A stretch of DNA of 64,000 nt. Source: Syntrophomonas sp. DTU018 (GTDB taxonomy: Bacteria > Bacillota > Syntrophomonadia > Syntrophomonadales > Syntrophomonadaceae). Positions 1 to 64,000 of this stretch are shown one piece after another. Position 1 is the first letter of the stretch. The number at the start of each line of letters is the position of its first letter. A program made the translations under genes and the position numbers. The stretch is taken from the NCBI GenBank assembly GCA_001513155.1, contig LFSR01000016.1:1-64000 (forward strand). The letters run 5' to 3'. The notes under the pieces were generated by a model, which was not told where the DNA came from, did not search any database, and was given only the letters and a program-made list of their open reading frames with translations.

Positions 1-2788
1 GTTTCAATCCCCTTAAATCGGGTCAATAACCTGCTTCTGCGCGAGGAGTTCAGTGTTTTTCGGATGTTTCAATCCCCTTAAATCGGGTCAATAACGAACA
101 CCGTATATACTTTTCCTGGAAGTTCAGCAAAGTTTCAATCCCCTTAAATCGGGTCAATAACCTTTCTATTCAGTTTATACAATATCACAGACTGATTCGT
201 TTCAATCCCCTTAAATCGGGTCAATAACGAGTCTGTGTTATCATGGGGTCCTGTTGTTCCTGGGTTTCAATCCCCTTAAATCGGGTCAATAACTTGTGGG
301 ACTTGAAAGAAAGAGAGAAGATTAAATTGTTTCAATCCCCTTAAATCGGGTCAATAACCCAGAACCCGGTTTTGCGAGGTAGGAGCTTGGGCAGGTTTCA
401 ATCCCCTTAAATCGGGTCAATAACTATTGGAACTTCGAGTCGTTCTCCAAGCAAGGAACGTTTCAATCCCCTTAAATCGGGTCAATAACTATGTATGAGA
501 CAGCTGAAAGCTGTGAGTTTATCGGGTTTCAATCCCCTTAAATCGGGTCAATAACCCGGTCCAGGACCTTGCGGCTGGAGGATAATTATACGTTTCAATC
601 CCCTTAAATCGGGTCAATAACTAGTACCAGCGACCAATTCAAACGCGCTTAAATCGCGTTTCAATCCCCTTAAATCGGGTCAATAACTATGCCATGCACC
701 ACGTAACTGAGGCTCTGGAACTGGTTTCAATCCCCTTAAATCGGGTCAATAACTACCTGCTGTTGGTACTGTGGCGGTAGACCCTGAAGTTTCAATCCCC
801 TTAAATCGGGTCAATAACTTGAGACTCCATAATGTTGACACGATAATAGGAAGGGTTTCAATCCCCTTAAATCGGGTCAATAACTCACCAACATTTATCC
901 TTATTTGCCTATCCCATTGATGTTTCAATCCCCTTAAATCGGGTCAATAACAGGAAATTTTTCTGTGAGCTCATATAAACCACGCCTGTTTCAATCCCCT
1001 TAAATCGGGTCAATAACTTTTACTATGAGTGGCAACCCTGCCATACTCTCGAGTTTCAATCCCCTTAAATCGGGTCAATAACCTCAAGCCTTTGCGTCTT
1101 TGTAAATCCATGACCCCGTTTCAATCCCCTTAAATCGGGTCAATAACCAAGCAGACGAAAGCACAAAAGAAAAAGCCCTCCAGGTTTCAATCCCCTTAAA
1201 TCGGGTCAATAACAAAGAAGGGCAATCAAGTTCAACGGCTTGGTTGCCGGTTTCAATCCCCTTAAATCGGGTCAATAACCAAATGAGCCGGTCCGGCTCC
1301 CCGGCTCATTTGGGGTTTCAATCCCCTTAAATCGGGTCAATAACTAAATGTTCATTCTCGTATTGCTTTGACACTGTCATGGTTTCAATCCCCTTAAATC
1401 GGGTCAATAACGAATATCCTTTATGCCCAGAGCGTACAGGAGCAATTGTTTCAATCCCCTTAAATCGGGTCAATAACGAAGTATCATCATACCGCGCCCC
1501 GAATTCGTTAGGAGTTTCAATCCCCTTAAATCGGGTCAATAACCCAAATCTGGGAAATATCGGGAGTTTATGGAGGCTGGTTTCAATCCCCTTAAATCGG
1601 GTCAATAACCGACGCAGACAAAGAAAAAGCCCTCCGGCAGGCAAGTTTCAATCCCCTTAAATCGGGTCAATAACTGGGTGTCTGACAGGCTTAAGGAAGA
1701 AAAGGAGAAGGTTTCAATCCCCTTAAATCGGGTCAATAACGCATAGTTAGCGGGTGTTATCTATGTGGGTAAAGAAGTTTCAATCCCCTTAAATCGGGTC
1801 AATAACGCGGTTGCCGGGTACCGATTCAAGCGGGGCGAAGTGTTTCAATCCCCTTAAATCGGGTCAATAACAAAGGACGCAGTCTATTGAATCTGCCCGG
1901 GAGCAATGTTTCAATCCCCTTAAATCGGGTCAATAACAATCCCGCCGGCCATTAAAGGTGAAAAGGAGGAAGAGTTTCAATCCCCTTAAATCGGGTCAAT
2001 AACTTGGTCTCTACTATCTGCATTTGCAACGCCTCCCTTGTTTCAATCCCCTTAAATCGGGTCAATAACAGAGCACAAGGAGTCGCTGGCGGGAATATGG
2101 GTAGGGTTTCAATCCCCTTAAATCGGGTCAATAACCCGGCAACAGTGAGGAACTAAAGGCACGGATTGAGGTTTCAATCCCCTTAAATCGGGTCAATAAC
2201 TTAACAACAAAATACCCGTCTCCAATTTCATCTACAGTTTCAATCCCCTTAAATCGGGTCAATAACAATGAAGTGCTTGGCCAATTCCTTACCAACATCG
2301 GGTTTCAATCCCCTTAAATCGGGTCAATAACCAGAGATGGCGCGGAGGCGATTCTGACAGAAGCGAGTTTCAATCCCCTTAAATCGGGTCAATAACGAAA
2401 TACCGTGAATTAAACCATGAGAGACTGCTTTGTTTCAATCCCCTTAAATCGGGTCAATAACGGGTTGCCTGGTTCGAGTGAAGATCGAAATATTCGAGTT
2501 TCAATCCCCTTAAATCGGGTCAATAACTGGGTGGTGATGTGTAATGCAGGTGGCCATTATATGTTTCAATCCCCTTAAATCGGGTCAATAACTGAGAGGG
2601 GTTTAAGTCTGCGTGATTTTGAGCATTGTTTCAATCCCCTTAAATCGGGTCAATAACCAGTGCAAATCTCGGTGCGGGGCAAAAGCTACGCCAGTTTCAA
2701 TCCCCTTAAATCGGGTCAATAACTAAGTGGGATCGCGGACCTCTGGAAGAGGAAGCCCGTTTCAATCCCCTTAAATCGGGTCAATAAC
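1..2788 (-). CRISPR. CRISPR array, 43 identical 30-bp repeats, 42 complete spacers
   Basis: Repeats start at 1, 66, 132, 199, 264 and so on to 2759-2788, with a period of 64-67 bp and spacers of 34-37 bp. Every repeat I read is identical: it begins GTTTCAATCC and ends GGGTCAATAAC. The first repeat starts at base 1, so the array probably continues beyond the window. The reverse complement of the repeat ends in ATTGAAAC, the usual 8-nt 5' handle of type I-A/I-B/III crRNAs, so I infer transcription on the minus strand with the leader at 2789-3030. No cas gene is present in the window. Short open frames across the array, made of repeated LLTRFKGIET or VSIPLNRVNN units, are translated repeats and not genes. 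Confidence 0.99.
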
Positions 2789-3030
2789 CCGTGCTGATAA
2801 AAGAATATTGGGCATTCTTTTATCAGTAAAGGTTTGCATTCAATTATATTTATTTGGATAAAAACATCAATACATGGGGCTTGCCAACAGGTTTACCCTG
2901 TCGTCACAGACTGGGGTTTTTTACTTCACTTATGGTCGACGACATTTCTTCTCGCTAGAGACTTGCTAGCAGGCTATTGAGACAAAATAGTGCGATCACA
3001 ATTTCTACTTTGATGTTCTTTGTTACTGCT
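2789..3030 (-). promoter_or_regulatory. Probable CRISPR leader
   Basis: This AT-rich non-coding stretch lies between the last repeat and the 3' end of the metallo-hydrolase gene. With the array read on the minus strand it is upstream of the newest spacers, where a leader belongs. It opens with a perfect 13-bp inverted repeat (2794-2806 and 2814-2826, 7-nt loop) only 5 nt from the first repeat. I did not identify a convincing promoter. Confidence 0.6.
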
Positions 3031-3032
3031 GG

Positions 3033-3944
3033 TTATCCCAAAGTCTGCAACACACTGCGCTGGCCGGGAGCCAGGTAATAGTGTTCTCCTTCCTGGATTA
3101 CCTTTCCCAGCCGCTCCAGGCGCTGCAGGTGTTTCCAGTCCATCATGCACTCGTGGATGTAATAGACCGCCTGGGGCTGGGGGAGGCGCCCGTCATAGCA
3201 CACTGCTTCCTTGGCCAGATCGCGAATGGTACGCTTGCCTGTATTAAGCAGGGCCAGGATCTTTTCCTCCTGCTCAAACAGTATGTCTCGATAAGCCGCC
3301 AGGCGTTTGGAAATATTACCTTTGACAAGGGCTGGACCATGCCCGGTGATGAGGAACTCAGGGTTGAGATTGCGCAGCCTTTCAATACTGTTTATGAAAT
3401 CGTCCACATCGCTGTCCAGCATGGCAAAGAAGGGTTTGGCATCCGGGTTTATATCAGCGGTAAAGACAAATCCCTGTTCGGGGAACAGGAACCCGCAGTG
3501 ACCAGCACTATGACCTGGTAAACCGAGCACCTTAAAGGAGACCCGGCCGGTGGAAATGGTTTGTCCATCCTGGATTTCACCATTTGCCTGACGGGGAGCA
3601 TACTTAACTGCGGCCAGATAATGGGGACGTACGCTGTCATCAGGAAAGAGATCAAAACCGTAATCGCGCAAATAAATCTCACCGTTGACGACCCGTTCAT
3701 GCTCAGCAGGGTGCATAAGTACTTGGGCTTCCGGGCAAGCAAAATTGCGGGAACAATGGTCGCTGTGTCCGTGGCTGTTTACTATTAAGTCTATGCGATG
3801 GTCAGAAATCCACTGCCAATCTTCTTCCGGCGGGCTGGAGTCCACCAGGCAGTTGATATCATCCTCTATCCACAGGCAGTTGCAATATGGCAGAGTGAAT
3901 TTGCCATTGCTGAGCAATGATATGCGCGGAAATAACCTTTCCAT
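3033..3944 (-). CDS. Metallo-beta-lactamase-fold hydrolase
   Basis: A 303-aa soluble hydrolase of the metallo-beta-lactamase superfamily. The zinc motif HGHSDH is at about residues 58-63, followed by a GLPGHSAGHCG block that supplies further metal ligands. The C-terminal third is helical, as in family members with an added winged-helix-like tail. I chose the ATG at 3944 because GGGGGAAGG lies just upstream; an in-frame TTG at 3956 has no visible ribosome site. The gene stands alone, with its 3' end facing the CRISPR leader. The substrate cannot be told from sequence; thioester, lactone or phosphodiester hydrolysis are all possible in this fold. Two further members of the fold occur at 10131 and 27450. 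Confidence 0.88.
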   Translation of the reverse strand: MERLFPRISLLSNGKFTLPYCNCLWIEDDINCLVDSSPPEEDWQWISDHRIDLIVNSHGHSDHCSRNFACPEAQVLMHPAEHERVVNGEIYLRDYGFDLFPDDSVRPHYLAAVKYAPRQANGEIQDGQTISTGRVSFKVLGLPGHSAGHCGFLFPEQGFVFTADINPDAKPFFAMLDSDVDDFINSIERLRNLNPEFLITGHGPALVKGNISKRLAAYRDILFEQEEKILALLNTGKRTIRDLAKEAVCYDGRLPQPQAVYYIHECMMDWKHLQRLERLGKVIQEGEHYYLAPGQRSVLQTLG

Positions 3945-4145
3945 ACCTTCCCCCAAATGTGCTGTCTGACATCTGCACCCATTATAACCCAGCTTTGCAA
4001 GTTTTCGATTGAATAAGTATCACATAATTAAAAGTCTGGGGTTAACAATATAACGTCTTTAACAAGATTAAATCTCAGCAACGCATCCTTTTCCTGCTTA
4101 GCGGTCACATTAATTAAGAGATAATTTCAAATGGGAGGATGCTTT

Positions 4146-4898
4146 ATGCGCAACAAGTTCATACCTTTACTGCTAATTGGTGTTATGCTGCTGGCAGCAG
4201 GCTGCCAGACCAGCAGCAAGCCAATGGAACCGGCCAAGAAACCGGAACAAACCACTGATTCCACTAAGTATCCGGCTGAGGTGCGCAATTGGCTGAGCAA
4301 TATGAAATCCTATCTGGTAGCGGGAGTAGTTGAAGAAGACGGTAAGACCTATCTGCTGGTTAGCGGAGGGGAACAGCGCACCGGCGGTCATGAGGTGAAA
4401 ATTACCGGTGTAAGGGATGCCGGCAACCAGCTGACAGTTAATGTAAAGATGACCCAGCCAGATGGACCGGCAACTCAGGTGATCAGTTATCCTCATGCAG
4501 TTTACGTCCTGGACCGGGAGCTAGAGGATAACAAAAAAGTAGTGTTTATAAACTCTGCAAACAATGAAAGAATTCCTCAAGTAATAGGCGATCAGCCCAC
4601 CGATCTTTTCCTGGACGGCAGCAGCAACATCAAGATTGTAGAAATGGAAATGGATAAGAATGAGATTGACGTGGAAGGCATTGCCCGGGTTGATAATCCC
4701 ACCATTCATTACCGTTTTACCGATGGAGCAGGGCAAACTGTCTCTGAGGGCAAGGTGACTGCTGCAGCAACTGCTCCTGACTGGGGCTCTTTTGAGCTGG
4801 ACGATGTCAAACGGCCTCAGGGTGCCACCCATATAGAATTCTATTGGGTCGATACAAAAGACCAGTCCCAACGGGATAAAGTACGGATTGCCCTGTAA
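4146..4898 (+). CDS. Lipoprotein with PrcB-C-like and Gmad2-like domains
   Basis: A 250-aa exported lipoprotein. The N-terminus has a charged start, a hydrophobic stretch and the lipobox LAAGC, then a Ser/Lys/Pro-rich linker. The first half contains a TGGHEVKITGV segment typical of the PrcB C-terminal domain, a small beta domain of surface proteins. The last ~90 residues resemble the immunoglobulin-like Gmad2 domain seen in spore-germination-associated lipoproteins. Start choice: GGGAGGA precedes the ATG at 4146, while the ATG at 4131 lies inside that site. The gene is monocistronic. A role at the cell surface is inferred from the domains; the ligand is unknown. Confidence 0.8.
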   Translation: MRNKFIPLLLIGVMLLAAGCQTSSKPMEPAKKPEQTTDSTKYPAEVRNWLSNMKSYLVAGVVEEDGKTYLLVSGGEQRTGGHEVKITGVRDAGNQLTVNVKMTQPDGPATQVISYPHAVYVLDRELEDNKKVVFINSANNERIPQVIGDQPTDLFLDGSSNIKIVEMEMDKNEIDVEGIARVDNPTIHYRFTDGAGQTVSEGKVTAAATAPDWGSFELDDVKRPQGATHIEFYWVDTKDQSQRDKVRIAL

Positions 4899-5004
4899 AG
4901 ATTGATTTTGAGCATGCTAATTGTGCTTTATGGTCCCAAGGACTTGATATACAATGGAGAGGATAATGGGTATTTGTATTAGTTGCGGGAAGGGATGTGA
5001 ATAG

Positions 5005-5460
5005 GTGGGTCAGCAAGAATGGATGGTACTGGTGACTGCTGCCACACCGGTTCTGGAACTGCGGGGAGCAATTCCCCTGGGTTTGGCCTTGGGGCTTCCT
5101 CTTACTACTGTTTTGATTTTGTCTTATATAGGCAATGTTGTGCCTGTCCCCTTCATTTTGCTGGCTATCGGCTGGGTTATGGAGCAAATGAAGAAAATCC
5201 CGGCGATTCATGCCTGGCTGGATGATAAAGCCCAGCGCGGCGGGGACAAGCTTTATGAATCCATGAAAAAATGGGGATGGCTGGGATTATTGATTTTTGT
5301 GGCTATTCCCCTTCCGGGCACGGGCGCCTGGACCGGGGCTTTGGCAGCGTCAGTCCTGCGCCTGTCCTTTTGGCCTTCACTCCTGAGCATTGCCGGAGGG
5401 GTTGTCATAGCCGGCCTTCTGGTCAGTGGATTGGGACTGGGGGTTTTATCCTTTTTCTAA
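5005..5460 (+). CDS. Small multidrug-export-type membrane protein (COG2426 family)
   Basis: A 151-aa integral membrane protein with about four hydrophobic segments. The signature ELRGAIPLGLALGLP near the N-terminus is typical of the COG2426 / Sm_multidrug_ex family. That family is annotated as small-molecule export, but its substrate has not been firmly established. The start is a GTG at 5005 preceded by GGAAGGGA. It is the first gene of a tight run: the deacetylase starts 14 nt after its stop and the glycosyltransferase overlaps the deacetylase, so the three are probably co-transcribed. Confidence 0.8.
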   Translation: MGQQEWMVLVTAATPVLELRGAIPLGLALGLPLTTVLILSYIGNVVPVPFILLAIGWVMEQMKKIPAIHAWLDDKAQRGGDKLYESMKKWGWLGLLIFVAIPLPGTGAWTGALAASVLRLSFWPSLLSIAGGVVIAGLLVSGLGLGVLSFF

Positions 5461-5474
5461 ATGGGGAGGATTCT

Positions 5475-6146
5475 ATGGCAAGAATACTGGTTATAGCTCC
5501 TCATCCGGACGATGACATTATCGGCTGCGGAGGAAGCATCGCTCTTCTGGCACAACAGGATCACGAAGTGGTGACCCTTTACCTGACTTCCGGTGAGGCA
5601 GGAAGTCTGGAAATAGACCCCGATCAATTAGCCCGCATCCGGGAGGACGAAGCCCGGAAGGCCGGCCGGCTTCTGGGAGTAAAAGAGTTTTTGTTTTGGC
5701 GCCAGCCTGATGGTTTTCTGCGAGAAACGCCGGAGTTGATTAATCAACTGGTGCGGCTGATACGAGCCCGCCAGTTTTCCACCATATATTTGCCCCATTC
5801 GCAAGAAGCTCATCGCGACCATGCTGCAGCCTTTCGCATAGGTATTGATGCCTGCCGCCGGGCTGGTGGTCCCTGGTTCAAAGAGTGCGGTCTTACTCCC
5901 TGGACGGTAAGTACTATCCTGGGTTACGAAGTGTGGACTCCTATCCAGCAGGTTAATTATGTCCAGGATATAACTGGGGTTATGGAACTGAAAATACAAG
6001 CCCTCCAGCAGCACTTCTCCCAGGTATCCGCTTACGATTATGAGGATGCGGTGCGGGGCCTGAACCGTTACCGGGGTGTTACCAGCGGCCGGGGGACCTA
6101 CGGAGAGGCTTTTTGTATTTATCAAACTGCGGAGATTTGTGTGTGA
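5475..6146 (+). CDS. PIG-L family N-acetyl-sugar deacetylase
   Basis: A 223-aa zinc deacetylase of the PIG-L/LmbE family, which removes the N-acetyl group from N-acetylglucosaminyl compounds. The metal motif AxHPDD is at residues 10-13 and the second motif HRDH at 113-116. The ATG at 5475 follows GGGGAGGA by a few bases; a longer upstream frame overlaps the preceding gene and lacks such a site. The stop overlaps the next start (TGATG), so translation of the glycosyltransferase is probably coupled. The pairing of deacetylase and GT4-type transferase recalls bacillithiol-type or cell-surface glycoconjugate pathways, but nothing here fixes the product. Confidence 0.9.
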   Translation: MARILVIAPHPDDDIIGCGGSIALLAQQDHEVVTLYLTSGEAGSLEIDPDQLARIREDEARKAGRLLGVKEFLFWRQPDGFLRETPELINQLVRLIRARQFSTIYLPHSQEAHRDHAAAFRIGIDACRRAGGPWFKECGLTPWTVSTILGYEVWTPIQQVNYVQDITGVMELKIQALQQHFSQVSAYDYEDAVRGLNRYRGVTSGRGTYGEAFCIYQTAEICV

Positions 6147-7177
6147 TGACAAAACCACCGGTACTGCTGGTTACTCCCTATAAGAAACAGCTGAGGGGAA
6201 ACACGGTGACCAGCCAGCGGCTGCAAATGGGGCTGTCCCAGATGGGCTATGCAATAGATATGCTGTCTTTGGATGAAGCGGAAGGCTGGTCTGAGGCAGA
6301 GGCCCGTCTAGCCCGGGGGCATTATGGCATATTGCACGTTCTGCATGGTGCGTCTCTGGAAGGGGTGCTGCAGCGCTTGCCTAAGGCTGCGGGCTTGCCC
6401 CTGGTTATTACTTCCACCGGGACCGATATCAATGTGGATTTATCCGGGCCAAAGCGGTCCCAAATCGAAAAGGCCTTCCAGCAGGCTGATCGGGTAGTAG
6501 TTTTCAGTCCCGCTTTCCTTTCCTTACTGGCTGGTGCCATCCCGGATATCACTGCCAAGCTGCGGGTGATCCCCCAGGGAGTGCTTCTGCCTGAAGGTCC
6601 GGCTTGGAGCAGGTCGGCCATGGGGTGGGAGGAAGATGATATAATTGCGGTTTTGCCCAGCGGTATCCGGCCGGTTAAGCGGATTGAGTGGGCTCTGGAG
6701 GCTATGGAGACCGCGGCGGTCTATGCTCCCAAACTGCGGCTGGTGATTGTCGGCCCTATTATTGACCAACGCTATGCCCACACCATACTGAGGCAAATCG
6801 AATATATTCCTCGATCTGTCTATTTAGGAGAAGTGGAGCACCGGAAAATAGGCGGACTGTATGCTGCCGCCGATATAGTGCTTAACACATCACAGTCAGA
6901 AGGGCAGCCTCAGGCCGCACTGGAGGCAATGAGCCTGGGTTTGCCGGCTATTATGACAGCGGTTACCGGCAATCTGGGTATAATGACCAACGGCCGGGAA
7001 GGCTTTTATGTTCATGATCCCCAGGAATTGTCTCTGGCCATGCTGCGTTTAGCTGAGGATAAGCAGCTGCGCCGGGAAATGGGTTCTGCCGCAGCCCGCC
7101 TGGTCAAGGAACACTACCCGGCATCTGCGGAATGGGAACAGTATCACTTCCTCTACCAGGAATTGGCCGGGAAATAG
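6146..7177 (+). CDS. GT4-type glycosyltransferase
   Basis: A 343-aa cytoplasmic retaining glycosyltransferase of the GT-B fold. It shows an N-terminal segment with NTVTSQRLQMGL, a mid-protein donor-domain opening (LPSGIRPVKRIEWALEA) and the C-terminal nucleotide-sugar signature NTSQSEGQPQAALEAMSLGLPA containing the EX7E-type acidic pair. The start overlaps the deacetylase stop by one base, and GGAG lies about 10 nt upstream. A strong hairpin with a T-run follows at 7194-7230 and ends the operon. It probably transfers a sugar in the same pathway as the PIG-L deacetylase; donor and acceptor are unknown. Confidence 0.88.
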   Translation: MTKPPVLLVTPYKKQLRGNTVTSQRLQMGLSQMGYAIDMLSLDEAEGWSEAEARLARGHYGILHVLHGASLEGVLQRLPKAAGLPLVITSTGTDINVDLSGPKRSQIEKAFQQADRVVVFSPAFLSLLAGAIPDITAKLRVIPQGVLLPEGPAWSRSAMGWEEDDIIAVLPSGIRPVKRIEWALEAMETAAVYAPKLRLVIVGPIIDQRYAHTILRQIEYIPRSVYLGEVEHRKIGGLYAAADIVLNTSQSEGQPQAALEAMSLGLPAIMTAVTGNLGIMTNGREGFYVHDPQELSLAMLRLAEDKQLRREMGSAAARLVKEHYPASAEWEQYHFLYQELAGK

Positions 7178-7193
7178 AATCGGCTAATATGTA

Positions 7194-7230
7194 AATCAGG
7201 AAACGTGAAGTTTCCTGATTGCTCTTTTTT
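7194..7230. terminator. Rho-independent terminator, possibly bidirectional
   Basis: A perfect 11-bp stem (7194-7204 with 7210-7220, 5-nt loop) is followed by a T-run at 7225-7230. It closes the glycosyltransferase operon and lies at the 3' end of the convergent amidase gene. Confidence 0.9.
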
Positions 7231-7885
7231 AGGATTTGATTTTTTTCAGCAGGTTTAAGGCTACTGCCAGTACGAACCATTTGGGAGCCGGATCATCAGG
7301 ATTGTGATATTCGGATATTAATCCTTCCTGCCGGGCTTGTTCCACAAGCTTTTCTTTCCAGGGTTCAGCCACTTGCTCACCTCCTCGCCATTTCTGCAGG
7401 TCTGCAAAGAGACGATCCCAGGGAAAATAGGGACCAGGATCATTAGGCCGGTTTACGCTGTCGATTCTGTTGTGGCCAATAATGTTATCCCGGGTAATCG
7501 GAATATTCCAGCGCTCTATCAACTGCTTATGCAGCCACAGACTGGCCTGATACTGGGCCTCAGTCAAATCCCCTCCGGACAGGCTCTCATGTTCTATAGA
7601 CAAGGTGTAGCGGTTGGGGTTAGTCCCATCATAGAGAGGCCAGTTGGGACGGTTGACTATGCCATTAGCCCAGGCGGTATCCTCATCTTTTACCAGCTGC
7701 AGGATGCGCCCGTTTCGCAGGATCAGGTAATGGGCACTGGCCTTGGCAGCCGGATTCTGCATCCAGGTCAGGGCTCCCGGGTAATTCCCGGCAGTTATAT
7801 GGTTAACGATAGCCAGAGGTTTTCTGCCTCCCCGGCCGGGGGTGTAATTAGGGGTACCTACCCATTCGATCTGGTATTGAACCAC
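7229..7885 (-). CDS. N-acetylmuramoyl-L-alanine amidase (Amidase_2 type)
   Basis: A 218-aa peptidoglycan amidase of the T7-lysozyme-like Amidase_2 fold, which cleaves the bond between N-acetylmuramic acid and L-alanine. Visible landmarks are IVNHITAG near the N-terminus (first zinc His), SAHYLI, YTLSIEHES and the late IIGHNRID block with the second His. A short helical tail follows, as in some phage endolysins. The start is a GTG at 7885 preceded by AGAGGAGGTGA; the longer frame to 7942 runs through that ribosome site. There is no signal peptide, so release needs lysis or another route, as for endolysins, although no holin or phage gene is near. Confidence 0.88.
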   Translation of the reverse strand: MVQYQIEWVGTPNYTPGRGGRKPLAIVNHITAGNYPGALTWMQNPAAKASAHYLILRNGRILQLVKDEDTAWANGIVNRPNWPLYDGTNPNRYTLSIEHESLSGGDLTEAQYQASLWLHKQLIERWNIPITRDNIIGHNRIDSVNRPNDPGPYFPWDRLFADLQKWRGGEQVAEPWKEKLVEQARQEGLISEYHNPDDPAPKWFVLAVALNLLKKIKS

Positions 7886-8192
7886 AGCTTCACCTCCTCT
7901 AGGATAACTTATGCCAGTTTTCTCCAAAAGGAACCGGCTCAACCCCAGTTTTACTTACCAAACAGTGGCTATGCCACTGACGAATTTCTTTATTGCCTGC
8001 CTTATAGTTGCTTTAAAAGAGCCATGCGGCTCCCTAATGGTAAGCAAATGCAAATCAGGACCTGCCCGGGGTCCTGTTCCCAGTTCTGCCTCCAAATACC
8101 ATGTTCCAGGCAGCATACCTCCCCTGGATTCAGGCAAACTATGCCCGAGAAAGGAGGGGCTTACGGTTCGGCCTAACGCGGGTTGGATTGTC

Positions 8193-8849
8193 ATGATTGC
8201 CTTATTGGCTCTCTTGCGCACCTGGGATTTAAGCGGGTCGGCTGCTGGTGAGGATGATTTCCGGCAGCCTCCTTATCCCCTGCGCATTGTAGGAGGAGGC
8301 AACTGTGTCTGGCTGGCATGGGAGATGGCCTGGCAAAGGTGGGGCTTCATACTGCCAATTGCGGGTCATGCCCACCAGTGGACATCACTGGATGGTATCA
8401 TCCTGCAGCAGAGGGGGCGGATAGCCAGACTGGCGGTAAAAGACACCCCGCAGCCGGACAGCATCATGATACTTCCCCCCAGCCGGCAGCTTAAAGGCGG
8501 AATTACAGACGGATATGGTCACCTGGCCTGGGTTGAGGAGGTATATCCGCATAAAATTGTGGTTATAGAGAGTTCCATTTTTCCCCGCCAATCCGGCCAG
8601 CGCTGGCAGGGCTGCTGGTACCAGCAGTGCGAGTACAGCCTTGCTGCTCTGCCGGAGGCAAGATATCTCTGCCTGGCAGAGGTCAAGCCAGGGGAAAGCC
8701 AAGCGCCAGATCCCGTCTTAAACCAAGCTTCACTATTTAGCAGATTCGCGCCAATCAATCATAACCAGATCTGGCAGTCCTGCCGGGATATGTGGGCATA
8801 TACGGTGCTGAATATCCGGTTATTAGCCTCCGTTCTGAGAGGCATGTGA
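8193..8849 (+). CDS. CHAP-like secreted protein, unassigned
   Basis: About 218 aa from the first ATG in a sensible position. The N-terminus is hydrophobic (IVMIALLALL) and ends SGSAAG, which looks like a signal peptide. The core has GNCVWLAWEMAWQRWG, then a later GHAHQW, and TDGYGHLAWVEEV further on. This Cys/His arrangement resembles CHAP cysteine amidase/peptidase domains, but the match is by eye. An excellent ribosome site (AAAGGAGG at 8151-8158) points to an ACG at 8163, not to this ATG, so the true start may be about 10 codons upstream. The upstream frame to 7911 has no protein-like composition. It lies between the amidase and the coiled-coil gene. Confidence 0.6.
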   Translation: MIALLALLRTWDLSGSAAGEDDFRQPPYPLRIVGGGNCVWLAWEMAWQRWGFILPIAGHAHQWTSLDGIILQQRGRIARLAVKDTPQPDSIMILPPSRQLKGGITDGYGHLAWVEEVYPHKIVVIESSIFPRQSGQRWQGCWYQQCEYSLAALPEARYLCLAEVKPGESQAPDPVLNQASLFSRFAPINHNQIWQSCRDMWAYTVLNIRLLASVLRGM

Positions 8850-8894
8850 TAAAATGCGCTGGAATCAGGCAAGATATACCTGGAGGTGATTGGA

Positions 8895-9170
8895 TTGCCA
8901 TTGCATGAAAAATATTCGTCGCAAATGGAAGCGGCCGATCAATCTATCCGGGATGCCATAAGAGCGGCTCAGAAGGCTTATGTTGCCCTGGAGAAAGCCA
9001 AAGCCAGCCAAATAGCCTATGAGATACAGCATGCGGAAATGGAGTATCAAAAGGCTATGAAGCAATTACAGGCTGCCCAGCAGCACTTGCCCTATGTCAG
9101 TGCTGTACAACAGATGCATTTTACCCAAGCCCAGCAAATGCTGCAGGAAAATGCACCGCAATTACAGTAA
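8895..9170 (+). CDS. Small coiled-coil protein of unknown function
   Basis: A 91-aa hydrophilic protein rich in Ala, Gln, Glu and Lys. Almost the whole length is predicted alpha helix by composition, with a heptad-like run from about residue 10 to 85 and no Cys, Trp or membrane segment. The start is a TTG at 8895, seven bases after GGAGGT. A terminator follows at 9178-9209. I do not recognise a family. The strong ribosome site and uninterrupted helix support a real gene. Confidence 0.7.
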   Translation: MPLHEKYSSQMEAADQSIRDAIRAAQKAYVALEKAKASQIAYEIQHAEMEYQKAMKQLQAAQQHLPYVSAVQQMHFTQAQQMLQENAPQLQ

Positions 9171-9177
9171 CCTCAAG

Positions 9178-9209
9178 GGGAAGACAGGTTAACCATAAAC
9201 TGTCTTCCC
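9178..9209. terminator. Terminator between convergent genes
   Basis: A perfect 10-bp stem (9178-9187 with 9200-9209) lies in the 43-bp gap between the coiled-coil gene and the VanX-type gene. T-runs are weak, so strength is uncertain. Confidence 0.65.
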
Positions 9210-9213
9210 GGGG

Positions 9214-9978
9214 TTAGATATCGCAGATAGAATTATCTTTGTCTTTATCCTTAGACTTGGAAGGCTGCGGTTCTTCCGGCAGCATATCCGGCTGGACTAC
9301 ATCGTAGTAAGCCCGGTCATGGTCGATGAAGTGCCACCATTCGTAGAAAATGCTGTCAAAACCGTTTTCTTTCATTATCATTTCCAAAAGCAGGGCATTG
9401 TTGGCCTGTTCCTCGCAGACATCGCTGTAGTCCCGGTCGGCTTTGGCGGTGAAATCGTCAAAGTCGCTGGGCATATCCAGTTCCTTTCCATCTTTATCCA
9501 CCAGGGTCACATCTACGGCAATGCCATGGGAATGCTGGGAGGGACGGAGGTTGGGGTTTACCAGGAACCGGGAGTCGGGGAACTTTTCCCAGAGTTCGAA
9601 CTGGGCCTGGGGAGGCCGGTAAGCATCCCAGATCTTCAGGCTATAGCCGCAGCGCAGGAACTCTTCCTGGGCTTTCTTCAGTTTTTTGGCAGTTCCCAAC
9701 CGTAAATAGGCATGAGGTGAACTGTATATGGGCCGGCCAAGGATATTGTTTTCACCGGCGTAGCGCATATCTATGTGCAGGCTGGGGATGTATTCTTTCA
9801 GGTTAACCATCACCAGATCTTCCGGCGACAGGTGGGTGTTGGCAACCTGCAGGTCAACCACAGGCTGGGGACTTTGTACCGGTAACAAAGCCGTCAGCAA
9901 TACGGCCATGCTGGCTATGGCTATGATGGCCCCGGTCCGGCCAACGGCTTTTCTGGTTACTTCACCAGCTTTAAGCAT
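9214..9978 (-). CDS. VanX-type D-Ala-D-Ala dipeptidase (peptidase M15D)
   Basis: A 254-aa zinc dipeptidase with an N-terminal membrane anchor or signal segment (residues ~14-34). The M15D signatures are present: DAYRPP, SQHSHGIAVDVT (the SxHxxGxAxD metal motif) and YEWWHF with the catalytic Glu and third His. The C-terminus is a Lys/Asp-rich tail. GGGAGGAGAAGG precedes the ATG. Extracellular members of this family usually act in wall turnover or dipeptide use, not vancomycin resistance. No vanHA or VanRS genes are nearby, so I would not call resistance. Confidence 0.88.
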   Translation of the reverse strand: MLKAGEVTRKAVGRTGAIIAIASMAVLLTALLPVQSPQPVVDLQVANTHLSPEDLVMVNLKEYIPSLHIDMRYAGENNILGRPIYSSPHAYLRLGTAKKLKKAQEEFLRCGYSLKIWDAYRPPQAQFELWEKFPDSRFLVNPNLRPSQHSHGIAVDVTLVDKDGKELDMPSDFDDFTAKADRDYSDVCEEQANNALLLEMIMKENGFDSIFYEWWHFIDHDRAYYDVVQPDMLPEEPQPSKSKDKDKDNSICDI

Positions 9979-10130
9979 TTTTTCCCTTCTCCTCCCGCCT
10001 TTTACTTATCCATATTCACCCCCGGGTAAGATTTAGAATTAAGGAGTTATTAAGATCTGATCATAAGAAGGAATAAGGTGATGGCTTGCGAAATATTAAC
10101 TGAATAGTTTTACTATTTGAGGTATCACAA

Positions 10131-10934
10131 ATGGCACGGTCGCGCGTTTTGGATTTAAACTCACTGCGGATTCACCAACTGGAAGGTTATATACAGAATA
10201 TCACTTTGATTGAACAGGAAGGTCGTCTGCTGCTGTTTGACAGCGGCTGCATCAACGATGTTAAAAGAATAAAACGCTACTGCCGGGAAAGCTTAAAACG
10301 GTCGCCGGCTGACATCAAGCTGACTGCGGTAACTCATATTCACCCGGACCATGCCGGAGGAGCCGTGTGCTTGCGCAAGAAATTCGGAATTCCTATTGCC
10401 GCTCATAAGGATGTGGATCGATGGTACAGGGGGCTGGGCGGGTTGCTGCAGCACCAGCTGGACTGCTACCTGGCTACCAGTGTGGCCTTTCGCAATCGCC
10501 GCCGGCTGGAGCAAATCCATTACAGCCGTACAATTAATCCTGATTATCCTTTGGAAGATGGTCAGACACTGCCTTTTTTCCCGGAATGGAAAGTAATGCA
10601 TGTACCGGGACATATTGCTCATGACCTGGCTTTTTACCATGAAAAGGAGCAGGTACTCTACATTGCTGATTTGATCTGCGACGTAAAGGGCCAGCCGCAC
10701 CTTCCCCTGCCCATTGTGTTTCCAAAGAAAATGGCTGAATCCTTTGACCGCCTGGGCTCACTGCCCGTCCGGGTGATCTTGCGCGGTCATGGTCAGCCTA
10801 TTATCTCTGAGAACAATGCGGAGATTTTTAGCAGAATGAAACAGCAGCTTAACCGGCCGCCTACTCCCTTTGTAAAACGCATCTGGAGATTATCTATCCA
10901 CTCACCGGAGATTAAAAAGCTGAACTATAGATAG
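10131..10934 (+). CDS. Metallo-beta-lactamase-fold hydrolase
   Basis: A 267-aa member of the superfamily. The zinc motif HIHPDH lies at residues 69-74, HVPGHIAHDLAFYHE gives the next His, and LRGHGQPI near the C-terminus the last. GAGGT precedes the ATG by seven bases. It is a single gene, followed by the promoter of the first efflux pump. Its reaction is not deducible. The arrangement is like glyoxalase-II/quinolinase-type hydrolases. Confidence 0.86.
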   Translation: MARSRVLDLNSLRIHQLEGYIQNITLIEQEGRLLLFDSGCINDVKRIKRYCRESLKRSPADIKLTAVTHIHPDHAGGAVCLRKKFGIPIAAHKDVDRWYRGLGGLLQHQLDCYLATSVAFRNRRRLEQIHYSRTINPDYPLEDGQTLPFFPEWKVMHVPGHIAHDLAFYHEKEQVLYIADLICDVKGQPHLPLPIVFPKKMAESFDRLGSLPVRVILRGHGQPIISENNAEIFSRMKQQLNRPPTPFVKRIWRLSIHSPEIKKLNYR

Positions 10935-10987
10935 CAGATGATTTGCCTATGGCTGCTCGGCTGGCAGGGGCTAATCAATTTTGCTCA

Positions 10988-11016
10988 TTGACAGGGGGAA
11001 TTTGTGGGCATAATGT
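10988..11016 (+). promoter_or_regulatory. Promoter of the first DHA2 pump
   Basis: TTGACA at 10988-10993, a 17-bp spacer and TAATGT at 11011-11016. The sequence running from the -10 box into GGTTATA is shared with the promoter at 12618-12646 of the paralogous pump, suggesting a common operator. Confidence 0.65.
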
Positions 11017-11061
11017 GGTTATAGTTACATACATACCAGTGTTGGCATAACGGAGGTAATA

Positions 11062-12468
11062 ATGAAGCAAGAACCGGACGACCAATCTCTCAAGCGCTAT
11101 ACCCTGCTGGCCGCAACTATGGCCGCCTTTCTGGCTCCTTTCATGGGCAGCGCCATCAACCTGGCCATCCCGTCTATCGGACAGCAGTTTAACAGCGGAA
11201 CCCTGATGCTCAGCTGGGTAGTAACCAGCTACCTGTTGGCTTCAGTAGCTTTTTTGGTGCCTTTAGGACGGCTGGCCGATATTCGCGGCCGCAAAAGGGT
11301 TTTTCTGGCCGGAGTAACTACTTTTTCGGTGGCTTCGGTTTTATGCGGGCTGGCCTGGTCCATAGAAGTGCTGATCATAGGCCGGGTTTTACAGGGTATT
11401 GGCAGTGCCATGGTCTTTGGAACCGGTATGGCTATGCTTACGTCGGTATTCCCTCCTCAGGAACGGGGCAGAGTTCTTGGTATCAACGCCGCGGTGGTCT
11501 ACGCCGGCTTGACCCTGAGGCCGGTTCTGGGCGGAGCCTTAAACCATAACCTGGGCTGGCATTCCATTTTCTTTTTCAGTGCTTTGATCGGCTTCATCGT
11601 GCTGGGCCTTACCCTGGCAAAACTCCAGGGAGAATGGACCGGTGCCGCTGGGGAAAGCTTTGACCTGCCCGGAGCGGTGCTGTACACGGTGGGGCTGGTG
11701 GCTTTCACCTATGGCATTTCCACGGTAGCCACCTCTCATTGGGCCTGGTATGTGCTGGCACTGGGCGTTATAACCCTGGTGGTTTTTGCCCGCCGCCAGC
11801 TGCGCATACCCTATCCCATTTTACAGCTGCGGCTTTTCAGCCATAACCCCACTTTTGCCTTTTCCAACCTGGCAGCTTTGATAAATTACTGCGCTACTTT
11901 TGCCGTGGGTTTCCTGCTGTCTCTCTTTTTACAGGTGTCCTTGGGCTACAATTCCCAGGTAGCCGGTTTCATTTTGCTGGTTCAGCCTATCATTATGGCG
12001 ATTGTGTCTCCGGCTGCCGGGAGGCTGTCAGACCGGATTGACCCCCGCATAGTAGCTTCCGCTGGCATGGGCATATCAACCATAGGCCTGTTTATCCTGA
12101 TCTTTATCAATGAACAGATGCCCCTGGCAGTGGTCATGTTCACCCTGGCTCTGCTGGGACTGGGCACGGCTCTGTTCGCATCTCCCAATAACAATGCCAT
12201 ACTCGGTTCGGTGCCCAAGCAGTTTTTGGGTGTGGCCTCCTCTACTTTAGGCACCATGCGGTTAACCGGGCAGGTGGCCAGTATGGCTCTGGTTACGTTA
12301 ATTCTTGCCCACTTTACTGGCAATGTGGAACTGTCCCCGGCTTACAGCCATCTTTTTATAAAGGCCGCCAGTGTTTCTTATATAATCTTTACAGTATTGT
12401 CAGTGCTGGGCGTTATGGCTTCCCTGGCCCGGGGCAGCAGTTCCGACCGGGATCAGGTGTCAGCCTAG
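11062..12468 (+). CDS. DHA2-type MFS efflux pump, copy 1
   Basis: A 468-aa inner-membrane drug:H+ antiporter of the EmrB/QacA (DHA2) group with about 14 hydrophobic segments. Motif A appears as GRLADIRGRKRVF after TM2, and the TM4 region has GRVLQGIGSAM. The antiporter motif C reads LTLRPVLGG, where the neighbouring paralogue has GTLGPVLGG, so a Gly normally kept in this motif is Arg. CGGAGG precedes the ATG. The gene is nearly collinear with copy 2 at 12687 and the same length, so a tandem duplication is clear. A terminator follows at 12485-12510. The substrate is unknown. Confidence 0.9.
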   Translation: MKQEPDDQSLKRYTLLAATMAAFLAPFMGSAINLAIPSIGQQFNSGTLMLSWVVTSYLLASVAFLVPLGRLADIRGRKRVFLAGVTTFSVASVLCGLAWSIEVLIIGRVLQGIGSAMVFGTGMAMLTSVFPPQERGRVLGINAAVVYAGLTLRPVLGGALNHNLGWHSIFFFSALIGFIVLGLTLAKLQGEWTGAAGESFDLPGAVLYTVGLVAFTYGISTVATSHWAWYVLALGVITLVVFARRQLRIPYPILQLRLFSHNPTFAFSNLAALINYCATFAVGFLLSLFLQVSLGYNSQVAGFILLVQPIIMAIVSPAAGRLSDRIDPRIVASAGMGISTIGLFILIFINEQMPLAVVMFTLALLGLGTALFASPNNNAILGSVPKQFLGVASSTLGTMRLTGQVASMALVTLILAHFTGNVELSPAYSHLFIKAASVSYIIFTVLSVLGVMASLARGSSSDRDQVSA

Positions 12469-12484
12469 AAGGCAAATACTAGCA

Positions 12485-12512
12485 GGGCGATGTGTTCATC
12501 GCCCTTTTATTT
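12485..12512 (+). terminator. Terminator of the first DHA2 pump
   Basis: The stem AGGGCGATG / CATCGCCCT with loop TGTT is followed by TTTTATTTT. It lies 17 bp after the stop codon. Confidence 0.88.
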
Positions 12513-12617
12513 TGGCATGTCATGATTCTAAAGGTAGGCGCCCCTGCCACTGGCTGACAGTTGGGTCATGGCACCCTGCAAGTACAGCGGGCATCGGCAA
12601 GTAACTCATTTTGTTTA

Positions 12618-12646
12618 TTGACAAGGGCATAACGTGGTCATAATGT
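12618..12646 (+). promoter_or_regulatory. Promoter of the second DHA2 pump
   Basis: TTGACA at 12618-12623, a 17-bp spacer and TAATGT at 12641-12646. The spacer and -10 region hold two tandem 11-bp units (CATAACGTGGT, CATAATGTGGT), a possible repressor site. The copy-1 promoter keeps only the second unit. Confidence 0.65.
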
Positions 12647-12686
12647 GGTTATATACATTCTGTATTTGCATAATGGAGGCAAATTA

Positions 12687-14093
12687 ATGATAGAAGGCCG
12701 AGGAGAACAATCCCTTAAACGGTATACTCTGCTGGTAGCTTGTACAACTGCATTCATGGGACCTTTTATGGGAAGCTCAATCAATCTGGCAATTCCAGCT
12801 ATTGGTCTGGAATTCGGCAGTGGAACCCTGATGCTGAACTGGGTGGTAACCATTTACTTTTTGGCTTCGGTAGCTTTTCTGGTTCCTTTTGGCAGACTGG
12901 CCGATATTAAAGGGCGCAAAAAGATTTTCATTGTGGGTATTACGGCCTTTTCTATATCTTCTTTGCTGTGCGGATTAGCCTGGTCAATGGAAATGCTGCT
13001 TATAGGCCGGGTTTTTCAGGGTATTGGCAGTGCCATGCTGTTTGGCACCAGTATGGCTATGCTCACTTCCGTCTTCCCTCCCCAGGAAAGAGGTCGGGTC
13101 TTAGGTATCAATGGGACAGCCGTTTATCTCGGGGGAACTCTGGGGCCGGTTTTGGGTGGCGCCTTGACCCACAATCTAGGCTGGCAGTATATCTTTTATC
13201 TCAGCGCGTTTCTCGGGTTTGCTATCTTAGGTCTGACACTGGTCAAACTTAAGGGTGAATGGTACGGCGCAGCCGGGGAAGAATATGACCTGCGGGGAGC
13301 GGCGCTCTATACAGCAGGTCTGGTGGTCTTTATTTACGGCATAACCGCTTTGACCACTTCTCATTGGGCCTGGTACATATTGGCACTGGGAATCATTATC
13401 CTGATCTTCTTTGCCCGGCACGAGTTGAGAATCCCTTACCCCATTCTGGAATTGCGGCTTCTTGCCCACAACACCGTATTTGCTCTTTCCAACCTGGCGG
13501 CACTCATCAATTATTGCGCTATCTCAGCCGTGGGCTATTTGCTGTCCCTGTTTTTACAGGTTTCTCTGGGCTATAATTCCCAGGTGGCAGGTTTCATTCT
13601 ATTGTCCCAGCCCATTGTTATGGCCCTGGTCTCTCCTTATGCCGGCCGTTTATCTGACAAAATAGAGCCGCGTATTGTGGCCTCCACCGGTATGGGAATC
13701 AGCACTTTGGGGCTTTTCATACTGATTTTCATTAATCCCCGAATGCCGGTAGCATTAGTCATAACTACACTGATCCTGGTAGGTCTGGGTGCATCCCTGT
13801 TTGCTTCTCCCAATAACAATGCGGTACTCAGTTCGGTGCACAAGCAGTTTTTAGGCGTAGCTTCTTCAATGCTGGGCACAGCACGTTTAACCGGTCAGGT
13901 GATGAGTATGGCTTTGGTTACCCTGATTATGACTTCCTCTATAGGCAATGTGGAACTGTCCCCGGCCTACAGCCAGTCATTCATACAGGCAGCCCGCATT
14001 TCCTTCATAATCTTCACCGCACTGTCATTGCTGGGCATCCTGGCTTCCCTGGCCCGGGGCAGGAAATCAGAACCAGATCAAGTATCAGTTTAG
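12687..14093 (+). CDS. DHA2-type MFS efflux pump, copy 2
   Basis: A 468-aa paralogue of the pump at 11062, with the same 14-segment layout. Motif A is GRLADIKGRKKIF, and motif C is intact as GTLGPVLGG. The two proteins stay aligned without gaps through SLFLQVSLGYNSQVAGF and the C-terminal SLARG tail. The ATG at 12687 follows GGAGG; the longer frame from 12645 starts inside the promoter. A hairpin (14104-14125) follows. Retention of two pumps with near-identical promoters suggests dose or substrate diversification; this is inference. Confidence 0.92.
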   Translation: MIEGRGEQSLKRYTLLVACTTAFMGPFMGSSINLAIPAIGLEFGSGTLMLNWVVTIYFLASVAFLVPFGRLADIKGRKKIFIVGITAFSISSLLCGLAWSMEMLLIGRVFQGIGSAMLFGTSMAMLTSVFPPQERGRVLGINGTAVYLGGTLGPVLGGALTHNLGWQYIFYLSAFLGFAILGLTLVKLKGEWYGAAGEEYDLRGAALYTAGLVVFIYGITALTTSHWAWYILALGIIILIFFARHELRIPYPILELRLLAHNTVFALSNLAALINYCAISAVGYLLSLFLQVSLGYNSQVAGFILLSQPIVMALVSPYAGRLSDKIEPRIVASTGMGISTLGLFILIFINPRMPVALVITTLILVGLGASLFASPNNNAVLSSVHKQFLGVASSMLGTARLTGQVMSMALVTLIMTSSIGNVELSPAYSQSFIQAARISFIIFTALSLLGILASLARGRKSEPDQVSV

Positions 14094-14377
14094 AAAGCCT
14101 CTCGGGGCGATGTGGGCATCGCCCCCTACGACGCAGAAATGCCGTATCTGTGTAGGGGCAAACGACCCTGTTTCCCCGTATTCCAGAGCGGGGCGACAGA
14201 GTCGTCGCCCCTTACCTCTTATATGGTGTTTTCATTCATCGTGGCTAGTTCTACTAGTGACAATTGCGAGCGCGCAGCGCGTGGCAATCTCTATGTCAAC
14301 TAACGGTTTGAGTTAACAGATCGCCACGTCGCTCCGCTCCTCGCGATGACATATAAGAAAGCACTGTTCTGTTTATG
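14094..14377. repeat. Intergenic hairpin and dispersed palindromic repeats
   Basis: The region starts with a perfect hairpin (14104-14125, GGGGCGATG/CATCGCCCC) serving as terminator. A second GC-rich repeat around 14190-14215 shares ACAGAGTCGTCGCCCC with 48238-48253. From about 14261 to 14352 lies a ~90-bp palindromic unit beginning ATTGCGAGCGCG and ending CTCGCGATGACA, one of the dispersed repeats of this genome. I see no gene. Confidence 0.8.
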
Positions 14378-15244
14378 TCAACTTGGCTTGTCAAAGCAGC
14401 CTTTGATGGAATCGGTTTGGATGACCCAGGGTGCAGCAGGTTTTTGAAAACGTAAATTAAGGGTTTTCTTGTGCTCTTTTTGTTCCCCGCTGAAAATAAG
14501 GGTCAGTTTGACCTCGTAGCTGTGGTCTTCCTGTTCTGTGATGGAATCTATGCGGGCGGTTTGCACCTGGCAGGAGCGGGCCAGGAGCAGGTGGGATTCG
14601 GGTGAATCATCCAGCAGACGGGAGGCCAGAGCGGTGGCACCCTGATCTACGGCAGTAAAAAATATGTCAATAGCTTCGGGAGCAGAGACTTTTGCCAGCT
14701 GCCGGTCAAATTGGTCAGCCGCTTTCCACACCATTATCTGGTGGGCAGTGTTGGGCTTTTTGCTGCCGTGGGTAGTGCTGCCGGAAAAATGAATGCAGAA
14801 ATGCCCTTTAAAGTTATTCCCCTGTATGGCTCCGGCTCCGTGAGGCATGCCGTGCATAGATGCCGCCAGGCGCCGGCCGTTTTCCAGTTCCACTAGGATG
14901 GCTTTCCTCTGCCAGCTCCATTTCCCCTGGTATATGGTCTTCATTATCTCGGTATCCTCTTTGGTTAAAGGCTGGACATCAGCATGGTCACTGCCGGCCC
15001 GGCGCTGAACCCAAAAAGCCAGGCGGGTGTCCACATCGATGACCCGGACCCGGGCATACTTGGGAAAGAGCTTGTCAGCTTCCTCCCAGGGAACCAATTC
15101 CCCGTAAAATGAGAGTTCCTCCATGGCTTTATCTGCTGGAGGTTCGGCTGGCCTGTCATGGCGTATCCCCAGGGTGATGGCCAGGGCGGTCAGCATTATA
15201 ATAATTACCAGGAACCATCGATAACGATGCAGATCCAGCAGCAT
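14378..15244 (-). CDS. Membrane-anchored protein with YkuD-like active-site signature
   Basis: A 288-aa protein with one N-terminal transmembrane anchor (residues ~11-27) and an outside domain. Residues 130-161 hold the striking run MHGMPHGAGAIQGNN then GHFCIHF and THGS. The HG followed by GHFCIHF echoes the HG ... SHGCIRM motif of L,D-transpeptidases (YkuD), with C150 in the place of the catalytic Cys. This is my inference from motif shape. The C-terminal ~90 residues form a separate alpha/beta domain that ends by pairing with PWVIQ. The ATG at 15244 follows GAGGTGG. A role in wall cross-linking is plausible but unproven. Confidence 0.65.
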   Translation of the reverse strand: MLLDLHRYRWFLVIIIMLTALAITLGIRHDRPAEPPADKAMEELSFYGELVPWEEADKLFPKYARVRVIDVDTRLAFWVQRRAGSDHADVQPLTKEDTEIMKTIYQGKWSWQRKAILVELENGRRLAASMHGMPHGAGAIQGNNFKGHFCIHFSGSTTHGSKKPNTAHQIMVWKAADQFDRQLAKVSAPEAIDIFFTAVDQGATALASRLLDDSPESHLLLARSCQVQTARIDSITEQEDHSYEVKLTLIFSGEQKEHKKTLNLRFQKPAAPWVIQTDSIKGCFDKPS

Positions 15245-16001
15245 GTTTTGCTCCACCTCATTCAAGCTGAGAAAAATATATGCTCGATAAGGGAATACTT
15301 AGAAGCTCGCTGCCCTTGTAATTGTCACCAGTTGAACGGATCAGGGTGAATGAAAAGTCGCCTTTGGTGTCGTTGCTGTGAAAATGACTGCGCTGTGTCA
15401 TCGCCAGGAGCGCAGCGACGTGGCGATCTCATCCAACAGACCTGCTATCCTGTTTGAGATTGCTTCGCTGCGCTCGCAATTGTCACCTGAATAACAGGCC
15501 ACGATAAACGAAAACTTAAGCCTGTCATCGCTATGAAAGGAATTCTTAATTGTCATTGCGAGCCCCGGCAGGGGCGTGGCAATCTCATTCAAATCAGCCG
15601 GGCCAACCGGTTGAGATCACCACGTCGCTTCGCTCCTCGTGATGACATAAAAGGAAGCCATTTTCACAGCAATGACACAATTGGGAGCTATTTTCACAGC
15701 AATGACACAAAAGGTGACTTTTCATTTATCATGGCCTGTGTCACAGGTGATAATTGCAAGCCCCGTGAGGGGCGTGGCAATCTCTATGTCTTCTTACGGT
15801 TTGAGTCAAACGATCGCCACGTCGCTGCGCTCCTCGCGATGACACATACGATAAGCTTCCTCTGATCGCCAAGGACTTGGTGCTGGTGATGACTTGAAAG
15901 AAAGGCTCTCCACCTTGTCAGCTTTGGGAAAAAGCTGCGTATAGATAGTAGAAATGAATTCGTTTCACCTGCGCATATAGGGAAAGGAGAATAAGAGGAT
16001 T
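15245..16001. repeat. Cluster of dispersed palindromic repeats (757 bp, no gene)
   Basis: At least three ~100-bp inverted units lie here (about 15396-15492, 15552-15649 and 15750-15844). Each joins a GTCATTGCGAG...GTGGCAATCTC arm to a GAGATCGCCACG...CTCGCGATGACA arm. Between them is a second short repeat, TTTTCACAGCAATGACACAA, present at about 15660 and 15692, with related copies elsewhere. Open frames in this stretch are translated repeats. The last ~100 bp carry the leader of the S-layer gene. Confidence 0.8.
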
Positions 16002-18161
16002 ATGAGATTTAAAAAACTGCTGGCAATTATGGTAGCCTTAGCCTTTCTGGTAAGTTTTAATCCTATGCCGGTTATGGCTCAAGACACCAACATCACTCTG
16101 GAGGAAGCCATCCAGATCGCCAAAGGCTTATTCCCGGCTACCGCGCAGTACCCTGAATTTGTGTCGGAGTTCAGCACTTCACTCCAGACATCAACCTGGA
16201 ACCTGCAATGGTCAGCAGGTGAGTCGGGTGAGGGCGGCATCAACGTGCAGATCAACGCTCAAACCGGTGATGTAATACATATGTACAGCTGGAAAAAAAC
16301 TGCTGACCCGCCTGGAGCAGCATCCCTGTCGGTAGCGGAAGCTCAGGCTATCGCCAACCGCTGGCTTAAGACCATACTTCCGGAAAAATCATCCCACTTT
16401 CGAATGATAAGCAGTCCTGCTGTCCTGCCCCTGAACAGCAGTAATTACAGTACTATCCAGGTTCAATACCAGCGTACGGAAAACGGGCTGCCGGTTCTGG
16501 GAGATACGGTCAACATGGAAATAGATGCCCGTACCCGTGACCTTATTTCCTACTACCTCACCTGGACCGATCTGCCCCTGCCTGATCCTGCCAGGGTTGT
16601 CTCCGCCAGCGAAGCCCGGCGGGTTTTTGAGGCGGAGAATATGCTGAAAATGCAGTATTTCCTTCCCTATGCCTGGCTGAGACCTTCTTCTCCCCAGGAA
16701 AAACAGGTTCGTCTGATCTATCGCATTGACCATCCTTCCCACGGCTCCATCGATGCTCTCACCGGCAAGCCTTTGGTGCTGAAGGACGGCCAGAGTGAAA
16801 TGTATGCCAGTGATCTGGCTTTGAAAGAAATGTCCATCGGGGGCATGGGCATGGCTGAACAAAGCGCCGCCCCGCCGCTGACCCCTCAGGAAATAGCGGA
16901 ATTAGAGAAACATGCAAACATTATCACCAAGAAGGAAGCTGCTGCCAGGGTAAAACAGTATGTGGACATTCCCGCCGCAGCGAAGTTGATCCATGCCTCC
17001 CTGAACCGGGATTGGCAGAACAAGGACCTGCGCACCTGGAGCCTAAATTGGAGTATTCAAGCTGCCCCCGAAGGTGACTATTATGATCTATGGGCCCGGG
17101 TGGACGCCACCAGCGGCAGGATCTACTCCTTCAGCCAGTATTCCAGTAACGATAATGCCGCTAAAGGCAGCCTGACCAAGGAGCAGGCGACAGCCATTGC
17201 CCAGGAATTTATCAAGAAAATTGAGCCCCAATTATCCCAGGAAGTAAAGCTGAACCTTTCTGAAGCTTGGAATGTCAGCCCTGTGGCGGAAGATAAGCTG
17301 CCCCCTCAATGGACGATACAGTTTACCCGCCAGGTAAATGGGGTCCCCTTCCCCAATGACGGTATGCGGGTGACCGTTTCCGGTGTAACGGGAAAGATTA
17401 TGAGCTATGAACTGAACTGGACGGAACAGAGTTTTCCTCCGATAAATAAAGCTATGGGACCGGTCCAGGCCAACGAAAAGTTCCTGGCTTTGGCCCCCAT
17501 CACCCTGTGCTACTCACCTATCACTACCTCGGGAACAGCCAGCGAGTTCAAGCTGGTCTACAAACCGATTGTCAAGGATCAGCAATCCGGCTTTGCCATG
17601 ATAGATGCCATCAGCGGTGAAGCCCTTAATGCTGCCGGTGAACCTCTGGATAAAAAGCCCATGCCCCGTATATTCACCGATGTGAGCGGGCATTTTGCGG
17701 AAAAAGAAATCCAGGCTATGGGCCAGGCCGGCCTTATGAATGAATATGGCAGCCAGTTCAAACCGGATGAAATTATCACCAATATTGTTTTCCTGCGGGC
17801 TTTGGCGGGAGCCGTTGACGGAGTGTGGAACATCAGCGGTCAAGAGGACAACAAGCTGATCAGCGATTGCCTGTTCCGGGGCTGGCTGAAGGAAAAAGTT
17901 GATCCCCAAGCTCCTCTCACCCGCCAATTGATGACGGAAACAGTGATACGCAGCATGGGGCTGGATAAAGCTGCCCGTTATGGCGGGCTGTATAAGAATC
18001 CTTTTCCTGAAGATCAGTCCATCGATGAATCCAAGCTGGGCTACATTGCCCTGGCCCACGGAATGAACCTGCTGCATGTGGATAAGGAATTCAAGGCTGA
18101 TGAAAAGGTTACCCGGGGAGAAGCGGCATATACCATTGTAAGAAGTCTGAAAGTGCAATAG
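16002..18161 (+). CDS. Secreted YcdB/YcdC-repeat protein with S-layer homology domains
   Basis: A 719-aa exported protein. Residues 1-26 form a signal peptide ending VMAQ. Residues ~30-500 contain several PepSY/YcdB-YcdC-like units, each with a helix of the LTKEQATAIAQEFIKK type followed by a beta sheet with a GKIMSYELNWT-type strand. The last ~170 residues carry S-layer homology segments: FTDVSGHFAEKEIQAM, and near the end FKADEKVTRGEAAYTIVRSL. SLH domains attach proteins to secondary wall polymers, so this is likely a cell-surface protein, possibly inhibiting or chaperoning a protease, as proposed for PepSY units. AAAGGAGAAT precedes the ATG. Confidence 0.85.
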   Translation: MRFKKLLAIMVALAFLVSFNPMPVMAQDTNITLEEAIQIAKGLFPATAQYPEFVSEFSTSLQTSTWNLQWSAGESGEGGINVQINAQTGDVIHMYSWKKTADPPGAASLSVAEAQAIANRWLKTILPEKSSHFRMISSPAVLPLNSSNYSTIQVQYQRTENGLPVLGDTVNMEIDARTRDLISYYLTWTDLPLPDPARVVSASEARRVFEAENMLKMQYFLPYAWLRPSSPQEKQVRLIYRIDHPSHGSIDALTGKPLVLKDGQSEMYASDLALKEMSIGGMGMAEQSAAPPLTPQEIAELEKHANIITKKEAAARVKQYVDIPAAAKLIHASLNRDWQNKDLRTWSLNWSIQAAPEGDYYDLWARVDATSGRIYSFSQYSSNDNAAKGSLTKEQATAIAQEFIKKIEPQLSQEVKLNLSEAWNVSPVAEDKLPPQWTIQFTRQVNGVPFPNDGMRVTVSGVTGKIMSYELNWTEQSFPPINKAMGPVQANEKFLALAPITLCYSPITTSGTASEFKLVYKPIVKDQQSGFAMIDAISGEALNAAGEPLDKKPMPRIFTDVSGHFAEKEIQAMGQAGLMNEYGSQFKPDEIITNIVFLRALAGAVDGVWNISGQEDNKLISDCLFRGWLKEKVDPQAPLTRQLMTETVIRSMGLDKAARYGGLYKNPFPEDQSIDESKLGYIALAHGMNLLHVDKEFKADEKVTRGEAAYTIVRSLKVQ

Positions 18162-18175
18162 GCAGAAAACTTCTC

Positions 18176-18216
18176 GGGGACGATGCCTGCAGATAATGCG
18201 GTCATCGTCCCCTTTT
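18176..18216 (+). terminator. Terminator of the S-layer-domain gene
   Basis: A 10-bp stem (GGGGACGATG at 18176-18185, CATCGTCCCC at 18203-18212) followed by TTTT. It lies 14 bp after the stop. Confidence 0.85.
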
Positions 18217-18275
18217 CATCTGGAAGTTACAATACCTTAATGCCTGTCTGAAGGGCTATCTTTCAAAATAGCCCC

Positions 18276-18425
18276 AGACTGTCAAAGAAGTCTTTTAGCG
18301 GTTAGACGTTTGAGATTGCCACGCCCCTCCGGGGCTCGCAATGACACATAAGACGGCCTTTTGGTATGTCATCGCGAGGAGCGTAGCGACGTGGCGATCT
18401 CTTTTAGCTAATTTTTTGACACTCT
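18276..18425 (+). mobile_element. 150-bp MITE-like element, copy A
   Basis: The ends are imperfect terminal inverted repeats: AGACTGTCAAAGAAG on the left, and AGAGTGTCAAAAAAT read inward from the right. Inside are two large inverted arms (about 18312-18346 and 18368-18401), so the whole element can fold back. It is bracketed by a direct repeat of a hairpin sequence, 18253-18275 and 18427-18448, 22 bp with one mismatch. The right flank hairpin followed by TTTTTT acts as a terminator. No coding capacity; compare copies at 23896, 52712 and 63281. Confidence 0.8.
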
Positions 18426-18429
18426 CGGG

Positions 18430-19020
18430 CTATCTTTCAAGATAGCCCTTTTTTCTTGCTTGATCGATGATACTTTGGGCATATTGCCAGAGTGCCTGGG
18501 AACTTTCTCTGATTACCTGGTTCCTTTTCCGCACTTTTTCTTCGGGAATATGGTATTTAACCCAGGTATAGCCGCCGGTAAGATAGTTCTGCACCAGGGG
18601 CAGCAGGCGATCCAATGAGGCGGCATAGCGGGCTTCAGGAGTGCTGCGCTCTTCAAATTCTCTCCATAACTTGTGCAGTTCCTCCGCCTGATCCCGGGGC
18701 AGGAGTCCAAAAAGCCGCCGGGCAGCTTTTTCTTCCCTCTCTTCTCTCTCATCGTCCTGAGCATAGGCGAATACATCGCCAGCGTCTATTTCGATAATGT
18801 CATGCACCAGCAGCATTTTCACCACTTTAAGCAAATTCAGCTGATCAGGGTGGTCTGCATGTTCAGCCAGCAGCAGGGCCATCAGGGCAATATGCCAGGA
18901 GTGCTCAGCGCTGTTCTCGCGGCGGGTTCCGTCCACAATAAGGGTCTGCCGCTCCACATTTTTGAGCTGGTCCACTTCCAGTATAAAAGCCATTTGCTGT
19001 TCCAAGCGATTCATAGTCAT
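18430..19020 (-). CDS. HD-domain hydrolase, YfbR/HDDC2-like 5'-nucleotidase
   Basis: A 196-aa soluble HD-superfamily phosphohydrolase. The metal residues are visible as SAEHSWHIALMA (His), LLVHDIIEIDAGDVF (HD plus E/D) and AASLDRLLPLVQN (Asp). This pattern matches the YfbR/HDDC2 group, which dephosphorylates deoxynucleoside monophosphates; exact specificity is inferred. GGGAGG lies nine bases before the ATG at 19020. The last codons sit inside the duplicated hairpin that flanks the MITE-like element, so that duplication reaches into coding sequence. Confidence 0.85.
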   Translation of the reverse strand: MTMNRLEQQMAFILEVDQLKNVERQTLIVDGTRRENSAEHSWHIALMALLLAEHADHPDQLNLLKVVKMLLVHDIIEIDAGDVFAYAQDDEREEREEKAARRLFGLLPRDQAEELHKLWREFEERSTPEARYAASLDRLLPLVQNYLTGGYTWVKYHIPEEKVRKRNQVIRESSQALWQYAQSIIDQARKKGYLER

Positions 19021-19174
19021 GCTGATAATGCCTCCCGACTGTAATATCCTTCGCCATTATAACACAAGGGTGAATTTCCCCATTTTCCCCGATATTCCCC
19101 CTTAAGCTTGACGTATTTTATCATTAGCGCTGCAATATTATTAAATACCAAATTCTTTCAAGGGGGTATGTGTC

Positions 19175-19810
19175 ATGACCGAGTCAGCTGCCCAGGCCTT
19201 ATCCATCCTGAGGGATCCCTCCCAGTTCCAGTGGTACGTGATCCCGCTCCTGTTAATTGTAATCTATATTTACAATGTGGAAATCGGCAGGAAAAACTGG
19301 AGCATCGTTTTTGCCGGTCTGGCTCTGTGGGGAATGGATTGGTTCAATGAGATCTGGAACGCCTTGGTTTTTCATTTCACCAACTATGCCCCGGTATGGG
19401 GAGCACCTGGGGGAAACACAGCCTTTTTAATCCTGGTGGGACTTAATATCGAGATCACCATGATGTTTGCCATAATGGGTATCGCCGCCGCCCATAGTTT
19501 GCCAGAGGATAAGCACATGAAAATCCTGGGAATTAACAACCGGGTAGTCTTCGCCATCGGATACAGCATTCTGGCTGTAATTATCGAAATAATACTGAAT
19601 GCAGCCGGAGCCCTTACCTGGGAATACTCCTGGTGGAGTGCCCGGTGCCCCTGGTTGGTCTTCCTGATCGGTTACCTGCCCTTCTTTGCTGTCAGCTTCT
19701 GGGTGCATGATATGGAAAGTACGAAAAAGCAGGCCCTTACAGTTGCTGCCATCCTTGGCTTTGACCTGGCATGTCTGATTATTTTTGGCGGAGTATTGGG
19801 TTGGATTTAG
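19175..19810 (+). CDS. Polytopic membrane protein, unknown function
   Basis: A 211-aa integral membrane protein with about six hydrophobic segments. Conserved-looking polar features inside or next to the membrane are NVEIGRKNW, WGMDWFNEIWNALVFH and GLNIEITMMFAIMGI, plus ECWW-like aromatic clusters (EYSWWSARCPW). It has no signal peptide. AAGGGGGT precedes the ATG. The gene is monocistronic. I do not recognise an assigned family. Confidence 0.75.
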   Translation: MTESAAQALSILRDPSQFQWYVIPLLLIVIYIYNVEIGRKNWSIVFAGLALWGMDWFNEIWNALVFHFTNYAPVWGAPGGNTAFLILVGLNIEITMMFAIMGIAAAHSLPEDKHMKILGINNRVVFAIGYSILAVIIEIILNAAGALTWEYSWWSARCPWLVFLIGYLPFFAVSFWVHDMESTKKQALTVAAILGFDLACLIIFGGVLGWI

Positions 19811-20051
19811 ACAGAAAAACCTGCCAACAGGGAGGCATCCAGCCTCCCTGATTCATTTCCCGTCATACCGGCTCTAAGGCCCAAAGAGATTATTGCCGCT
19901 GCTTCTCCTCAAATTGGCCTCATGGCCACATCTTTTCTCCCCTGACAGAACCTAACTTTGACACTCTCCGGCTGTTTCCGGTAAAAAGGAAACAAGCCGG
20001 TAAGATGATTGCTCTGTTGCGAACCAAAAACCAGAGAAAGAAGGGGAGAGA

Positions 20052-20705
20052 TTGAAGAAAATTTCGCTTTTACTTGCAGTTTTCATGATAACTATCTTAA
20101 TCTGGCCCGCAACGGCACAAGCTGATGTGTACAAGAACTTTAAACAGTTAAAAGCCCGTCAGACCCAGAATGTTGACTATCGCATCAGTTTTTACGACGG
20201 CCCCTCATCTACAGCAGTTATTGCCATTCATGGCGGTCTAATCGAAATAGGTACCAGCGAGATAGCCAAGGAAGTAGCAAAAAGAACCGGTTCAGACTGG
20301 TATTCCTTCGAAGGTATCAAGAAAAGCAACAACAGGGTACTGCACATAACTTCCTCCCGTTTTGATGAACCCATTGCCAAAGCTTTAGTGGCCAAGTCGA
20401 AAAAGACTCTGTCCATACATGGCTGCAAGCGCTCCAGCATGATTACATATGTGGGAGGCAGGGACAAGCAGCTGGCGGCTAAAGTTAAAGCAAGTCTGAA
20501 GAAAGCCGGGTTCAAAGTTGGTACGGCACCGGACAACCTGAACGGTGACAGCAAATACAATATTTGCAACAAAAATGCGGTCAAAAAAGGGGTCCAGCTG
20601 GAAATCTCCACAGCTCAGCGGAATGCCTTTTTCAGCGGAGGAGAGAAAACCCAGGCCTTCTACCGTTATGTCCAGGCACTAGCCGAGGCATTGCAGAAGG
20701 ATTAG
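20052..20705 (+). CDS. Poly-gamma-glutamate hydrolase family protein (secreted)
   Basis: A 217-aa exported protein. A 24-residue signal peptide (MKKISLLLAVF...ATAQA) precedes a domain like the phage-type gamma-PGA hydrolases (PF05908). Landmarks are VIAIHGGLIEIGTSEIA (HGG-type zinc ligand, Glu), LSIHGCKR and GVQLEIST. Family members cleave poly-gamma-glutamate chains. The start is a TTG at 20052 with GGGGAGAG just upstream. A strong terminator follows at 20727-20757. Confidence 0.85.
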   Translation: MKKISLLLAVFMITILIWPATAQADVYKNFKQLKARQTQNVDYRISFYDGPSSTAVIAIHGGLIEIGTSEIAKEVAKRTGSDWYSFEGIKKSNNRVLHITSSRFDEPIAKALVAKSKKTLSIHGCKRSSMITYVGGRDKQLAAKVKASLKKAGFKVGTAPDNLNGDSKYNICNKNAVKKGVQLEISTAQRNAFFSGGEKTQAFYRYVQALAEALQKD

Positions 20706-20726
20706 TTAAAACATAACCGGCTTGTC

Positions 20727-20757
20727 AAAAGCCGCAGGCCCCGACCTGCGGCTTTTT
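20727..20757 (+). terminator. Rho-independent terminator
   Basis: A 12-bp stem (AAAAGCCGCAGG / CCTGCGGCTTTT) with a 6-nt loop and a terminal T-run. It serves the PGA-hydrolase gene and abuts the convergent thioesterase stop. Confidence 0.93.
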
Positions 20758-20760
20758 TGC

Positions 20761-21525
20761 TTATAGCCCGGTTCGCCGGGAGATTTCCAGACGGCATTGG
20801 AAAGCCGTACGCTGATCCCGTTCATTTACCCCTGCAATGTAAACCAGACCATCAGCCGCAGCAGACACATCCTTGTACAAAACCACGGTGTCCCCCGGCA
20901 AGGCCTCATGGGCATAATTAAATTCAATGGCTTTGACCATGTAGGCTTTGTGGGTTTCCAGACTGAAACAGTCCATTATAAAATCCACGTATCTGGTGTT
21001 ATTGAGATGTCCATTGACATCCACATCGCTGTAAGCGATAGTACGCTTGTAGACCATCTCCAACTGCCCAAAGGGCTTCAGCTTGCTTAATTTGCAGTCC
21101 AGGGCTCTCTCTTCTCTCAAAGGCGGGTAATCTACCGCGATGAGCTTGCTCCTCTTTAATTTCCGGGTATGTACATCAATGATGGCCCACAGGGAAACGG
21201 CCCGTACTAAGATATTGCCCTCCCGGTCTTTCACCAGAAAATCCCGGCTGAACTCCAGGCTTCTGGGCTGCTGGGGCCAGGTTTCCAGGATTATCTCTTC
21301 ATTCATCACCGGATACCTGGTTATTTCAACCCGTATGCGGATCAAAGCCCAGGTTACTCCGGCCTTTTGCATGATGGTCTCCAGGCCAGTCCCCAAATTG
21401 GCAGAATGCAGACTGGCTATTTCCTGGAAGAAGCTGAACAAAGCGCTTAGTTTCAGTCTCCCGGTAAAATCCACATCCCGCATTCCCACGGTAAAAGCTT
21501 TCTCATAAACAGCTACAGGTTCCAT
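20761..21525 (-). CDS. Acyl-ACP thioesterase (FatA/FatB family)
   Basis: A 254-aa double-hotdog thioesterase that releases fatty acids from acyl carrier protein. The N-terminal hotdog carries MRDVDFTGRLKLSALFSFFQEIAS and LEFSRDF; the C-terminal hotdog has the family signature DVNGHLNNTRYVDFIMD with the Asp/Asn/His catalytic set, then YAHEALPGDTV. Length and layout match bacterial members from Clostridia. The gene stands alone. It would affect fatty-acid chain length or free-acid release in the cytoplasm. Confidence 0.92.
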   Translation of the reverse strand: MEPVAVYEKAFTVGMRDVDFTGRLKLSALFSFFQEIASLHSANLGTGLETIMQKAGVTWALIRIRVEITRYPVMNEEIILETWPQQPRSLEFSRDFLVKDREGNILVRAVSLWAIIDVHTRKLKRSKLIAVDYPPLREERALDCKLSKLKPFGQLEMVYKRTIAYSDVDVNGHLNNTRYVDFIMDCFSLETHKAYMVKAIEFNYAHEALPGDTVVLYKDVSAAADGLVYIAGVNERDQRTAFQCRLEISRRTGL

Positions 21526-21681
21526 ACAGTTAGCTCCCCACCTGCGTTTTGTAAATCATTGTAGCACTGTGGCGGTCAAAATTGAAACCGGCGCCATCCC
21601 CGGAGAATTAGGCGTAAAAAGGTATATTCCCGGCTGCTGCCGAATAAACATTTAAAATTCCAGCGGGAAGGAAGTGTTATT

Positions 21682-23848
21682 ATGGCCTATGACGTGTTGT
21701 TTCAGCCGGGAAAGATAGGAACCTGCACCACCAAGAACCGGATTATTATGGCTCCTATGGGCAATATCAATATGGCAGACCCAATTGGCCGGCCCCTGCC
21801 GAAAATGATTGAGTACTTCATTGAACGAGCCCGGGGAGGAACCGGTTTGCTGATCACCGGGCTTATACCGGTTTCCTTTGGTATTGATCCTACAGTAAGC
21901 GAAGATAATGACACCACCTATTTTCCCCGCATTGATGGTTCCTCGCGCACTCGTCTGGCCGGCTTCCGGGACCTGGCAGCCGGAGTTCATGCTTATGACT
22001 GCCGCCTGTTTATCCAACTTACCGCTGGACTGGGACGGGTCGGCTCTCCTGAAGCTATGCTGAAGGTCAAAATATTGAAATCTGCTTCCTGGAACAGGAA
22101 TTTCTATGTTCCCCAGGTACCTCATGTACCCCTCTCTGACCGCCAGATAAAAAAGATTGTGAAAGCCTTCGGCCAGGCAGCCATCAATGCCAAGGTGAGC
22201 GGCTTTGACGGAGTGCACCTGCACGGTCACGAAGGCTATATGATGGACCAGCTTACCTCCCTGCCCTGGAACCGCCGCAAATTTGGGCGCTACCGCAACG
22301 CTTCCAGTTTGCCCTGGATGTGGTGAACGAAATAAAAGCCGTGTGCGGGAAAGATTTCCCTATTATCTATCGCCTGGATCTCACCCAGGCTCTGCAGGCC
22401 AGTTATGGAGATCAGATCTTTAAGAAGCATTTCCGGGGTAGGGAACGCACTGTGGAGGAAGGGCTGGAGTTCTGCTGTGAACTGGCCAAGGCGGGTGTGG
22501 AGGGATTCGACGTGGACAAAGGCTGCTACGACAACTGGTTTTATCCTCATCCTCCCGCTTATTTTGATGATATCCCCTATGTACGGGATATGGCCGGTAC
22601 TCTGAAAAAGTACTTCCAAAGCAAGGGAATAAACGCCCAGGTCATCGCCGTGGGGAAAATGAGCAAACCCGAAGCAGCCGCCAGGGTTTTGGAGGAGAAC
22701 TGGGCTGACTTCGTAATGCTGGGACGTCCCCTGCTGGCTGACCCCCACTGGCCAAACAAGGTAAGAGAAGGCAGGATCCGGGAAATCACTCACTGCATCG
22801 GTGATCAGGAAGCCTGCATCCAGTCCTTTATCATGGGCGGTCATCCCTGCTGTGCGGTGAATCCTTATACCGGCTTTGAGGATACCAAAAAGCTGGAACC
22901 TGCCCGGCGCGGCAAAAAAGTGGCAGTAATAGGCGGAGGTCCTGCAGGCTGTGAGGCAGCCAAGACTGCCTTCTTAAGAGGACACGAAGTTCACTTGTTC
23001 GAAAAGGAAGCAGCCCTGGGCGGGCAGCTGCGGCTGACCATTAATATGCCTATCAAGCATGATGTTAAACGTTACCTGGAGAACCTGCAGTATCAAATGG
23101 ACCTGCTGGCGGAGCAGGGCTTGAAAATAGAGTACAATCATGAAGCCAGCCCGGAGGAATTGGCGGGTAAATACGATGTCATCATCTGCTGCAGCGGTCT
23201 GAAAGGCACTATCCCTCCCATTGAGGGCCTGGAATCCATACCTCACGCAGAAGTAAGAGATTTCCTGCGGGCAGGGGGTGAGCTGCCGCCCAATGCACAA
23301 AAAGTTACTGTCATAGGCGGAGGATTGGTGGGCTGCGAAGTAGCCTACACCCTGGCCAGCCAAAGAGAGGTGGAAGTTACCATTGTGGAAAAGCAAGCCG
23401 ACCTGATGACCGGAGTAGTGCATGCCAACCGGGCCATGATGCTCTGGATGCTGGCGGGGATGGGGCTCCATCCGATTCCCCTCAGGATGTTCTGCCCCGG
23501 CCGGTGCAGGCCTATATCAGCACGGAAGCTGTAAAAGCCGAGGGCAATAAAATATATCTTAAAGCCCACCGGCAGCGTACTGATCCCTACACCCCCTGGC
23601 GCACCCTCATACCGGAGAATGTCCACAACCCCTTTGCCAAAAAGCTGAAGGCCGGGGACACCGAAGATATAGTGATTGAGAGCGATTTCGTAATCCTGGC
23701 CACCGGCGGCCAGAGCGACAACTCCCTTTATCGCCAGTTGCTGGAACAAAAGGCGGCCCCGGAAATCTATTGTGTGGGTGACAGCCAACAGCCGGGCCGG
23801 GTCTGGGAAGCGGTAACCAGTGCCAACGAAGTGGCCCGGTCCATATAA
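21682..23848 (+). pseudogene. Old-yellow-enzyme / dienoyl-CoA-reductase-like flavoprotein, frameshifted
   Basis: Three consecutive frames together make one NADH:flavin oxidoreductase: an FMN TIM barrel (21682-22326), the rest of the barrel plus an NAD/FAD domain (22320-23534), and the C-terminal FAD segment (to 23848). Break 1 is near 22295: the family stretch GGSLENR before QFALDVVNEI should take 21 nt but only 8 remain, consistent with a 13-bp loss. Break 2 is at the G-run near 23462 (ATGGGGCTCC); one more G restores the frame (GAPSDSPQDVLPRPVQAY). The [4Fe-4S] site reads CIGDQEAC where CIGC is expected, so one ligand is also missing. GGAAGGA precedes the ATG. It is likely inactive unless the breaks are sequencing errors. 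Confidence 0.85.
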
Positions 23849-23895
23849 TATACCTTCAACCTTTTAGCGCTGGGATACATAGTTATCCCAGCGTC

Positions 23896-24046
23896 AGAGT
23901 ATCAAAGAAGTCTATTAACGGTTCAACATTTGAGATTGCCACGCCCCTCCGGGGCTCGCAATGACACATATGATGGCCTTTTGGTATGTCATCGCGAGGA
24001 GCGCAGCGACGTGGCGATCTCTTTACATGGCCTTTTTCGACAGTCT
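23896..24046 (+). mobile_element. 150-bp MITE-like element, copy B
   Basis: The left end AGAGTATCAAAGAAG and right end TCGACAGTCT match the ends of copy A. It is bracketed by an exact 28-bp direct repeat that is itself a hairpin (23867-23894 and 24048-24075, core CGCTGGGATA / TATCCCAGCG). The right copy of that repeat overlaps the stop codon of the small membrane gene at 24064. The internal arms are the same inverted GAGATTGCC... / ...GGCGATCTC pair. Confidence 0.82.
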
Positions 24047-24063
24047 GGCGCTGGGATACATAG

Positions 24064-24264
24064 TTATCCCAGCGTTATGTTGGGCCCGCCAAATAAGATA
24101 GCCGCTATAATAAGCAGGCGGAAAGCCTGCCAGTAAGTAATCTCTTTTAAGCCGAACACCTGGGGCATGGTAATATTCCACAGCCACTGCAGCAGCCAGG
24201 CCACCAGGAACAGTAAACCCACCGTCAGAAATACCAGCATCATGAAATTAACAGGCAGTCCCAC
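24064..24264 (-). CDS. Small membrane protein, conserved type
   Basis: A 66-aa protein with two hydrophobic helices separated by a conserved-looking link, LWNITMPQVFGLKEITYWQAF, ending LLIIAAILFGG. The same W-N-x-x-MP...FGL..ITYWQA pattern is known from small uncharacterised membrane proteins in many bacteria. I chose the GTG at 24264, nine bases after GGGAGG; a TTG at 24270 is too close to it. The stop lies in the hairpin duplicated around the MITE-like element. Confidence 0.65.
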   Translation of the reverse strand: MGLPVNFMMLVFLTVGLLFLVAWLLQWLWNITMPQVFGLKEITYWQAFRLLIIAAILFGGPNITLG

Positions 24265-24312
24265 TTTCAATTTCCTCCCTTTATTACTACAACGCAGACA
24301 ACTACTTCTTAT

Positions 24313-24930
24313 TCACTGATTCTCCAAAGCAAAACCCCAATCCTGCCACTGCCAGGTGGTCTGCTGCTTGAAAAAAAGCTGCCGGATGGAGAATAAAGGT
24401 CCGGCAGCAGGTCCTTCGGTAACCAGCAGTTCCTGGTGCCCGTCCCTGTCGTGATCGGTTACCTGCAGGTGCAGTATGGGATATTGAATAGCCGAGGAAC
24501 ACCATACCGGTTTCATGCGGCCGGCGGTAAGCCGGTACATAAAGAGGTGATTGCTGTATTCCCTGTCTTCTTCCTTCATCCAAAAAGGTCTGGAGGTACC
24601 GAAGCTGCCTTCTTTCCAGAGTACCAGGAGCATTTCCTCTTGCCCGTCATTATCGGCATCGGCTACAGCCAGATCGGTTACCGTCCAGGCAGGATCCGAC
24701 TCCCACAGCAAGGTATTTCCAGATTTTACGGTCACCCGACCCCCAGCCAGCTGGAAGGTTTCCATCCGCCCGTCGCCATCGGTGTCAGCGGTCAGCTGTT
24801 TGGCAGGAGAAGGAGCGTTTAGATAAATAGCTGACAGCAATACCAGCACCAGCGTTACTGTCGCCAGCAGGGTGAACCCCTTTTTACTTATTGTTCTTCC
24901 TGCAGGTCCCACGGCATGATCACCCGGCAT
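24313..24930 (-). CDS. Membrane-anchored VCBS/FG-GAP-like protein
   Basis: About 205 aa. One N-terminal membrane helix (FTLLATVTLVLVLLSAIYL) is followed by a repeat region with three Ca-binding-type loops: DTDGDGRME, DADNDGQEE and DHDRDGHQE, as in FG-GAP/VCBS beta-propeller blades. It overlaps the 3' end of the DUF3160 gene. The ATG at 24930 lacks a good ribosome site. GGAAG just upstream of an ATA at 24891, whose bases overlap the upstream stop as ATAA, is the better-placed signal and would give a 192-aa protein. It is probably translated together with the DUF3160 lipoprotein. Confidence 0.7.
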   Translation of the reverse strand: MPGDHAVGPAGRTISKKGFTLLATVTLVLVLLSAIYLNAPSPAKQLTADTDGDGRMETFQLAGGRVTVKSGNTLLWESDPAWTVTDLAVADADNDGQEEMLLVLWKEGSFGTSRPFWMKEEDREYSNHLFMYRLTAGRMKPVWCSSAIQYPILHLQVTDHDRDGHQELLVTEGPAAGPLFSIRQLFFKQQTTWQWQDWGFALENQ

Positions 24931-27086
24931 TCACCGGCAGGAACGAAAAAGGACTCAGTCCAGGCCGGCCATTCAGGAATCTGCCGGTTTTCCAGCATTT
25001 CCCACCATTTCTCATCGGTCAAGCGGTCTTCCGCCGGCCAGGGAAACTCATAATAGGAGTAGACCCCGCCTTTGGCTATGCGCAGTTTTCCTTCCACGGG
25101 CACCACGGCATATATATAGTTGACATAACCGGTAGCTTCCTCCAAAACTGTGTCGGGAGGAGCGGTGGCCACATCCGCCGCCACCGGAGCCCGGTTGTTG
25201 AGCAGCAATTGGTTACGTGGGCCTTCCTGGTCCCGCAGGGCTTCCAGCCAGAAGTGCTCCAGTTGCCCGCCGAAACTGCGGATTAATTCGTATTCTTCGT
25301 CGGTAAGAGATTGCCCTTTCAGCTCTTTTTCGGAAATGGTTTTCAGCTGCAAGGCCAGTTCTTCCATGCGGGTAAGGTTTTCCGCATCCCGTTCATCAAG
25401 CAAATTGCGGGCCTGCAGACCGTCCCTGGTCAGAGCGGACAGGGCTGCCAGGCGGGCATAGAGGCGGGGGTTGGGCTCCACATAGCCCCGGTCATCAAAA
25501 TCTTCCATGCCTCCGCCCATTTCCGCATAGTTCTGCTTGGTATAGAGAAGGGTGTCATGCTTCAGCTCGGTCCAACTGCCCAGGAAAGTGTTGAGTTCTT
25601 TGCGGGCCCAGGCCTGGTTGAGCATGAAAGATGGGTACCCTTCGGGAACCTGGCGAATCAGGGACCTTAAGGTATGCATCCAGGTCCAGTACAGGTTTTG
25701 ATGCCAGGCGGCTTCCTCCAAGCCATTCAGGTACTGCTGTATTTTGTTCATATTCTCCGGGTAGCGTTCATACTCAAATTCACCCATTTCTTTGAGTATC
25801 TGTGCAGCTTCCCCTGATCCCAGGGCGGCCGGAATATCCAAGCCCTTGGGGAGCATGCGCCGTTCACCGTCCTGGTTCTCTCCCACTTCCCGGTAAATCA
25901 GGCGCTGGAATATGTCAGCATCCACAGTGTAACGCTGGCCCATGAACCGGAAACCGCTTATTTCCGCCTCCCGGTCAGGCTGTATGCTGGGATCAAATAT
26001 AGGAATGGAATTTATCGCCGGACCTTTTACCTTGTGGATTTCGGTGAGGAAAGCCTGCCACTTGGCTTCATCCTGGCTGATGTCTTTCAGGGAGAGTTTT
26101 TCTCCATAGACCTTGCGCAGCGTTTGAGCATACTCGGCAAAACCCGGATCATCACTGCGTCCGGCAAAAAAAGCGGTAGTATCATAAATGCTGGCCCAGG
26201 GAGCGAATACCTTGTCATCATGCAGGGCCATGGTTGTCAAAACCGCCGAGCGGGTTTCATCTTCATCCTTGGCTCGGAAAGTCATGCGGCCATACCACAT
26301 CATGGCTTTGAAGTAGTTTTCGAGTTCCTCGCTGAATGTATAATGACCCCGGGGAATGTACTGGGTATAGTCTTCCTTTAAGGATTCCAAGATATCCGGC
26401 TGGCGGCCCAGGCTCATTACCGGGGACACAGCCGTAGTCTGGTGGGCATTAATGAGCTTTAATTCAGCTTCTGCCACCTCTTTCACCTCAGCCGGTATTG
26501 GGGTCTGGGGATCCAATAAACAACTGCCTACTGTGAAAAAGGCCCAATTGCGCAAGGCCGCATTCTCCCAGGAACTGCCCCGCAAAAGGCGGTATTGCTC
26601 CCGGGAAAGTTCCATCATACCCTGGTTCAGCTTTTTCAATTCAGGAATCAATTTATCCCTTTCCACAGTTTTCAAAAGATGCTGGAAATAGAGGTGATAG
26701 TTGTGCAGCATGGCATCGGTGGTGACGAAATTGGGCACGCTGTCATAGCGGTTAAACTCGTAGATCAGGAAAAATTCCGTGTCCATACTGGGAATAACTA
26801 CAAAGCCGTTTTCCGCCAGGCGCTGCCGGGCTTGGTCGTTGAACTGGAAACGGCTGCTGTTTTCCACGTTGCTGAGATCAGCTTCGATCGTATAACGTGA
26901 CAGGCTGGGCTGCTCATCCACGGGTGCTTCAGTATAGGGCGCAAATTCCGCAGCCAGAGCCACCTGTTCCTTAACCATAAAATCCTCCGCCGGCTGGGAA
27001 CCGCCGCACCCCGCCGCCAGTCCTGCCAGAATAAGCAGTACCAGGCTTATGCTAACCAGCTGCTGCCTGCCCTTAAGTCTCACCAT
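24888..27086 (-). CDS. DUF3160 lipoprotein
   Basis: A 732-aa exported lipoprotein. The signal region (QQLVSISLVLLILAGLAAGC) ends in the lipobox LAAGC. The body matches DUF3160 proteins, with NFVTTDAMLHNYHLYFQHLL, LRSLIRQVPEGYPSFM and GGGMEDFDDRGYVEPNPRLYARL being recognisable blocks. The family has no assigned reaction. The ATG at 27086 follows AGGAGGAAGG; a longer frame upstream is not supported. It is followed by a calcium-loop repeat protein that overlaps its stop codon, suggesting a two-gene cell-surface unit. Confidence 0.85.
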   Translation of the reverse strand: MVRLKGRQQLVSISLVLLILAGLAAGCGGSQPAEDFMVKEQVALAAEFAPYTEAPVDEQPSLSRYTIEADLSNVENSSRFQFNDQARQRLAENGFVVIPSMDTEFFLIYEFNRYDSVPNFVTTDAMLHNYHLYFQHLLKTVERDKLIPELKKLNQGMMELSREQYRLLRGSSWENAALRNWAFFTVGSCLLDPQTPIPAEVKEVAEAELKLINAHQTTAVSPVMSLGRQPDILESLKEDYTQYIPRGHYTFSEELENYFKAMMWYGRMTFRAKDEDETRSAVLTTMALHDDKVFAPWASIYDTTAFFAGRSDDPGFAEYAQTLRKVYGEKLSLKDISQDEAKWQAFLTEIHKVKGPAINSIPIFDPSIQPDREAEISGFRFMGQRYTVDADIFQRLIYREVGENQDGERRMLPKGLDIPAALGSGEAAQILKEMGEFEYERYPENMNKIQQYLNGLEEAAWHQNLYWTWMHTLRSLIRQVPEGYPSFMLNQAWARKELNTFLGSWTELKHDTLLYTKQNYAEMGGGMEDFDDRGYVEPNPRLYARLAALSALTRDGLQARNLLDERDAENLTRMEELALQLKTISEKELKGQSLTDEEYELIRSFGGQLEHFWLEALRDQEGPRNQLLLNNRAPVAADVATAPPDTVLEEATGYVNYIYAVVPVEGKLRIAKGGVYSYYEFPWPAEDRLTDEKWWEMLENRQIPEWPAWTESFFVPAGECRVIMPWDLQEEQ

Positions 27087-27449
27087 ATTCCCCTTCCTCC
27101 TCAAACATCCTTGTAAACCTTTACGGCGGACAAGCAAAATTCTTACACACCGTGCGGGAAACATTAAAGTACTACAGTGCTTTGAAAGTGTTAACAAAGC
27201 TTACTATCATTTGGGGTTAGAGATTGCCACGGCACTTCGTGCCTCGCAATTGTCACCTGCTGCGCAGACCACGATGAATGAAAAGTCATCTTTAGTGTCA
27301 TTGCTGTGAAAATGGCTTTCATGTTAGTAAAAAGGCAACCATTGTGTCATCGCGAGCGCGTAGCGCGTGGCGATCTCATTGCATGCCATTTGGGGGACAG
27401 TCCCAAAGCCCTACAGTGCTTTTTCCGGTTTCAGGGCAAACTGCCGCCG
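27087..27449. repeat. Intergenic dispersed repeats (363 bp, no gene)
   Basis: From about 27220 to 27380 the gap holds arms of the dispersed palindromic family (GAGATTGCCACG..., TGTCATCGCGAGCGCG...GTGGCGATCTC) and the TTGCTGTGAAAATGGCTTTC unit. The rest is the upstream region of the DUF3160 gene. I see no gene. Confidence 0.7.
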
Positions 27450-28421
27450 TCAGATAAGGGAAAAGGTCCGCATCCCGGTAGCCTCGTCTCGATCAAGCCG
27501 GACCTCGCCCCGGGAGGCCATTAACAGCAGGTGGGCAGTAATCTCCCCGGTGGCCAGGAACAAGTTGAATACATCCAGTTTAGGCCCGAATAGTTCGTGG
27601 ACAATATCCCTGACCATTCTGGGTTCTTGCTTAAGACAGCTTTTTATCAGCCCCAGCCGCTCCTCATGGTGTTTGAATAACTGGTCGATGCGAGCGTCCA
27701 GGTCAGAAAAGGGTTCTCCATGCGCGGGCAGTACCTTGGCAGGGTTAAGCTGCTGGATAATTCTTAGGGAATCAAGATATTGCTGCAGGGAGTTGTCTTC
27801 AGCACTGGTGGGGAAGCGGATCACCGTGGAGATAGTGGGCAAAATCTGGTCCCCTGACAGCAATAGCTTTTCTTCCCGGTTAAAGAGGCAGACGTGAGCA
27901 TTGGTATGGCCGGTGGTGAGAACCACTTCCCAGGCGCGGTCTCCCAACACTATTGATTTTTCTTCCAGGAACTCTACCTGGGGCCAGGGTTCTGCCACCT
28001 CCGTTGCTATCCGCAGTATAGCTGTCAATTGGTCAACTTCCTCTGCCTTGATTCCCAGGCTGAGCATGCCGTCCCGGTAATACTGGGAACCGACTTGTTC
28101 CTTTTCATCGGGATAAAAAGCCCCTTTGTATTCGGTTTCTGTCATAATGACTTTGGCTCCGGTCTTTTCCTGCAGCCAGCCGGCCAGGCCCACATGGTCT
28201 ATATGACCGTGGGTAACCAAAATCTGTTTTATGTCGCTGAAATCGATGCCCAGATCCTGCAGGCCGGTTTCCCATTCTTCGCGACAGCCGGGAAAACCAG
28301 GTCCAGTATCAATTACGGTCCAGCCATCCCGCCCTTTGAGCAGATAACTGTTTATACTTCTCAAGGCCCCGGGAACAGGCAAACGCAATCTATAGATGCC
28401 GGCATGTACCTCACCAATCAT
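27450..28421 (-). CDS. Metallo-beta-lactamase-fold hydrolase
   Basis: A 323-aa member of the superfamily with HGHIDH at residues 71-76, TGHTNAHVCLF and LLSGDQILP blocks, and PAHGEPFSD as the late His. The C-terminal ~80 residues form a helical winged-helix-like tail (VRDIVHELFGPKLDVFNLFLATGEITAHLLLM), as in LACTB2-like hydrolases. GGATGGAAGA precedes the ATG. It stands alone, divergent from the agr-type kinase gene. The substrate is unknown. Confidence 0.87.
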   Translation of the reverse strand: MIGEVHAGIYRLRLPVPGALRSINSYLLKGRDGWTVIDTGPGFPGCREEWETGLQDLGIDFSDIKQILVTHGHIDHVGLAGWLQEKTGAKVIMTETEYKGAFYPDEKEQVGSQYYRDGMLSLGIKAEEVDQLTAILRIATEVAEPWPQVEFLEEKSIVLGDRAWEVVLTTGHTNAHVCLFNREEKLLLSGDQILPTISTVIRFPTSAEDNSLQQYLDSLRIIQQLNPAKVLPAHGEPFSDLDARIDQLFKHHEERLGLIKSCLKQEPRMVRDIVHELFGPKLDVFNLFLATGEITAHLLLMASRGEVRLDRDEATGMRTFSLI

Positions 28422-28601
28422 TCTTCCATCCCCATCCCTGCAAGATATGACTAGTCACATTCTACCATGCTGTGGCCATTTTAAAATATATTTCTGCCAA
28501 AATTTAAAAACAGGGAAAGTATTTGTCACCTATACCTTGCTTTTACATTCACCCGCAAAGTCTTTACCATGTTTAAGCTATTGTAGTATTATAAGGAAAA
28601 T

Positions 28602-29996
28602 ATGTCGGTACTTAGTCACACGCACTATACTATACAAATGATGCATCACAATGATGTGGTGGCGGATGCTATGGTACAAATGCCATTATATTTGGTTTTT
28701 ATACATTCATTCCCGGAAACCCTGATATTATTGTATTTAGGTTTATCTTTAATAGGAGCTAAAGTGTCCAACCGAGATATAATAACCATAGCTCTGTTCG
28801 GTGCTGTTGTCAGTTATTTTATCCGTATGCTGCCAATACCGCCCGGGTCCAATGCGTTTCTCCAGCTATTTTTACTGGCCCTTCTGCTTTTCTCAGTCTG
28901 CAAAATTCCCCTATGGCTTTCGCTGGTGAGTATCATACTGGGCTTTTTAGGCGTTGCTTTCGCCGAATTATTGTTCATTCCTCTAGTGTCAGACCTCAGC
29001 GGAGTCAGCATACAAGAGGCTTTGGCCGATCCCCTTTGGCGCTTGCTATTCCCCTTTCCCGAGTTTGTTTTTCTTGCCTTGCTGATAATCTACATCAGGC
29101 GTAAACATATTAAGCTTCTTAACATTTCCAATCCCCACCTGACAGACGTAACCAACAAAACTTACATCACATCATTGCCGATTTTAGGGTTGTCAGTAGG
29201 ATTAGTGGTTTTCGGCTTTCACTATCAGCTATCCCAAGAACAACAGCAAGTTTCTTTTGACACCATGTTGACGGCCCTGTTTCTGGTTATCGTTGTAGCA
29301 GTTTTATTATCAATAGCTTTGAGCTGGGAAACTTTTTCCCTGGCCAGGCAGGAAAAGTATGTGAAACTCCAGCAGTTTCATATAGATAACCTGCAGGAAA
29401 TGATGAAAGTCATAAAAGCCCAGCGCCATGATTTTGTCAACCACCTGCAGGTGATTTACGGGATGGTGGCTTTAGGCCAGGTGGACCAGGGCAAGAATTA
29501 CATAAACACCCTCTATAAAGACATACAGGTGACCAACAATCTGCTACGCATGGCATATCCTGAACTCAGTGCCCTTTTGATTGTAAAGTCAGGTGTGGCT
29601 ACCGCACGAAATATCTCATTGGAAATAAAGCAGAACTCCGATCTATCGTATCTTAAAGTACCGCCTATGGAATTGGTAACCGTAGTAGGAAACCTGCTTA
29701 ACAATGCCCTGGAAGCTGTGGAAGACTGTGAACCTTTCCGGCGAACTGTCAAAATAAAGTTCTTTGAAAAATCAGGACTGTATGTGATCCAGACTCAAAA
29801 TCCCGGTTATATCCCTCCTGATTTAAAAAACAAGATATTTGAGCCTGGTTTTTCCACCAAAGCAGGTGATCGGGGTATCGGACTTGCTTCAATAAAATAC
29901 CAGGTTGAAAGGCGCAACGGCATGGTCCTGGTAAGCAGTCACCCGAAATACGGCACCCGCTTTACAGTATGCTATCCAAGGAGGAAAGGAGCATGA
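28602..29996 (+). CDS. AgrC-like sensor histidine kinase
   Basis: A 464-aa membrane sensor. The N-terminal ~240 residues hold about six to seven hydrophobic helices, as in AgrC/BlpH receptors. The dimerisation helix carries QRHDFVNHLQVIYG with phospho-acceptor H276 of the SpoOB/AgrC type. The HATPase_c domain shows NLLNNALEAVE (N box), RGIGLASIKYQVERRNG (G box) and a C-terminal GTRFTVCYP. AAGGAAAAT precedes the ATG. The stop overlaps the agrB start by four bases (ATGA). It should sense the cyclic peptide encoded by the agrD-like gene at 31511 and phosphorylate the LytTR regulator at 30628. Confidence 0.88.
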   Translation: MSVLSHTHYTIQMMHHNDVVADAMVQMPLYLVFIHSFPETLILLYLGLSLIGAKVSNRDIITIALFGAVVSYFIRMLPIPPGSNAFLQLFLLALLLFSVCKIPLWLSLVSIILGFLGVAFAELLFIPLVSDLSGVSIQEALADPLWRLLFPFPEFVFLALLIIYIRRKHIKLLNISNPHLTDVTNKTYITSLPILGLSVGLVVFGFHYQLSQEQQQVSFDTMLTALFLVIVVAVLLSIALSWETFSLARQEKYVKLQQFHIDNLQEMMKVIKAQRHDFVNHLQVIYGMVALGQVDQGKNYINTLYKDIQVTNNLLRMAYPELSALLIVKSGVATARNISLEIKQNSDLSYLKVPPMELVTVVGNLLNNALEAVEDCEPFRRTVKIKFFEKSGLYVIQTQNPGYIPPDLKNKIFEPGFSTKAGDRGIGLASIKYQVERRNGMVLVSSHPKYGTRFTVCYPRRKGA

Positions 29997-30622
29997 GTAT
30001 TCACGAACTGTCGGTAAGATTTGCAGCCTACCTGGCCCGGGAACTTAACAGTGACAAGCGTCAGGAGCTGCGCATGGCCTATGGTCTGGAGGTTCTTTTA
30101 GGTGAAATTATAAAGTTTATCGTGATTATTTCCCTCTCATGGCTGCTGGGTATTTTAACTGAAGTCCTGATTATTATGTTTACTGCCGGTATCTTACGCC
30201 TGGCATCCGGCGGAGAGCACTGCAGCGCATATTATCGCTGCCTTATCGGCGGGACTGTCTGGTTTCTGGTACTGGGGTGGGCAGTACAGGTCCTCAACAC
30301 TATTCTGTCACAGTTTATAATTAATTGGGATGCAGCTATACTGTTCGCCGTATCCTTGGTAATAATCCTGAAATATGCTCCCGGTGAAACCGAGAATAAG
30401 CCTATCAGCAGTGAAGAAGAACGAAAGAAATTTAAGAACTGGTCAATATTCATTATGTTTGCCTATGGGATTATCCTGGTGATATCTGCCATTATACCTG
30501 GCTTAAACTTCTTGGTTTTGCCTATGGCAATAGGTATCATAGCCCAAGCTTTTACGGTATCACCTGCTGGCTACGATTTTATTCACTTTGTTGACAGGAT
30601 TTTGACTTTTTCGAAAGGGTAA
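29993..30622 (+). CDS. agrB: AgrB-type autoinducer-processing peptidase
   Basis: A 209-aa membrane cysteine endopeptidase that trims the C-terminus of AgrD and forms the thiolactone. The catalytic pair sits in SGGEHCSAYYRC, H76 and C83, with the spacing seen in AgrB. The usual NKPISSEEERKKFK segment appears mid-protein, and four to six membrane helices surround it. I chose the ATG at 29993 because AAGGAGGAAAGG is directly upstream; the longer frame to 29969 runs through it. It is translationally coupled to the kinase, and the LytTR gene follows after 5 bp. Confidence 0.93.
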   Translation: MSIHELSVRFAAYLARELNSDKRQELRMAYGLEVLLGEIIKFIVIISLSWLLGILTEVLIIMFTAGILRLASGGEHCSAYYRCLIGGTVWFLVLGWAVQVLNTILSQFIINWDAAILFAVSLVIILKYAPGETENKPISSEEERKKFKNWSIFIMFAYGIILVISAIIPGLNFLVLPMAIGIIAQAFTVSPAGYDFIHFVDRILTFSKG

Positions 30623-30627
30623 GGGGT

Positions 30628-31317
30628 ATGAGAATCCTTATAGTGGATGATGAGCTTGCAGCAGGTACATATCTTCAGTCCATAATTGAACAAGTACCTG
30701 GGGTTTCTACGGATATTGCCACCAGCGGCGAGGAAGCCCTGAAGAAAGCCTCAGTAAACCAGCCCCAGGCAGTATTTCTGGACATTGATATGCCGGATAT
30801 AAACGGTTTAGAATTAGCCCGCACATTAGCGAAAGAAAATGAAGACCTATCCTTTGTTTTCGCTACGGCTTATCCTGATTATGCTTTGGAAGCTTTCGAG
30901 CTGTATTCCGTCGATTATATTCTCAAGCCTTTCGATAAAGAGAGAATTAAGAAAACCGTAAAAAAGCTGCTGGACAAATCACGATACTCAGATGAGGTTC
31001 CTGTTTTGATAAAGACAGTGAAACAAAATGTATTCTTAAAGCCCAGCAATATTTTATATATTGAAGCTCAACCCAGCGGGAATATTATACAGACACTTAA
31101 CGGGATTCATATTACCAAAGAAAATATCAATGATCTTCACAGCAAGCTGCCTCAGTATTACTTCTTCCGCTGCCATAGAAGCTATGTGGTAAATCTGAAA
31201 CGCATTAAAGAAATTGTTCCTTCCGGCCGCACTTTCCAGATTGTGTTGGAAACAAGCGAAAAAATTCCCCTCAGCCGCAATCAGGAAAAAACTTTCCGCA
31301 TGAAACTGCAAAAGTAA
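30628..31317 (+). CDS. AgrA-like LytTR response regulator
   Basis: A 229-aa regulator. The receiver domain (1-118) has DDE at residues 7-9, phospho-acceptor D52 in FLDIDMPD, the Thr/Ala switch in FATAYPDYA and Lys in ILKPFDK. The LytTR DNA-binding domain (~128-229) ends FFRCHRSYVVNLKRIKEIVPSGRTF and IPLSRNQEKTF. LytTR proteins bind pairs of 9-bp direct repeats one or two turns apart; a matching pair lies at 31433-31462. GGTAAGGGGT precedes the ATG. A terminator follows at 31347. Confidence 0.93.
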   Translation: MRILIVDDELAAGTYLQSIIEQVPGVSTDIATSGEEALKKASVNQPQAVFLDIDMPDINGLELARTLAKENEDLSFVFATAYPDYALEAFELYSVDYILKPFDKERIKKTVKKLLDKSRYSDEVPVLIKTVKQNVFLKPSNILYIEAQPSGNIIQTLNGIHITKENINDLHSKLPQYYFFRCHRSYVVNLKRIKEIVPSGRTFQIVLETSEKIPLSRNQEKTFRMKLQK

Positions 31318-31346
31318 CCCTGACCTCCGATAATTTGACACTATTT

Positions 31347-31376
31347 ACCGGCTTTCGCCGGTATTTTTTAATTTTT
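31347..31376 (+). terminator. Terminator between the regulator gene and agrD
   Basis: The 7-bp stem TACCGGC / GCCGGTA with loop TTTC is followed by TTTTTTAATTTTT. It separates the kinase-agrB-regulator transcript from the agrD-like gene. Confidence 0.88.
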
Positions 31377-31432
31377 GAAATGTTTTGATATCGAATATAA
31401 CCCATTCAAGTCTGATTGTGACCCTTTCAGCT

Positions 31433-31462
31433 CAAAACTATTGTGTCTTATACCCCAACTAT
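31433..31462 (-). promoter_or_regulatory. Pair of LytTR/AgrA-type binding sites
   Basis: On the minus strand the two 9-mers read ATAGTTGGG (31462-31454) and ATAGTTTTG (31441-31433), with exactly 12 bp between them. AgrA boxes of staphylococci are ACAGTTAAG/ACAGTTAGG-like 9-mers with a 12-bp spacer, so sequence and 21-bp period both agree. The sites overlap a possible promoter (TTGTGT at 31441, TATAAA at 31463) just upstream of agrD. This is inferred by comparison with the known consensus. Confidence 0.6.
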
Positions 31463-31510
31463 TATAAATATCGGTAGGTGGTCACCATCAATTGGAAGGA
31501 GGTGGAAACG

Positions 31511-31624
31511 ATGTTCAAATTTAGATTATTAAGCACGTTATCTGCCTTTTTGCTGTTAGTAGCCAGTGCTGGAGTACAGCCTGCATGTTTGTTCCATTGG
31601 TATCAGCCCAAGCTGCCGGAGTAA
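31511..31624 (+). CDS. agrD: AgrD-like cyclic autoinducing-peptide precursor
   Basis: A 37-aa peptide with the three-part AgrD layout: an amphipathic hydrophobic leader (MFKFRLLSTLSAFLLLVASAG), a core with a single Cys (C26-L-F-H-W, giving a likely five-residue thiolactone ring CLFHW), and the tail YQPKLPE, which matches the YQPKxPE ending of clostridial AgrD peptides. GGAAGGAGGTGG precedes the ATG. It has its own leader with LytTR-type sites and a terminator at 31700-31749. Placing agrD last, away from agrB, is unusual. Ring boundaries are inferred from AIP chemistry. Confidence 0.9.
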   Translation: MFKFRLLSTLSAFLLLVASAGVQPACLFHWYQPKLPE

Positions 31625-31699
31625 TTGACAGTCGTCTATCTTTGGCATGCTAACCTTCCTGGTAGTTTAATACCAAAGCAGAAACATACCGTAAGATTT

Positions 31700-31749
31700 G
31701 GTAAGACAGCAAATAGCCTCAGGGACTTGGCCCCTGAGGCTCTCTTACC
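31700..31749 (+). terminator. Long hairpin after agrD
   Basis: A 10-bp inner stem (31715-31724 with 31732-31741) is extended by outer arms GGTAAGA / TCTTACC (31700-31706 and 31743-31749). No long T-run follows, so it may be a terminator or an RNA-stability element. Confidence 0.65.
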
Positions 31750-31789
31750 GAAAACAACATATGTCGCCTCATGCTTCATAAGTTCTTGG

Positions 31790-32074
31790 CTTCATAGTGT
31801 CGTGTCATCGCAAGCGCGCAGCGCATGGCGGTCTGCTTTGCCCCCACCCACGCTACCGTGGCCTTTCAGATTGCCATGTTCCCTGGCGGGGCCTAGCGAT
31901 GACACGGCAAATGTTTTTTCCCCCAGCAATTTTCACCAGTACAATAGATCACGATAAAGGAAAACCTTGCTGCATGTTTTAAATATGAGTATCAGCCGGG
32001 ATGCAGGAGTATCAGCCGGGCGAGGAGTCCCGGAGCGAGCCGGCTAATACTTCTGCATTCAAATGAGGCAGTCT
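31790..32074. repeat. Dispersed repeats downstream of agrD (no gene)
   Basis: About 31798-31900 carries a diverged GTGTCATCGCAAGCGCG... palindromic unit. About 31993-32052 carries the second repeat family (core GAGTCCCGGAGCGAGCCGGCTAATAC). No gene is visible. Confidence 0.7.
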
Positions 32075-32824
32075 TTATTCGTCCCCCGGTAAGATTTTTC
32101 TGAGTTCCATGGGCAGCGGGAACAGGATAGTGTTGCTGGGGGCACCGGATACTTCTTGCAAAGCCCGCAGTACCCGCAGGGTCAAGCCGCCTTTGGTAGA
32201 GGTCAGTATTTCCGAAGCCTGGGCCAGTTGTTCCGCAGCCTGGCGTTCTCCTTCCGCCTGAATTATGGCAGCGCGGCGCACTCTTTCGGCTTCCGCCTGG
32301 CGGGCAATGGCCCGGGTCATCTCCGTGGGCAGCACCACGTCTTTGATCTCCACTGCGGACACCTTTATACCCCAGTGATCAGTGGTTTCATCGACTATCC
32401 TTTGAATGGTCTGGTTAAGTTTTTCCCGTTCAGAGAGTATTTCGTCCAGTTCAGCGGTTCCTGCCACACTGCGCATGGTAGTCTGGGCCAGCTGGTTGGT
32501 AGCTTCATGGTAATTTTCCACATTTACTACCGCCTTGTCGGGCTCCACTACCCGGTAATAGAGAACCGCATTTATCTTGCAGGTAACATTATCCCGGGTA
32601 ATAACCTCCTGAGGGGGCACATCAATAACTACCGTCCGCAGGGATATCCTCACAATTCTGTCTATTATAGGTATGATGAAGATTAACCCCGGCCCGCGAT
32701 AGCCAACCAGGCGCCCCAGCCGAAAGAGGACGGCTCGTTCATACTCGGGAATAATCTTGATGGAAGCACTTAAAATCCAGAGTATCAGTACAGCGATTAC
32801 AATACTGGAAAACAGGTTTTCCAT
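32075..32824 (-). CDS. Slipin / stomatin-type SPFH protein
   Basis: A 249-aa membrane protein with one N-terminal hairpin helix (residues ~5-20), then an SPFH/band-7 domain: VLFRLGRLVGYRGPGLIFIIPIID, SLRTVVIDVPPQEVITRDNV, and a long helical C-terminal part (RAIARQAEAERVRRAAIIQAEGE). It matches slipins of the stomatin family, which pair with NfeD-type membrane proteases. The next gene upstream on the strand, 3 bp away, is exactly such an NfeD protein, so the two should form one membrane-quality-control unit. Confidence 0.93.
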   Translation of the reverse strand: MENLFSSIVIAVLILWILSASIKIIPEYERAVLFRLGRLVGYRGPGLIFIIPIIDRIVRISLRTVVIDVPPQEVITRDNVTCKINAVLYYRVVEPDKAVVNVENYHEATNQLAQTTMRSVAGTAELDEILSEREKLNQTIQRIVDETTDHWGIKVSAVEIKDVVLPTEMTRAIARQAEAERVRRAAIIQAEGERQAAEQLAQASEILTSTKGGLTLRVLRALQEVSGAPSNTILFPLPMELRKILPGDE

Positions 32825-32827
32825 AAT

Positions 32828-34117
32828 CTAACCTCCATTCTTGTTTTGCTTGACAGGTTCAACCAGCAAAAGCAAACCTTTGCGTTCCACAACCCGTACC
32901 AACTCTCCCTCCTTAACAGTATTCCCATCTTTAGTCTCCGCTTGCCATATTTCACCACTGATGCGGATTAAACCCCTGGGATTCAGTTCAGTGGCTGCTA
33001 CTCCTTCCCAGGATTCCATGTTACCCTGGACAGGTTTCCTGCCCCGCAGCCTGGCGATACCCAGAATTGCAATCAGCAGGAATCCCGCCATTACCAAACC
33101 AACCCCCAGAGCCATAAACCTAAAAGCTGTGAACCAGCGGCCCGGCATCAGGGGTTCATTGGGGAACAGCAATATACCTATAACGATACTGACTACTCCG
33201 CCAACTCCCAGAATGCCAAAAGTAGGAGTAAATAATTCCGCAACTAAGAGGCCAATACCCAGCAGGATCAGCAAACCGGCAGTCAGATTGCTCTGGAAAA
33301 GCCCAACGCCGGATAAGCCCAAAATCAGGCAAATGGCTCCCAGGGTTTCCGGCAGGAAAAACCCAGGGGAATAGAAACCTATGAGCAGCCCCATTACGCC
33401 TATAGTAAGGAACAGCATGGACAGGGTAGGGTCGCTGATGAGATTGGTGACTTTTTCACTGGTATTGTGGGATACCGTTACTATTTGGGCCCCGGCAGTG
33501 CGGAGCACTATCTCCTGCCCGTTTATGGTAACGGCAGTGTCATGAATCTTATTGAGCAGTTCTTCCTTGTCGGCGGCTACATAGTCGATTACGCCTTTCT
33601 CCAGGGCCTCCCGGTTATTCAATACCAGGTTGTCGGTGACAAACTTGCCGGCCAGGTCAGCGGGACGCCCTCTTTGATCGGCGATGCTCTTCATATGCCC
33701 GGCCAGGAAGTTGATGGTCTTCTGATCGGCAGCCTGAGTGCCCTCCTCAGAGGGAGAAATGGTTACCGGCATGGCGGCACCGCAGGTGGTTCCCGGGGCC
33801 ATAGCGGCAATATGCCCGTTCAAAAGGATGAAAGTCCCCGCTGAAGCGGCAATGCCCCCTTCGGGGTTAACATAGGTAATTACGGGGATCCTGGCTGCCG
33901 ACATGTCCTGTATTATTTCCAAAGTGGCATCCACCAGGCCTCCCGGTGTATTTAGGCTTATAATACAGGCGTCAGCCCCTTTGGACTGGGCCTCCTCCAA
34001 TCCCCGCTCGATATAGCGGGCAGTGCCAAAGGTAACTGTCTTTTCCACTTCCAAAACATATACCAGGGGCTGGTCGCTGGCAGCATGCAATGGCACCGCG
34101 ATGTTGATCAGCAGCAA
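32828..34117 (-). CDS. NfeD-type membrane-bound ClpP-class serine protease
   Basis: About 429 aa from the first usable TTG. It has a signal segment, a ClpP-class protease domain (ISLNTPGGLVDATLEIIQ, GIAASAGTFILLNGHIAAMAPGTTCGAA with the catalytic Ser in ASAGT), four to five membrane helices, and a C-terminal NfeD beta-barrel (MESWEGVAATELNPRGLIRISGEIW). The coding pattern continues upstream of this TTG as a full signal peptide with Arg/Lys (FRIKRVFLVIFALLLLINIAV) but with no ATG, GTG or TTG. GGGAGG at ~34201-34206 is placed before an in-frame ATA at 34192. It works with the slipin downstream. Confidence 0.88.
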   Translation of the reverse strand: MLLINIAVPLHAASDQPLVYVLEVEKTVTFGTARYIERGLEEAQSKGADACIISLNTPGGLVDATLEIIQDMSAARIPVITYVNPEGGIAASAGTFILLNGHIAAMAPGTTCGAAMPVTISPSEEGTQAADQKTINFLAGHMKSIADQRGRPADLAGKFVTDNLVLNNREALEKGVIDYVAADKEELLNKIHDTAVTINGQEIVLRTAGAQIVTVSHNTSEKVTNLISDPTLSMLFLTIGVMGLLIGFYSPGFFLPETLGAICLILGLSGVGLFQSNLTAGLLILLGIGLLVAELFTPTFGILGVGGVVSIVIGILLFPNEPLMPGRWFTAFRFMALGVGLVMAGFLLIAILGIARLRGRKPVQGNMESWEGVAATELNPRGLIRISGEIWQAETKDGNTVKEGELVRVVERKGLLLLVEPVKQNKNGG

Positions 34118-34280
34118 AAGGGCAAAGATGACCAGGAAAACTCGTTTTATCCTGAATCTAGGTTCATTGAGAGAGTGCTGGATTTTGAATATAAAACATA
34201 CCTCCCTCTGAATATTTTCATTATTCCCCTTACAGAATGAATACTATCCGGTGCCTTGGGGCTATGACAGATGGGTTCCT

Positions 34281-34703
34281 TTAGCGGTTAACCAGTATCA
34301 ATCCGGCAATACATAGAATAATGCCCAAAGCGGTTGTGTTGGTTATGGTTTCCTTGTAAACAGCTATGCCTACTGGAATCAGCAGTACCGATACGGCAAT
34401 GTTGGCCACCAGGGCTCCCAGGCTGATGTTCCAGCCTACCCGGTAAGCCAGGAAAAACCCCAGTTCCAGTCCAAATATGGCAAAACCAAGTACAATGGGC
34501 GCCCAGTTTATTTTGCCCATTTCTGCCGCAATGCTTTGCCCTTTCAGTTCAAATAAAAGGAACACACCGCATAATATCGCTGCAGTGATGTATGTAACCA
34601 GCAAAGCCGCCATCGGGTTTATATGCTGGGGCATGGATTTTTGGCAAATGTGATAGATCACATTGGCTGCAATGGCAAGGGCAATGGGTAAATAATAAAT
34701 CAC
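34281..34703 (-). CDS. Small EamA/DMT-type transporter (half-size)
   Basis: A 140-aa membrane protein with five hydrophobic helices. The end of the protein has the EamA/SMR-like VLLIPVGIAVYKETITNTTALGIILCIAGLILV, where a helix pair with KE is typical of DMT-superfamily members. Half-size members work as dimers. The start is a GTG at 34703 with AGTAGGT upstream. It is monocistronic, and its substrate is unknown. Confidence 0.78.
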   Translation of the reverse strand: MIYYLPIALAIAANVIYHICQKSMPQHINPMAALLVTYITAAILCGVFLLFELKGQSIAAEMGKINWAPIVLGFAIFGLELGFFLAYRVGWNISLGALVANIAVSVLLIPVGIAVYKETITNTTALGIILCIAGLILVNR

Positions 34704-34974
34704 GGGCTGCTACCTACTTTCCATGAGCATTAGTATGATAGGTGTTATCTTATTGTAACATAGGTGGGCTTAAGAAACCAAAATTGGAAATAAAGATGCA
34801 GAAAGAGGAGATCGCCACGTCGCTTCCCTCCTCGGGATGACACAGTGAGAGCCCTTTCACAGCCATGACATAAGATAGCTTTTAAAAAAAGCCATCACCA
34901 GTGTCATCGAAAGAAGCGGATTGACGCAGCGATCTCAAAGACAGATAAGATGAATTAAACGTCCCCTTGGTTTC
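34704..34974. repeat. Intergenic dispersed repeats (271 bp, no gene)
   Basis: About 34805-34940 contains diverged arms (GAGATCGCCACGTCGCTTCC..., ...GTCATCGAAAGAAGCGG...GCGATCTC) of the dispersed palindromic family. No gene is visible. Confidence 0.65.
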
Positions 34975-36255
34975 TTACCACAGGAGTTCGTAATGCATGG
35001 CGTCGCCGTAGCTGTTGCCCCAGCTGAAGCCTGCTGGTTTAAAAGCTTTCTCCCAGAGAATATAATTGGGGTCATAGGGTTCCTTGGCCGGGTTTACATA
35101 GCGGTAATGGTCGCTGGCATTGATGTCAATAGCGGTGCCCCAGGAATGGTTGCTCAGGTTGCGGTTGATATTCCAGCCGATGTGGCGGGGAACCCAGGTA
35201 CCGTCTATGGTCTTTACCAGGCTGAGCAGGGGTACGGTTTTACCGTTAATAACTGCCGTACCATTCTGGATATAGGTGAAGGCTTTAATAAATGCCGGAG
35301 CGGCATCTTTATGTACCTGAACCTGACGGTTTACACCAGGCAGAGTAATAGTTACTATATTCTCTTTTACCCATTGGGGATCAATTTCAATCCTGCCGCC
35401 ATAGGTATCCCGGTAGCGAAACTGGCCAAAATAGCCATTAACTTTGCTCAGCTTGGGATAACTGCTGTTGTAGGCAGGTGCAAATTGGGCAGATGCCCCG
35501 CGGGAAACCGTCTCTGTATTGACGGCAGTTGAAGTGACTTCAGAAGCAGCCTTGGCCGGCTGCACCGGTTTGGCCTTTATCTCTGTCTTTACCGGCTTAG
35601 CCTTAACTTCTACTTTTATGGTTTGGGCAGTGATTTTCTGACCATCTGTAGCGATAGCTTTTACCTCATATGTACCCGGCTTAACTTCACTGGTATCCCA
35701 CTGGTACTCAAGGCTGGCCTTTTGCACCTCTTGGTGGACTGACCCATCTATTTCCAAGACAATACTCGTCACTTGCTGGTCATCCCTGGCGGTTACCGCG
35801 AAAGCAACCGTTTCTCCCTGAGTAACTGCGGTTCCATCAGCCGGGCTGGTAATTTCAACAACAGGAGCCTGATTTTCGGGCACTGTCAAGCTCTTAATCT
35901 CTCCAAAGCCGGTTCCCTTGCTGTTCACGGCAAAGGCTTGATAGTAATAGGTAGTGCCCTCCGCTAAATTGCTTATTTCCATGCCAAAGCCTTCCGCACT
36001 GGCGGGAACTATTAGGGTCTCGGCCTCCTGCAGGTCCGGGCTTGTCCCCCAGAGAAAACCGTACTGGCGGATATCCTGCCCCCCGGAATCGATTATAGTA
36101 CCCATCAAGGTGGCTTTGTCCCGGTTCAAAGTGAAATCTCCCGTTTCTACCAGGGGGGGTGAGGAAGCATAGGCAAACTTGAGCACTAGCAGCAAGGCTA
36201 CAGCGGTAACAGCTATAGTTACTGAAATGATTATGCGCTTTGATATGTACTGCAT
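34975..36255 (-). CDS. M15-family peptidase with FN3- and Ig-like domains
   Basis: A 426-aa exported protein. Residues ~9-30 form a membrane anchor or signal. Next come an FN3-like unit (YGFLWGTSPDLQEAE ... EGTTYYYQAFAVNSKGTG) and an Ig-like unit (VVEITSPADGTAVTQGE ... GTYEVKAIATDGQKI), then a Lys/Pro linker. The C-terminal ~170 residues are a D-Ala-D-Ala carboxypeptidase/endopeptidase domain with SNHSWGTAIDINA (HxxxxxxD) and DAMHYELLW (third zinc His and Glu). It should cut peptidoglycan stem peptides outside the cell. AAGGAGTAGG precedes the ATG. Confidence 0.88.
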   Translation of the reverse strand: MQYISKRIIISVTIAVTAVALLLVLKFAYASSPPLVETGDFTLNRDKATLMGTIIDSGGQDIRQYGFLWGTSPDLQEAETLIVPASAEGFGMEISNLAEGTTYYYQAFAVNSKGTGFGEIKSLTVPENQAPVVEITSPADGTAVTQGETVAFAVTARDDQQVTSIVLEIDGSVHQEVQKASLEYQWDTSEVKPGTYEVKAIATDGQKITAQTIKVEVKAKPVKTEIKAKPVQPAKAASEVTSTAVNTETVSRGASAQFAPAYNSSYPKLSKVNGYFGQFRYRDTYGGRIEIDPQWVKENIVTITLPGVNRQVQVHKDAAPAFIKAFTYIQNGTAVINGKTVPLLSLVKTIDGTWVPRHIGWNINRNLSNHSWGTAIDINASDHYRYVNPAKEPYDPNYILWEKAFKPAGFSWGNSYGDAMHYELLW

Positions 36256-36480
36256 TGACCTACTCCTTATGTTGGTTTATTGTCTTATTTCTGCCAATAT
36301 CCCTTTATTTCGCTTTTTTTCGGTCTATTAACATTTTACCTAGGGCGATTGAAACGGGTCAAAGGTAACATAAGGTAATCCAACCGCAGAGATGAGATGG
36401 GCGGGAAGGAATGGCTTCAGGGTGTAAGGTGCGTAAGGGGCACGATCTGGGAGGAAAAGTGAGCACGAGCAGAGCAGGAG

Positions 36481-38130
36481 TCACAGGGTGTAGCGGGCGG
36501 CAATGGGCATGCGCCGGCCTATGCCAAAGGCTTTGGAGGTTACTTTGAGTCCGGGAGCAGCCTGCCTGCGTTTGTATTCGCTGCGGCGCAGGGCCTGCAC
36601 AACCCAATTGACTGTGTCTGCAGGATAACCAAGCTTAATTATATCCTGGCTGGACAGGTTTTTCTCCAGAAAGAGATCCAAGATACTGTCCAACACTGGA
36701 TAAGGCGGTAGGGTATCCTGATCAAACTGGTTATAGCTTAGCTCAGCGGAGGGGGGTTTGCTGGTTATCTGCGGCGGTATGACGATCTCGTGGCGATTGA
36801 TATACTCAGCCAGTTCATAGACCATGGTTTTGGGCACATCGGCCAGAACACTCAGCCCGCCGCTCATGTCCCCGTACAAAGTGCAGTATCCCACCGCCAT
36901 CTCGCTCTTGTTGCCGGTGGACAGCAGCAGGTAGCCAAATTTATTGGAATAGGCCATGAGTATGTTGCCTCTGATACGAGCCTGGATGTTTTCCTCGGTA
37001 ATATCCCTATCCAGCCCGGCAAAGTCTCTCTCCAGGGCCTGCAGGTAGCAGTTGTAGAGAGGCTCAATAGGAATAATTTTGAAAGCCATACCCAGGTTCC
37101 GGGCCAGTTCCCGGGAGTCGGTCACACTGCCGGGAGAGGAAAAAGGCGAAGGCATTGTAATACCCAGTACATTGGCAGGTCCCAGAGCACGGCAGGCCAA
37201 TACGGCAGTTACTGCGGAATCAATACCGCCGGATAAACCCAAAACGGCCCGGGAAAACCCGTTTTTTCGCAGGTAATCCCGGATACCCATCAGGAGGGCT
37301 TCGTATACTGATTCAATTTCCTCCATAGAGGGGTACTTCTGTTCACTGTCCCGCTGGCTGGTGTCTATAGTTTCAATATGTTCAGCAAAGGCGGGCAGAG
37401 CTTGTACCACCCGTCCCTGTTCATCAATAAACAGGCTGTTTCCATCGAAAAGCAGTTCATCGTTTCCCCCCACCTGATTGACCCATACAAAGGGGATCTG
37501 GTGGCGGCGGGCGTGCCACTGGAGCAGCTTAAGGCGCAGTGTGTCCTTGCCCCGGTGAAAGGGGGAGGCGGACATATTTATCAACAGCTCTGCCTCCTGC
37601 TGGGCAAGAATAGCAATGGGATCTGTGTCATAGGGCAGTTTCCCCTTCCAGAACTCATCAGCATTCCAGGCATCTTCACAGATGGATATTCCCAGGCGCA
37701 AACCTTTAAAGGCAACTGTTTGCGGATGAACAGCGGGATCAAAGTAACGGCGCTCATCAAATACATCATAGGTAGGCAGCAGCGATTTTCCCTGGATATG
37801 CAGGATATTTCCTTCATAGATTAAAATTGCGGCATTGATAAGCCCTTTCCCCGGTATCTTATGGTCCCGCACCGCAGTTCCTACCAGCAGGCCGCACCGG
37901 GAAAAGCGCCGGGATTCATGGCGCAGGTGCTGTATGGCTACCTCCATCTGGTCAACGAAATTGTTTCTTTCCAACAGATCCCGGGGAGGGTACCCGCACA
38001 GGTACATCTCCGGAGTAATTAACAGGTCGCTGCCCTCTTTATTACAGCGTTCCCACTCTGTTAACAGGCGTTGAGTATTTCCTTGTATATCCCCCACCAG
38101 GGGGTTTAATTGGGCAAGGGTAATTTTCAT
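36481..38130 (-). CDS. nadE: Glutamine-dependent NAD+ synthetase
   Basis: A 549-aa two-domain enzyme. The N-terminal ~250 residues are a nitrilase-type glutaminase (EMYLCGYPPRDLL, KSLLPTYDVFDERRYF, ISICEDAW with the catalytic Cys). The C-terminal ~270 residues are the synthetase with the ATP PP-loop LGLSGGIDSAVTAVLA, LLSTGNKSEMAVGYCTLYGD and GGLSVLADVPKTMVYELA. It converts nicotinate adenine dinucleotide to NAD+ using glutamine. The start is the ATG at 38130 after AGAGGAAA; the longer frame to 38151 is not supported. It is monocistronic. Confidence 0.96.
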   Translation of the reverse strand: MKITLAQLNPLVGDIQGNTQRLLTEWERCNKEGSDLLITPEMYLCGYPPRDLLERNNFVDQMEVAIQHLRHESRRFSRCGLLVGTAVRDHKIPGKGLINAAILIYEGNILHIQGKSLLPTYDVFDERRYFDPAVHPQTVAFKGLRLGISICEDAWNADEFWKGKLPYDTDPIAILAQQEAELLINMSASPFHRGKDTLRLKLLQWHARRHQIPFVWVNQVGGNDELLFDGNSLFIDEQGRVVQALPAFAEHIETIDTSQRDSEQKYPSMEEIESVYEALLMGIRDYLRKNGFSRAVLGLSGGIDSAVTAVLACRALGPANVLGITMPSPFSSPGSVTDSRELARNLGMAFKIIPIEPLYNCYLQALERDFAGLDRDITEENIQARIRGNILMAYSNKFGYLLLSTGNKSEMAVGYCTLYGDMSGGLSVLADVPKTMVYELAEYINRHEIVIPPQITSKPPSAELSYNQFDQDTLPPYPVLDSILDLFLEKNLSSQDIIKLGYPADTVNWVVQALRRSEYKRRQAAPGLKVTSKAFGIGRRMPIAARYTL

Positions 38131-38666
38131 ATCGTTTTCCTCTGCTATCAAAAGAGATTATCCGGATACTCCTCGCAAGTGTCACCTGCGGCGCTGGTCA
38201 TGACGAGTGAAAAGTCACCATTTGTGTCGAGCGCAGCGAAGCAATCTCTAACGGTGCCTTAAGGTATGTTGAAAGAGATCACCACGGTACTTCGTGCCTC
38301 GCGATGACACAGCACAGACCATTTTCACAGCAATCGTCACCTGTTGTGCAGACCACGGAATGAAAAGTCACCATTTGTGTCATTGCGAGCGCAGCGAAGC
38401 AATCTCAAACGAGGCTCCCAGGCTGCGAAAAAGAGATCGCCACGTCGCTGCGCTCCTCGCAATGACACAAAAGGAAGCCTTTTCACAGCAATGACAATAC
38501 AGCTGTCTTTTGTATGACGTGAAAGCAGTTTTCACATCAACAACATTTAGATAGCCGGTTATTATCAACGGTAATTGTATCATATGTATTATCAACAGAG
38601 ATTAGTATCAGTCGTGTATACTTGGTGGGAAGATGCAATGACTAGTTTAAAAGAAGGTGTGTTTGC
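38131..38666. repeat. Cluster of dispersed palindromic repeats (no gene)
   Basis: Several arms of the repeat family lie here (e.g. 38270-38310 and 38380-38467, the latter a GTGTCATTGCGAGCGCAGCG... / ...GCTCCTCGCAATGACAC inverted pair), with TTTTCACAGCAAT units around 38323 and 38482. The last 150 bp before the deacetylase show no feature I can name. Confidence 0.75.
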
Positions 38667-38708
38667 ATAGCTATTCCTACGGTTCGTTTTATAGAGACTA
38701 CTGAAAAG

Positions 38709-39278
38709 GTGGTATTTCTCTCCTTTGATGATGGTCCGGAACCAGTCTTTACTCCTCTGGCACTGGCAGCATTAAAAAGATACAACAGTCAAGCCGTCTG
38801 GTTTATTTTGGGCAAACAAGCCGAACTTTATCCAGATCTGCTGCCGCAAATTTACCAGGGCGGACATGATATCGGCGTTCACAGTTATGATCATATTAGT
38901 CTGACCACATTACCGCAGCTGCAAATTGTCCAGCAGTTGGAGAGAACCAAAATGTTGATCCAAAAGGCTACCGGTCAGTTCTGGCCTTACTTTCGTCCCC
39001 CTAATGGAGCTTACAATAATAAGGTCCTGCAGGCAGCGGCTTCGGCCGGATTTCAGTGGAATGTCATGTGGTCTGTAGATCCCCGCGATTACAGGTCTAC
39101 TCCTGAACAGATTATAGACCACGTTTTAATGAATCTTCGCCCCGGAGCCATCGTTATATTGCACGAAGTTTCCTCTTCTACCACCCAGGCCTTGCCCATA
39201 ATTCTGCAGGAAATAAACAAACGCGGCTACCGCACTCGCAGTTTAAGCCAATACTTAACTTTTTCAGATCATGATTAA
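38709..39278 (+). CDS. Polysaccharide deacetylase (NodB fold)
   Basis: A 189-aa (from GTG 38709) carbohydrate esterase of family 4 type. Motif 1 is FLSFDDGPEP, motif 2 HSYDHISLT (HxxxH-type zinc pair), motif 3 YFRPPNGAYN, with WSVDPRDY and AIVILHE as motifs 4 and 5. It removes acetyl or other N-acyl groups from sugars of the wall. Fourteen further codons upstream (PTVRFIETTEK) look like real family N-terminus; AGAAGGTG at 38652-38659 points to an in-frame ATA at 38667. No signal peptide is evident in either version. Confidence 0.86.
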   Translation: MVFLSFDDGPEPVFTPLALAALKRYNSQAVWFILGKQAELYPDLLPQIYQGGHDIGVHSYDHISLTTLPQLQIVQQLERTKMLIQKATGQFWPYFRPPNGAYNNKVLQAAASAGFQWNVMWSVDPRDYRSTPEQIIDHVLMNLRPGAIVILHEVSSSTTQALPIILQEINKRGYRTRSLSQYLTFSDHD

Positions 39279-39381
39279 TCGTATCTGCTAATTTGCTTAA
39301 TATTGTATTTGGGGTATTTCCACATAATGGCACAGGCATTAATATTAAAATAAGTAAACATTTCCAGAAGGAGGAATAAGT

Positions 39382-40425
39382 ATGAAAGCACTGTTTTTGA
39401 GGGAGCAGCAGCAACTCTCTTTAGAGGATACACCCGACCCAACCCTTCAAGACGGTGGTGATGTAATTGTTCGGGTAACGGCCTCTTCCATCTGCGGAAG
39501 TGATGTGCATTTTTGGAAAGGCCATCTTCCCAGCATCCCTGATTTTATCCTGGGTCATGAGTTTGTCGGCGAGATAATAGAGGTAGGTTCACAGGTCCGC
39601 TCCTTCCAGAAAGGGGACCGGGTAGCGGTTCCGGCCAACCCCTTTTGCGGTACCTGTGTTAATTGTCAAGCAGGACGGGTAAATAATTGCTTGACGGTTA
39701 AAGGAATGTTTGGCGCAGGTTTAATGATGGGCAATCTTCCCGGCGCCCAGGCTCACTATGTAAGAGTGCCCCATGCAGATGCTTGTCTGGCTAAAATCCC
39801 GCCTTCAGTTGACGACAAGGCAGCTTTGCTGGTAGGTGACGTACTGTCCACCGGTCTGTTCGCCATAGAAAATGGTTCTCCTCGTCCCGGCGACAATATA
39901 GCGGTTTTTGGAGCTGGACCGGTAGGGCTGTGTGCAGTAGCCTGTGCCCGGTTGTTCAGCCCGGCTAAAATCTTCTTGGTGGATATTGAAGATTACCGCC
40001 TGGAAGTTGGTGCTCAGCTGGGAGCGACCCATCTATTGAATCCTGAACGGGTCAATGTGGTTAAAGAAATCAAAGCGGCTACTCTGGGTGTGGGGGTTAA
40101 CTTAACTGTTGATGCCGTAGGTCTGCCTAGTATTCTAAAAGACTGCATTACTTGTACTGCCCCAGGCGGTACGGTGTCGGTAGTTGGCATGGGAACGGCC
40201 AGTTTAGAATTTCCCATGATGAAGTTTATGTTAAAAAACTTGACTCTGCGAGGCGGCCTGGTACCTTTGGTTAATATGAAACGATTACTGACCTTGATTG
40301 AGGAAAAACGTTTGGATGTAACTCCTCTGATTACACATACCATAAAGCTTGAGCAAATAATCGAAGGCTATCATATGTTTGCAGATAAGAAAGACAACTG
40401 CATCAAAGTAATGGTGGTTCCCTAA
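39382..40425 (+). CDS. Zinc-dependent medium-chain alcohol/polyol dehydrogenase
   Basis: A 347-aa cytoplasmic MDR-family oxidoreductase. Catalytic zinc ligands are Cys in SSICGSDVH, GHEFVGE and a later Asp/Glu. The structural-zinc lobe CGTCVNCQAGRVNNC has its four cysteines. The Rossmann site is VFGAGPVGLCAV, and VDIEDYRLEVG after it has the acidic residue favouring NAD+. AAGGAGG precedes the ATG. It sits next to, but runs opposite to, the acyl-CoA cluster; the substrate is unknown, polyol or secondary alcohol being most likely. Confidence 0.92.
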   Translation: MKALFLREQQQLSLEDTPDPTLQDGGDVIVRVTASSICGSDVHFWKGHLPSIPDFILGHEFVGEIIEVGSQVRSFQKGDRVAVPANPFCGTCVNCQAGRVNNCLTVKGMFGAGLMMGNLPGAQAHYVRVPHADACLAKIPPSVDDKAALLVGDVLSTGLFAIENGSPRPGDNIAVFGAGPVGLCAVACARLFSPAKIFLVDIEDYRLEVGAQLGATHLLNPERVNVVKEIKAATLGVGVNLTVDAVGLPSILKDCITCTAPGGTVSVVGMGTASLEFPMMKFMLKNLTLRGGLVPLVNMKRLLTLIEEKRLDVTPLITHTIKLEQIIEGYHMFADKKDNCIKVMVVP

Positions 40426-40513
40426 AAAAGGGGGGGAACGGCTATATCTGGTGACCTTCGCTGTATACCATACCAAAACAGCTAAAACAGGAAAACCGTC
40501 CCCCTGTATAAAT

Positions 40514-41278
40514 CTAGGCCAAAGCCCCTCCGTCCACAACTATGGTGGCACCGGTGGTATATGATGAGGCATCAGAAGCAAGATAAATCACGGCTCCGCA
40601 CATCTCGTCCGGCTGTGCAGCCCGGTGCAGCGGTATCTGCGGTAACAGGACTTTCTCCATTAGTTCTTCGTTGTCAATCATCACGGACGTGAACTTGGTG
40701 TCTGTTAGTCCTGGGAGCAGCGCGTTTACCCTGATGTTCTCATGAGCCAATTCCTTGGCGAAGGATTTGGTCAGAGCAATAACCCCGGCCTTGGTTATTG
40801 AGTATACACCCTGCATAGCCGCAGGCCTGATACCATTAATAGAGGCCACGTTGATTATGGAACCGCCACCGTTTTTCATCATAAGCCGGGCTCCGTACTG
40901 GCACATAAAAAAGGTACCTTTCAAGTTCACCTCCATGGTCTTGTTCCATACATCCTCAGAGGCATCGATAATGTTGCCAAAGTAGAAGTTCATGGCAGCA
41001 TTATTCACCAGGATATCAAGCTTGCCGTAGGTTGAGGCGATAAACTTGAACAAGTTTTCAATGTCACCCAGGACACCATTGTGACATACCTTGGAAACTG
41101 CTTTACCGCCAGCGGTCTTGATAGCTTCCTCTACTTCCGGCAGCCCTTCCATGGTTTTGTTGGTAATGATAACTTCAGCACCGTACTCAGCCAAGGCTTT
41201 GGCTATGCTCGCGCCAATGCCGCGGCTGGCCCCGGTCACCAGGGCTACCTTTCCATCTAACCTGAAGTCTACTATCAT
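40514..41278 (-). CDS. Short-chain dehydrogenase/reductase
   Basis: A 254-aa SDR of the classical type. Nucleotide site TGASRGIGAS, NNAAMN, catalytic Ser in INVASING, YSITKAG (Tyr/Lys), and the C-terminal YTTGATIVVDGG of FabG-like enzymes. It is the last gene of the minus-strand acyl-CoA cluster, 214 bp after the kinase-like gene, and probably reduces a beta-keto or oxidises a beta-hydroxy acyl intermediate. That role follows from context, not from the sequence alone. Confidence 0.9.
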   Translation of the reverse strand: MIVDFRLDGKVALVTGASRGIGASIAKALAEYGAEVIITNKTMEGLPEVEEAIKTAGGKAVSKVCHNGVLGDIENLFKFIASTYGKLDILVNNAAMNFYFGNIIDASEDVWNKTMEVNLKGTFFMCQYGARLMMKNGGGSIINVASINGIRPAAMQGVYSITKAGVIALTKSFAKELAHENIRVNALLPGLTDTKFTSVMIDNEELMEKVLLPQIPLHRAAQPDEMCGAVIYLASDASSYTTGATIVVDGGALA

Positions 41279-41492
41279 ATTATTCCTCCCCCTGTCTTTG
41301 ATTCTTTAAGTAATTCCGGATGAATGAACCCCGGCTGCGGATATCAGGTCAATCCTGCTTCCAAACTGCCGGCAACTCGAAATTAGTAACAGTAATGAAA
41401 GGTAAAGCGTTAATGGGAATACAAGTGCATTTTTGAGCAAGCGTGCAAATCTGCGAGAATATCGTGGGCTTGATAATTCGATATCTGGTGTA

Positions 41493-42563
41493 TTACAGAT
41501 CCGACTTTTCAATAACCTTTAGTGCGGTTGCTTCCAGTGCTCTAATTGGGCCCATTAGCATGCCAAATCGTTGATCCTTGGTTTGCCCGTGGTAGAAACG
41601 ATAGTATATCTGCTGGGCGATGACTGCCAGCCTGAACAAACCAAAGCAGTAATAAAAATCGAATTTATCTGTTTTTATACCCATCAGTTCACCATAAAGG
41701 GCAAACTGTTCCTTTCGGGTAAGCATACCCTCAAGATGGGTCGGCATCGTGCGGATGACCTGCATTTCTTCCGGGTCGTCCTTCTCTACCCAGTATCCCA
41801 GCGAGGAACCCAGATCCATCAGGGGGTCACCCAGGGTTGCCATTTCCCAGTCAAGGATACCTATGATTTCAGTGGGATCACTGGGATTCAGCACGGCGTT
41901 ATCAAACTTAAAATCGTTGTGTATTATCCCCACAAGCCCGGATTCACCAGGCATCTTGTCGTGCAGCCACTGCATCACCCTTTCAAAATCAGGAGCGTCG
42001 GGGGTCCTGGCATCCCGGTACCTGCCGCTCCAGCCCTCTACCTGGCGCCTTACATAACCCTCGGGTTTGCCGAAATCAGCCAAACCCGCCTTAATGTAAT
42101 CCACCGAATGTAAGTGGCTCTGCGCTTTGATCAGGTTTTCGCTAAGGGTGCGGGCTTCCTTAGCATTGAATTCCATTCCCTGGGGAAGATCCCGGCGCAG
42201 AATAATACCCTGTATGCGTTCCATAACATAAAAAGGACATCCCATGACAGATTCGTCCTCGGTATACACCAGTGGCTGCGGACAATAGGGAAATACCGGT
42301 TTCAGAGCACTGAGTATTTTATACTCACGCTTCATGTCATGAGCGGTCTTGGCCTTCCGGCCAAATGGCGGCCTGCGCAGCACCATCTCCCGGTTCCCGA
42401 CTTTCACCAAGTAGGTAAGATTGGAAAACCCACTGGGAAACTGTAGAATTTCGATTTCGCCCTCCAGGCCAGGAATATGGTCATGCAGAAATTCCAACAC
42501 TTTTTGAGCATCAATTTCCTCACCACTCCTAATCGAAGTGGCGCGATCCATCACATCACCCAT
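41493..42563 (-). CDS. APH-fold phosphotransferase, acyl-CoA-dehydrogenase-associated
   Basis: A 356-aa kinase-fold protein of the ACAD10/11-type phosphotransferase family. Visible motifs are FSNLTYLVKVGNREMVLRRPP (nucleotide Lys), LVGIIHNDFKFDNAVL (catalytic HxDxxxxN-type loop) and IIGILDWEMATLGDPLMDLG (metal-binding DWE). Family members co-occur with acyl-CoA dehydrogenases and may phosphorylate a hydroxyacyl intermediate. The ATG at 42563 follows GAGGAGGG; a longer frame to 42578 is not needed. It starts 17 bp after the TetR gene, clearly in one operon. Confidence 0.9.
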   Translation of the reverse strand: MGDVMDRATSIRSGEEIDAQKVLEFLHDHIPGLEGEIEILQFPSGFSNLTYLVKVGNREMVLRRPPFGRKAKTAHDMKREYKILSALKPVFPYCPQPLVYTEDESVMGCPFYVMERIQGIILRRDLPQGMEFNAKEARTLSENLIKAQSHLHSVDYIKAGLADFGKPEGYVRRQVEGWSGRYRDARTPDAPDFERVMQWLHDKMPGESGLVGIIHNDFKFDNAVLNPSDPTEIIGILDWEMATLGDPLMDLGSSLGYWVEKDDPEEMQVIRTMPTHLEGMLTRKEQFALYGELMGIKTDKFDFYYCFGLFRLAVIAQQIYYRFYHGQTKDQRFGMLMGPIRALEATALKVIEKSDL

Positions 42564-42579
42564 ACCAACCCTCCTCACA

Positions 42580-43263
42580 TTATTTGATCAGCAAAATTGA
42601 CTCTGCTACATGGATCACAAAGTCTGCATATTCGTCTACGGACACTTTGCGGCTCCTGTATTTCCAACGTTTGAGATACCAGTCCTGCAGCATGGCCTTA
42701 ATCACGGCAGCCGCCAGAACCACGTTGTCATCCCGGAAGACTTGTTCCTTGACGCCTTCATTGATGATATCAATAAAGATTTTCTCCGTCTGAAGCTCAC
42801 TTTCTATGGCTCGCTTCTGTTCATCCTTGGGCAGGTTTCTGGCCTCAATGTAGGTGAAGTAGAACCAGTTGCGCATGGCCTCACTTAAATATATGTGCGA
42901 CTTTATAGCCAGCCTTAGCTTCTCCAAAGGGTCACTTCCCTTGGCAATCTGATCGGTAAGCACCTGGTAGGCGATCTCCCGGCCCTGAGTTTGTATAAGA
43001 ACCAGCAGTTCCTCCTTGTTAGTAAAGTAAGAGTACAGCGCACCCCGGCTCAGACCTGATTCAGCAGAAAGATCCCTGATGCTCATGGCCTGGAAGCTCT
43101 TTTTACTGCAGATGGCTAGAGTAGCATCAATGATCCGTATCAGGTTGTCGATCACTTTCTTTTCCTTCTTAACTTTTATGGAATTACGGTTCCGCTCCAA
43201 TATTTGACCTGATATTTCTTCCTTGGATAGATTAACTAATTTTTTAAACTCGCTGTAATTCAT
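42580..43263 (-). CDS. TetR-family regulator of the acyl-CoA cluster
   Basis: A 227-aa repressor with an N-terminal helix-turn-helix: ATLAICSKKSFQAMSIRDLSAESGLSRGALYSYFTNKEELL. The helical ligand domain follows (IYLSEAMRNWFYFTYIEARNLPKDEQ). GAGGTTGG precedes the ATG. It is embedded between the dehydrogenase and the kinase-like gene, so it is likely autoregulated. The 12-bp palindrome ACGGA-TG-TCCGT at 45267-45278, between the divergent promoters, is its best candidate operator. An acyl-CoA ligand is inferred from context. Confidence 0.92.
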   Translation of the reverse strand: MNYSEFKKLVNLSKEEISGQILERNRNSIKVKKEKKVIDNLIRIIDATLAICSKKSFQAMSIRDLSAESGLSRGALYSYFTNKEELLVLIQTQGREIAYQVLTDQIAKGSDPLEKLRLAIKSHIYLSEAMRNWFYFTYIEARNLPKDEQKRAIESELQTEKIFIDIINEGVKEQVFRDDNVVLAAAVIKAMLQDWYLKRWKYRSRKVSVDEYADFVIHVAESILLIK

Positions 43264-43281
43264 GGGTTTAATCCAACCTCT

Positions 43282-44484
43282 TTAATTTTTTGGTTCATAT
43301 TCTCTGAGTATCCTCTTGCCCGCATTTATCTTGTGTACTTCATCAGCACCGTCATATATCCGGGCGGCGCGTTCATGCCTGTAAAAGTAAGCCAGTATGG
43401 TATCATCAGTCATACCCAGGCCGCCATGAACCTGCAAAGCCCGGTCAACAACGTTCTGCATCACGTTGGCTACAAAGAATTTAATCAGGGATATGTCTAC
43501 CCGGGCAGCTTTCTGGCCCAGGTTGTCAATCCTCCAGGCAGCGTGCAAAGTCATGAGCTTGGCTGCCTGTATCTCCGCTGCGGACTCGGCTACCATGGCC
43601 TGGATAAGCTGCTGCCTGGCCAGGGTCCGGCCATCGGGGTTTATCACCCGTGCATTAGCCCGGCGGCACATTAATTCAAAAGCCCGGTTGCACACCCCTA
43701 TCCACCTCATGCAGTGGTGGATACGCCCTGGCCCTAACCTTTCCTGGGCAATGGCAAATCCATGGCCCTCTGGCCCTAACAGGTTGCTCTGGGGAACCCG
43801 GCAGGACTGGAACAATACTTCACCATGACTGGAGTATCCGCGGCCTGCGTGTCCCATCACCGGGATGTTTCTTACCAGATTGAAACCTGGCGTACCGGTG
43901 GGAACAATTATCATACTGGCCCGCTGGTGAGGGGGTGCGTCGGGATTGGTTACCGCCATACATATGGTAAAATGAGCGCCGTCGGCGGCGGTCGAGTACC
44001 ACTTTTGGCCGTTAATTACGTAATCGTCGCCGTCTTTAACAGCTGTGGTTTCCATCATGACCGGATTAGAACCGGGCATCTCTACTTCGGTCATAGAAAA
44101 GCAGCTGCGTATTTTACCCTCAATCAGCGGCCGCAGGTACTTTTCTTTCTGCTCCTCAGTGCCGTACTTGTGCAGTATCTCCATATTCCCTGCATCCGGC
44201 GCCTGGCAGTTAAAAACATAATGCCCCAGAGGGGTCCTGCCCAGAGCTTCTGACACCAACCCATGCTCCACCAGATTAAGACCCAGGCCCCCATATTCCT
44301 TATCCTGGTTAGGTGCCCACAGTTCCATCTGTTTGACCATCCTGCGCTTTTCTTCCAATACTGGTTCCATCTCGGTGAAATCCCTGGTAAGAAACTCGTG
44401 TTCTAGGGGTATCAGCTCTTTGTCCACAAACTCGTTTATCATACCGACAATGGTCTTCATCTTATCAGACACTGCAAAATCCAT
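43282..44484 (-). CDS. Acyl-CoA dehydrogenase
   Basis: A 400-aa FAD enzyme of the medium/long ACAD type. N-terminal helical segment MDFAVSDKMKTIVGMINEFVDKEL, FAD block CFSMTEVEMPGSNPVMMETTA, WYSTAADGA, then LQVHGGLGMTDDTILAYFYRHERAARIYDGADEVH at the end. The ATG at 44484 follows AGGAGGAGAG; the longer frame overlaps the upstream gene. It introduces the double bond of acyl-CoA and passes electrons to ETF, encoded divergently at 45431-47187. Confidence 0.95.
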   Translation of the reverse strand: MDFAVSDKMKTIVGMINEFVDKELIPLEHEFLTRDFTEMEPVLEEKRRMVKQMELWAPNQDKEYGGLGLNLVEHGLVSEALGRTPLGHYVFNCQAPDAGNMEILHKYGTEEQKEKYLRPLIEGKIRSCFSMTEVEMPGSNPVMMETTAVKDGDDYVINGQKWYSTAADGAHFTICMAVTNPDAPPHQRASMIIVPTGTPGFNLVRNIPVMGHAGRGYSSHGEVLFQSCRVPQSNLLGPEGHGFAIAQERLGPGRIHHCMRWIGVCNRAFELMCRRANARVINPDGRTLARQQLIQAMVAESAAEIQAAKLMTLHAAWRIDNLGQKAARVDISLIKFFVANVMQNVVDRALQVHGGLGMTDDTILAYFYRHERAARIYDGADEVHKINAGKRILREYEPKN

Positions 44485-44497
44485 TAACTCTCCTCCT

Positions 44498-45208
44498 TTA
44501 CCTGTAAGTAATAAGTTCACCTGATTGGCAATACTCCAGATGGGGGTAGCTGTTAAAAGTGTGCAGAACAAGACCTGATCTTCCATACCCAAACTTGGTG
44601 ATAGAGGTGTTAACCAGTCTCCAGCCGGTGCGGATAGCATTATAGGGAGACATACCAGTAGCCAGATGCAGAGCGGTGGAAATCACCCCTCCCGAGGAAA
44701 ATATAATTACCCGGCTGTTTTTATCGATTTCCGCTGTGATCAGACGGAGGGCCTGTTCAACCCTAGCCTTAAACCTGCTCCAGCCCTCTACACCATCCGG
44801 ATCGGTATCATCCGCAAGCCACTTGGTGGTAATCCTGTCAAAAACCAATTGAAATGACTTATTGTCAGTGTAAAACTGTTCGATCAGAGGATGAATAGAG
44901 TCGTCTTCTCCAGCTACGATAGGAAGGTAGTGCTGGATTACCCCCTCAAACTGGTACTCGTTCAGCCCTTCCAACTTCCTGAGTTCCGGAATTCCACTAG
45001 TATGGGCACACAAATAATCCAGGATAATCTCTGCAGTATCCACCTGACGTTTGAGGGTCCCGGAATAAGCTTTATCAAATGATACACCGGTGTTCAATAA
45101 ATACTGGGCAACTAGAAGGGCCTGCTCCTTGCCCCGGTCAGAAAGAGCATCGTAATCCCCCCGGCCAAAGGAAGCCTGCCCGTGACGTATAAATATCAAC
45201 TCACTCAT
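44498..45208 (-). CDS. Histidine phosphatase-superfamily protein
   Basis: A 236-aa phosphatase of the phosphoglycerate-mutase-like branch. IFIRHGQASFG carries the phospho-acceptor His (RHG), and the second His lies in a later VIIFSSGGVISTALHLATG segment, where the usual HGG-type triplet reads SSGG, so that His may be replaced. GGGGGAAG precedes the ATG at 45208. It is the first gene of the minus-strand operon, 13 bp from the dehydrogenase. Proteins of this kind near ACAD/APH genes may dephosphorylate the kinase product; this is inference. Confidence 0.85.
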   Translation of the reverse strand: MSELIFIRHGQASFGRGDYDALSDRGKEQALLVAQYLLNTGVSFDKAYSGTLKRQVDTAEIILDYLCAHTSGIPELRKLEGLNEYQFEGVIQHYLPIVAGEDDSIHPLIEQFYTDNKSFQLVFDRITTKWLADDTDPDGVEGWSRFKARVEQALRLITAEIDKNSRVIIFSSGGVISTALHLATGMSPYNAIRTGWRLVNTSITKFGYGRSGLVLHTFNSYPHLEYCQSGELITYR

Positions 45209-45430
45209 AAATCTTCCCCCTAACTCCAGATTAGTTAATATCTGTAATAATGTCAACAAAAAAAGGACGGATGTCCGTTTTTTTCTTGACTAATTTTCCA
45301 GCCTGGAATATATTGACTATAATCCAATAATACGCAGGAAATAGGCTTGGCAATACAGTGTCGTTGCTCAAAACAACTTCGTACCTGCTGCCTACAGGTG
45401 ACAAATGCTGAAGGAAAAGGATAGAACGAC
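45209..45430. promoter_or_regulatory. Divergent promoter region with palindromic operator
   Basis: Minus promoter: TTGACA at 45256-45251 with TAATCT 17 bp on. Plus promoter: TTGACT at 45286-45291, 17-bp spacer, TATATT. Between the two -35 boxes lies the palindrome ACGGATGTCCGT (45267-45278), inside A- and T-runs. This arrangement would let one TetR dimer control both the dehydrogenase operon and etfBA. Confidence 0.65.
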
Positions 45431-46207
45431 ATGAAAATCTTGGTATGCATAAAACAGGTTCCTGATCAGGAATCCCGGCCCATGGTGAATGTGCAAAGAA
45501 CCTGGGCTGAATATGGCGATAAAACAGCTTACTGGATCAACCGTTACGATGAGCATGCGGTAGAAGAGGCTCTGCGTATTAAGGACATAATGCCGGAAAC
45601 ATCAATAGATATTGTGTCCATTGGTCCCCAGCGGGTTACTTCTGCCATTAAGAGATGTATAGAGATGGGAGCGGATCAAGGATTTCACCTTTACTATGAC
45701 CGCATGGAGTATGTCAGCCCATCGCTTAAGTCACAGCTGATTGCTGAATTCTGCCGTAACAGGAAATATGACCTGATTTTAACCGGGGTTATGTCTGAAG
45801 ACACGATGTCTGCCCAAACCGGGCCGATGATCGCCGCCCGGCTGGGGATTCCCTCTGCTACCTCGGTGATTAAACTGGATGTCCATGCAACCGGTGGATA
45901 CATTCGAGTGGAAAGGGAGCTGGAAGCAGGCCACAGGTGTTCCCTGGACCTGGCTCTACCGGCTCTGATTGCAGTCCAGTCAGGAATCAACCGGCCCCGG
46001 TACCCATCATTTTCAAATGTTATGCGGGCTAAGAACACCGAGATTAAAGAGATCCGGTACGATATGAATGTTCCGGCGGGAAGATATGAAACAGTTGCAA
46101 GTATTCAGGAAGCTGCTTCAGAGCGGGCTGGAATAAGACTGGAAGGATCAACGGCTGAAAAGGCAGCAGCGCTTTGGCAGCTGCTGCATGAAAAATCCCT
46201 TATATAA
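45431..46207 (+). CDS. etfB: Electron-transfer flavoprotein, beta subunit
   Basis: A 258-aa EtfB/FixA protein. MKILVCIKQVPDQE at the start, NRYDEHAVEEALRIKD, VSIGPQRVTSAIKRCIEMGAD, LTGVMSEDTMSAQTGPMIAARLG (the ETF-beta AMP/ATP-type loop) and LPALIAVQSGINRPRYP near the end. It accepts electrons from acyl-CoA dehydrogenase together with EtfA. AAGGAAAAGGA precedes the ATG. EtfA starts 11 bp after its stop. Confidence 0.95.
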   Translation: MKILVCIKQVPDQESRPMVNVQRTWAEYGDKTAYWINRYDEHAVEEALRIKDIMPETSIDIVSIGPQRVTSAIKRCIEMGADQGFHLYYDRMEYVSPSLKSQLIAEFCRNRKYDLILTGVMSEDTMSAQTGPMIAARLGIPSATSVIKLDVHATGGYIRVERELEAGHRCSLDLALPALIAVQSGINRPRYPSFSNVMRAKNTEIKEIRYDMNVPAGRYETVASIQEAASERAGIRLEGSTAEKAAALWQLLHEKSLI

Positions 46208-46218
46208 AGGAGAACAGT

Positions 46219-47187
46219 ATGGGTAACTCAATAATGATAATGTGTGAACAAAGTGGCGGACGCATACTTCCCATCACATATGAACTGATTTCCTGCGCAG
46301 CCCAGCTGGCTGATTACTATCATTCCAGGATAACGACAGTTCTGCCGGGCTTTATTACTGATCCCGGTGCAGTTAGCGGAGCAGATCTGCTGGTTATAAA
46401 CAGCCCTGGCCTGGCCCAGTACACTTGCGAAGGATGGGAAAGAGCCGCCCTTATAGCTGCTGAGCAGATAAGGCCTGATATTATCATCATCGCCCATACC
46501 TCAACAGGAGCCGATTATGCCCCCCGAGTCGCAGCACAGATGGATGGATGCTGTATAACCTCGGTATGCGGCATAGAATTCTTCGAAGGAAACATAGCTT
46601 ATCGCCGGAGCGGATTTCATGGCAAACTGGATTTGCTTTACAGAGGGGGGAAGCCTCCACTGGTTATAACAGTAGCCCCTGGGGCATTTCCTCCCCATGA
46701 CCAGTTCGCAGAACCAGGCGTGATTAACGTTATTGATATGGACTTCTGTCCCCAATTTACGTCAAACCTGCAGTTTAACATACCGGACCAGTCCAATACT
46801 GAGCTGGAAGACGCCGAGGTAATTATAGCCGCCGGTAAAGGTATCGGCAAAGCTGAAAACCTTCAATTGCTGCGCTCTATGGCTGCTTGCTTCAACAGGT
46901 CGGCCATTGCCGGATCAAGGGTAGTGTGTGATAATGGATGGCTGGAGTATAGTGCACAAGTAGGCCTTACTGGGAAAAAGGTTGCCCCCCTGCTATATGT
47001 AGCCTGTGGTATATCCGGCTCCCCCCAGCACATTGTGGGGATGAAAGACTCGAAAACAGTGGTAGCTATTAATCGTGATCCGGAAGCGGTTATTTTCAGG
47101 TATTCAGATATCTGTGTAGTGGAGGACCTGGAAAAGTTCATTCCGGCATTTATCCAGGAGGCCGAAAAACGCCGCGAAGAAATTTAG
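46219..47187 (+). CDS. etfA: Electron-transfer flavoprotein, alpha subunit
   Basis: A 322-aa EtfA/FixB protein. The N-terminal half is diverged; the C-terminal FAD domain shows EVIIAAGKGIGKAENLQLL, the SRVVCDNGWLEYSAQVGLTGKKVAPLLYVACGISGSPQHIVGM block and VVAINRDPEAVIFRYSDICVVEDLEKFIP. These are the standard FAD-binding signatures. It forms the ETF dimer with the preceding subunit. AAGGAG precedes the ATG. Confidence 0.95.
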   Translation: MGNSIMIMCEQSGGRILPITYELISCAAQLADYYHSRITTVLPGFITDPGAVSGADLLVINSPGLAQYTCEGWERAALIAAEQIRPDIIIIAHTSTGADYAPRVAAQMDGCCITSVCGIEFFEGNIAYRRSGFHGKLDLLYRGGKPPLVITVAPGAFPPHDQFAEPGVINVIDMDFCPQFTSNLQFNIPDQSNTELEDAEVIIAAGKGIGKAENLQLLRSMAACFNRSAIAGSRVVCDNGWLEYSAQVGLTGKKVAPLLYVACGISGSPQHIVGMKDSKTVVAINRDPEAVIFRYSDICVVEDLEKFIPAFIQEAEKRREEI

Positions 47188-47217
47188 AGCACCCGGTCAG
47201 AGAAAGGGGTATTAATA

Positions 47218-47913
47218 TTAGGGATTACAGGAACCGCACGGCTCATATCCCGCATCTAGAGCTTCCTGTTTGGAGGCAAACCATACCTGATTAGATGGTT
47301 TGGTCCTTTTTCCGGATGGACAGTCCGGGTAGTGAAATTTCTTGGAATTGGCATTGCCCATGTACTTGGCAGAAACACAGTCCGTATCCTTCGGTTCATC
47401 CTGGGGTTCTTCAACATATCCCCATAACCCCCGCCCTGCCTCACGGGCTTCCTTTTGAGCCGCTTTAAAACGTTCTACATATTTAACATTGGGGGGATAG
47501 GTAGCCAGCTGGGCATAGCCTTCCTTCAGCAGTACTTCATTAAACAGCTCTTCATCCAACCACACATAAGCCAGCAGCCTCCCATATCGATCCCGTTCTT
47601 CCACATCGAACTCCAGTTTTACGGTTTGATCAGTTAGCTTCTCCTTGGTAAAGTTGCTGGCCTCTTTTCCGTAAGGTTCAACTCCTATGGTGGGATGGAC
47701 CGTCTCCGGCGTATCCACTCCTATCAAACGTACTTTTTCGGTAGTTCCGTTGAGGCTTACTTCTATAGTATCTCCATCCACAACTCGAACCACCCGGGCG
47801 GTGTTAGAATCATTACTGCCGGACCCACATCCACTGGCCAATAAAGAAACCAGCAAACAAGCCAGCAGCAGACTATATAGATGATTGCGTTTCAGGTATA
47901 ACAAATTCCTCAT
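47218..47913 (-). CDS. Thermonuclease-type lipoprotein with C-terminal Cys/His domain
   Basis: A 231-aa exported lipoprotein. Signal and lipobox LLASGC end at residue ~29. The SNase domain carries VVDGDTIEV, RLIGVDTPETVHP (Arg-Asp catalytic set), ERDRYGRLLAYVW and the final GRGLWG. The last ~45 residues hold the small Ada-type-like Cys/His unit: KFHYPDCPSG ... CGSCNP. It cuts nucleic acid at the cell surface. AGGTTAG precedes the ATG. It is convergent with etfA (30 bp). Confidence 0.93.
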   Translation of the reverse strand: MRNLLYLKRNHLYSLLLACLLVSLLASGCGSGSNDSNTARVVRVVDGDTIEVSLNGTTEKVRLIGVDTPETVHPTIGVEPYGKEASNFTKEKLTDQTVKLEFDVEERDRYGRLLAYVWLDEELFNEVLLKEGYAQLATYPPNVKYVERFKAAQKEAREAGRGLWGYVEEPQDEPKDTDCVSAKYMGNANSKKFHYPDCPSGKRTKPSNQVWFASKQEALDAGYEPCGSCNP

Positions 47914-48304
47914 ATCTAACCTCGTCTCATTGGTAAGGTTTTCTTACTAAAACCTGTTGTCTTTCGTATCATTGCTGTGAAAATGCTCAACAAACCCGAA
48001 GCCTTCTTATGTGTCATTGCGAGGAGCGCAGCGACGAAGCAATCCCTATGCCGGTTTACGCTAACCACGGCTCGGCAGGAATGTTTGCCGGGATGCAGGG
48101 GTATTAGCCAGTTCGCTCCGGGACTCCTCGCCTGCAACACATCGGCTTACTTCGGTGCGAAGGGTAACCTACTGGCAACTAAGAGCTCCTGTAATGACAA
48201 GAAAGATGGCCTACGTTTGAACAGTATTAGCAGGGCTACAGAGTCGTCGCCCCCTGCAACCCATATTTTCATTAATATCGTGGCCTAACAGTCAGAACCC
48301 GTTT
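47914..48304. repeat. Intergenic dispersed repeats (391 bp, no gene)
   Basis: About 47990-48035 holds an arm GTGTCATTGCGAGGAGCGCAGCG. About 48090-48150 holds the second repeat family (GTATTAGCC...GCTCCGGGACTCCTCGCCTGCAA...ATCGGCTTACTTCGGTG), which recurs in reverse at 63935-64000. About 48235-48260 shares ACAGAGTCGTCGCCCC with 14198-14213. No gene is visible. Confidence 0.7.
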
Positions 48305-48955
48305 TCATAGGTACTTAGAAGCTTCCCGTACACTTAAAGGTGCCAGGGTGTGAGTATCTAAAAATTCCCGTACCCATTCCTTATCGGTTTTGGAGTATTC
48401 CCGCAAAATCCAGCCTATGGCTTTATTGATGAAAAACTCCTTGCTACCGCTGTTTTTCTCGATAATCTCTGCCAGGATACGAGTATCGGTTTTGTTCTTA
48501 TATTTAAGCTGGTAGAGTATAGCGGTTCTAGCCAGCCATATATTATCGCTGTTGGCCCAGGCCACCACACAATCCTTTACCAGTTCAGGGTGTTTCAGGC
48601 ACAGGGTTCCCACCGGTATGGAAGCCAGTTTGTCCACCGTGTCCCACCAGGATTTCATAAGGATCAAGGTCTGGAGGTGGTATATATCGACGGGCTGCAG
48701 GTATTCTTTAAGTTCTACCAGGTAATCAAGGGCCACGTACTGGTATTCTCTTTCCGGCAGGTCCCATAGAGCATATACATCCTGCCATTCTATCCGGCCT
48801 TGTTTTTTGGCCCGCTTTATAAAATCTTTCTGCAGCTTTGTGCGCACCGGCTTAGGTATCCCCAGGAAAGGAAACTGGTTCTTCATATAAGCAGCCATGC
48901 CCTCCGCTAGTTGTGGATTGCGGTTGGCATTCAGCGTTTCAATCAATTCGTGCAA
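48305..48955 (-). CDS. AlkD-type DNA alkylation repair protein (HEAT repeats)
   Basis: A 216-aa all-helical protein of the AlkD family of DNA glycosylases that remove N3/N7-alkylpurines. Signature segments are MAAYMKNQFPFLGIPKPVRTKLQKDF, ALWDLPEREYQYVALDYL, KSWWDTVDKLA (WWDxVD), ILYQLKYKNKTD and FINKAIGWILREYSK. The start is a TTG at 48955, seven bases after GGGAGG. It stands alone and is cytoplasmic. Confidence 0.92.
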   Translation of the reverse strand: MHELIETLNANRNPQLAEGMAAYMKNQFPFLGIPKPVRTKLQKDFIKRAKKQGRIEWQDVYALWDLPEREYQYVALDYLVELKEYLQPVDIYHLQTLILMKSWWDTVDKLASIPVGTLCLKHPELVKDCVVAWANSDNIWLARTAILYQLKYKNKTDTRILAEIIEKNSGSKEFFINKAIGWILREYSKTDKEWVREFLDTHTLAPLSVREASKYL

Positions 48956-49028
48956 AACCTTACCTCCCTTTTTCCTGTCTAAATGAGTACCAAAGAAATG
49001 CAGCGCAACTAACCGGAACTGGTGCAGG

Positions 49029-49439
49029 CTACCAGGGAATGTGAACTTTGAACTCCTGGTGGCAGGCCGGGCAAGTAACACCATGAGTTCCTCTCCGGCG
49101 CGGCAAACGAAGTATCTTTTGACAATAAGGGCAGCGGCGATAACGGTGGGTATTTATCTCCCTTATCCTGCGCATGGTCAGGGAACCTTGCTTTCTGAGG
49201 GGGTTCCAAAGTTTAAGAAATCTCTGGTTTTCCCTTTGCCGGCGATAGGTATTGCGGGAAAAAGCCCGGTAGATAGTCCAGACTATTATTATCCACATCA
49301 ATATCTCCACAAAGGGAGAGTGAAGAAACAAATTGACGAACAGCAAAGCAAAAGCCAAGGCAATCAAAGCATAATACAGCTGATCCACACCATACCTGCC
49401 CCGCATGAAACGTGCCAGTTTTTCCTGGAAATTACCCAT
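49029..49439 (-). CDS. Membrane protein with C-terminal zinc ribbon
   Basis: A 136-aa protein with two membrane helices at about residues 20-55 (LYYALIALAFALLFVNLFL; VEILMWIIIVWTIYRAF), a basic stretch, and a C-terminal zinc ribbon (YRRCPYCQKILRLP...GVTCPACHQEF). AAGGAG precedes the ATG. Proteins of this layout are common and uncharacterised in Firmicutes. It may bind nucleic acid or protein near the membrane. Confidence 0.82.
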   Translation of the reverse strand: MGNFQEKLARFMRGRYGVDQLYYALIALAFALLFVNLFLHSPFVEILMWIIIVWTIYRAFSRNTYRRQRENQRFLKLWNPLRKQGSLTMRRIREINTHRYRRCPYCQKILRLPRRRGTHGVTCPACHQEFKVHIPW

Positions 49440-49467
49440 TCATTGCTTCTCCTTGGTTTTCAATTTG

Positions 49468-50244
49468 TCAGCAGGACGTTTGAAGTTGGCACTCATAATA
49501 TACTTCCTTCCAGACATCAGGCCTTTCCTCGGGAAAGGTCCTCTCCCAGAACCGGACCTGCCAGTGGCGATCGATCAGTATTACCGCTGACGCTTTGGTG
49601 CCATAGCCAGGCATGGTGACAAAAGCCGGGGCCAGTTTTCTCTCCATATCCAGACTTACTCCCGTATGGGGCAGATCCTGGTCATCAGGCTGTTCCTGAT
49701 CAGCCATAATGGCAAACAGCTGTTGGGCATGCACTTCATCATCCTGGAGAGCCGTCTGCAATTGCTTTTTCCCTTTGACCACTTTCGGCCAGGGATCATC
49801 CAGCAGGCCGTTGCTCAGGCCGTAAATACCGGGGACAAGCTTTCTTAAAACTTGTTGGCGGTTGGAATAATAGTATAGAGAGGTACAGTCGCCAATTAAC
49901 AGGTTAAAACCATTATAGGCTTCGCCCCGTTCGGGAAGGTTTTCAATGTAGGCAGAGGGTGTCATGGTGCCTGCCAGGTAGTCGGATACCAGATGTCCCC
50001 GGGAGGGAGCGTTCTTCTTGTTCCGGGAAGGATCCCGGTAATTGGTCAAAGCGGCAAAGCGCCCGCTGGTGGTGATACCCAGCCAGGTGCCCCCTTCTTT
50101 TAAGTCCCGCCCGGCTAAAATGCTGGGATTGTCCTGCCAGAAACCGGCTGGTAAGGTAGGACGGCTGTAAAATTCATCCCGGTTGGAAGCCACGACTAAT
50201 CTATACTTTGGATGGCAATCATAAGCAAAAAGTATAAGACACAT
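49468..50244 (-). CDS. NRDE-family protein (Ntn-hydrolase type)
   Basis: A 258-aa protein beginning MCLILFAYD, the start of NRDE/TANGO2 proteins in which Cys2 becomes the N-terminal nucleophile. The name-giving ASNRDEFYSRPT motif is at residues ~24-35, and GGTWLGIT plus AALTNYRDP follow. Family members are related to choloylglycine hydrolases; the substrate is unknown. The ATG at 50244 is chosen over a longer frame because GGGGAAGAAC sits before it and Cys2 must follow Met. Confidence 0.92.
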   Translation of the reverse strand: MCLILFAYDCHPKYRLVVASNRDEFYSRPTLPAGFWQDNPSILAGRDLKEGGTWLGITTSGRFAALTNYRDPSRNKKNAPSRGHLVSDYLAGTMTPSAYIENLPERGEAYNGFNLLIGDCTSLYYYSNRQQVLRKLVPGIYGLSNGLLDDPWPKVVKGKKQLQTALQDDEVHAQQLFAIMADQEQPDDQDLPHTGVSLDMERKLAPAFVTMPGYGTKASAVILIDRHWQVRFWERTFPEERPDVWKEVYYECQLQTSC

Positions 50245-50320
50245 TGTTCTTCCCCATTTCCGAACCAAGTCAGTTTAGCTTAACTGCAGAATAACACCTA
50301 AATTCTGCCAAGTAAAGGGT

Positions 50321-50352
50321 TTGACTTTTTACAGCTAATATTATGGTATAAT
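50321..50352 (+). promoter_or_regulatory. Promoter of the CPBP gene
   Basis: An extended -10 (TGGTATAAT) lies at 50344-50352, with TTGACT at 50321-50326 (20-bp spacing, long). The ribosome site GGAGGTG follows before the ATG at 50392. Confidence 0.55.
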
Positions 50353-50391
50353 CCAAACAATCGGTTTCATCAGTCACCATGGAGGTGCCCT

Positions 50392-51303
50392 ATGAATACT
50401 AACCAGGGAACCATCAACTCCAGAAAAATAGCGATTTTTTTGATAATAACCTTTATCCTGGCTATTGTGGTCGGGTCAATTCCGGCTTTATTAAAACTGG
50501 AGTGGCAGGGAAGCACAGCAGCAGTCATTGGCGTAATATATATGCTGTTCCCGGCCCTGACAGCTATCTTCGTCCAAAAAGTCCTCTATCACGAGCCGGT
50601 AATTGAACCGCTGAAAGTTTCATTTAAGCTGGACAAATGGTTTGCTCTGGCCTGGATCCTGCCAGTGCTCCTGGCTTTAGCAGCAATACCTGTGGAAACG
50701 CTGTTTCCGGGAGTTTCCTATTCACCTGATATGGCCGGAATGGTGGAGCGTTACCGGGATACACTCACCGCAGAACAGCTGGCTGAGATAGAGAGGTCCA
50801 TACAGCAAATGCCGGTTCATCCGGTGTTGCTTGCCATTGTTTCTGGTATGATAGCTGGAATCACCGTCAACGCTTTAGCTGCTTTCGGTGAGGAATTGGG
50901 ATGGCGGGGTTTTCTGCTGCGGGAATTCAAAGCCCTGGGCTTCGCCAGGGCATCACTTTTTATCGGTATTATCTGGGGATTGTGGCATGCACCTTTGATT
51001 CTCCAGGGTCATAACTATCCACAGCATCCGGTAGCTGGTGTTTTTATGATGATATTGTTTTGTCTGCTGTTAACTCCCCTTCTAAACTATGTCACCCTAA
51101 AAGCCCAGTCAGTGATAGCTGCCGCAATCATGCACGGCACCTTGAACGGTACTGTAGGTATTGCCATCATGATGGTAAAAGGAGGCAGTGATTTGACCAT
51201 TGGTCTTACTGGTGCCGCCGGCCTAATTACCTTGCTCATCGCCAATGTAGTTCTCTATATTGCTACTGGGGGATACCGTAGTATCAAATACTCCGAAGAT
51301 TAG
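50392..51303 (+). CDS. CPBP-family intramembrane metalloprotease
   Basis: A 303-aa membrane protein with about eight helices. The CPBP motifs are present: GEELGWRGFLL (EExxxR) and FIGIIWGLWHAPLIL (FxxxH-type), then AAIMHGTLNG with HxxxN. Such proteins belong to the Rce1/ABI superfamily of intramembrane proteases. It converges with the HD-GYP gene, and the two stop codons overlap (51300-51303). It may process peptides or protect against bacteriocins, the usual proposals for this family. Confidence 0.92.
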   Translation: MNTNQGTINSRKIAIFLIITFILAIVVGSIPALLKLEWQGSTAAVIGVIYMLFPALTAIFVQKVLYHEPVIEPLKVSFKLDKWFALAWILPVLLALAAIPVETLFPGVSYSPDMAGMVERYRDTLTAEQLAEIERSIQQMPVHPVLLAIVSGMIAGITVNALAAFGEELGWRGFLLREFKALGFARASLFIGIIWGLWHAPLILQGHNYPQHPVAGVFMMILFCLLLTPLLNYVTLKAQSVIAAAIMHGTLNGTVGIAIMMVKGGSDLTIGLTGAAGLITLLIANVVLYIATGGYRSIKYSED

Positions 51304-52520
51304 GCACTCGTTTCAGCGCCGTTAAGAGCTTCCCAGATCTGCCTCACCTGGCTCCGGTTATCCAGCACGCAGGATACCAGGTGGTAATCCAACTGCCCGT
51401 CTTTAACTTTCTTTTTTAACACCCCAGCTATTTGGCCCCAACTCATGCCGGGCCGGTAGGGCCTGTCCTCATGTAATGCGGTAAAAGTATCGGCCACCAT
51501 TACAATGCGGGACGGCAGGGAGAGTTCATCACCGGTTTTTCCGAAAGGATAACCTGATCCATCGGAACGTTCATGATGATAGGCTGCCCACTCAGCCAGA
51601 GGAAAGGCTCGAGTCATTGGTTTGAGCAGCCAATAGGTATAATAGGGGTGCTGTTTAATAGCATTGAACTCCTCAGGGGTCAGAGGAGCAGGTTTCTCCA
51701 GTATCTCGCTAGGTACGGACAACTTGCCTAGGTCGTGGAGCAATCCGGCAATTTCCAGCTGCTGCACTTCTGCAGAGGACAATCCCACTTGTTCTCCTAT
51801 AAAGCGGGCCAGCCCGGCTACTCCCCGGGAATGCTGGTAAGTATAGGGGCTTTTGGCGTCAACAACTCGAGCGAACAAGCTCGCTAAATCGCTCAAGTAT
51901 TCCAATTGCAAAGGTATATAAGAAATAGGAACTATGGTATCCAGCAGATAGTTTTCCCACGGTGATACCAGGTCTAACCAGAAACTGTCGTGCTTGGCCA
52001 GATCATCCAATAGATCCATCAATTCAGGATCGAAAAAAACACCTTTCAAGTCACGCAGGGTTTGCATTATGCGGTCTTTTCGATTCATTATGCTGGTTTC
52101 ATCTGTAATCATGACATCCAGGCGATCCGCCAGGTGTATGATGCGACTGTGCAGGGGAATACTATCACCTTTTAGTCCAGAGGGATTATTTCCGGCCCAG
52201 CGGTCATGATGACTGGCTATGACCCCAGCCAGGTGTTTTAAGGACCGGTTTCCCCTCAGCAGGTTCTCGCCCCGGAGACAGTGCTCCCAGGGAGATTGAA
52301 CATCTAAATGCTGCAGCTCTATTTTTTCCTGCCAACTGATTACTCCTATATCATGTATAAGCACTGCTTGCAACAACTGCAGGAGTTCGTTAGTTTCCAT
52401 TCCAGCGGCCACGCCAAGTTTAGCAGCAATTAGTGCTGTGCGGCGGTGGTGACGCATCATCCCCTGATGCGAAAAGTCCAGGCTGCGGGAAAGGCTTAAG
52501 AAACTACCTATTACGTTCAT
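51300..52520 (-). CDS. HD-GYP domain phosphodiesterase-type protein
   Basis: A 406-aa soluble protein with two HD modules. Module 1 (~residues 10-200): MMRHHRRTALIAAKLG, AVLIHDIGVIS, and IASHHDRWAG. Module 2 is the HD-GYP domain: QHSRGVAGLARFIGEQVGL, LLHDLGKLSVPSEIL, HHERSDGSGYPFGKTGDELSLPSRIVMVADTFTALHEDRPYRPGMSW. All HD and GYP metal and substrate residues are there. HD-GYP enzymes commonly hydrolyse c-di-GMP. No receiver or sensor domain is attached. Confidence 0.93.
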   Translation of the reverse strand: MNVIGSFLSLSRSLDFSHQGMMRHHRRTALIAAKLGVAAGMETNELLQLLQAVLIHDIGVISWQEKIELQHLDVQSPWEHCLRGENLLRGNRSLKHLAGVIASHHDRWAGNNPSGLKGDSIPLHSRIIHLADRLDVMITDETSIMNRKDRIMQTLRDLKGVFFDPELMDLLDDLAKHDSFWLDLVSPWENYLLDTIVPISYIPLQLEYLSDLASLFARVVDAKSPYTYQHSRGVAGLARFIGEQVGLSSAEVQQLEIAGLLHDLGKLSVPSEILEKPAPLTPEEFNAIKQHPYYTYWLLKPMTRAFPLAEWAAYHHERSDGSGYPFGKTGDELSLPSRIVMVADTFTALHEDRPYRPGMSWGQIAGVLKKKVKDGQLDYHLVSCVLDNRSQVRQIWEALNGAETSA

Positions 52521-53147
52521 TGCATCACCTTAAAGCATGTTTTCTTGGCTGTCTTCCTCACCAGGCCAGCTGTTTCCCAACCTGATTTGAAATTGCATAT
52601 TGTACAAATCTGGAATATTCCTCAACAAAAATTTACTATTATCCAGCCGTTTGGTCAATTAATTTCCGAAAGAGTAGTTCCTATGGAATTAATGACGACA
52701 TATGTAGTTCCAGACTGTCAAAGAAGTCTTTTAGCGGTTAGACGTTTGAGATTGCCACGCCCCTCCGGGGCTCGCAATTGTCACCTGAAGCACAGGCCAC
52801 AATAAACGAAAACTTAAGCCTGTCATCGCGAGGAGCGAAGCGACGTGGCGATCTGTTAACTCACACCGTTAGTTGCCATAGAGATTGCCACGCGCTACGC
52901 GCTCGCAATGACACAATTGGGAGCTATTATCCCAGCCATGACATACTAGGGAAGCCGTTTTCATAGCAATGACACAATTGGGAGCTATTTTCACAGCAAT
53001 GACACATAAGACGGCCTTTTGGTATGTCATCGCGAGGAGCGTAGCGACGTGGCGATCTCTTTTAGCTAATTTTTTGACACTCTCTGACGACATATGTCAT
53101 TCTTATTTTTGCTACAATAGATAAAAAAATCGAAAAGGAGGCCAATC
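52521..53147. repeat. Intergenic region with nested repeat element (no gene)
   Basis: It holds MITE-like copy C (52712-53083) between direct repeats TGACGACATATGT. The outer parts, 52521-52690 and 53098-53147, hold only the promoter region of the nitroreductase gene: TACAAT near 53112 and AAGGAGG before the ATG at 53148. Confidence 0.7.
52712..53083 (+). mobile_element. MITE-like element, copy C, split by nested repeats
   Basis: The first ~70 bp and last ~85 bp are essentially identical to copy A (ends AGACTGTCAAAG and TTTTTTGACACTCT). Between them, after CTCGCAAT, about 220 bp of other repeats are inserted: a full palindromic unit in inverted order and two TTTTCAYAGCAATGACAC units. Direct repeats TGACGACATATGT flank it at 52693-52705 and 53085-53097. 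Confidence 0.78.
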
Positions 53148-53705
53148 ATGGAAACCATTGAATGTATTAAGACCCGCAGAAGTATCAGGCGCTTTACTGA
53201 TCAACCGGTGTCCGATGAAGTATTGAAAGAAATTTTGGAAGCCGTTCGCTGGGCTCCTTCATGGCGCAACACTCAATGCTGGCGGATAATCGTAGTGAAA
53301 GACCCTTCTATAAAAGCCAGCTTGAGCCAACTGTTGTCTGAAAACAATCCTGCCACCAAGGGAGTACAGGAAGCTCCCCTCTTGCTGGTTTTATGCGCCC
53401 AGCTGGGTATTTCCGGCTACACCGAAAAAGGCCCGGCAGGCAATAAAGGCGACTGGTTTATGTTTGATGCAGCCCTGGCAGCCCAGACCCTGTGCCTGGC
53501 AGCTCATGCCCTGGGGCTGGGAACAGTTCATGTGGGCAATATTAAACATGCAGAAGTGGACAAGTTACTGGGACTGCCGGAAGATATCGTATCCGTGGAA
53601 ATCATCCCCTTGGGATATCCGGCCCAAACACCCGATCCCCGGCCCCGCAAAGAAATACCCGAATTCGTATTTCTGGACCGCTACGGGCAGAGCCTGGACA
53701 TATAG
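53148..53705 (+). CDS. Nitroreductase-family FMN protein
   Basis: A 185-aa flavoprotein. The N-terminus IKTRRSIRRFTDQPV, then WAPSWRNTQCWRIIVV, and GLGTVHVGNIKHAEVDKLLGLPEDIVSVEIIPLGYP are the typical FMN-binding and dimer segments. Family members reduce nitro compounds, flavins or quinones with NAD(P)H. AAGGAGG precedes the ATG. A long-looped hairpin (ACGGGGTTG / CAACCCCGT, 53764-53772 and 53801-53809) follows the gene. It is convergent with the large surface-protein gene. Confidence 0.92.
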   Translation: METIECIKTRRSIRRFTDQPVSDEVLKEILEAVRWAPSWRNTQCWRIIVVKDPSIKASLSQLLSENNPATKGVQEAPLLLVLCAQLGISGYTEKGPAGNKGDWFMFDAALAAQTLCLAAHALGLGTVHVGNIKHAEVDKLLGLPEDIVSVEIIPLGYPAQTPDPRPRKEIPEFVFLDRYGQSLDI

Positions 53706-53899
53706 AGCACTGGTTGGCAAGAAAGCTGTTTATCCCCCTTGTCAACCTAAAAAAGATACAAAAACGGGGTTGCTGACGGCTTCAGGAGTTATTGTCACAC
53801 AACCCCGTTCTCTTGCTTCTTTTGGCATTACTCGTTATTCACGCTGTTATCTGCTCCCTGGTACACTATTCTGCTCATCCTGTGCTGTTTCGTTCCGTC

Positions 53900-56800
53900 T
53901 TAATGCATCATAGTAATGGTGATGCTCTGAGTCGCAGAGTTCCAATCCACTCGGGCTCCCAGGGCTTCACTGACAAAACGCAGGGGTACGAAAGTGCGTC
54001 CGGGAGGATAGGCCAGTTCTGCCGGGCAGTCCAGTTGCACCGGGGTTCCGTTTACCATCGCCTCGGCAGAGCCAATGGTCAAGCTTATCTCGCCTGGTTT
54101 TTGGTCACGGACAACCCGGATGATCACCTGCCGGTTTTCCTCCTGCCACTCCACCTGTGCTCCCAGGGCTTCACTGATGAAGCGCACTGGAACCAAGGCC
54201 CGGTTTACTTCGGCTTTAAGACAGGGGGCTGCGTCCAGCTCACAGGCCGCACCATTTATCATAGCCCGGGGCTGACCCAATGTAAGGGTAATACGGGTTT
54301 CCTTCTCCGTCATTATAACTGTGTACAGGCTGAACCTATCAGTGATAAAGCTGAAGGTCTGGGTTTCCGGATCATACGTGCCGCCCAGTTCAATGGGGAT
54401 GAGGGTCCCATCGGGGCCTGCTCCCAGGCGTACTCCCTTGAGGCGGTCGATTTGCTCCTGGGTAAGCTGCCCCAGGTGAGCCAGGCTGATGGTAATGGTT
54501 ACGGGTTCATTGAAACCGGTGATGAAGGCAGCTTCCTGCTCACCGGTTTCTCCGGTGCTCAGTATCTGAATGGACAGGTCGAACAGCGCTCCCACTACCT
54601 CAAACAGGCTGCCGTTTCCGGCAGGGGAAAGATTATCAAGTATTTCTTGCTTTTCCTCACCGGTTATTTCCCGTCCGCTGATTTTGACATAAGCGTTTTT
54701 ATCCAGTGCAGATATTTGTTCATTATCCAAGGCATAGGGAGGAAAGCGGAGAACCAAGCCGGAATTTTCCAAGATCAATGGTAGATTTTCCTGGACCAAC
54801 CACTGAATAAACGGAACAGATAAAATAACGCCATGCCCATCAAATTCAGCCAGACTCAGCCGGGCCTGGCCTTCTTCCTGCCGGGCCTTGCCCAGCAGTT
54901 TGTCTCCTTCTGTCAGTGCCAGACCGGTGAGCGGGAATGACTGGAGATTATAGCTGCTGTCACGGCTCCCGCTGCTGCCGCCACCTCCGGAACTGCTGGA
55001 TCCGGTGCTGACCATTAGCTCTGCCGACCAGGAGGATGGGTTGCCCGCCTTATCTACTGCCCGCACCCGGAAGGTGTAGGTGGTGGAGGGTGTGAGATTG
55101 GTTTGGGTATAGGCGGTGCCGGAAGGAGCGGCTACCTGTTGCCAGCTGCCCGAGTCCGGTTTCATTTCCACCTCGTAATGGCTCACTCCCGCATTGTCAG
55201 TGGCTTGGTCCCAGGCCAGGCTGATGCTGGTTGTGGTTTTGCCGGTACTGCGCAAGTTGGCGGGTGCGGAAGGAGCCTCTGTGTCTGGTTTAATTGCAAC
55301 CGTAAAGGTGGCAGACTTGCCTTCATAAGTCACGGTGATCACTTGGGTTTCAGCAGAAGCACTACTGTCAAAGCCGCTGATGTTTGCCCCGGTAATGGTC
55401 AGTTCCCTCGTCTTGCTGTCATTGTAAATGCCGGCAACAACAAGACCGGTCAAATCAAGGGCTTCCCCCACAAAGTATTGGGTCTTAGCCGGAGGTTTGA
55501 TGATTTCAATTCGTTCCAAAACCGCAACTACAGTTACTGTAACCTGCTGCGAGTTAGTGACGGCATCCACCTCAACTGTTAAATGATGTTCTCCGGACAC
55601 ATTCAGAGTAATTGGAACAGTGGCGTCCCCACCGGTAAAGGTTATGGTGCCATTGCAGACTTGTCCGCTTTGGTTGCTGGTAATAGTAACTTTAATGTCA
55701 CCGTTCAAACTATTTTCAAATATACCTTTGGCATCGGTAATGCGCAGGCTAAAAGCTTCGTCGACTTTTTTGCTGCCCGGTATCTCCAGGGCAACGTGGA
55801 ACCCGGAATAATCCGGCCAGGTCTCCTGTTCCCAGCGCAAACGGGGACAACTGTTGTTTTCGTGGATGTACCATACACTGGCAAAATCCCAGCCTGCAAA
55901 AGTACTTAGCTGCTTCATTTCCCCGGTGGTCTTGGGCGTGCCTTTGCCTGTATCGCTTCGACCGGTGGTGTCCTTATCATAGTAAGAGTTGCTGACGGTA
56001 CCGTTGGTGTTATCCCCCACCAGGCCGCCGGACCTGCTCTTTCCGGGCACTTGACCGGTAGCGTAGCAGTTGGTGATAGTGCCCCTATTAATCCCCGCCA
56101 AACCGCCGACATCATTAGAGCCGGTCACGGCCGCTGCGGCGTAAGAGTTTTGAATGATACCAGTATTAGAACCTGACAGACCACCAACTATTGGACCTGC
56201 GCCGGAAACCTCTCCTGCGGCGTAGGAGTTGGTGATGGCACCGGCATTTCGGCCCACCAAGCCGCCGACAATATGACTGGGCCCACGATTAGCGGTCACT
56301 TTTCCCCCAGCCCAGGAGTTGGTGATGGTACCTTCATTGTGCCCCGCTAAGCCGCCGACAGCCTCCTTGCCATCCACCTTGCTGTCGCTGGCATTTGCTG
56401 TGGCGCCGGAGCTAGTAATGGTGCCTCGATTATAACCAACCAGGCTGCCTACATATATTCCCCCTTCTATGATTACGTTTTCCAGCTTTACGTTTCTGAT
56501 TTCAGCATCGCTGCCTGTGCAGCCAAACAGGCCTATATAACTGGTATCGGGACGATTGATGGTTAGGTTGGTGATCGTAAAACCGTTGCCGTCAAAAGTG
56601 CCGGAGAAAGGAATATCCTTAGTTCCGATGGGAGCCCAGCCAGCGCCCTCATTGTATGGAGGCACCCCTAGATCAATATCTGCAATTAACTCGTAGTGAG
56701 CGCTTAAATTGCTGCGCACCTTATTTAACTGGTAGGCGTTGGCAATTTTCCAAGGATCTTCTTTTGTTCCCATCCCGCCTGCAAAATCCTGTGACTGAAT

Positions 56801-57016
56801 ACCGAACCTCAATACAACGTTTTCCTGGTAAACTGATTCGGCCACTCCCCGGTATACCTCCTCGTAAACACTGGAGGAATCGAACTCACCACCCAAGGCT
56901 TTCTCTTTCCCCGGCTGTTTTCCCCATGTCGGATCAGGCAGCCAGATCAAGGCAAAAAAGGCTGTCAGCACCACCAGGGAAAGGAAGGCTTTTCCCTCCA
57001 TCAACCTAACTCTCAT
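53900..57016 (-). CDS. Large secreted surface protein: GLUG repeats, Ig/FN3 and copper-amine-oxidase-like domains
   Basis: A 1038-aa exported protein. Residues 1-32 are a signal peptide. Residues ~80-400 carry GLUG-type repeats (GGLVGRNAGAITNSYAAGEVSG; GGLAGINRGTITNCYATGQV). Next come a Big_3-like Ig unit (FVGEALDLTGLVVAGIYNDSKTRELTITGANI) and an FN3 unit (APSAPANLRSTGKTTTSISLAWDQATDNAG ... TYTFRVRAVDKAGNPSSW), a Ser/Gly linker, a ~200-residue domain, and two C-terminal copper-amine-oxidase-N-like beta units (ALVPVRFISEALGAQVEW; TFVPLRFVSEALGARVDW). An adhesive or wall-associated role is likely; no enzyme motif is seen. GGGGGAGGG precedes the ATG. Confidence 0.85.
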   Translation of the reverse strand: MRVRLMEGKAFLSLVVLTAFFALIWLPDPTWGKQPGKEKALGGEFDSSSVYEEVYRGVAESVYQENVVLRFGIQSQDFAGGMGTKEDPWKIANAYQLNKVRSNLSAHYELIADIDLGVPPYNEGAGWAPIGTKDIPFSGTFDGNGFTITNLTINRPDTSYIGLFGCTGSDAEIRNVKLENVIIEGGIYVGSLVGYNRGTITSSGATANASDSKVDGKEAVGGLAGHNEGTITNSWAGGKVTANRGPSHIVGGLVGRNAGAITNSYAAGEVSGAGPIVGGLSGSNTGIIQNSYAAAAVTGSNDVGGLAGINRGTITNCYATGQVPGKSRSGGLVGDNTNGTVSNSYYDKDTTGRSDTGKGTPKTTGEMKQLSTFAGWDFASVWYIHENNSCPRLRWEQETWPDYSGFHVALEIPGSKKVDEAFSLRITDAKGIFENSLNGDIKVTITSNQSGQVCNGTITFTGGDATVPITLNVSGEHHLTVEVDAVTNSQQVTVTVVAVLERIEIIKPPAKTQYFVGEALDLTGLVVAGIYNDSKTRELTITGANISGFDSSASAETQVITVTYEGKSATFTVAIKPDTEAPSAPANLRSTGKTTTSISLAWDQATDNAGVSHYEVEMKPDSGSWQQVAAPSGTAYTQTNLTPSTTYTFRVRAVDKAGNPSSWSAELMVSTGSSSSGGGGSSGSRDSSYNLQSFPLTGLALTEGDKLLGKARQEEGQARLSLAEFDGHGVILSVPFIQWLVQENLPLILENSGLVLRFPPYALDNEQISALDKNAYVKISGREITGEEKQEILDNLSPAGNGSLFEVVGALFDLSIQILSTGETGEQEAAFITGFNEPVTITISLAHLGQLTQEQIDRLKGVRLGAGPDGTLIPIELGGTYDPETQTFSFITDRFSLYTVIMTEKETRITLTLGQPRAMINGAACELDAAPCLKAEVNRALVPVRFISEALGAQVEWQEENRQVIIRVVRDQKPGEISLTIGSAEAMVNGTPVQLDCPAELAYPPGRTFVPLRFVSEALGARVDWNSATQSITITMMH

Positions 57017-57200
57017 AAGGTACCCTCCCCCATAACCAACAGTTATCGCTCGAATGCTGAATCGGCTGATTAGTTATTAAAAGAATAAGTACAATGAAAG
57101 TTAGTGCAGATTTGCAAACCTTCAACGCCGCCACACCTGGGAAATATTGTCGCATATGGTAAATAAAATGACAATTAATTTATATCTGTTGTTCTTGCTA
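57017..57200. promoter_or_regulatory. Upstream regions of the surface-protein gene and the Mo/W-type locus
   Basis: This 180-bp non-coding gap serves the minus-strand surface-protein gene and the plus-strand leader. TATAAT at 57199-57204 with TGC just upstream is the best plus-strand -10. I find no other site. Confidence 0.5.
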
Positions 57201-57210
57201 TAATATTCGA

Positions 57211-57352
57211 TGATTTCGAGAGTTAAAGGTACGAAGCCCTCGTTTTGGTGGTTTTATGCTCTCAACCGGATGGGCTATTCAGAAAATAAGTCTGGCGGGG
57301 AAATAAAGGTGATTGGTAGGCGGCAGGACTTTTGCGGAACGATGTCGAAATA
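57211..57352 (+). ncRNA. Structured leader element 1, unknown class
   Basis: A ~140-nt stretch shortly after a plus-strand -10 box, closed by a perfect 7-bp stem (ATTTCGA 57213-57219, TCGAAAT 57345-57351). Inside, AGCCC (57235-57239) can pair with GGGCT (57272-57276), and AAGTCTG (57288-57294) with CAGGACTT (57324-57331, one bulge). The base pairing supports a folded RNA. I do not recognise a class. Confidence 0.45.
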
Positions 57353-57393
57353 GTTGTAAGTCAATAATGACTTATGAATTAAAAATAAAATAG

Positions 57394-57548
57394 AGTCTTC
57401 GAGCCCAGTCGCCTAAAGCTGAAGCCATGGTACTCGGGCCGGTAGGGTGTAATTGGAAACGATTACGCCTCCCAGTGCGGAAAGAAGGCTAGGAGTGAAT
57501 TATACTTTGGTTAGCGGTCTGCTTTTCGCAGTCCGCTAATTATTGTTT
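57394..57548 (+). ncRNA. Molybdenum/tungsten-cofactor-type riboswitch candidate with terminator
   Basis: P1 is AGTCTTC (57394-57400) with GAAGGCT (57484-57490). Inside are GCCCAGT/ACTCGGGC enclosing CCTAAAG...CATGGT, similar to an 11-nt tetraloop receptor, and a long stem capped by a GAAA tetraloop (57445-57466 region, GTAATTG GAAA CGATTAC). A tetraloop-receptor pair is a known feature of Moco RNA. A terminator hairpin (TTAGCGG...CCGCTAA, 57511-57539, T-rich tail) sits just before the ATG at 57562. The downstream genes (SsuABC-type transporter, FmdE) fit the class. Assignment is by eye. Confidence 0.5.
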
Positions 57549-57561
57549 CTGAGGGAGAAAT

Positions 57562-58080
57562 ATGACCAGTTTACGTAACGTAAGCCTATCCTTTGGGCGA
57601 CTAAAAGTACTGGACAATTTCAGCGCTGAGTTTGGATGGAATAAGTTTACCTGCCTGTTCGGACCCTCAGGTATCGGAAAGTCCACCATATTGAATTTAT
57701 TGGCAGGACTTCTCCAGCCTGATGCCGGCGAGGTTTGCTCATCTCATAAAAACATAGGCTATGTTTTCCAGGATCCCCGCCTATTGCCCTGGTGCACCGT
57801 AAAAGAAAACATGGAAATCGGTTTATATGCTTCCGGCATTCCTGCGGCTCAACGAAACAGAATCGTATCCGCCATGATCGAAAGACTGGGATTAGCGGGT
57901 TTTGAAAATTATTATCCCACTCAGTTAAGCGGGGGAATGAAGCAGCGGGTAGCACTGGGACGTGCTTTTGTGGTTGATCCGCAACTGTTGCTGCTGGACG
58001 AGCCCTTTTCTGGTTTGGATGAAGCATTAAAACTGGATATGCTCTGGCCTATATGGCTGAGAACCCGGCTGATGACCTGA
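57562..58080 (+). pseudogene. SsuB-type ABC ATPase, 3' end deleted
   Basis: The first ~160 residues are a normal nitrate/sulfonate/taurine-type ABC ATPase: Walker A GPSGIGKSTILN, Q-loop VFQDPRLLPW, signature LSGGMKQRVALGRA, Walker B LLLLDEPFSGLD. After DEALKLDML the frame runs into unrelated residues and stops; the D-loop partner His switch and the last ~70-80 residues are missing. The junction lies at ~58035-58052, where the substrate-binding-protein frame takes over. The gene is unlikely to be functional. GAGGGAGAAAT precedes the ATG. Confidence 0.85.
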
Positions 58081-58892
58081 CTCTGGAGATCAAGCCCTGG
58101 CAAAAAGGCGATCAGCTATTGGCCATGATAACCTCTAATGAGGTCAATATGTCCGCCACTCCAATTACCAATGCTTTTATGCTCTACAACAAGGGTATTG
58201 ACATCCAGCTGGTCAATGTAGCGGTTTGGGGTATGCTCTATGTGCTAAGCCCTGAAGACAGTGTTCAAAGTGTAGCCGATCTTAAAGGCAAACAGGTGTC
58301 AGTAACCGGTCAGGGCGGTATCCATGATTTGGTTTTTCGCCACTTGCTGATCCAAAACGGTGTGGATCCTGACAAGGATCTGGAGATTATCTACTTGGAT
58401 CTGCCGGAAGCATCTGCCAAGCTGGCTACCGGTGAATTAAAATATGCGGTATTAAATGAGCCCAACTCCAGTATGGCCACTCTCAATGCCCGCAAAGGCG
58501 GAGTGGAACTGAAGCGGGTCCTGGACCTGCAGGAAGAATGGCAGAAAGTAACCGGCCAGGAAAAGGCCCGTATCCCCCAAGCCGGGTTCGTGGTTCTAAA
58601 CAGTGAGCAGTTGGGCAAGAATGCGGTTGCAAAATTCCAGGAGAGGTTTTCTGCCGCTACAGAATGGGTCAATAATAACCCTGCCGAAGCCGGTCCGATA
58701 GTAGAAAAGCATTTTGAATGGATGAAAGCCCCAGCAGTTGAGCAGTCTTTGCAGTATGCCCGTCTGAATCCGGAATGGGCGGCTGATTGTCAGGAAGAAA
58801 TTGAAGCCTTCTTTACTGAGCTAAGCAAGACTGCTCCGCCGGAAGCCCTGGGAGGAAAGCTTCCCGATGCAGAATTCTATTTCCAACCCTAA
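58053..58892 (+). pseudogene. SsuA/TauA-type substrate-binding protein, 5' end deleted
   Basis: A 279-aa frame lacking a signal peptide and the first ~60 residues of the fold. The remaining part is a typical periplasmic-binding-like domain: LLAMITSNEVNMSATPITNAFMLYNKG, LKGKQVSVTGQGGIHDLVF, TGELKYAVLNEPNSS. In-frame residues YALAYMAEN precede the ATG at 58053 without a start signal. A deletion fused it to the ATPase gene out of frame. Without export signal it should not work in transport. It overlaps the permease gene by 26 bp. Confidence 0.82.
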
Positions 58893-59637
58893 AAAGGACC
58901 TAGCTTACAAACTGCTCGGGGTTCTTCTTATCATTCTTTTTTGGCAGCTGCTGTCTATGCGCTACTTAAGTGTCCTGGTCCCCTCTCCCGCTGAGACTCT
59001 GTCTGCAATGAAGCAGCTGCTTCTCAGCGGAGAGATAACCAGGAACTTGCGGGTTTCTTTTGAACGGCAGTTTACCGGTTTACTGCTGGGGGTCATGATC
59101 GGAACTGCCACAGGTTTGCTGGCGGGACTTAAACGCAGCCTTGAACTTATGATGAACCCCTTGGTAAAGTGCCTCATGACTATTCCTGCGGTAATATTTG
59201 TGGTGATGGCCATGGTGTGGTTTGGCATGGGTTCGGTTATGGCTGTGTTTGTAGTGGCGTTACTGGTATTTCCCATCATGCATATTAACGTTGTAGAAGG
59301 TTTCAAGTCGATCGATTCTAATTATTTGCAAATGGCCCGTGTTTACCGGGTACCCCTGAAAATACGCTTCCAAAAAATCTATCTACCCGGTGTCATGCAT
59401 TCTTTCCTGGCCGGTATATCTTTGGCTGTGGCTTCTTCCATAAGACTTACTATTATGGCGGAATTACTGGGGGCCCGGGAAGGTATGGGACAAAAAATCG
59501 CTATTTCCCGGTCTTATTTACAGACAGACCACCTGTTCGCCTGGGTATTGGTATTGATTTTTATTGTTTTCGCTCTGGATTGGCTTTTCATCCGCCCGGT
59601 AAACCGCCTGGCCAACCGGTGGAAAGTCCCTGACTGA
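58867..59637 (+). CDS. SsuC/TauC-type ABC transporter permease
   Basis: A 256-aa inner-membrane permease with about six helices. The EAA-like loop with conserved Gly is visible as MARVYRVPLKIRFQKIYLPGVMHSFLAGISLAVASSIRLTIMAELLGA. The gene is intact, with GGGAGGAAAG before the ATG, but its partner ATPase and binding protein are truncated. It could therefore be a leftover or use another ATPase. Substrate class (oxyanion, sulfonate or Mo/W-related) is not resolved by sequence. Confidence 0.88.
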   Translation: MQNSISNPKKDLAYKLLGVLLIILFWQLLSMRYLSVLVPSPAETLSAMKQLLLSGEITRNLRVSFERQFTGLLLGVMIGTATGLLAGLKRSLELMMNPLVKCLMTIPAVIFVVMAMVWFGMGSVMAVFVVALLVFPIMHINVVEGFKSIDSNYLQMARVYRVPLKIRFQKIYLPGVMHSFLAGISLAVASSIRLTIMAELLGAREGMGQKIAISRSYLQTDHLFAWVLVLIFIVFALDWLFIRPVNRLANRWKVPD

Positions 59638-59676
59638 GAAATATCCCATATGAAACTGGACAAGGAGGTTCATAAT

Positions 59677-60474
59677 TTGGATAGCACTATTGTCTTGCAG
59701 CCCGTTGGAATAATTCATACCGGCATTGAACACCCCAAAGATATGCCGTTGGGCGGCGATCTGGCTCAAATCGAAATATTCCCTGAATATGAGCCTGCCC
59801 TCACCCGTATTGAGGAAAACTCCCATATCTGGGTGCTGATGTGGTTCCACCTTGCTGATCGGAATATCCTGACTACCCGCCCGGTCAAAGTTAACCCCGA
59901 TCTTCCCGAATTCGGAGTCTTTGCCCTGAGAGCCTTCAGTCGTCCCAACCCTATTGCGATAACCATGGTACGGTTGGAAAAGCGGGAAGAGAACCGTCTC
60001 TGGGTCAGCGGTCTGGATGCTGTCAATGGTACTCCCGTCCTGGACATCAAACCTTACTACGAAGCAGACCGGGTGTTTTCCCCGCGGACATCCTATATAA
60101 GGCCTCGCCAACGCCAGATGCGCATGGACCAGTTTTACCGTCACGCTTTGAATCATCACCAGGAGACATGTGCTGATCTGTACCTGGCCGTACGCATGGC
60201 AGTGATTGCTGATGAGGTTCTGGGCCAGTTAACCCAAGATGACGTTGTAGTAAATGTACAAGGTTCCCGCTGTCTGGCAGACGCGGTACAGGGTATTACC
60301 AACGCCCGCCTGGCCAATCCGGCCCGCCTTCATTTTACAGAAAACAACACCGACCGTCCGGTGGTGAGATGGTCGAAAGGAGAGCAAATCCTGACTTTAA
60401 CCGGAATACGCCCGTTAAACCAGCAGGATTTCTGGAACCTGGATGACCAGGAGATAATTGAGGTGCGCAGGTAG
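59677..60474 (+). CDS. TrmO-like methyltransferase domain fused to FmdE-like domain
   Basis: A 265-aa fusion. Residues ~1-145 match the TrmO/YaeB beta-barrel (VGIIHTGIEHPKDMPLGG, HIWVLMWFHLA, RAFSRPNPIAITMVRL, LDIKPYYEADRVF), a SAM-dependent tRNA t6A N6-methyltransferase fold. Residues ~160-265 resemble FmdE (FYRHALNHHQETCADLYLAVRMA, then SRCLADAVQGITNARLANPARLHF with a conserved Cys). In FmdE the first motif is HGHxCPGL; here it is HHQETCADL. The TTG at 59677 follows AAGGAGG by eight bases, so I prefer it to the ATG at 59650. Confidence 0.8.
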   Translation: MDSTIVLQPVGIIHTGIEHPKDMPLGGDLAQIEIFPEYEPALTRIEENSHIWVLMWFHLADRNILTTRPVKVNPDLPEFGVFALRAFSRPNPIAITMVRLEKREENRLWVSGLDAVNGTPVLDIKPYYEADRVFSPRTSYIRPRQRQMRMDQFYRHALNHHQETCADLYLAVRMAVIADEVLGQLTQDDVVVNVQGSRCLADAVQGITNARLANPARLHFTENNTDRPVVRWSKGEQILTLTGIRPLNQQDFWNLDDQEIIEVRR

Positions 60475-60491
60475 AAAAAGGGGGAGTTAAT

Positions 60492-60729
60492 ATGATTACC
60501 CATGGGGATTGGGAGGCAACGGTCCAATTCCATGGGCCGGCAGCGGGGTGAACAACTGCTGGAACTCACTGATGAAGAATTGTTCAAAGTTGAGGAAATA
60601 AACCAAAAAGCTCCTGGCAAACCCCGGCTTCACGCGGTAGTTCGCTGCAATCGCTGCAGCGAACAGGTTATGCTGCCCTAGGCTCAAGAACAGGAAGAGA
60701 AGATCCTTTGCCCTCGCTGCCGGGAGTAG
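60492..60729 (+). pseudogene. fmdE remnant: two ends joined by deletion, plus stop codon
   Basis: Starting at the ATG 60492 with GGGGAGTT upstream, the frame reads GDWEATVQFHG, the first part of FmdE before its HxCPG Cys motif. It then stops, while from 60532 in another frame the FmdE C-terminal zinc-finger follows: LLELTDEELFKVEEINQK, VVRCNRCSEQVMLP, TAG at 60679-60681, then ILCPRCRE to 60729. The middle ~150 residues are gone. No product is expected. It lies 17 bp after the TrmO-FmdE gene, so it belonged to the same operon. Confidence 0.75.
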
Positions 60730-60786
60730 ATGTCAAGGGGACAGGTGTAATGGAGGCGGGGTTGTTCTCAAATGCTCCCTGACAAC

Positions 60787-61356
60787 TTAATCCATGAACT
60801 TTTCATACACCAGGTGTATGGAGACCACCGGCTCATCATCGTCAATCACCTGGTTAACCATAGTGCCATCATCTTGGAAATTGAAGATCAGCCATTCTCC
60901 TTCCCTGATTACAAACCAGCCCGGAAGCTCCCTGCCTTCGAAATGATCTTTGGCCAGAGCAAACTCTCTCTCATAAACAGGCAAAACCTTATCCGCCCGG
61001 TCTCCTACCCTGTCTCCCCGTGAGGTGGAATAACCGTCTCCATACAGGTTTACCTGCAAAACCGTGTTGCTCTCCTCACCAATAATTACCTCCAGGTCAC
61101 CACCATAAAGCCAGCGTGTTGTGGGTTCTCCAAACCAGCTGCCGTCAGCATGCAGGGGTGCACTGGTATAATCGTCTCCTAAAATCTCTTTTACCTTATC
61201 CCCTCTATCGCCCAAGTTAATGCCAGCTATCGTTATTTCTCCGGCAGGATATTGTTCCTGCTCCCCTTGACTTTCCGGTTGGGATAATGCCTGGCATCCC
61301 GCTGCCACTATAGACATAAGTACCAGCAAAGCCAGTATCGCTGTGTATTTTGGCAT
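60787..61356 (-). CDS. Lipoprotein of unknown function
   Basis: A 189-aa exported lipoprotein: LALLVLMSIVAAGC is signal plus lipobox, then an acidic linker. Two similar beta units follow, the first with INLGDRGDKVKEILGDDY, the second with the RVGDRADKVLPVYER pattern; both look like GDxxDKV repeats seen in SH3-like or BLIP-type folds. GGAGGATT precedes the ATG. I do not recognise a named family. Confidence 0.75.
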   Translation of the reverse strand: MPKYTAILALLVLMSIVAAGCQALSQPESQGEQEQYPAGEITIAGINLGDRGDKVKEILGDDYTSAPLHADGSWFGEPTTRWLYGGDLEVIIGEESNTVLQVNLYGDGYSTSRGDRVGDRADKVLPVYEREFALAKDHFEGRELPGWFVIREGEWLIFNFQDDGTMVNQVIDDDEPVVSIHLVYEKFMD

Positions 61357-61535
61357 GCTTAAATCCTCCGTAGTGTTGTTTTCTTTTATTATAAATACTT
61401 GCCGGTAACACCTTTCCTTGCATTTTTTACTGACTCAGTATCGCCCTTATTGAAAAAAAACAAGTGGTATCCAAATTTATCATATAATGTGGTATCTTGT
61501 TAATAATCACGCAGTAAAGGGGTGGTGCGGCTTCG

Positions 61536-61964
61536 ATGAAAAATAAGCTCCAATGGCTTGGACTTCTTGTGGTATTGGGATTTGCCCTGATGCTAACACC
61601 CAAAATACCGGCCCTGGGACTGACGGAAGCCAGCTTTTGCGGCAGATGCCATGCCATGGATTTACAGGTTTCTACCTATCTCCATTCTCCTCACGCTAAT
61701 GCTGCCACCTGCGGTGACTGCCATGACCCCCACGGGCTGATTACCGGCAGCGCCTTTGCCGCTTTCACCGGAGCCCGGGATGTTTACCGCGTAGTAACCA
61801 ATACCATTCCAGCAGAAATTCGTGCTACCGACCTCAGCAAGAAAGTGCTGCAAAATAACTGCCTGCGCTGTCACGGGGATATCATGGCGGAAATTGGCGA
61901 TACCAGCCACAATTGCGGCAGCTATTGCTTCCACTGTCATCAGGAAATTGTTCATCAAAGATGA
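61536..61964 (+). CDS. nrfH: NrfH-type tetraheme quinol dehydrogenase
   Basis: A 142-aa membrane-anchored cytochrome c. One N-terminal helix (LLVVLGFALML), then four heme motifs: CGRCH (35-39), CGDCH (59-63), CLRCH (109-113), CFHCH (131-135). It takes electrons from menaquinol and passes them to NrfA. The gene is followed by nrfA with 21 bp between. TATAAT at 61483-61488 lies upstream. GGGGTGGTG precedes the ATG. Confidence 0.94.
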   Translation: MKNKLQWLGLLVVLGFALMLTPKIPALGLTEASFCGRCHAMDLQVSTYLHSPHANAATCGDCHDPHGLITGSAFAAFTGARDVYRVVTNTIPAEIRATDLSKKVLQNNCLRCHGDIMAEIGDTSHNCGSYCFHCHQEIVHQR

Positions 61965-61985
61965 TGGATAAGTAGGGATAAGTTT

Positions 61986-63236
61986 TTGAATTCCAATAGG
62001 ATCAAGAAAGGGCTGTTAATTGCCGTACCTGTTGTGGTAGTAATACTGGCAGTATGTATCTTATTTTTCAATCGCCATAATGAGGTTACTGTAGAAGGCC
62101 CCATCGGGCAAATAGCCGATAATGAAACTGATTCATCAGTCTGGGCCCAATTCTACCCGGCTCACTGGGACAGCTACCAGGCCAATTATGATAATACCGA
62201 GAATCCTTCCCATTTTGAGGCAAAGCCCTACCTGCAGGTCATGTATGCCGGGTTTGGCTTTGCCAAGGAGTACAACGAGCCCCGCGGCCATGTTTACAGC
62301 CTGGAGGATGTAATAGCGGTGGACCCGGCCCGCAAAAAAGCGGGGGCCTCCTGCATCACCTGCAAGTCTACCCAGGTTCCGGGACTAATAGAAAAATACG
62401 GTGAACAGTATTACCTCATGTCCTTTGATGACATCATTGATGAGGTAAACCAGCCCATCGGCTGTTTGGACTGCCATGACCCCAAAACCATGAACTTGAG
62501 GCTGACCCGTCCCGCTTTGATACAAGCACTAGAGAGGCAGGGCAAGGACATAGACAAACTCACCCACCAGGAACTGCGCAGCCTGGTCTGCGCCCAGTGC
62601 CATGTTACATATTACTTTGCACCGGACACCAAAGAAATTGTTTTCCCCTGGGATAAGGGCTTGAAGGCCGACCAGATCCTGGCTTACTACGATGAAAAAG
62701 AATTCAGCGAGTGGGTACACCCGGATGCCGGCACCGGTCTGGTCAAACCGCGCCATGCGGAGTATGAAACATTTATGGACAGTACCCACCAATCAGCAGG
62801 ACTGGCCTGTGCTGACTGTCATATGCCCTACGTTAAGGTGGGCAACAAGAAAATCAGTTCCCACACCTGGCAAAGTCCTTTAAATAATATTGAAGAGAGC
62901 TGTACCACCTGCCATCGCAACGGCACCGACTGGCTGATTAACCGGGTAAAGACCATTCAGAACCAGGTAAAACAAGTTCAGGATTTGGCCGGTAATGCAG
63001 TGGTAGCAGCCATTAACGAACTGAAAATCAGCCGGGAAGCTCCCGGAGCAGATCAGGCCAAGCTGGAGGAGGCCATGTACCAGCACCGCAAAGCCCAGTG
63101 GTACCTGGACTACGTGGCCGTTACCAACGGCTATGGCTTCCATAATCCTACCGAAACCTTAAACAATCTGGGCATTGCCATAGACTCAGCCCACAAATCC
63201 GTGCAGCTGGCCCGGGAAGCCCGGGGAGCTCAGTAG
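61986..63236 (+). CDS. nrfA: Pentaheme cytochrome c nitrite reductase (ammonia-forming)
   Basis: A 416-aa exported enzyme with an N-terminal helix that may act as signal or anchor. The active-site heme is CITCK (123-127), with Lys as axial ligand, and four others are CLDCH (160-164), CAQCH (202-206), CADCH (275-279), CTTCH (306-310). DSTHQSAG just before the fourth heme holds the conserved His. It reduces nitrite to ammonia with six electrons. The start is a TTG at 61986 with AGGGAT upstream. It forms an operon with nrfH. Confidence 0.95.
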   Translation: MNSNRIKKGLLIAVPVVVVILAVCILFFNRHNEVTVEGPIGQIADNETDSSVWAQFYPAHWDSYQANYDNTENPSHFEAKPYLQVMYAGFGFAKEYNEPRGHVYSLEDVIAVDPARKKAGASCITCKSTQVPGLIEKYGEQYYLMSFDDIIDEVNQPIGCLDCHDPKTMNLRLTRPALIQALERQGKDIDKLTHQELRSLVCAQCHVTYYFAPDTKEIVFPWDKGLKADQILAYYDEKEFSEWVHPDAGTGLVKPRHAEYETFMDSTHQSAGLACADCHMPYVKVGNKKISSHTWQSPLNNIEESCTTCHRNGTDWLINRVKTIQNQVKQVQDLAGNAVVAAINELKISREAPGADQAKLEEAMYQHRKAQWYLDYVAVTNGYGFHNPTETLNNLGIAIDSAHKSVQLAREARGAQ

Positions 63237-63280
63237 GCTAGAACATCTTAGGCCCTGGGCGGTGTACTCCCCCAGGGCTG

Positions 63281-63430
63281 AGAGTGTCAAAAAAGTTGCT
63301 AAAAGAGATCGCCACGTCGCTACGCTCCTCGCGATGACATACCAAAAGGCCATCTTATGTGTCATTGCGAGCCCCGGAGGGGCGTGGCAATCTCGAACGT
63401 CTAACCGCTAATATACTTCTTTGACAGTCT
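63281..63430 (-). mobile_element. 150-bp MITE-like element, copy D (inverted)
   Basis: Exactly 150 bp, in opposite orientation to copy A: AGAGTGTCAAAAAAG at the left and CTTCTTTGACAGTCT at the right. It is bracketed by two copies of a terminator-type hairpin, ending at 63279 and 63460, sharing TGTACTCCCCCAGGGCT exactly. The left hairpin (GCCCTGGG/CCCAGGGC, 63252-63278) is the natural nrfA terminator. Confidence 0.82.
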
Positions 63431-63513
63431 GGGCTCTAGGGGATGTACTCCCCCAGGGCTATGGTTATTAACAAGCGCAGCTTATAAGCTTATGTTTGTA
63501 CACCTATTTTATT

Positions 63514-63915
63514 TCAGCCAGAAATTACTTTAACGTAAACATAACGCTGGCGGGGGCCATCGAACTCACAGAAATAAATCCCCTGCCAGGTGCCCAACGC
63601 CAGCCGCCCGCCCGTTACCGGAATCAACTCGGAAGAACCCAGGGTGCTGGCCTTCAGATGGGCAGCAGAGTTGCCTTCAGTGTGCCGGTCCCGGGGATGA
63701 TGCCAGGGGTACATTTCCTCCAGGCGCATCATAATATCCCGTACCACATCCGGATCAGCATTTTCATTGATGGTTACCGCGGCTGTGGTATGGGGGCAGT
63801 AGACCAGAGCTATACCTTCCTGAATCCCTTCCTGCCTGATAACATCCTGCACCTGTGTGGTTATATCCAGCATCTGCTGGTGTTCTCTGGTCTGCAGTCT
63901 GATCTTGTGCAGCAA
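63514..63915 (-). CDS. YjbQ-family (UPF0047) protein
   Basis: A 133-aa protein of the YjbQ/UPF0047 family. Conserved residues appear as IALVYCPHTTAAVTINENADPDV and DRHTEGNSAAHLKASTLGSSELIPV, ending LALGTWQGIYFCEFDGPR. Thiamin-phosphate-synthase-like activity has been reported for members; the in vivo role is unsettled. The TTG at 63915 follows GGAGGTGG by seven bases. It is a single gene. Confidence 0.93.
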   Translation of the reverse strand: MLHKIRLQTREHQQMLDITTQVQDVIRQEGIQEGIALVYCPHTTAAVTINENADPDVVRDIMMRLEEMYPWHHPRDRHTEGNSAAHLKASTLGSSELIPVTGGRLALGTWQGIYFCEFDGPRQRYVYVKVISG

Positions 63916-63933
63916 AGGACCACCTCCAGTCAC

Positions 63934-64000
63934 CTATGTCTTCACCGAAGTAAGCCGATATTTTGCAGGCAATGAGTACCGGAGCGAACCGGCTAATACT
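63934..64000 (-). repeat. Second dispersed repeat family, terminal copy
   Basis: Read on the minus strand this reads AGTATTAGCCGGTTCGCTCC...ATCGGCTTACTTCGGTG, matching 48095-48155 in direct order. A partial copy of the core occurs at ~31993-32052. It is cut by the window edge. Confidence 0.72.

Follow-up and report, generated by a model that had tools for sequence, protein, structure and literature searches.

A complete agr-type locus in Syntrophomonas in which agrD is probably a separate, regulator-driven transcription unit

Departures from the usual agr gene order have already been published for clostridia. The order in Clostridioides difficile agr2 is agrACDB, while agrBD and agrCA of Clostridium acetobutylicum are predicted to be two transcription units (PMC3754575); C. 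autoethanogenum has the orders agrD1-C1-B1 and D2-C2 (PMC8748961). An agrD away from the operon has also been described (PMC5322536). Since published variants differ in this respect, adjacency of agrB and agrD is a trait of layout and is not required. In C. thermocellum, LC-MS/MS confirmed that AgrD gives rise to a cyclic pentapeptide, with cuts before Ser and ahead of Tyr (PMC5322536). Published autoregulation sites of LytTR regulators consist of 9-mers separated by 12 bp, some 10 bp 5' of the -35 element, and the LRS of Streptococcus mutans combines positive autoregulation with secreted (bacteriocin) outputs (PMC6193735). In the open-access literature, no account was found of an agrD that stands by itself with a regulator site of its own, nor of such a unit seeding a regulon of secreted proteins, and no mention was found of Syntrophomonas and agrD together.

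The locus described here occurs in a 64,000-nt stretch of DNA from Syntrophomonas sp. DTU018 (contig LFSR01000016.1; hereafter, the window), and all the proteins that define an agr system were identified in it (Table 1). A preliminary description of this DNA had claimed a complete agr-type set in the order kinase-agrB-regulator-agrD, and all four families were indeed matched at those positions. Analysis by hmmscan identified SPOB_a (64.9 bits) and HATPase_c_5 (46.8 bits) in the kinase, which also resembled the AgrC_Staph model (E = 2.3e-19, under that model's cutoff); it was an AgrC-like membrane kinase with a GHKL ATPase domain and, from its sequence, a hydrophobic N-terminal half. Its start had been placed at 28602, but is probably at 28671, giving 441 aa, because the alignment of relatives begins at MxxMPxYLV. 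AgrB matched PF04647 (142.5 bits, E = 1.3e-41), and its catalytic His and Cys, correctly noted beforehand as the pair H76/C83, were aligned and kept in 48 of 48 AgrB compared. The regulator contained PF00072 (Response_reg, 80.2 bits) and PF04397 (LytTR, 85.1 bits).

Table 1. Features of the agr locus in the window, with members of a 160-aa family found in relatives
Feature	Position	Strand	Basis or remarks
agrC-type sensor histidine kinase	28671..29996	+	SPOB_a, HATPase_c_5; ORF open from ATG 28602
agrB, peptide-processing membrane protease	29993..30622	+	PF04647; H76/C83
agrA-type response regulator	30628..31317	+	REC + LytTR
Intrinsic terminator between agrA and agrD	31346..31369	+	7-bp GC-rich stem, then T run
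LytTR-type operator (candidate): ACCCATTCA 31400-31408, ACCCTTTCA 31421-31429	31400..31429	+	Direct repeats, 12-bp spacer
Probable agrD promoter: TTGTGT - 16 bp - TATAAA	31441..31468	+	Inferred from sequence; 11 bp 3' of operator
Shine-Dalgarno of agrD, AAGGAGGTG	31497..31505	+	Sequence; strong, conserved in relatives
agrD, 37 aa, predicted ring CLFHW, tail YQPKLPE	31511..31624	+	TIGR04223
Strong hairpin 3' of agrD, may end the agrD transcript	31700..31749	+	-26.7 kcal/mol, z -5.2
160-aa family members	L032:6779-7264, L045:7123-7593, L062:3083-3562		

The NCBIfam model TIGR04223, which has a cutoff of 19 bits, identified the 37-aa ORF as AgrD (38.4 bits, E = 9.6e-10), and these values exclude a chance match. 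It had been thought too short for routine gene calls; the gene is short, but the curated model catches it. The model and the AgrD alignment identified an amphipathic leader, a Cys ring and a P-x-x-P tail, and the ring-tail motif was conserved. The ring CLFHW, as originally predicted, fits the C. thermocellum pentapeptide; by analogy with that AgrD (PMC5322536), the product is probably a cyclo(CLFHW) thiolactone, its five-residue ring being predicted. A quite different reading, that the 37-aa product is a leader or a secreted effector peptide rather than a signal, and that C-B-A act on something else, would suit those relatives where agrD lies ahead of genes for secreted proteins and has in some cases decayed. 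It was considered very improbable, given conservation of the ring-tail motif and the fact that the genome (2.56 Mb, 59 contigs) contained a single agrB and a single intact agrD, each the only partner available to the other. Just 3' of agrD, the window also contained a short dispersed repeat (31780-31920; GTCGTGTCATCGCAAGCGCGCAGC and following), of which partial copies were present at 27344-27376 and 52887-52914.

About 60 agrD loci in 61 genomes were sorted by the surrounding gene order. The common layouts were C-B-D-A and C-B-D, with agrD within the operon. The agrD of the window belonged to another class, type II, with the tail WYQPKLPE and the layout C-B-A, a gap and then D (C-B-A//D). This layout was observed at L045, L049, L056, L057 and L067, and partially at L037; L068 had the variant C-A-D-B, and in L032 and L053 D was inverted and faced C-B-A. 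Type-II AgrB formed one clade (support 99/99) requiring one change on the tree, and ordinary C-B-D-A loci coexisted in Syntrophomonadaceae. Judged from this phylogeny, the C-B-A//D order is an inherited trait of one AgrB lineage, rather than a one-off. Hence, while the order had rightly been called unusual with respect to S. aureus, it is shared by one AgrB clade and other non-BDCA orders are published.

Type-II agrD was present in 17 of 54 Syntrophomonadaceae species (54 genomes), representing 8 of 23 genera. Named relatives comprised Syntrophomonas zehnderi OL-4, Syntrophomonadaceae metagenome assemblies and a few short contigs under other names. S. zehnderi OL-4, an isolate, showed the same B-A//D arrangement on a contig that starts inside agrB, and a putative secreted-protein gene was located 135 nt 3' of its agrD. 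The search for homologues in the same order, suggested at the outset as a check, thereby located AgrD at the equivalent position in relatives, including one genome of the same genus (G002) that kept the layout of the window. A second genome of the genus (G001) had a decayed agrD by the same neighbouring genes and another type-II locus, inverted, elsewhere. Among C-B-D-A loci, the residue expected to close the ring, five positions ahead of Y-E-P, was Lys instead of Cys in the type-I AgrD of L039, L047, L059 and L066 (KWFLL, KWFIL, KLFLL and KVFIL); in other AgrD, this position was occupied by Ser in 14 cases and Thr in one. If a ring forms on Lys at all, it would be a lactam; all AgrB compared kept His and Cys.

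The classical agr layout, where agrB and agrD are adjacent in one operon, was not found in the window. The position of agrD after the regulator and behind a terminator, as first described, was confirmed by a hairpin and T run, the hairpin (31346-31363) having a folding energy of -12 kcal/mol (z = -4.7). Some relatives (e.g., L045, L062 and L100) had a hairpin and T run of different sequence in the same place, and a clear terminator was absent in part of the relatives. The preliminary description was also right that agrD has its own leader, but it overlooked a conserved pair of direct repeats there, which constitute a LytTR-type candidate operator. As far as sequence can tell, their geometry equals that of published LytTR sites (PMC6193735), i.e., 9-mer direct repeats 12 bp apart and, in the window, 11 bp upstream of the -35 element; they also resemble the S. 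aureus AgrA sites (PMC4227749). The -35 element of the window was weak, and TTGACT or TTGCAT occurred instead at the same promoter layout in relatives. Upstream of the window's agrC, no operator matching this one was found.

Alignment of upstream DNA showed that direct repeats in a 9-12-9 arrangement preceded nearly all type-II agrD, and that operator, -35/-10 elements and a strong Shine-Dalgarno sequence were conserved across diverged genomes. This bears on the view that the locus is an ordinary agr operon whose agrD, displaced by rearrangement, is transcribed by read-through from agrA, with little contribution from repeats and promoter. Such a view draws on the compactness of the locus, for neighbouring genes from agrC to agrA overlap or touch and the gap between agrA and agrD is only 193 bp, and on those relatives that have no clear terminator. 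It is nonetheless unlikely, in the face of the terminator in the window and the conservation of the upstream elements, and because the inverted agrD of L032 and L053 could not be read from agrA, yet operator and promoter were retained. The original suggestion that signal precursor can be made without the other genes is sound in that agrD has its own leader, but it is better put as agrD being separately switched, probably by AgrA.

When the 61 genomes were searched for the pattern ACCCATTCA-N12-ACCCTTTCA, with one mismatch tolerated, 11 matches were exact and every one of these was just upstream of a type-II agrD, where about 0.3 exact matches in the searched sequence were expected by chance (estimated from base composition); the motif was first derived from these very loci, making its presence there partly circular, although its specificity elsewhere is not. 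The operators of L173 (twice), L170 and L184, which were left out when the weight matrix was built, also fitted. Exceptions included L045, with a poor second half-site, L068, with an 11-bp spacer, and L096, with one clear half-site. The operator travels with the type-II agr clade, and none was found at the ordinary C-B-D-A loci. This association argues against the idea that agrD has its own promoter but that a different LytTR protein, or some other regulator, binds the repeats, in which case the unit would answer to a different input. The genome did encode two LytTR proteins, AgrA of the window and another on contig C41, which lends that idea some substance; overall, it was thought improbable.

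Within the window's genome, no further convincing operator was found apart from a copy on contig C23. A relaxed pattern produced 9 matches against 14 in the reversed control, and for this reason only the agrD site was kept. Pattern matches shared by G020, G023, G027 and G036 gave an impression of conservation, but were rejected as targets, being apparently within coding sequence of one protein family (by eye). The operator on contig C23 (L126 in G000) had one mismatch and was situated upstream of a frameshifted agrD, with no C-B-A. Positions 1-4645 of this contig comprised a second copy of the genes flanking the locus in the window (24.1-28.5 kb; 78-83% identical) and, after it, this operator and agrD; 1586 bp were 100% identical to a contig of the same genus (G001:C84). 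Given this identity, contig C23 may be misbinned, and it was not counted as a second agr system.

In relatives, the gene following agrD frequently appeared to encode a secreted protein. Taking as cargo the nearest gene 3' of agrD on the same strand, at most 350 nt away, a signal-peptide-like start was present in 11 of 12 (two of the 12 being near copies), compared with 23% of background ORFs, a simple hydropathy rule being applied to both. Cargo families included DUF4879 and a C39-like peptidase; most cargo had no family. The agrD of the window had no cargo, as the next genes are on the opposite strand, from 32075; a search of its genome for an output gene found none, nor were DUF4879, Peptidase_C39_2 or the 160-aa L062 protein found there. 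This 160-aa family (WxELxxxYDIRHxTFxELCEI), with no significant Pfam match, was observed 3' of agrD in three genera.

The weight matrix identified extra operators near the loci of relatives, with scores of 22-27 against a maximum of 15 in shuffled sequence (L032 at 4768, 7400 and 12274; L068 at 3193; L097 at 7412). Several were upstream of agrD remnants, and that at L032:4768 was followed by a secreted C39-like protein (assigned by eye from a CAPAS motif). L062 and L067 contained agrD copies with a 3' piece of agrA. Cassettes of operator, promoter and agrD were duplicated in relatives, some with decayed agrD. We infer that the cassette in relatives probably also acts as an output switch and would be co-transcribed with the cargo. 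More tentatively, and with the balance slightly against it, the quorum regulon may grow as the cassette is copied in front of genes for secreted proteins. Every copy would contribute a target as well as more signal, while decay of an old agrD would leave nothing but an output promoter; if true, signal dose and quorum output would be physically linked. At L173 (G068, contig C33), two agrD were observed about 350 bp apart, with rings CWFNW and CWFSW and an operator each, possibly providing two signals in one genome.

Taken from the sequence, the locus is quite probably a complete agr system with agrD as a separate, regulator-driven transcription unit, fed back via AgrA at 31400-31429. The sensor, protease and regulator (C-B-A) would be expressed from their own promoter. 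AgrB would cleave and cyclise AgrD to a pentapeptide, which AgrC would sense, phosphorylating AgrA; AgrA-P would then bind both direct repeats and activate the agrD promoter. The resulting positive feedback would increase the supply of signal, and not of receptor and protease, and in relatives AgrA-P would also activate secreted cargo. If true, this is an agr design with feedback on the signal alone, for which the predicted switching differs from the whole-operon feedback of S. aureus. The operator would be a bioinformatic marker for agr regulons in syntrophic fatty-acid oxidisers, and S. zehnderi OL-4 provides an isolate genome for work on the same arrangement.

Among known systems, S. aureus agr (agrBDCA) has the same four kinds of protein, and the tandem direct repeats to which its regulator binds lie immediately 5' of the signal gene's promoter (PMC4227749). 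However, all four genes are there expressed from P2, and an effector RNA from P3, whereas the candidate operator of the window occurs at agrD only, in a separate unit after agrA. C. difficile agr2 and C. acetobutylicum agrBD/agrCA are also clostridial systems of changed order, but their signal gene stays by agrB, while agrD of the window stands alone. C. thermocellum AgrD (Clo1313_2818; PMC5322536) and C. autoethanogenum agrD2C2 (PMC8748961) are comparable in that agrD lies apart from a full operon; those papers identified no complete cognate system for either, whereas here the cognate C-B-A is at a distance of 193 bp and the operator shows conservation. The LRS of S. mutans shares the 9-mer direct repeats, the 12-bp spacer and the position about 10 bp upstream of -35 (PMC6193735), but has a membrane inhibitor protein in place of peptide, kinase and protease.

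Follow-up and report, generated by a model that had tools for sequence, protein, structure and literature searches.

In Staphylococcus aureus, the agr genes are ordered agrBDCA and the response regulator AgrA acts on the promoters P2 and P3 through an AGTT-type motif. Another LytTR regulator is BtsR of E. coli, which acts on btsT. The AgrA sites are direct repeats upstream of the promoter, and N201 of AgrA contacts DNA, as described in the part of PMC4227749 that is cited here. In C. difficile, RgaS-RgaR acts on agrB1D1: the VirR-like regulator directly activates this agrD-bearing locus via direct repeats, which are VirR-like sites, it has a handful of direct targets including an sRNA, bases at -51 and -72 are critical in the spoZ promoter, and the kinase has no response to AgrD1 (PMC10602386).

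LytTR sites as a group consist of two repeats of 9-11 nt placed 11-13 nt apart, and the passages of PMC4847170 used here give them no common consensus. The same passages assign a single target to E. coli YpdB, whose site on yhjX, GGCATTTCAT, has a 21-bp period. In autoregulated LytTR systems (HdrR, BrsR and others) many promoters carry a pair of ACC-type repeats separated by 12 bp (period 21 bp), for example ACCTCTTAG-12 bp-ACCACTTAA, mostly about 10 bp before the -35 element, a position towards which a bias is seen, and with positive feedback (excerpts of PMC6193735).

We analysed a stretch of 64,000 nucleotides from Syntrophomonas sp. DTU018, here called the window; its own genome is denoted G000 and the genomes compared with it G001 and so on, with contigs as C numbers and loci as L numbers. 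By its predicted genes the window has a full agr-type quorum-sensing set, in which agrC-agrB-agrA are followed by a terminator and then by agrD as a separate unit:

28602-29996, plus strand: AgrC-like sensor histidine kinase, 464 aa (Pfam SPOB_a 4.9e-18, HATPase_c_5 (GHKL) 2.9e-12)
29993-30622, plus strand: AgrB peptide-processing membrane protease, 209 aa (Pfam AgrB PF04647 1.3e-41)
30628-31317, plus strand: response regulator with receiver and LytTR DNA-binding domain, 229 aa (Pfam LytTR 4e-24, Response_reg 1.6e-22)
31346-31363, plus strand: terminator-like stem-loop followed by a T-run (terminator scan; fold -12 kcal/mol, z -3.9)
31511-31624, plus strand: agrD, 37 aa, C-terminal end ...PACLFHWYQPKLPE (TIGR04223 quorum_AgrD 9.6e-10, 38.4 bits, cut-off 19)

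An AgrB protease gene, an AgrD-family precursor and an AgrC-type kinase with a LytTR regulator are thus all present in the locus, and this gene set and the hairpin are read directly from the DNA. The kinase matches the NCBIfam AgrC equivalog model at 2.3e-19, which is under the model cut-off. The preliminary description of this DNA had identified agrD correctly: the gene is the sole TIGR04223 match in the genome, while a Pfam search of the peptide gave no match. An Rfam search of 28300-32100 found nothing. The regulator and agrD are separated by 193 bp of intergenic DNA, and since the terminator-like hairpin with its T-run sits there, after agrC-agrB-agrA, agrD probably has its own promoter. 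For the window's AgrD we propose the ring peptide CLFHW, with ring boundaries that we assume by analogy to S. aureus AgrD processing. Ring residues differ between genomes (CLFHW, CLWHW, CWLHW, CWFHF, CWFYW, CWFNW, CWFSW, CWYLW).

Some further elements were seen around agrD. The leader carries GGTGGTCACC at 31477-31486; the same place in G002, G029 and G076 holds GGTGGTCACC or the perfect palindrome GGTGGCCACC, neither of which is seen there in more distant relatives. Downstream of agrD, 31697-31752 forms a strong extended hairpin (-28.9 kcal/mol, z -5.7), where the terminator scan calls a terminator on the minus strand only. The stretch 31797-31905, starting with GTGTCGTGTCATCGCAAGCGCG and ending with CTAGCGATGACACGG, resembles what we take to be a dispersed inverted-repeat element.

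The locus shares with S. aureus agr the AgrB protein, an AgrC-type kinase, an AgrD-type peptide, a LytTR regulator, direct repeats ahead of the promoter and the expected autoinduction; it differs in its gene order, C-B-A and then D as its own unit, and in having a site before agrD only. The proposed control of an agrD locus through direct repeats, with few targets, has a parallel in RgaR of C. difficile; unlike there, the genes for kinase and regulator lie next to agrB and agrD. The HdrR/BrsR-type regulators go together with membrane inhibitor proteins (in the cited part of PMC6193735), whereas the window's regulator is the two-component regulator of an agr set, and the YpdB and BtsR systems differ from it by pyruvate sensing and a different kinase family. 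We regard the locus as a fairly ordinary member of agr/LytTR biology with an unusual split layout.

Within the intergenic DNA, the preliminary description had pointed to two 9-mers at 31433-31462 on the minus strand as a LytTR box pair with AgrA spacing. A second direct repeat of 21-bp period, ACCCATTC-N13-ACCCTTTC, had been overlooked there and lies at 31400-31428. The features of the promoter region are:

31400-31407, plus strand: distal candidate LytTR half-site ACCCATTC, aligned with the sites of relatives
31421-31428, plus strand: proximal candidate LytTR half-site ACCCTTTC, 21 bp after the distal one, with the -35 TTG of the aligned promoters 12 nt further on
31433-31441, minus strand: previously reported box ATAGTTTTG, present, without conservation, touching the -35 element
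31441-31446, plus strand: -35 element TTGTGT, its TTG (31441-31443) invariant at that distance in the aligned promoters
31454-31462, minus strand: previously reported box ATAGTTGGG, present, without conservation, within the spacer between -35 and -10
31463-31468, plus strand: probable -10 element TATAAA after a 16-nt spacer, the best TATAAT match at 15-19 nt spacing

The agrD promoter was missed by a generic sigma-70 promoter scan. The pair ACCCATTC-N13-ACCCTTTC is the sole exact one in its genome. The ACCC(A/T)TTC repeat with its 21-bp period has the dimensions of two 9-11 nt repeats placed 11-13 nt apart, and its distance to the -35 element is 12 nt after the 8-mer or 11 after the 9-mer; written as 9-mers, the site reads ACCCATTCA-12 bp-ACCCTTTCA with 11 bp to TTGTGT. 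If transcription of agrD starts near 31475, as predicted here, the half-sites would be centred at about the positions of the critical spoZ bases, -51 and -72. The spacing and position of the repeat agree with published ACC-type LytTR sites.

In the first relatives read upstream of agrD, the ATAGTT pair was missing and ACCC(A/T)TTC-N13-ACCC(A/T)TTC recurred. The exact pair ACCCNTTC-N13-ACCCNTTC was found 12 times in 54 family genomes, against 3 for the reversed control. Eleven of the 12 are followed, at 113-128 bp, by the start of an agrD HMM match; the twelfth, in G002, precedes an agrD interrupted by an assembly gap. The listing for TIGR04223 gives 64 matches, spread over 39 of the 54 genomes, and the upstream DNA of 51 was examined; 21 of these were assigned by eye to the window's class, one of them at a contig end, which leaves 20 readable upstream. 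Both halves are CCNTTC with the 21-bp period in 17 of the 20, the agrDs of G013 and G001:C81 keep the period with one half altered, and G033:C49, which has its own regulator gene, shows a weak site that scores 11 of 16, has a period of 20 bp and is matched by the profile at E 0.12. A TTG follows the proximal half at 12 nt in all 20. The variant half CGCATTTC in G001 resembles the YpdB site (as given in the cited part of PMC4847170). With the classes assigned by eye, a score of at least 12 of 16 is reached by 19 of the 20 agrDs of the window's class and by none of 30 from other classes (maximum 11).

Across 19 aligned sites, one of them on contig C23 of the window's genome, each half has an invariant CC and an invariant TTC, and a TTG always follows 12 nt behind the second half; parts of the linker are near random with little information. 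The pattern CCNTTC-N9-T-N5-CCNTTC-N12-TTG has 23 matches in 15 of the 54 genomes and 1 in the reversed control. As the genomes share ancestry, none of the counts given here are independent of one another. Seventeen of the 23 stand before HMM-matched agrDs, one before the gapped agrD of G002 and one before a degenerate agrD in G062; two fall in the C23 block, one each in G000 and G001, and the other two are in G001, one of these before a hydrophobic 147-aa ORF. In 398 phylum genomes a pattern scan gave 5 matches, of which 2 fell outside the family; reversed controls gave 6. Read directly from the DNA are the repeat, its constant distance to the -35 element, its conservation before this class of agrD and its co-occurrence with the regulator. 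As a separate observation, G033, G026, G068, G062 (one copy degenerate) and G029 hold repeated agrD copies (L203, L208, L207, L280, L159/L204), with their own operators wherever the upstream DNA is readable.

The distribution of the repeat was compared with that of the regulator. Homologues of the regulator were searched in 61 genomes, its own included, and called close at E <= 2.3e-54, the next value in the family being 9.7e-35; 12 family genomes have a close homologue. A sequence-only profile was built from 20 sites, C23 being left out, and scanned over 54 genomes with stricter filters, by which weak matches are lost. In the 37 family genomes covered by both searches, a profile match at E < 0.001 occurs in 12/12 genomes with a close homologue and in 1/25 without (Fisher p 7e-9), a comparison that is partly circular, because 11 of the 12 genomes with the regulator, and also G011, supplied sites to the profile. 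The remaining one, G021, is outside the profile and has a match directly behind its own regulator gene (E 6.4e-6). Two genomes without a close homologue just miss the cut (G019, E 0.0013; G027, E 0.0024). The regulator stands directly upstream of the site in 13 of the 24 sites tested (in one case as a regulator fragment); several of the others sit at the end of a contig. In G011 the repeat precedes an agrD-like gene whose tail is altered, and the assembly, which is 95% complete, has no close regulator homologue; this locus (L181, G011:C66:1017-1240), where the operator is conserved, looks like a copy that is orphaned or in decay. Two homologues of the regulator, of 42-43% identity, are present outside the family in G056, and a profile search of locus L043 around one of them gave no site. 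Applied to 38 loci, the profile matched in L076, L077 and L078 only, apparently the G021, G018 and G033 contigs already scanned.

The regulator is one of two LytTR matches in its genome, the other LytTR response regulator being on G000:C41. Among the best 25 of 97 families it scores higher against the NCBIfam BtsR and LytR models than against AgrA, both matches being under the cut-offs, and the AgrA LytTR domain matches it weakly (E 0.024-0.026). AgrA N201 is aligned to an Arg, and the operator is ACC-type rather than AGTT-type, both differences from S. aureus.

As to the reported ATAGTT pair, the two 9-mers, the 12-bp gap, the 21-bp period and the location are exact: the minus strand from 31462 to 31433 reads ATAGTTGGG-GTATAAGACACA-ATAGTTTTG. 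A mismatch-free AWAGTTNNG-N12-AWAGTTNNG occurs once in the genome, in the window's copy alone, and the exact pair arose in 0/20,000 dinucleotide shuffles of the 193-bp region. The shorter AGTT-N17-AGTT arose on either strand in 73/20,000 such shuffles. A chance origin is therefore unlikely locally, though the pattern was drawn up only once the pair had been sighted. In the 64-kb window AGTT-N17-AGTT occurs as 1 pair; each of the 11 remaining spacings between N12 and N23 yields 0 to 6, together 20, so that the N17 spacing is not enriched. The exact pair is found 8 times in the 54 family genomes against 22 for the reversed control, and the window's copy is the one among these 8 that shares a contig with an agrD match. 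In 20 other homologous promoters, C23 and the same-genus sister included, there is no ATAGTT pair at the same columns and no AACT or AGTT pair of 21-bp period between -100 and +130; the sister G002, with a regulator 76% identical, has CAAAGCTAT and CCAATCGAG at the box positions.

Measured against a P2/P3-type operator, the pair has the AGTT-type 9-mers and the 12-bp gap, and it lies on the predicted promoter rather than upstream of -35, with box 31433-31441 overlapping the -35 TTG by its first T and the other box in the spacer; it accompanies the regulator in 1 of 21 promoters, the window's own. We rejected the AgrA-type reading on conservation, position and family-wide frequency, and the identification as an AgrA-type binding site is not supported, the regulator also being nearer to the BtsR and LytR models. 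The pair is very unlikely to be the regulator's site; it looks like a chance match with no conserved role.

Three other explanations were weighed against the one in which the regulator acts through the ACCC repeat. That the ATAGTT pair is nevertheless the AgrA-type site of this regulator is scarcely credible: the right gap, the shuffles (with a fitted pattern) and its being the sole exact match in the genome are set against its absence from 20 promoters, the excess of the reversed control and the overlap with the core promoter, and the usual place upstream is occupied by the conserved ACCC repeat. The pair might instead be a lineage-specific second site, at which the window's regulator or the other LytTR protein of the genome would dampen agrD by covering the -35 element and the spacer. 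In favour are the presence of the pair and of the other LytTR response regulator, on G000:C41; but no relative compared has the pair, the genome has no second exact copy and no link was found between the other LytTR protein and agr, and we consider this highly improbable.

The ACCC repeat could also be the operator of a different transcription factor, with the LytTR regulator acting elsewhere. This would fit the repeat in G011, where a close regulator homologue is missing, and the regulator in G056 with no site near it. It agrees poorly with the LytTR-site geometry of the repeat (as far as laid out in the cited parts of PMC4847170 and PMC6193735), with its presence in 12/12 regulator-bearing family genomes and with a regulator or fragment directly upstream in 13/24 sites, and we hold it to be improbable, if less so than the two explanations built on the ATAGTT pair. 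Action of the regulator through the ACCC repeat on the agrD promoter, giving autoinduction of agrD alone, is in our judgement quite likely.

The extent of the regulon was assessed with the same profile. Within the window it matches 31396-31444 at E 5.9e-13, a site that is itself part of the profile; in the unfiltered scan of the window the runner-up reaches E 0.16, and the scan gave no site ahead of the kinase gene. In the whole genome at E <= 0.5 it matches only 31396-31444 (E 2.4e-11) and C23 (E 9.7e-9). Allowing mismatches gave no excess in this genome, with 79 hits against 131 for reversed controls at <=3 mismatches and 6 against 9 at <=1. Contig C23 is identical (100%) over 1,584 bp to the end of contig G001:C84 of another species and is for this reason probably mis-binned; because of that its match was set aside as regulon evidence. 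The contig carries just a broken agrD relic. C23 is nevertheless counted among the 19 aligned sites and the 20 comparison promoters. Within the sensitivity of the scan, the securely assigned recognisable regulon in the window's genome would be one promoter.

The C23 block deserves a description of its own. G000:C23:1-4645 (L064, L224) has stretches 83% and 78% identical to window positions 24187-27165 and 27493-28504, which by eye hold a lipoprotein gene and an MBL-fold gene. After these stretches follow a conserved operator and the agrD relic, without agrC, agrB or agrA; the start codon of the relic is missing at the usual place and its frame is interrupted.

Additional operators were seen in relatives. 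In G001 (L276, G001:C81:12500-23500; L247, G001:C120:37192) the same operator type precedes genes other than agrD, among them a hydrophobic 147-aa ORF and ORFs with N-termini that look signal-like by eye; the latter have sites at C81:14265, after a degenerate agrD, and at C81:16903. On the minus strand of G033, a partial operator at the correct distance to its TTG (L277, G033:C49:3148) points away from a second agr set and is followed by a long leader and a 778-aa ORF. The genes behind the extra operators of G001 are candidate quorum-sensing outputs, and the regulons of relatives may be wider than that of the window. It could be that agrD is the whole direct regulon in this species, that the peptide or the agrD transcript is the sole output, acting on other cells or non-transcriptionally, and that relatives added effector promoters; we find this rather unlikely.

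For the window we propose that the phosphorylated LytTR regulator would bind ACCCATTC-N13-ACCCTTTC (31400-31428) as a pair of subunits and recruit RNA polymerase to the weak promoter TTGTGT-N16-TATAAA, by which agrD alone would go up. AgrB would then cut and cyclise the peptide and AgrC would sense it, closing the loop. We infer that the regulator binds there, that it activates and does not repress, and that the window's kinase senses the peptide. The LytTR autoinduction loop onto agrD that had been suggested earlier is thereby kept, with the ACCC(A/T)TTC repeat at 31400-31428 in place of the ATAGTT pair as its site. Its restriction to the peptide gene also fits, as within their sensitivity the scans gave no such site before agrC-agrB-agrA or another securely assigned gene of this genome.

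A literature search for the ACCC operator or for agr in Syntrophomonadaceae found nothing specific in the open-access papers among the matches listed. The location and type of the operator are corrected here; otherwise a band shift or mutation would have been aimed at the wrong bases. The result also provides a sharp signature for searches (CCNTTC twice at a 21-bp period, then TTG after 12 nt) that picks out agr feedback promoters, and possibly effector genes, among bacteria of the Syntrophomonadaceae type, which are largely uncultured. It suggests that AGTT-type sites are not obligatory for agr systems, and that agr feedback may be limited to the peptide gene.
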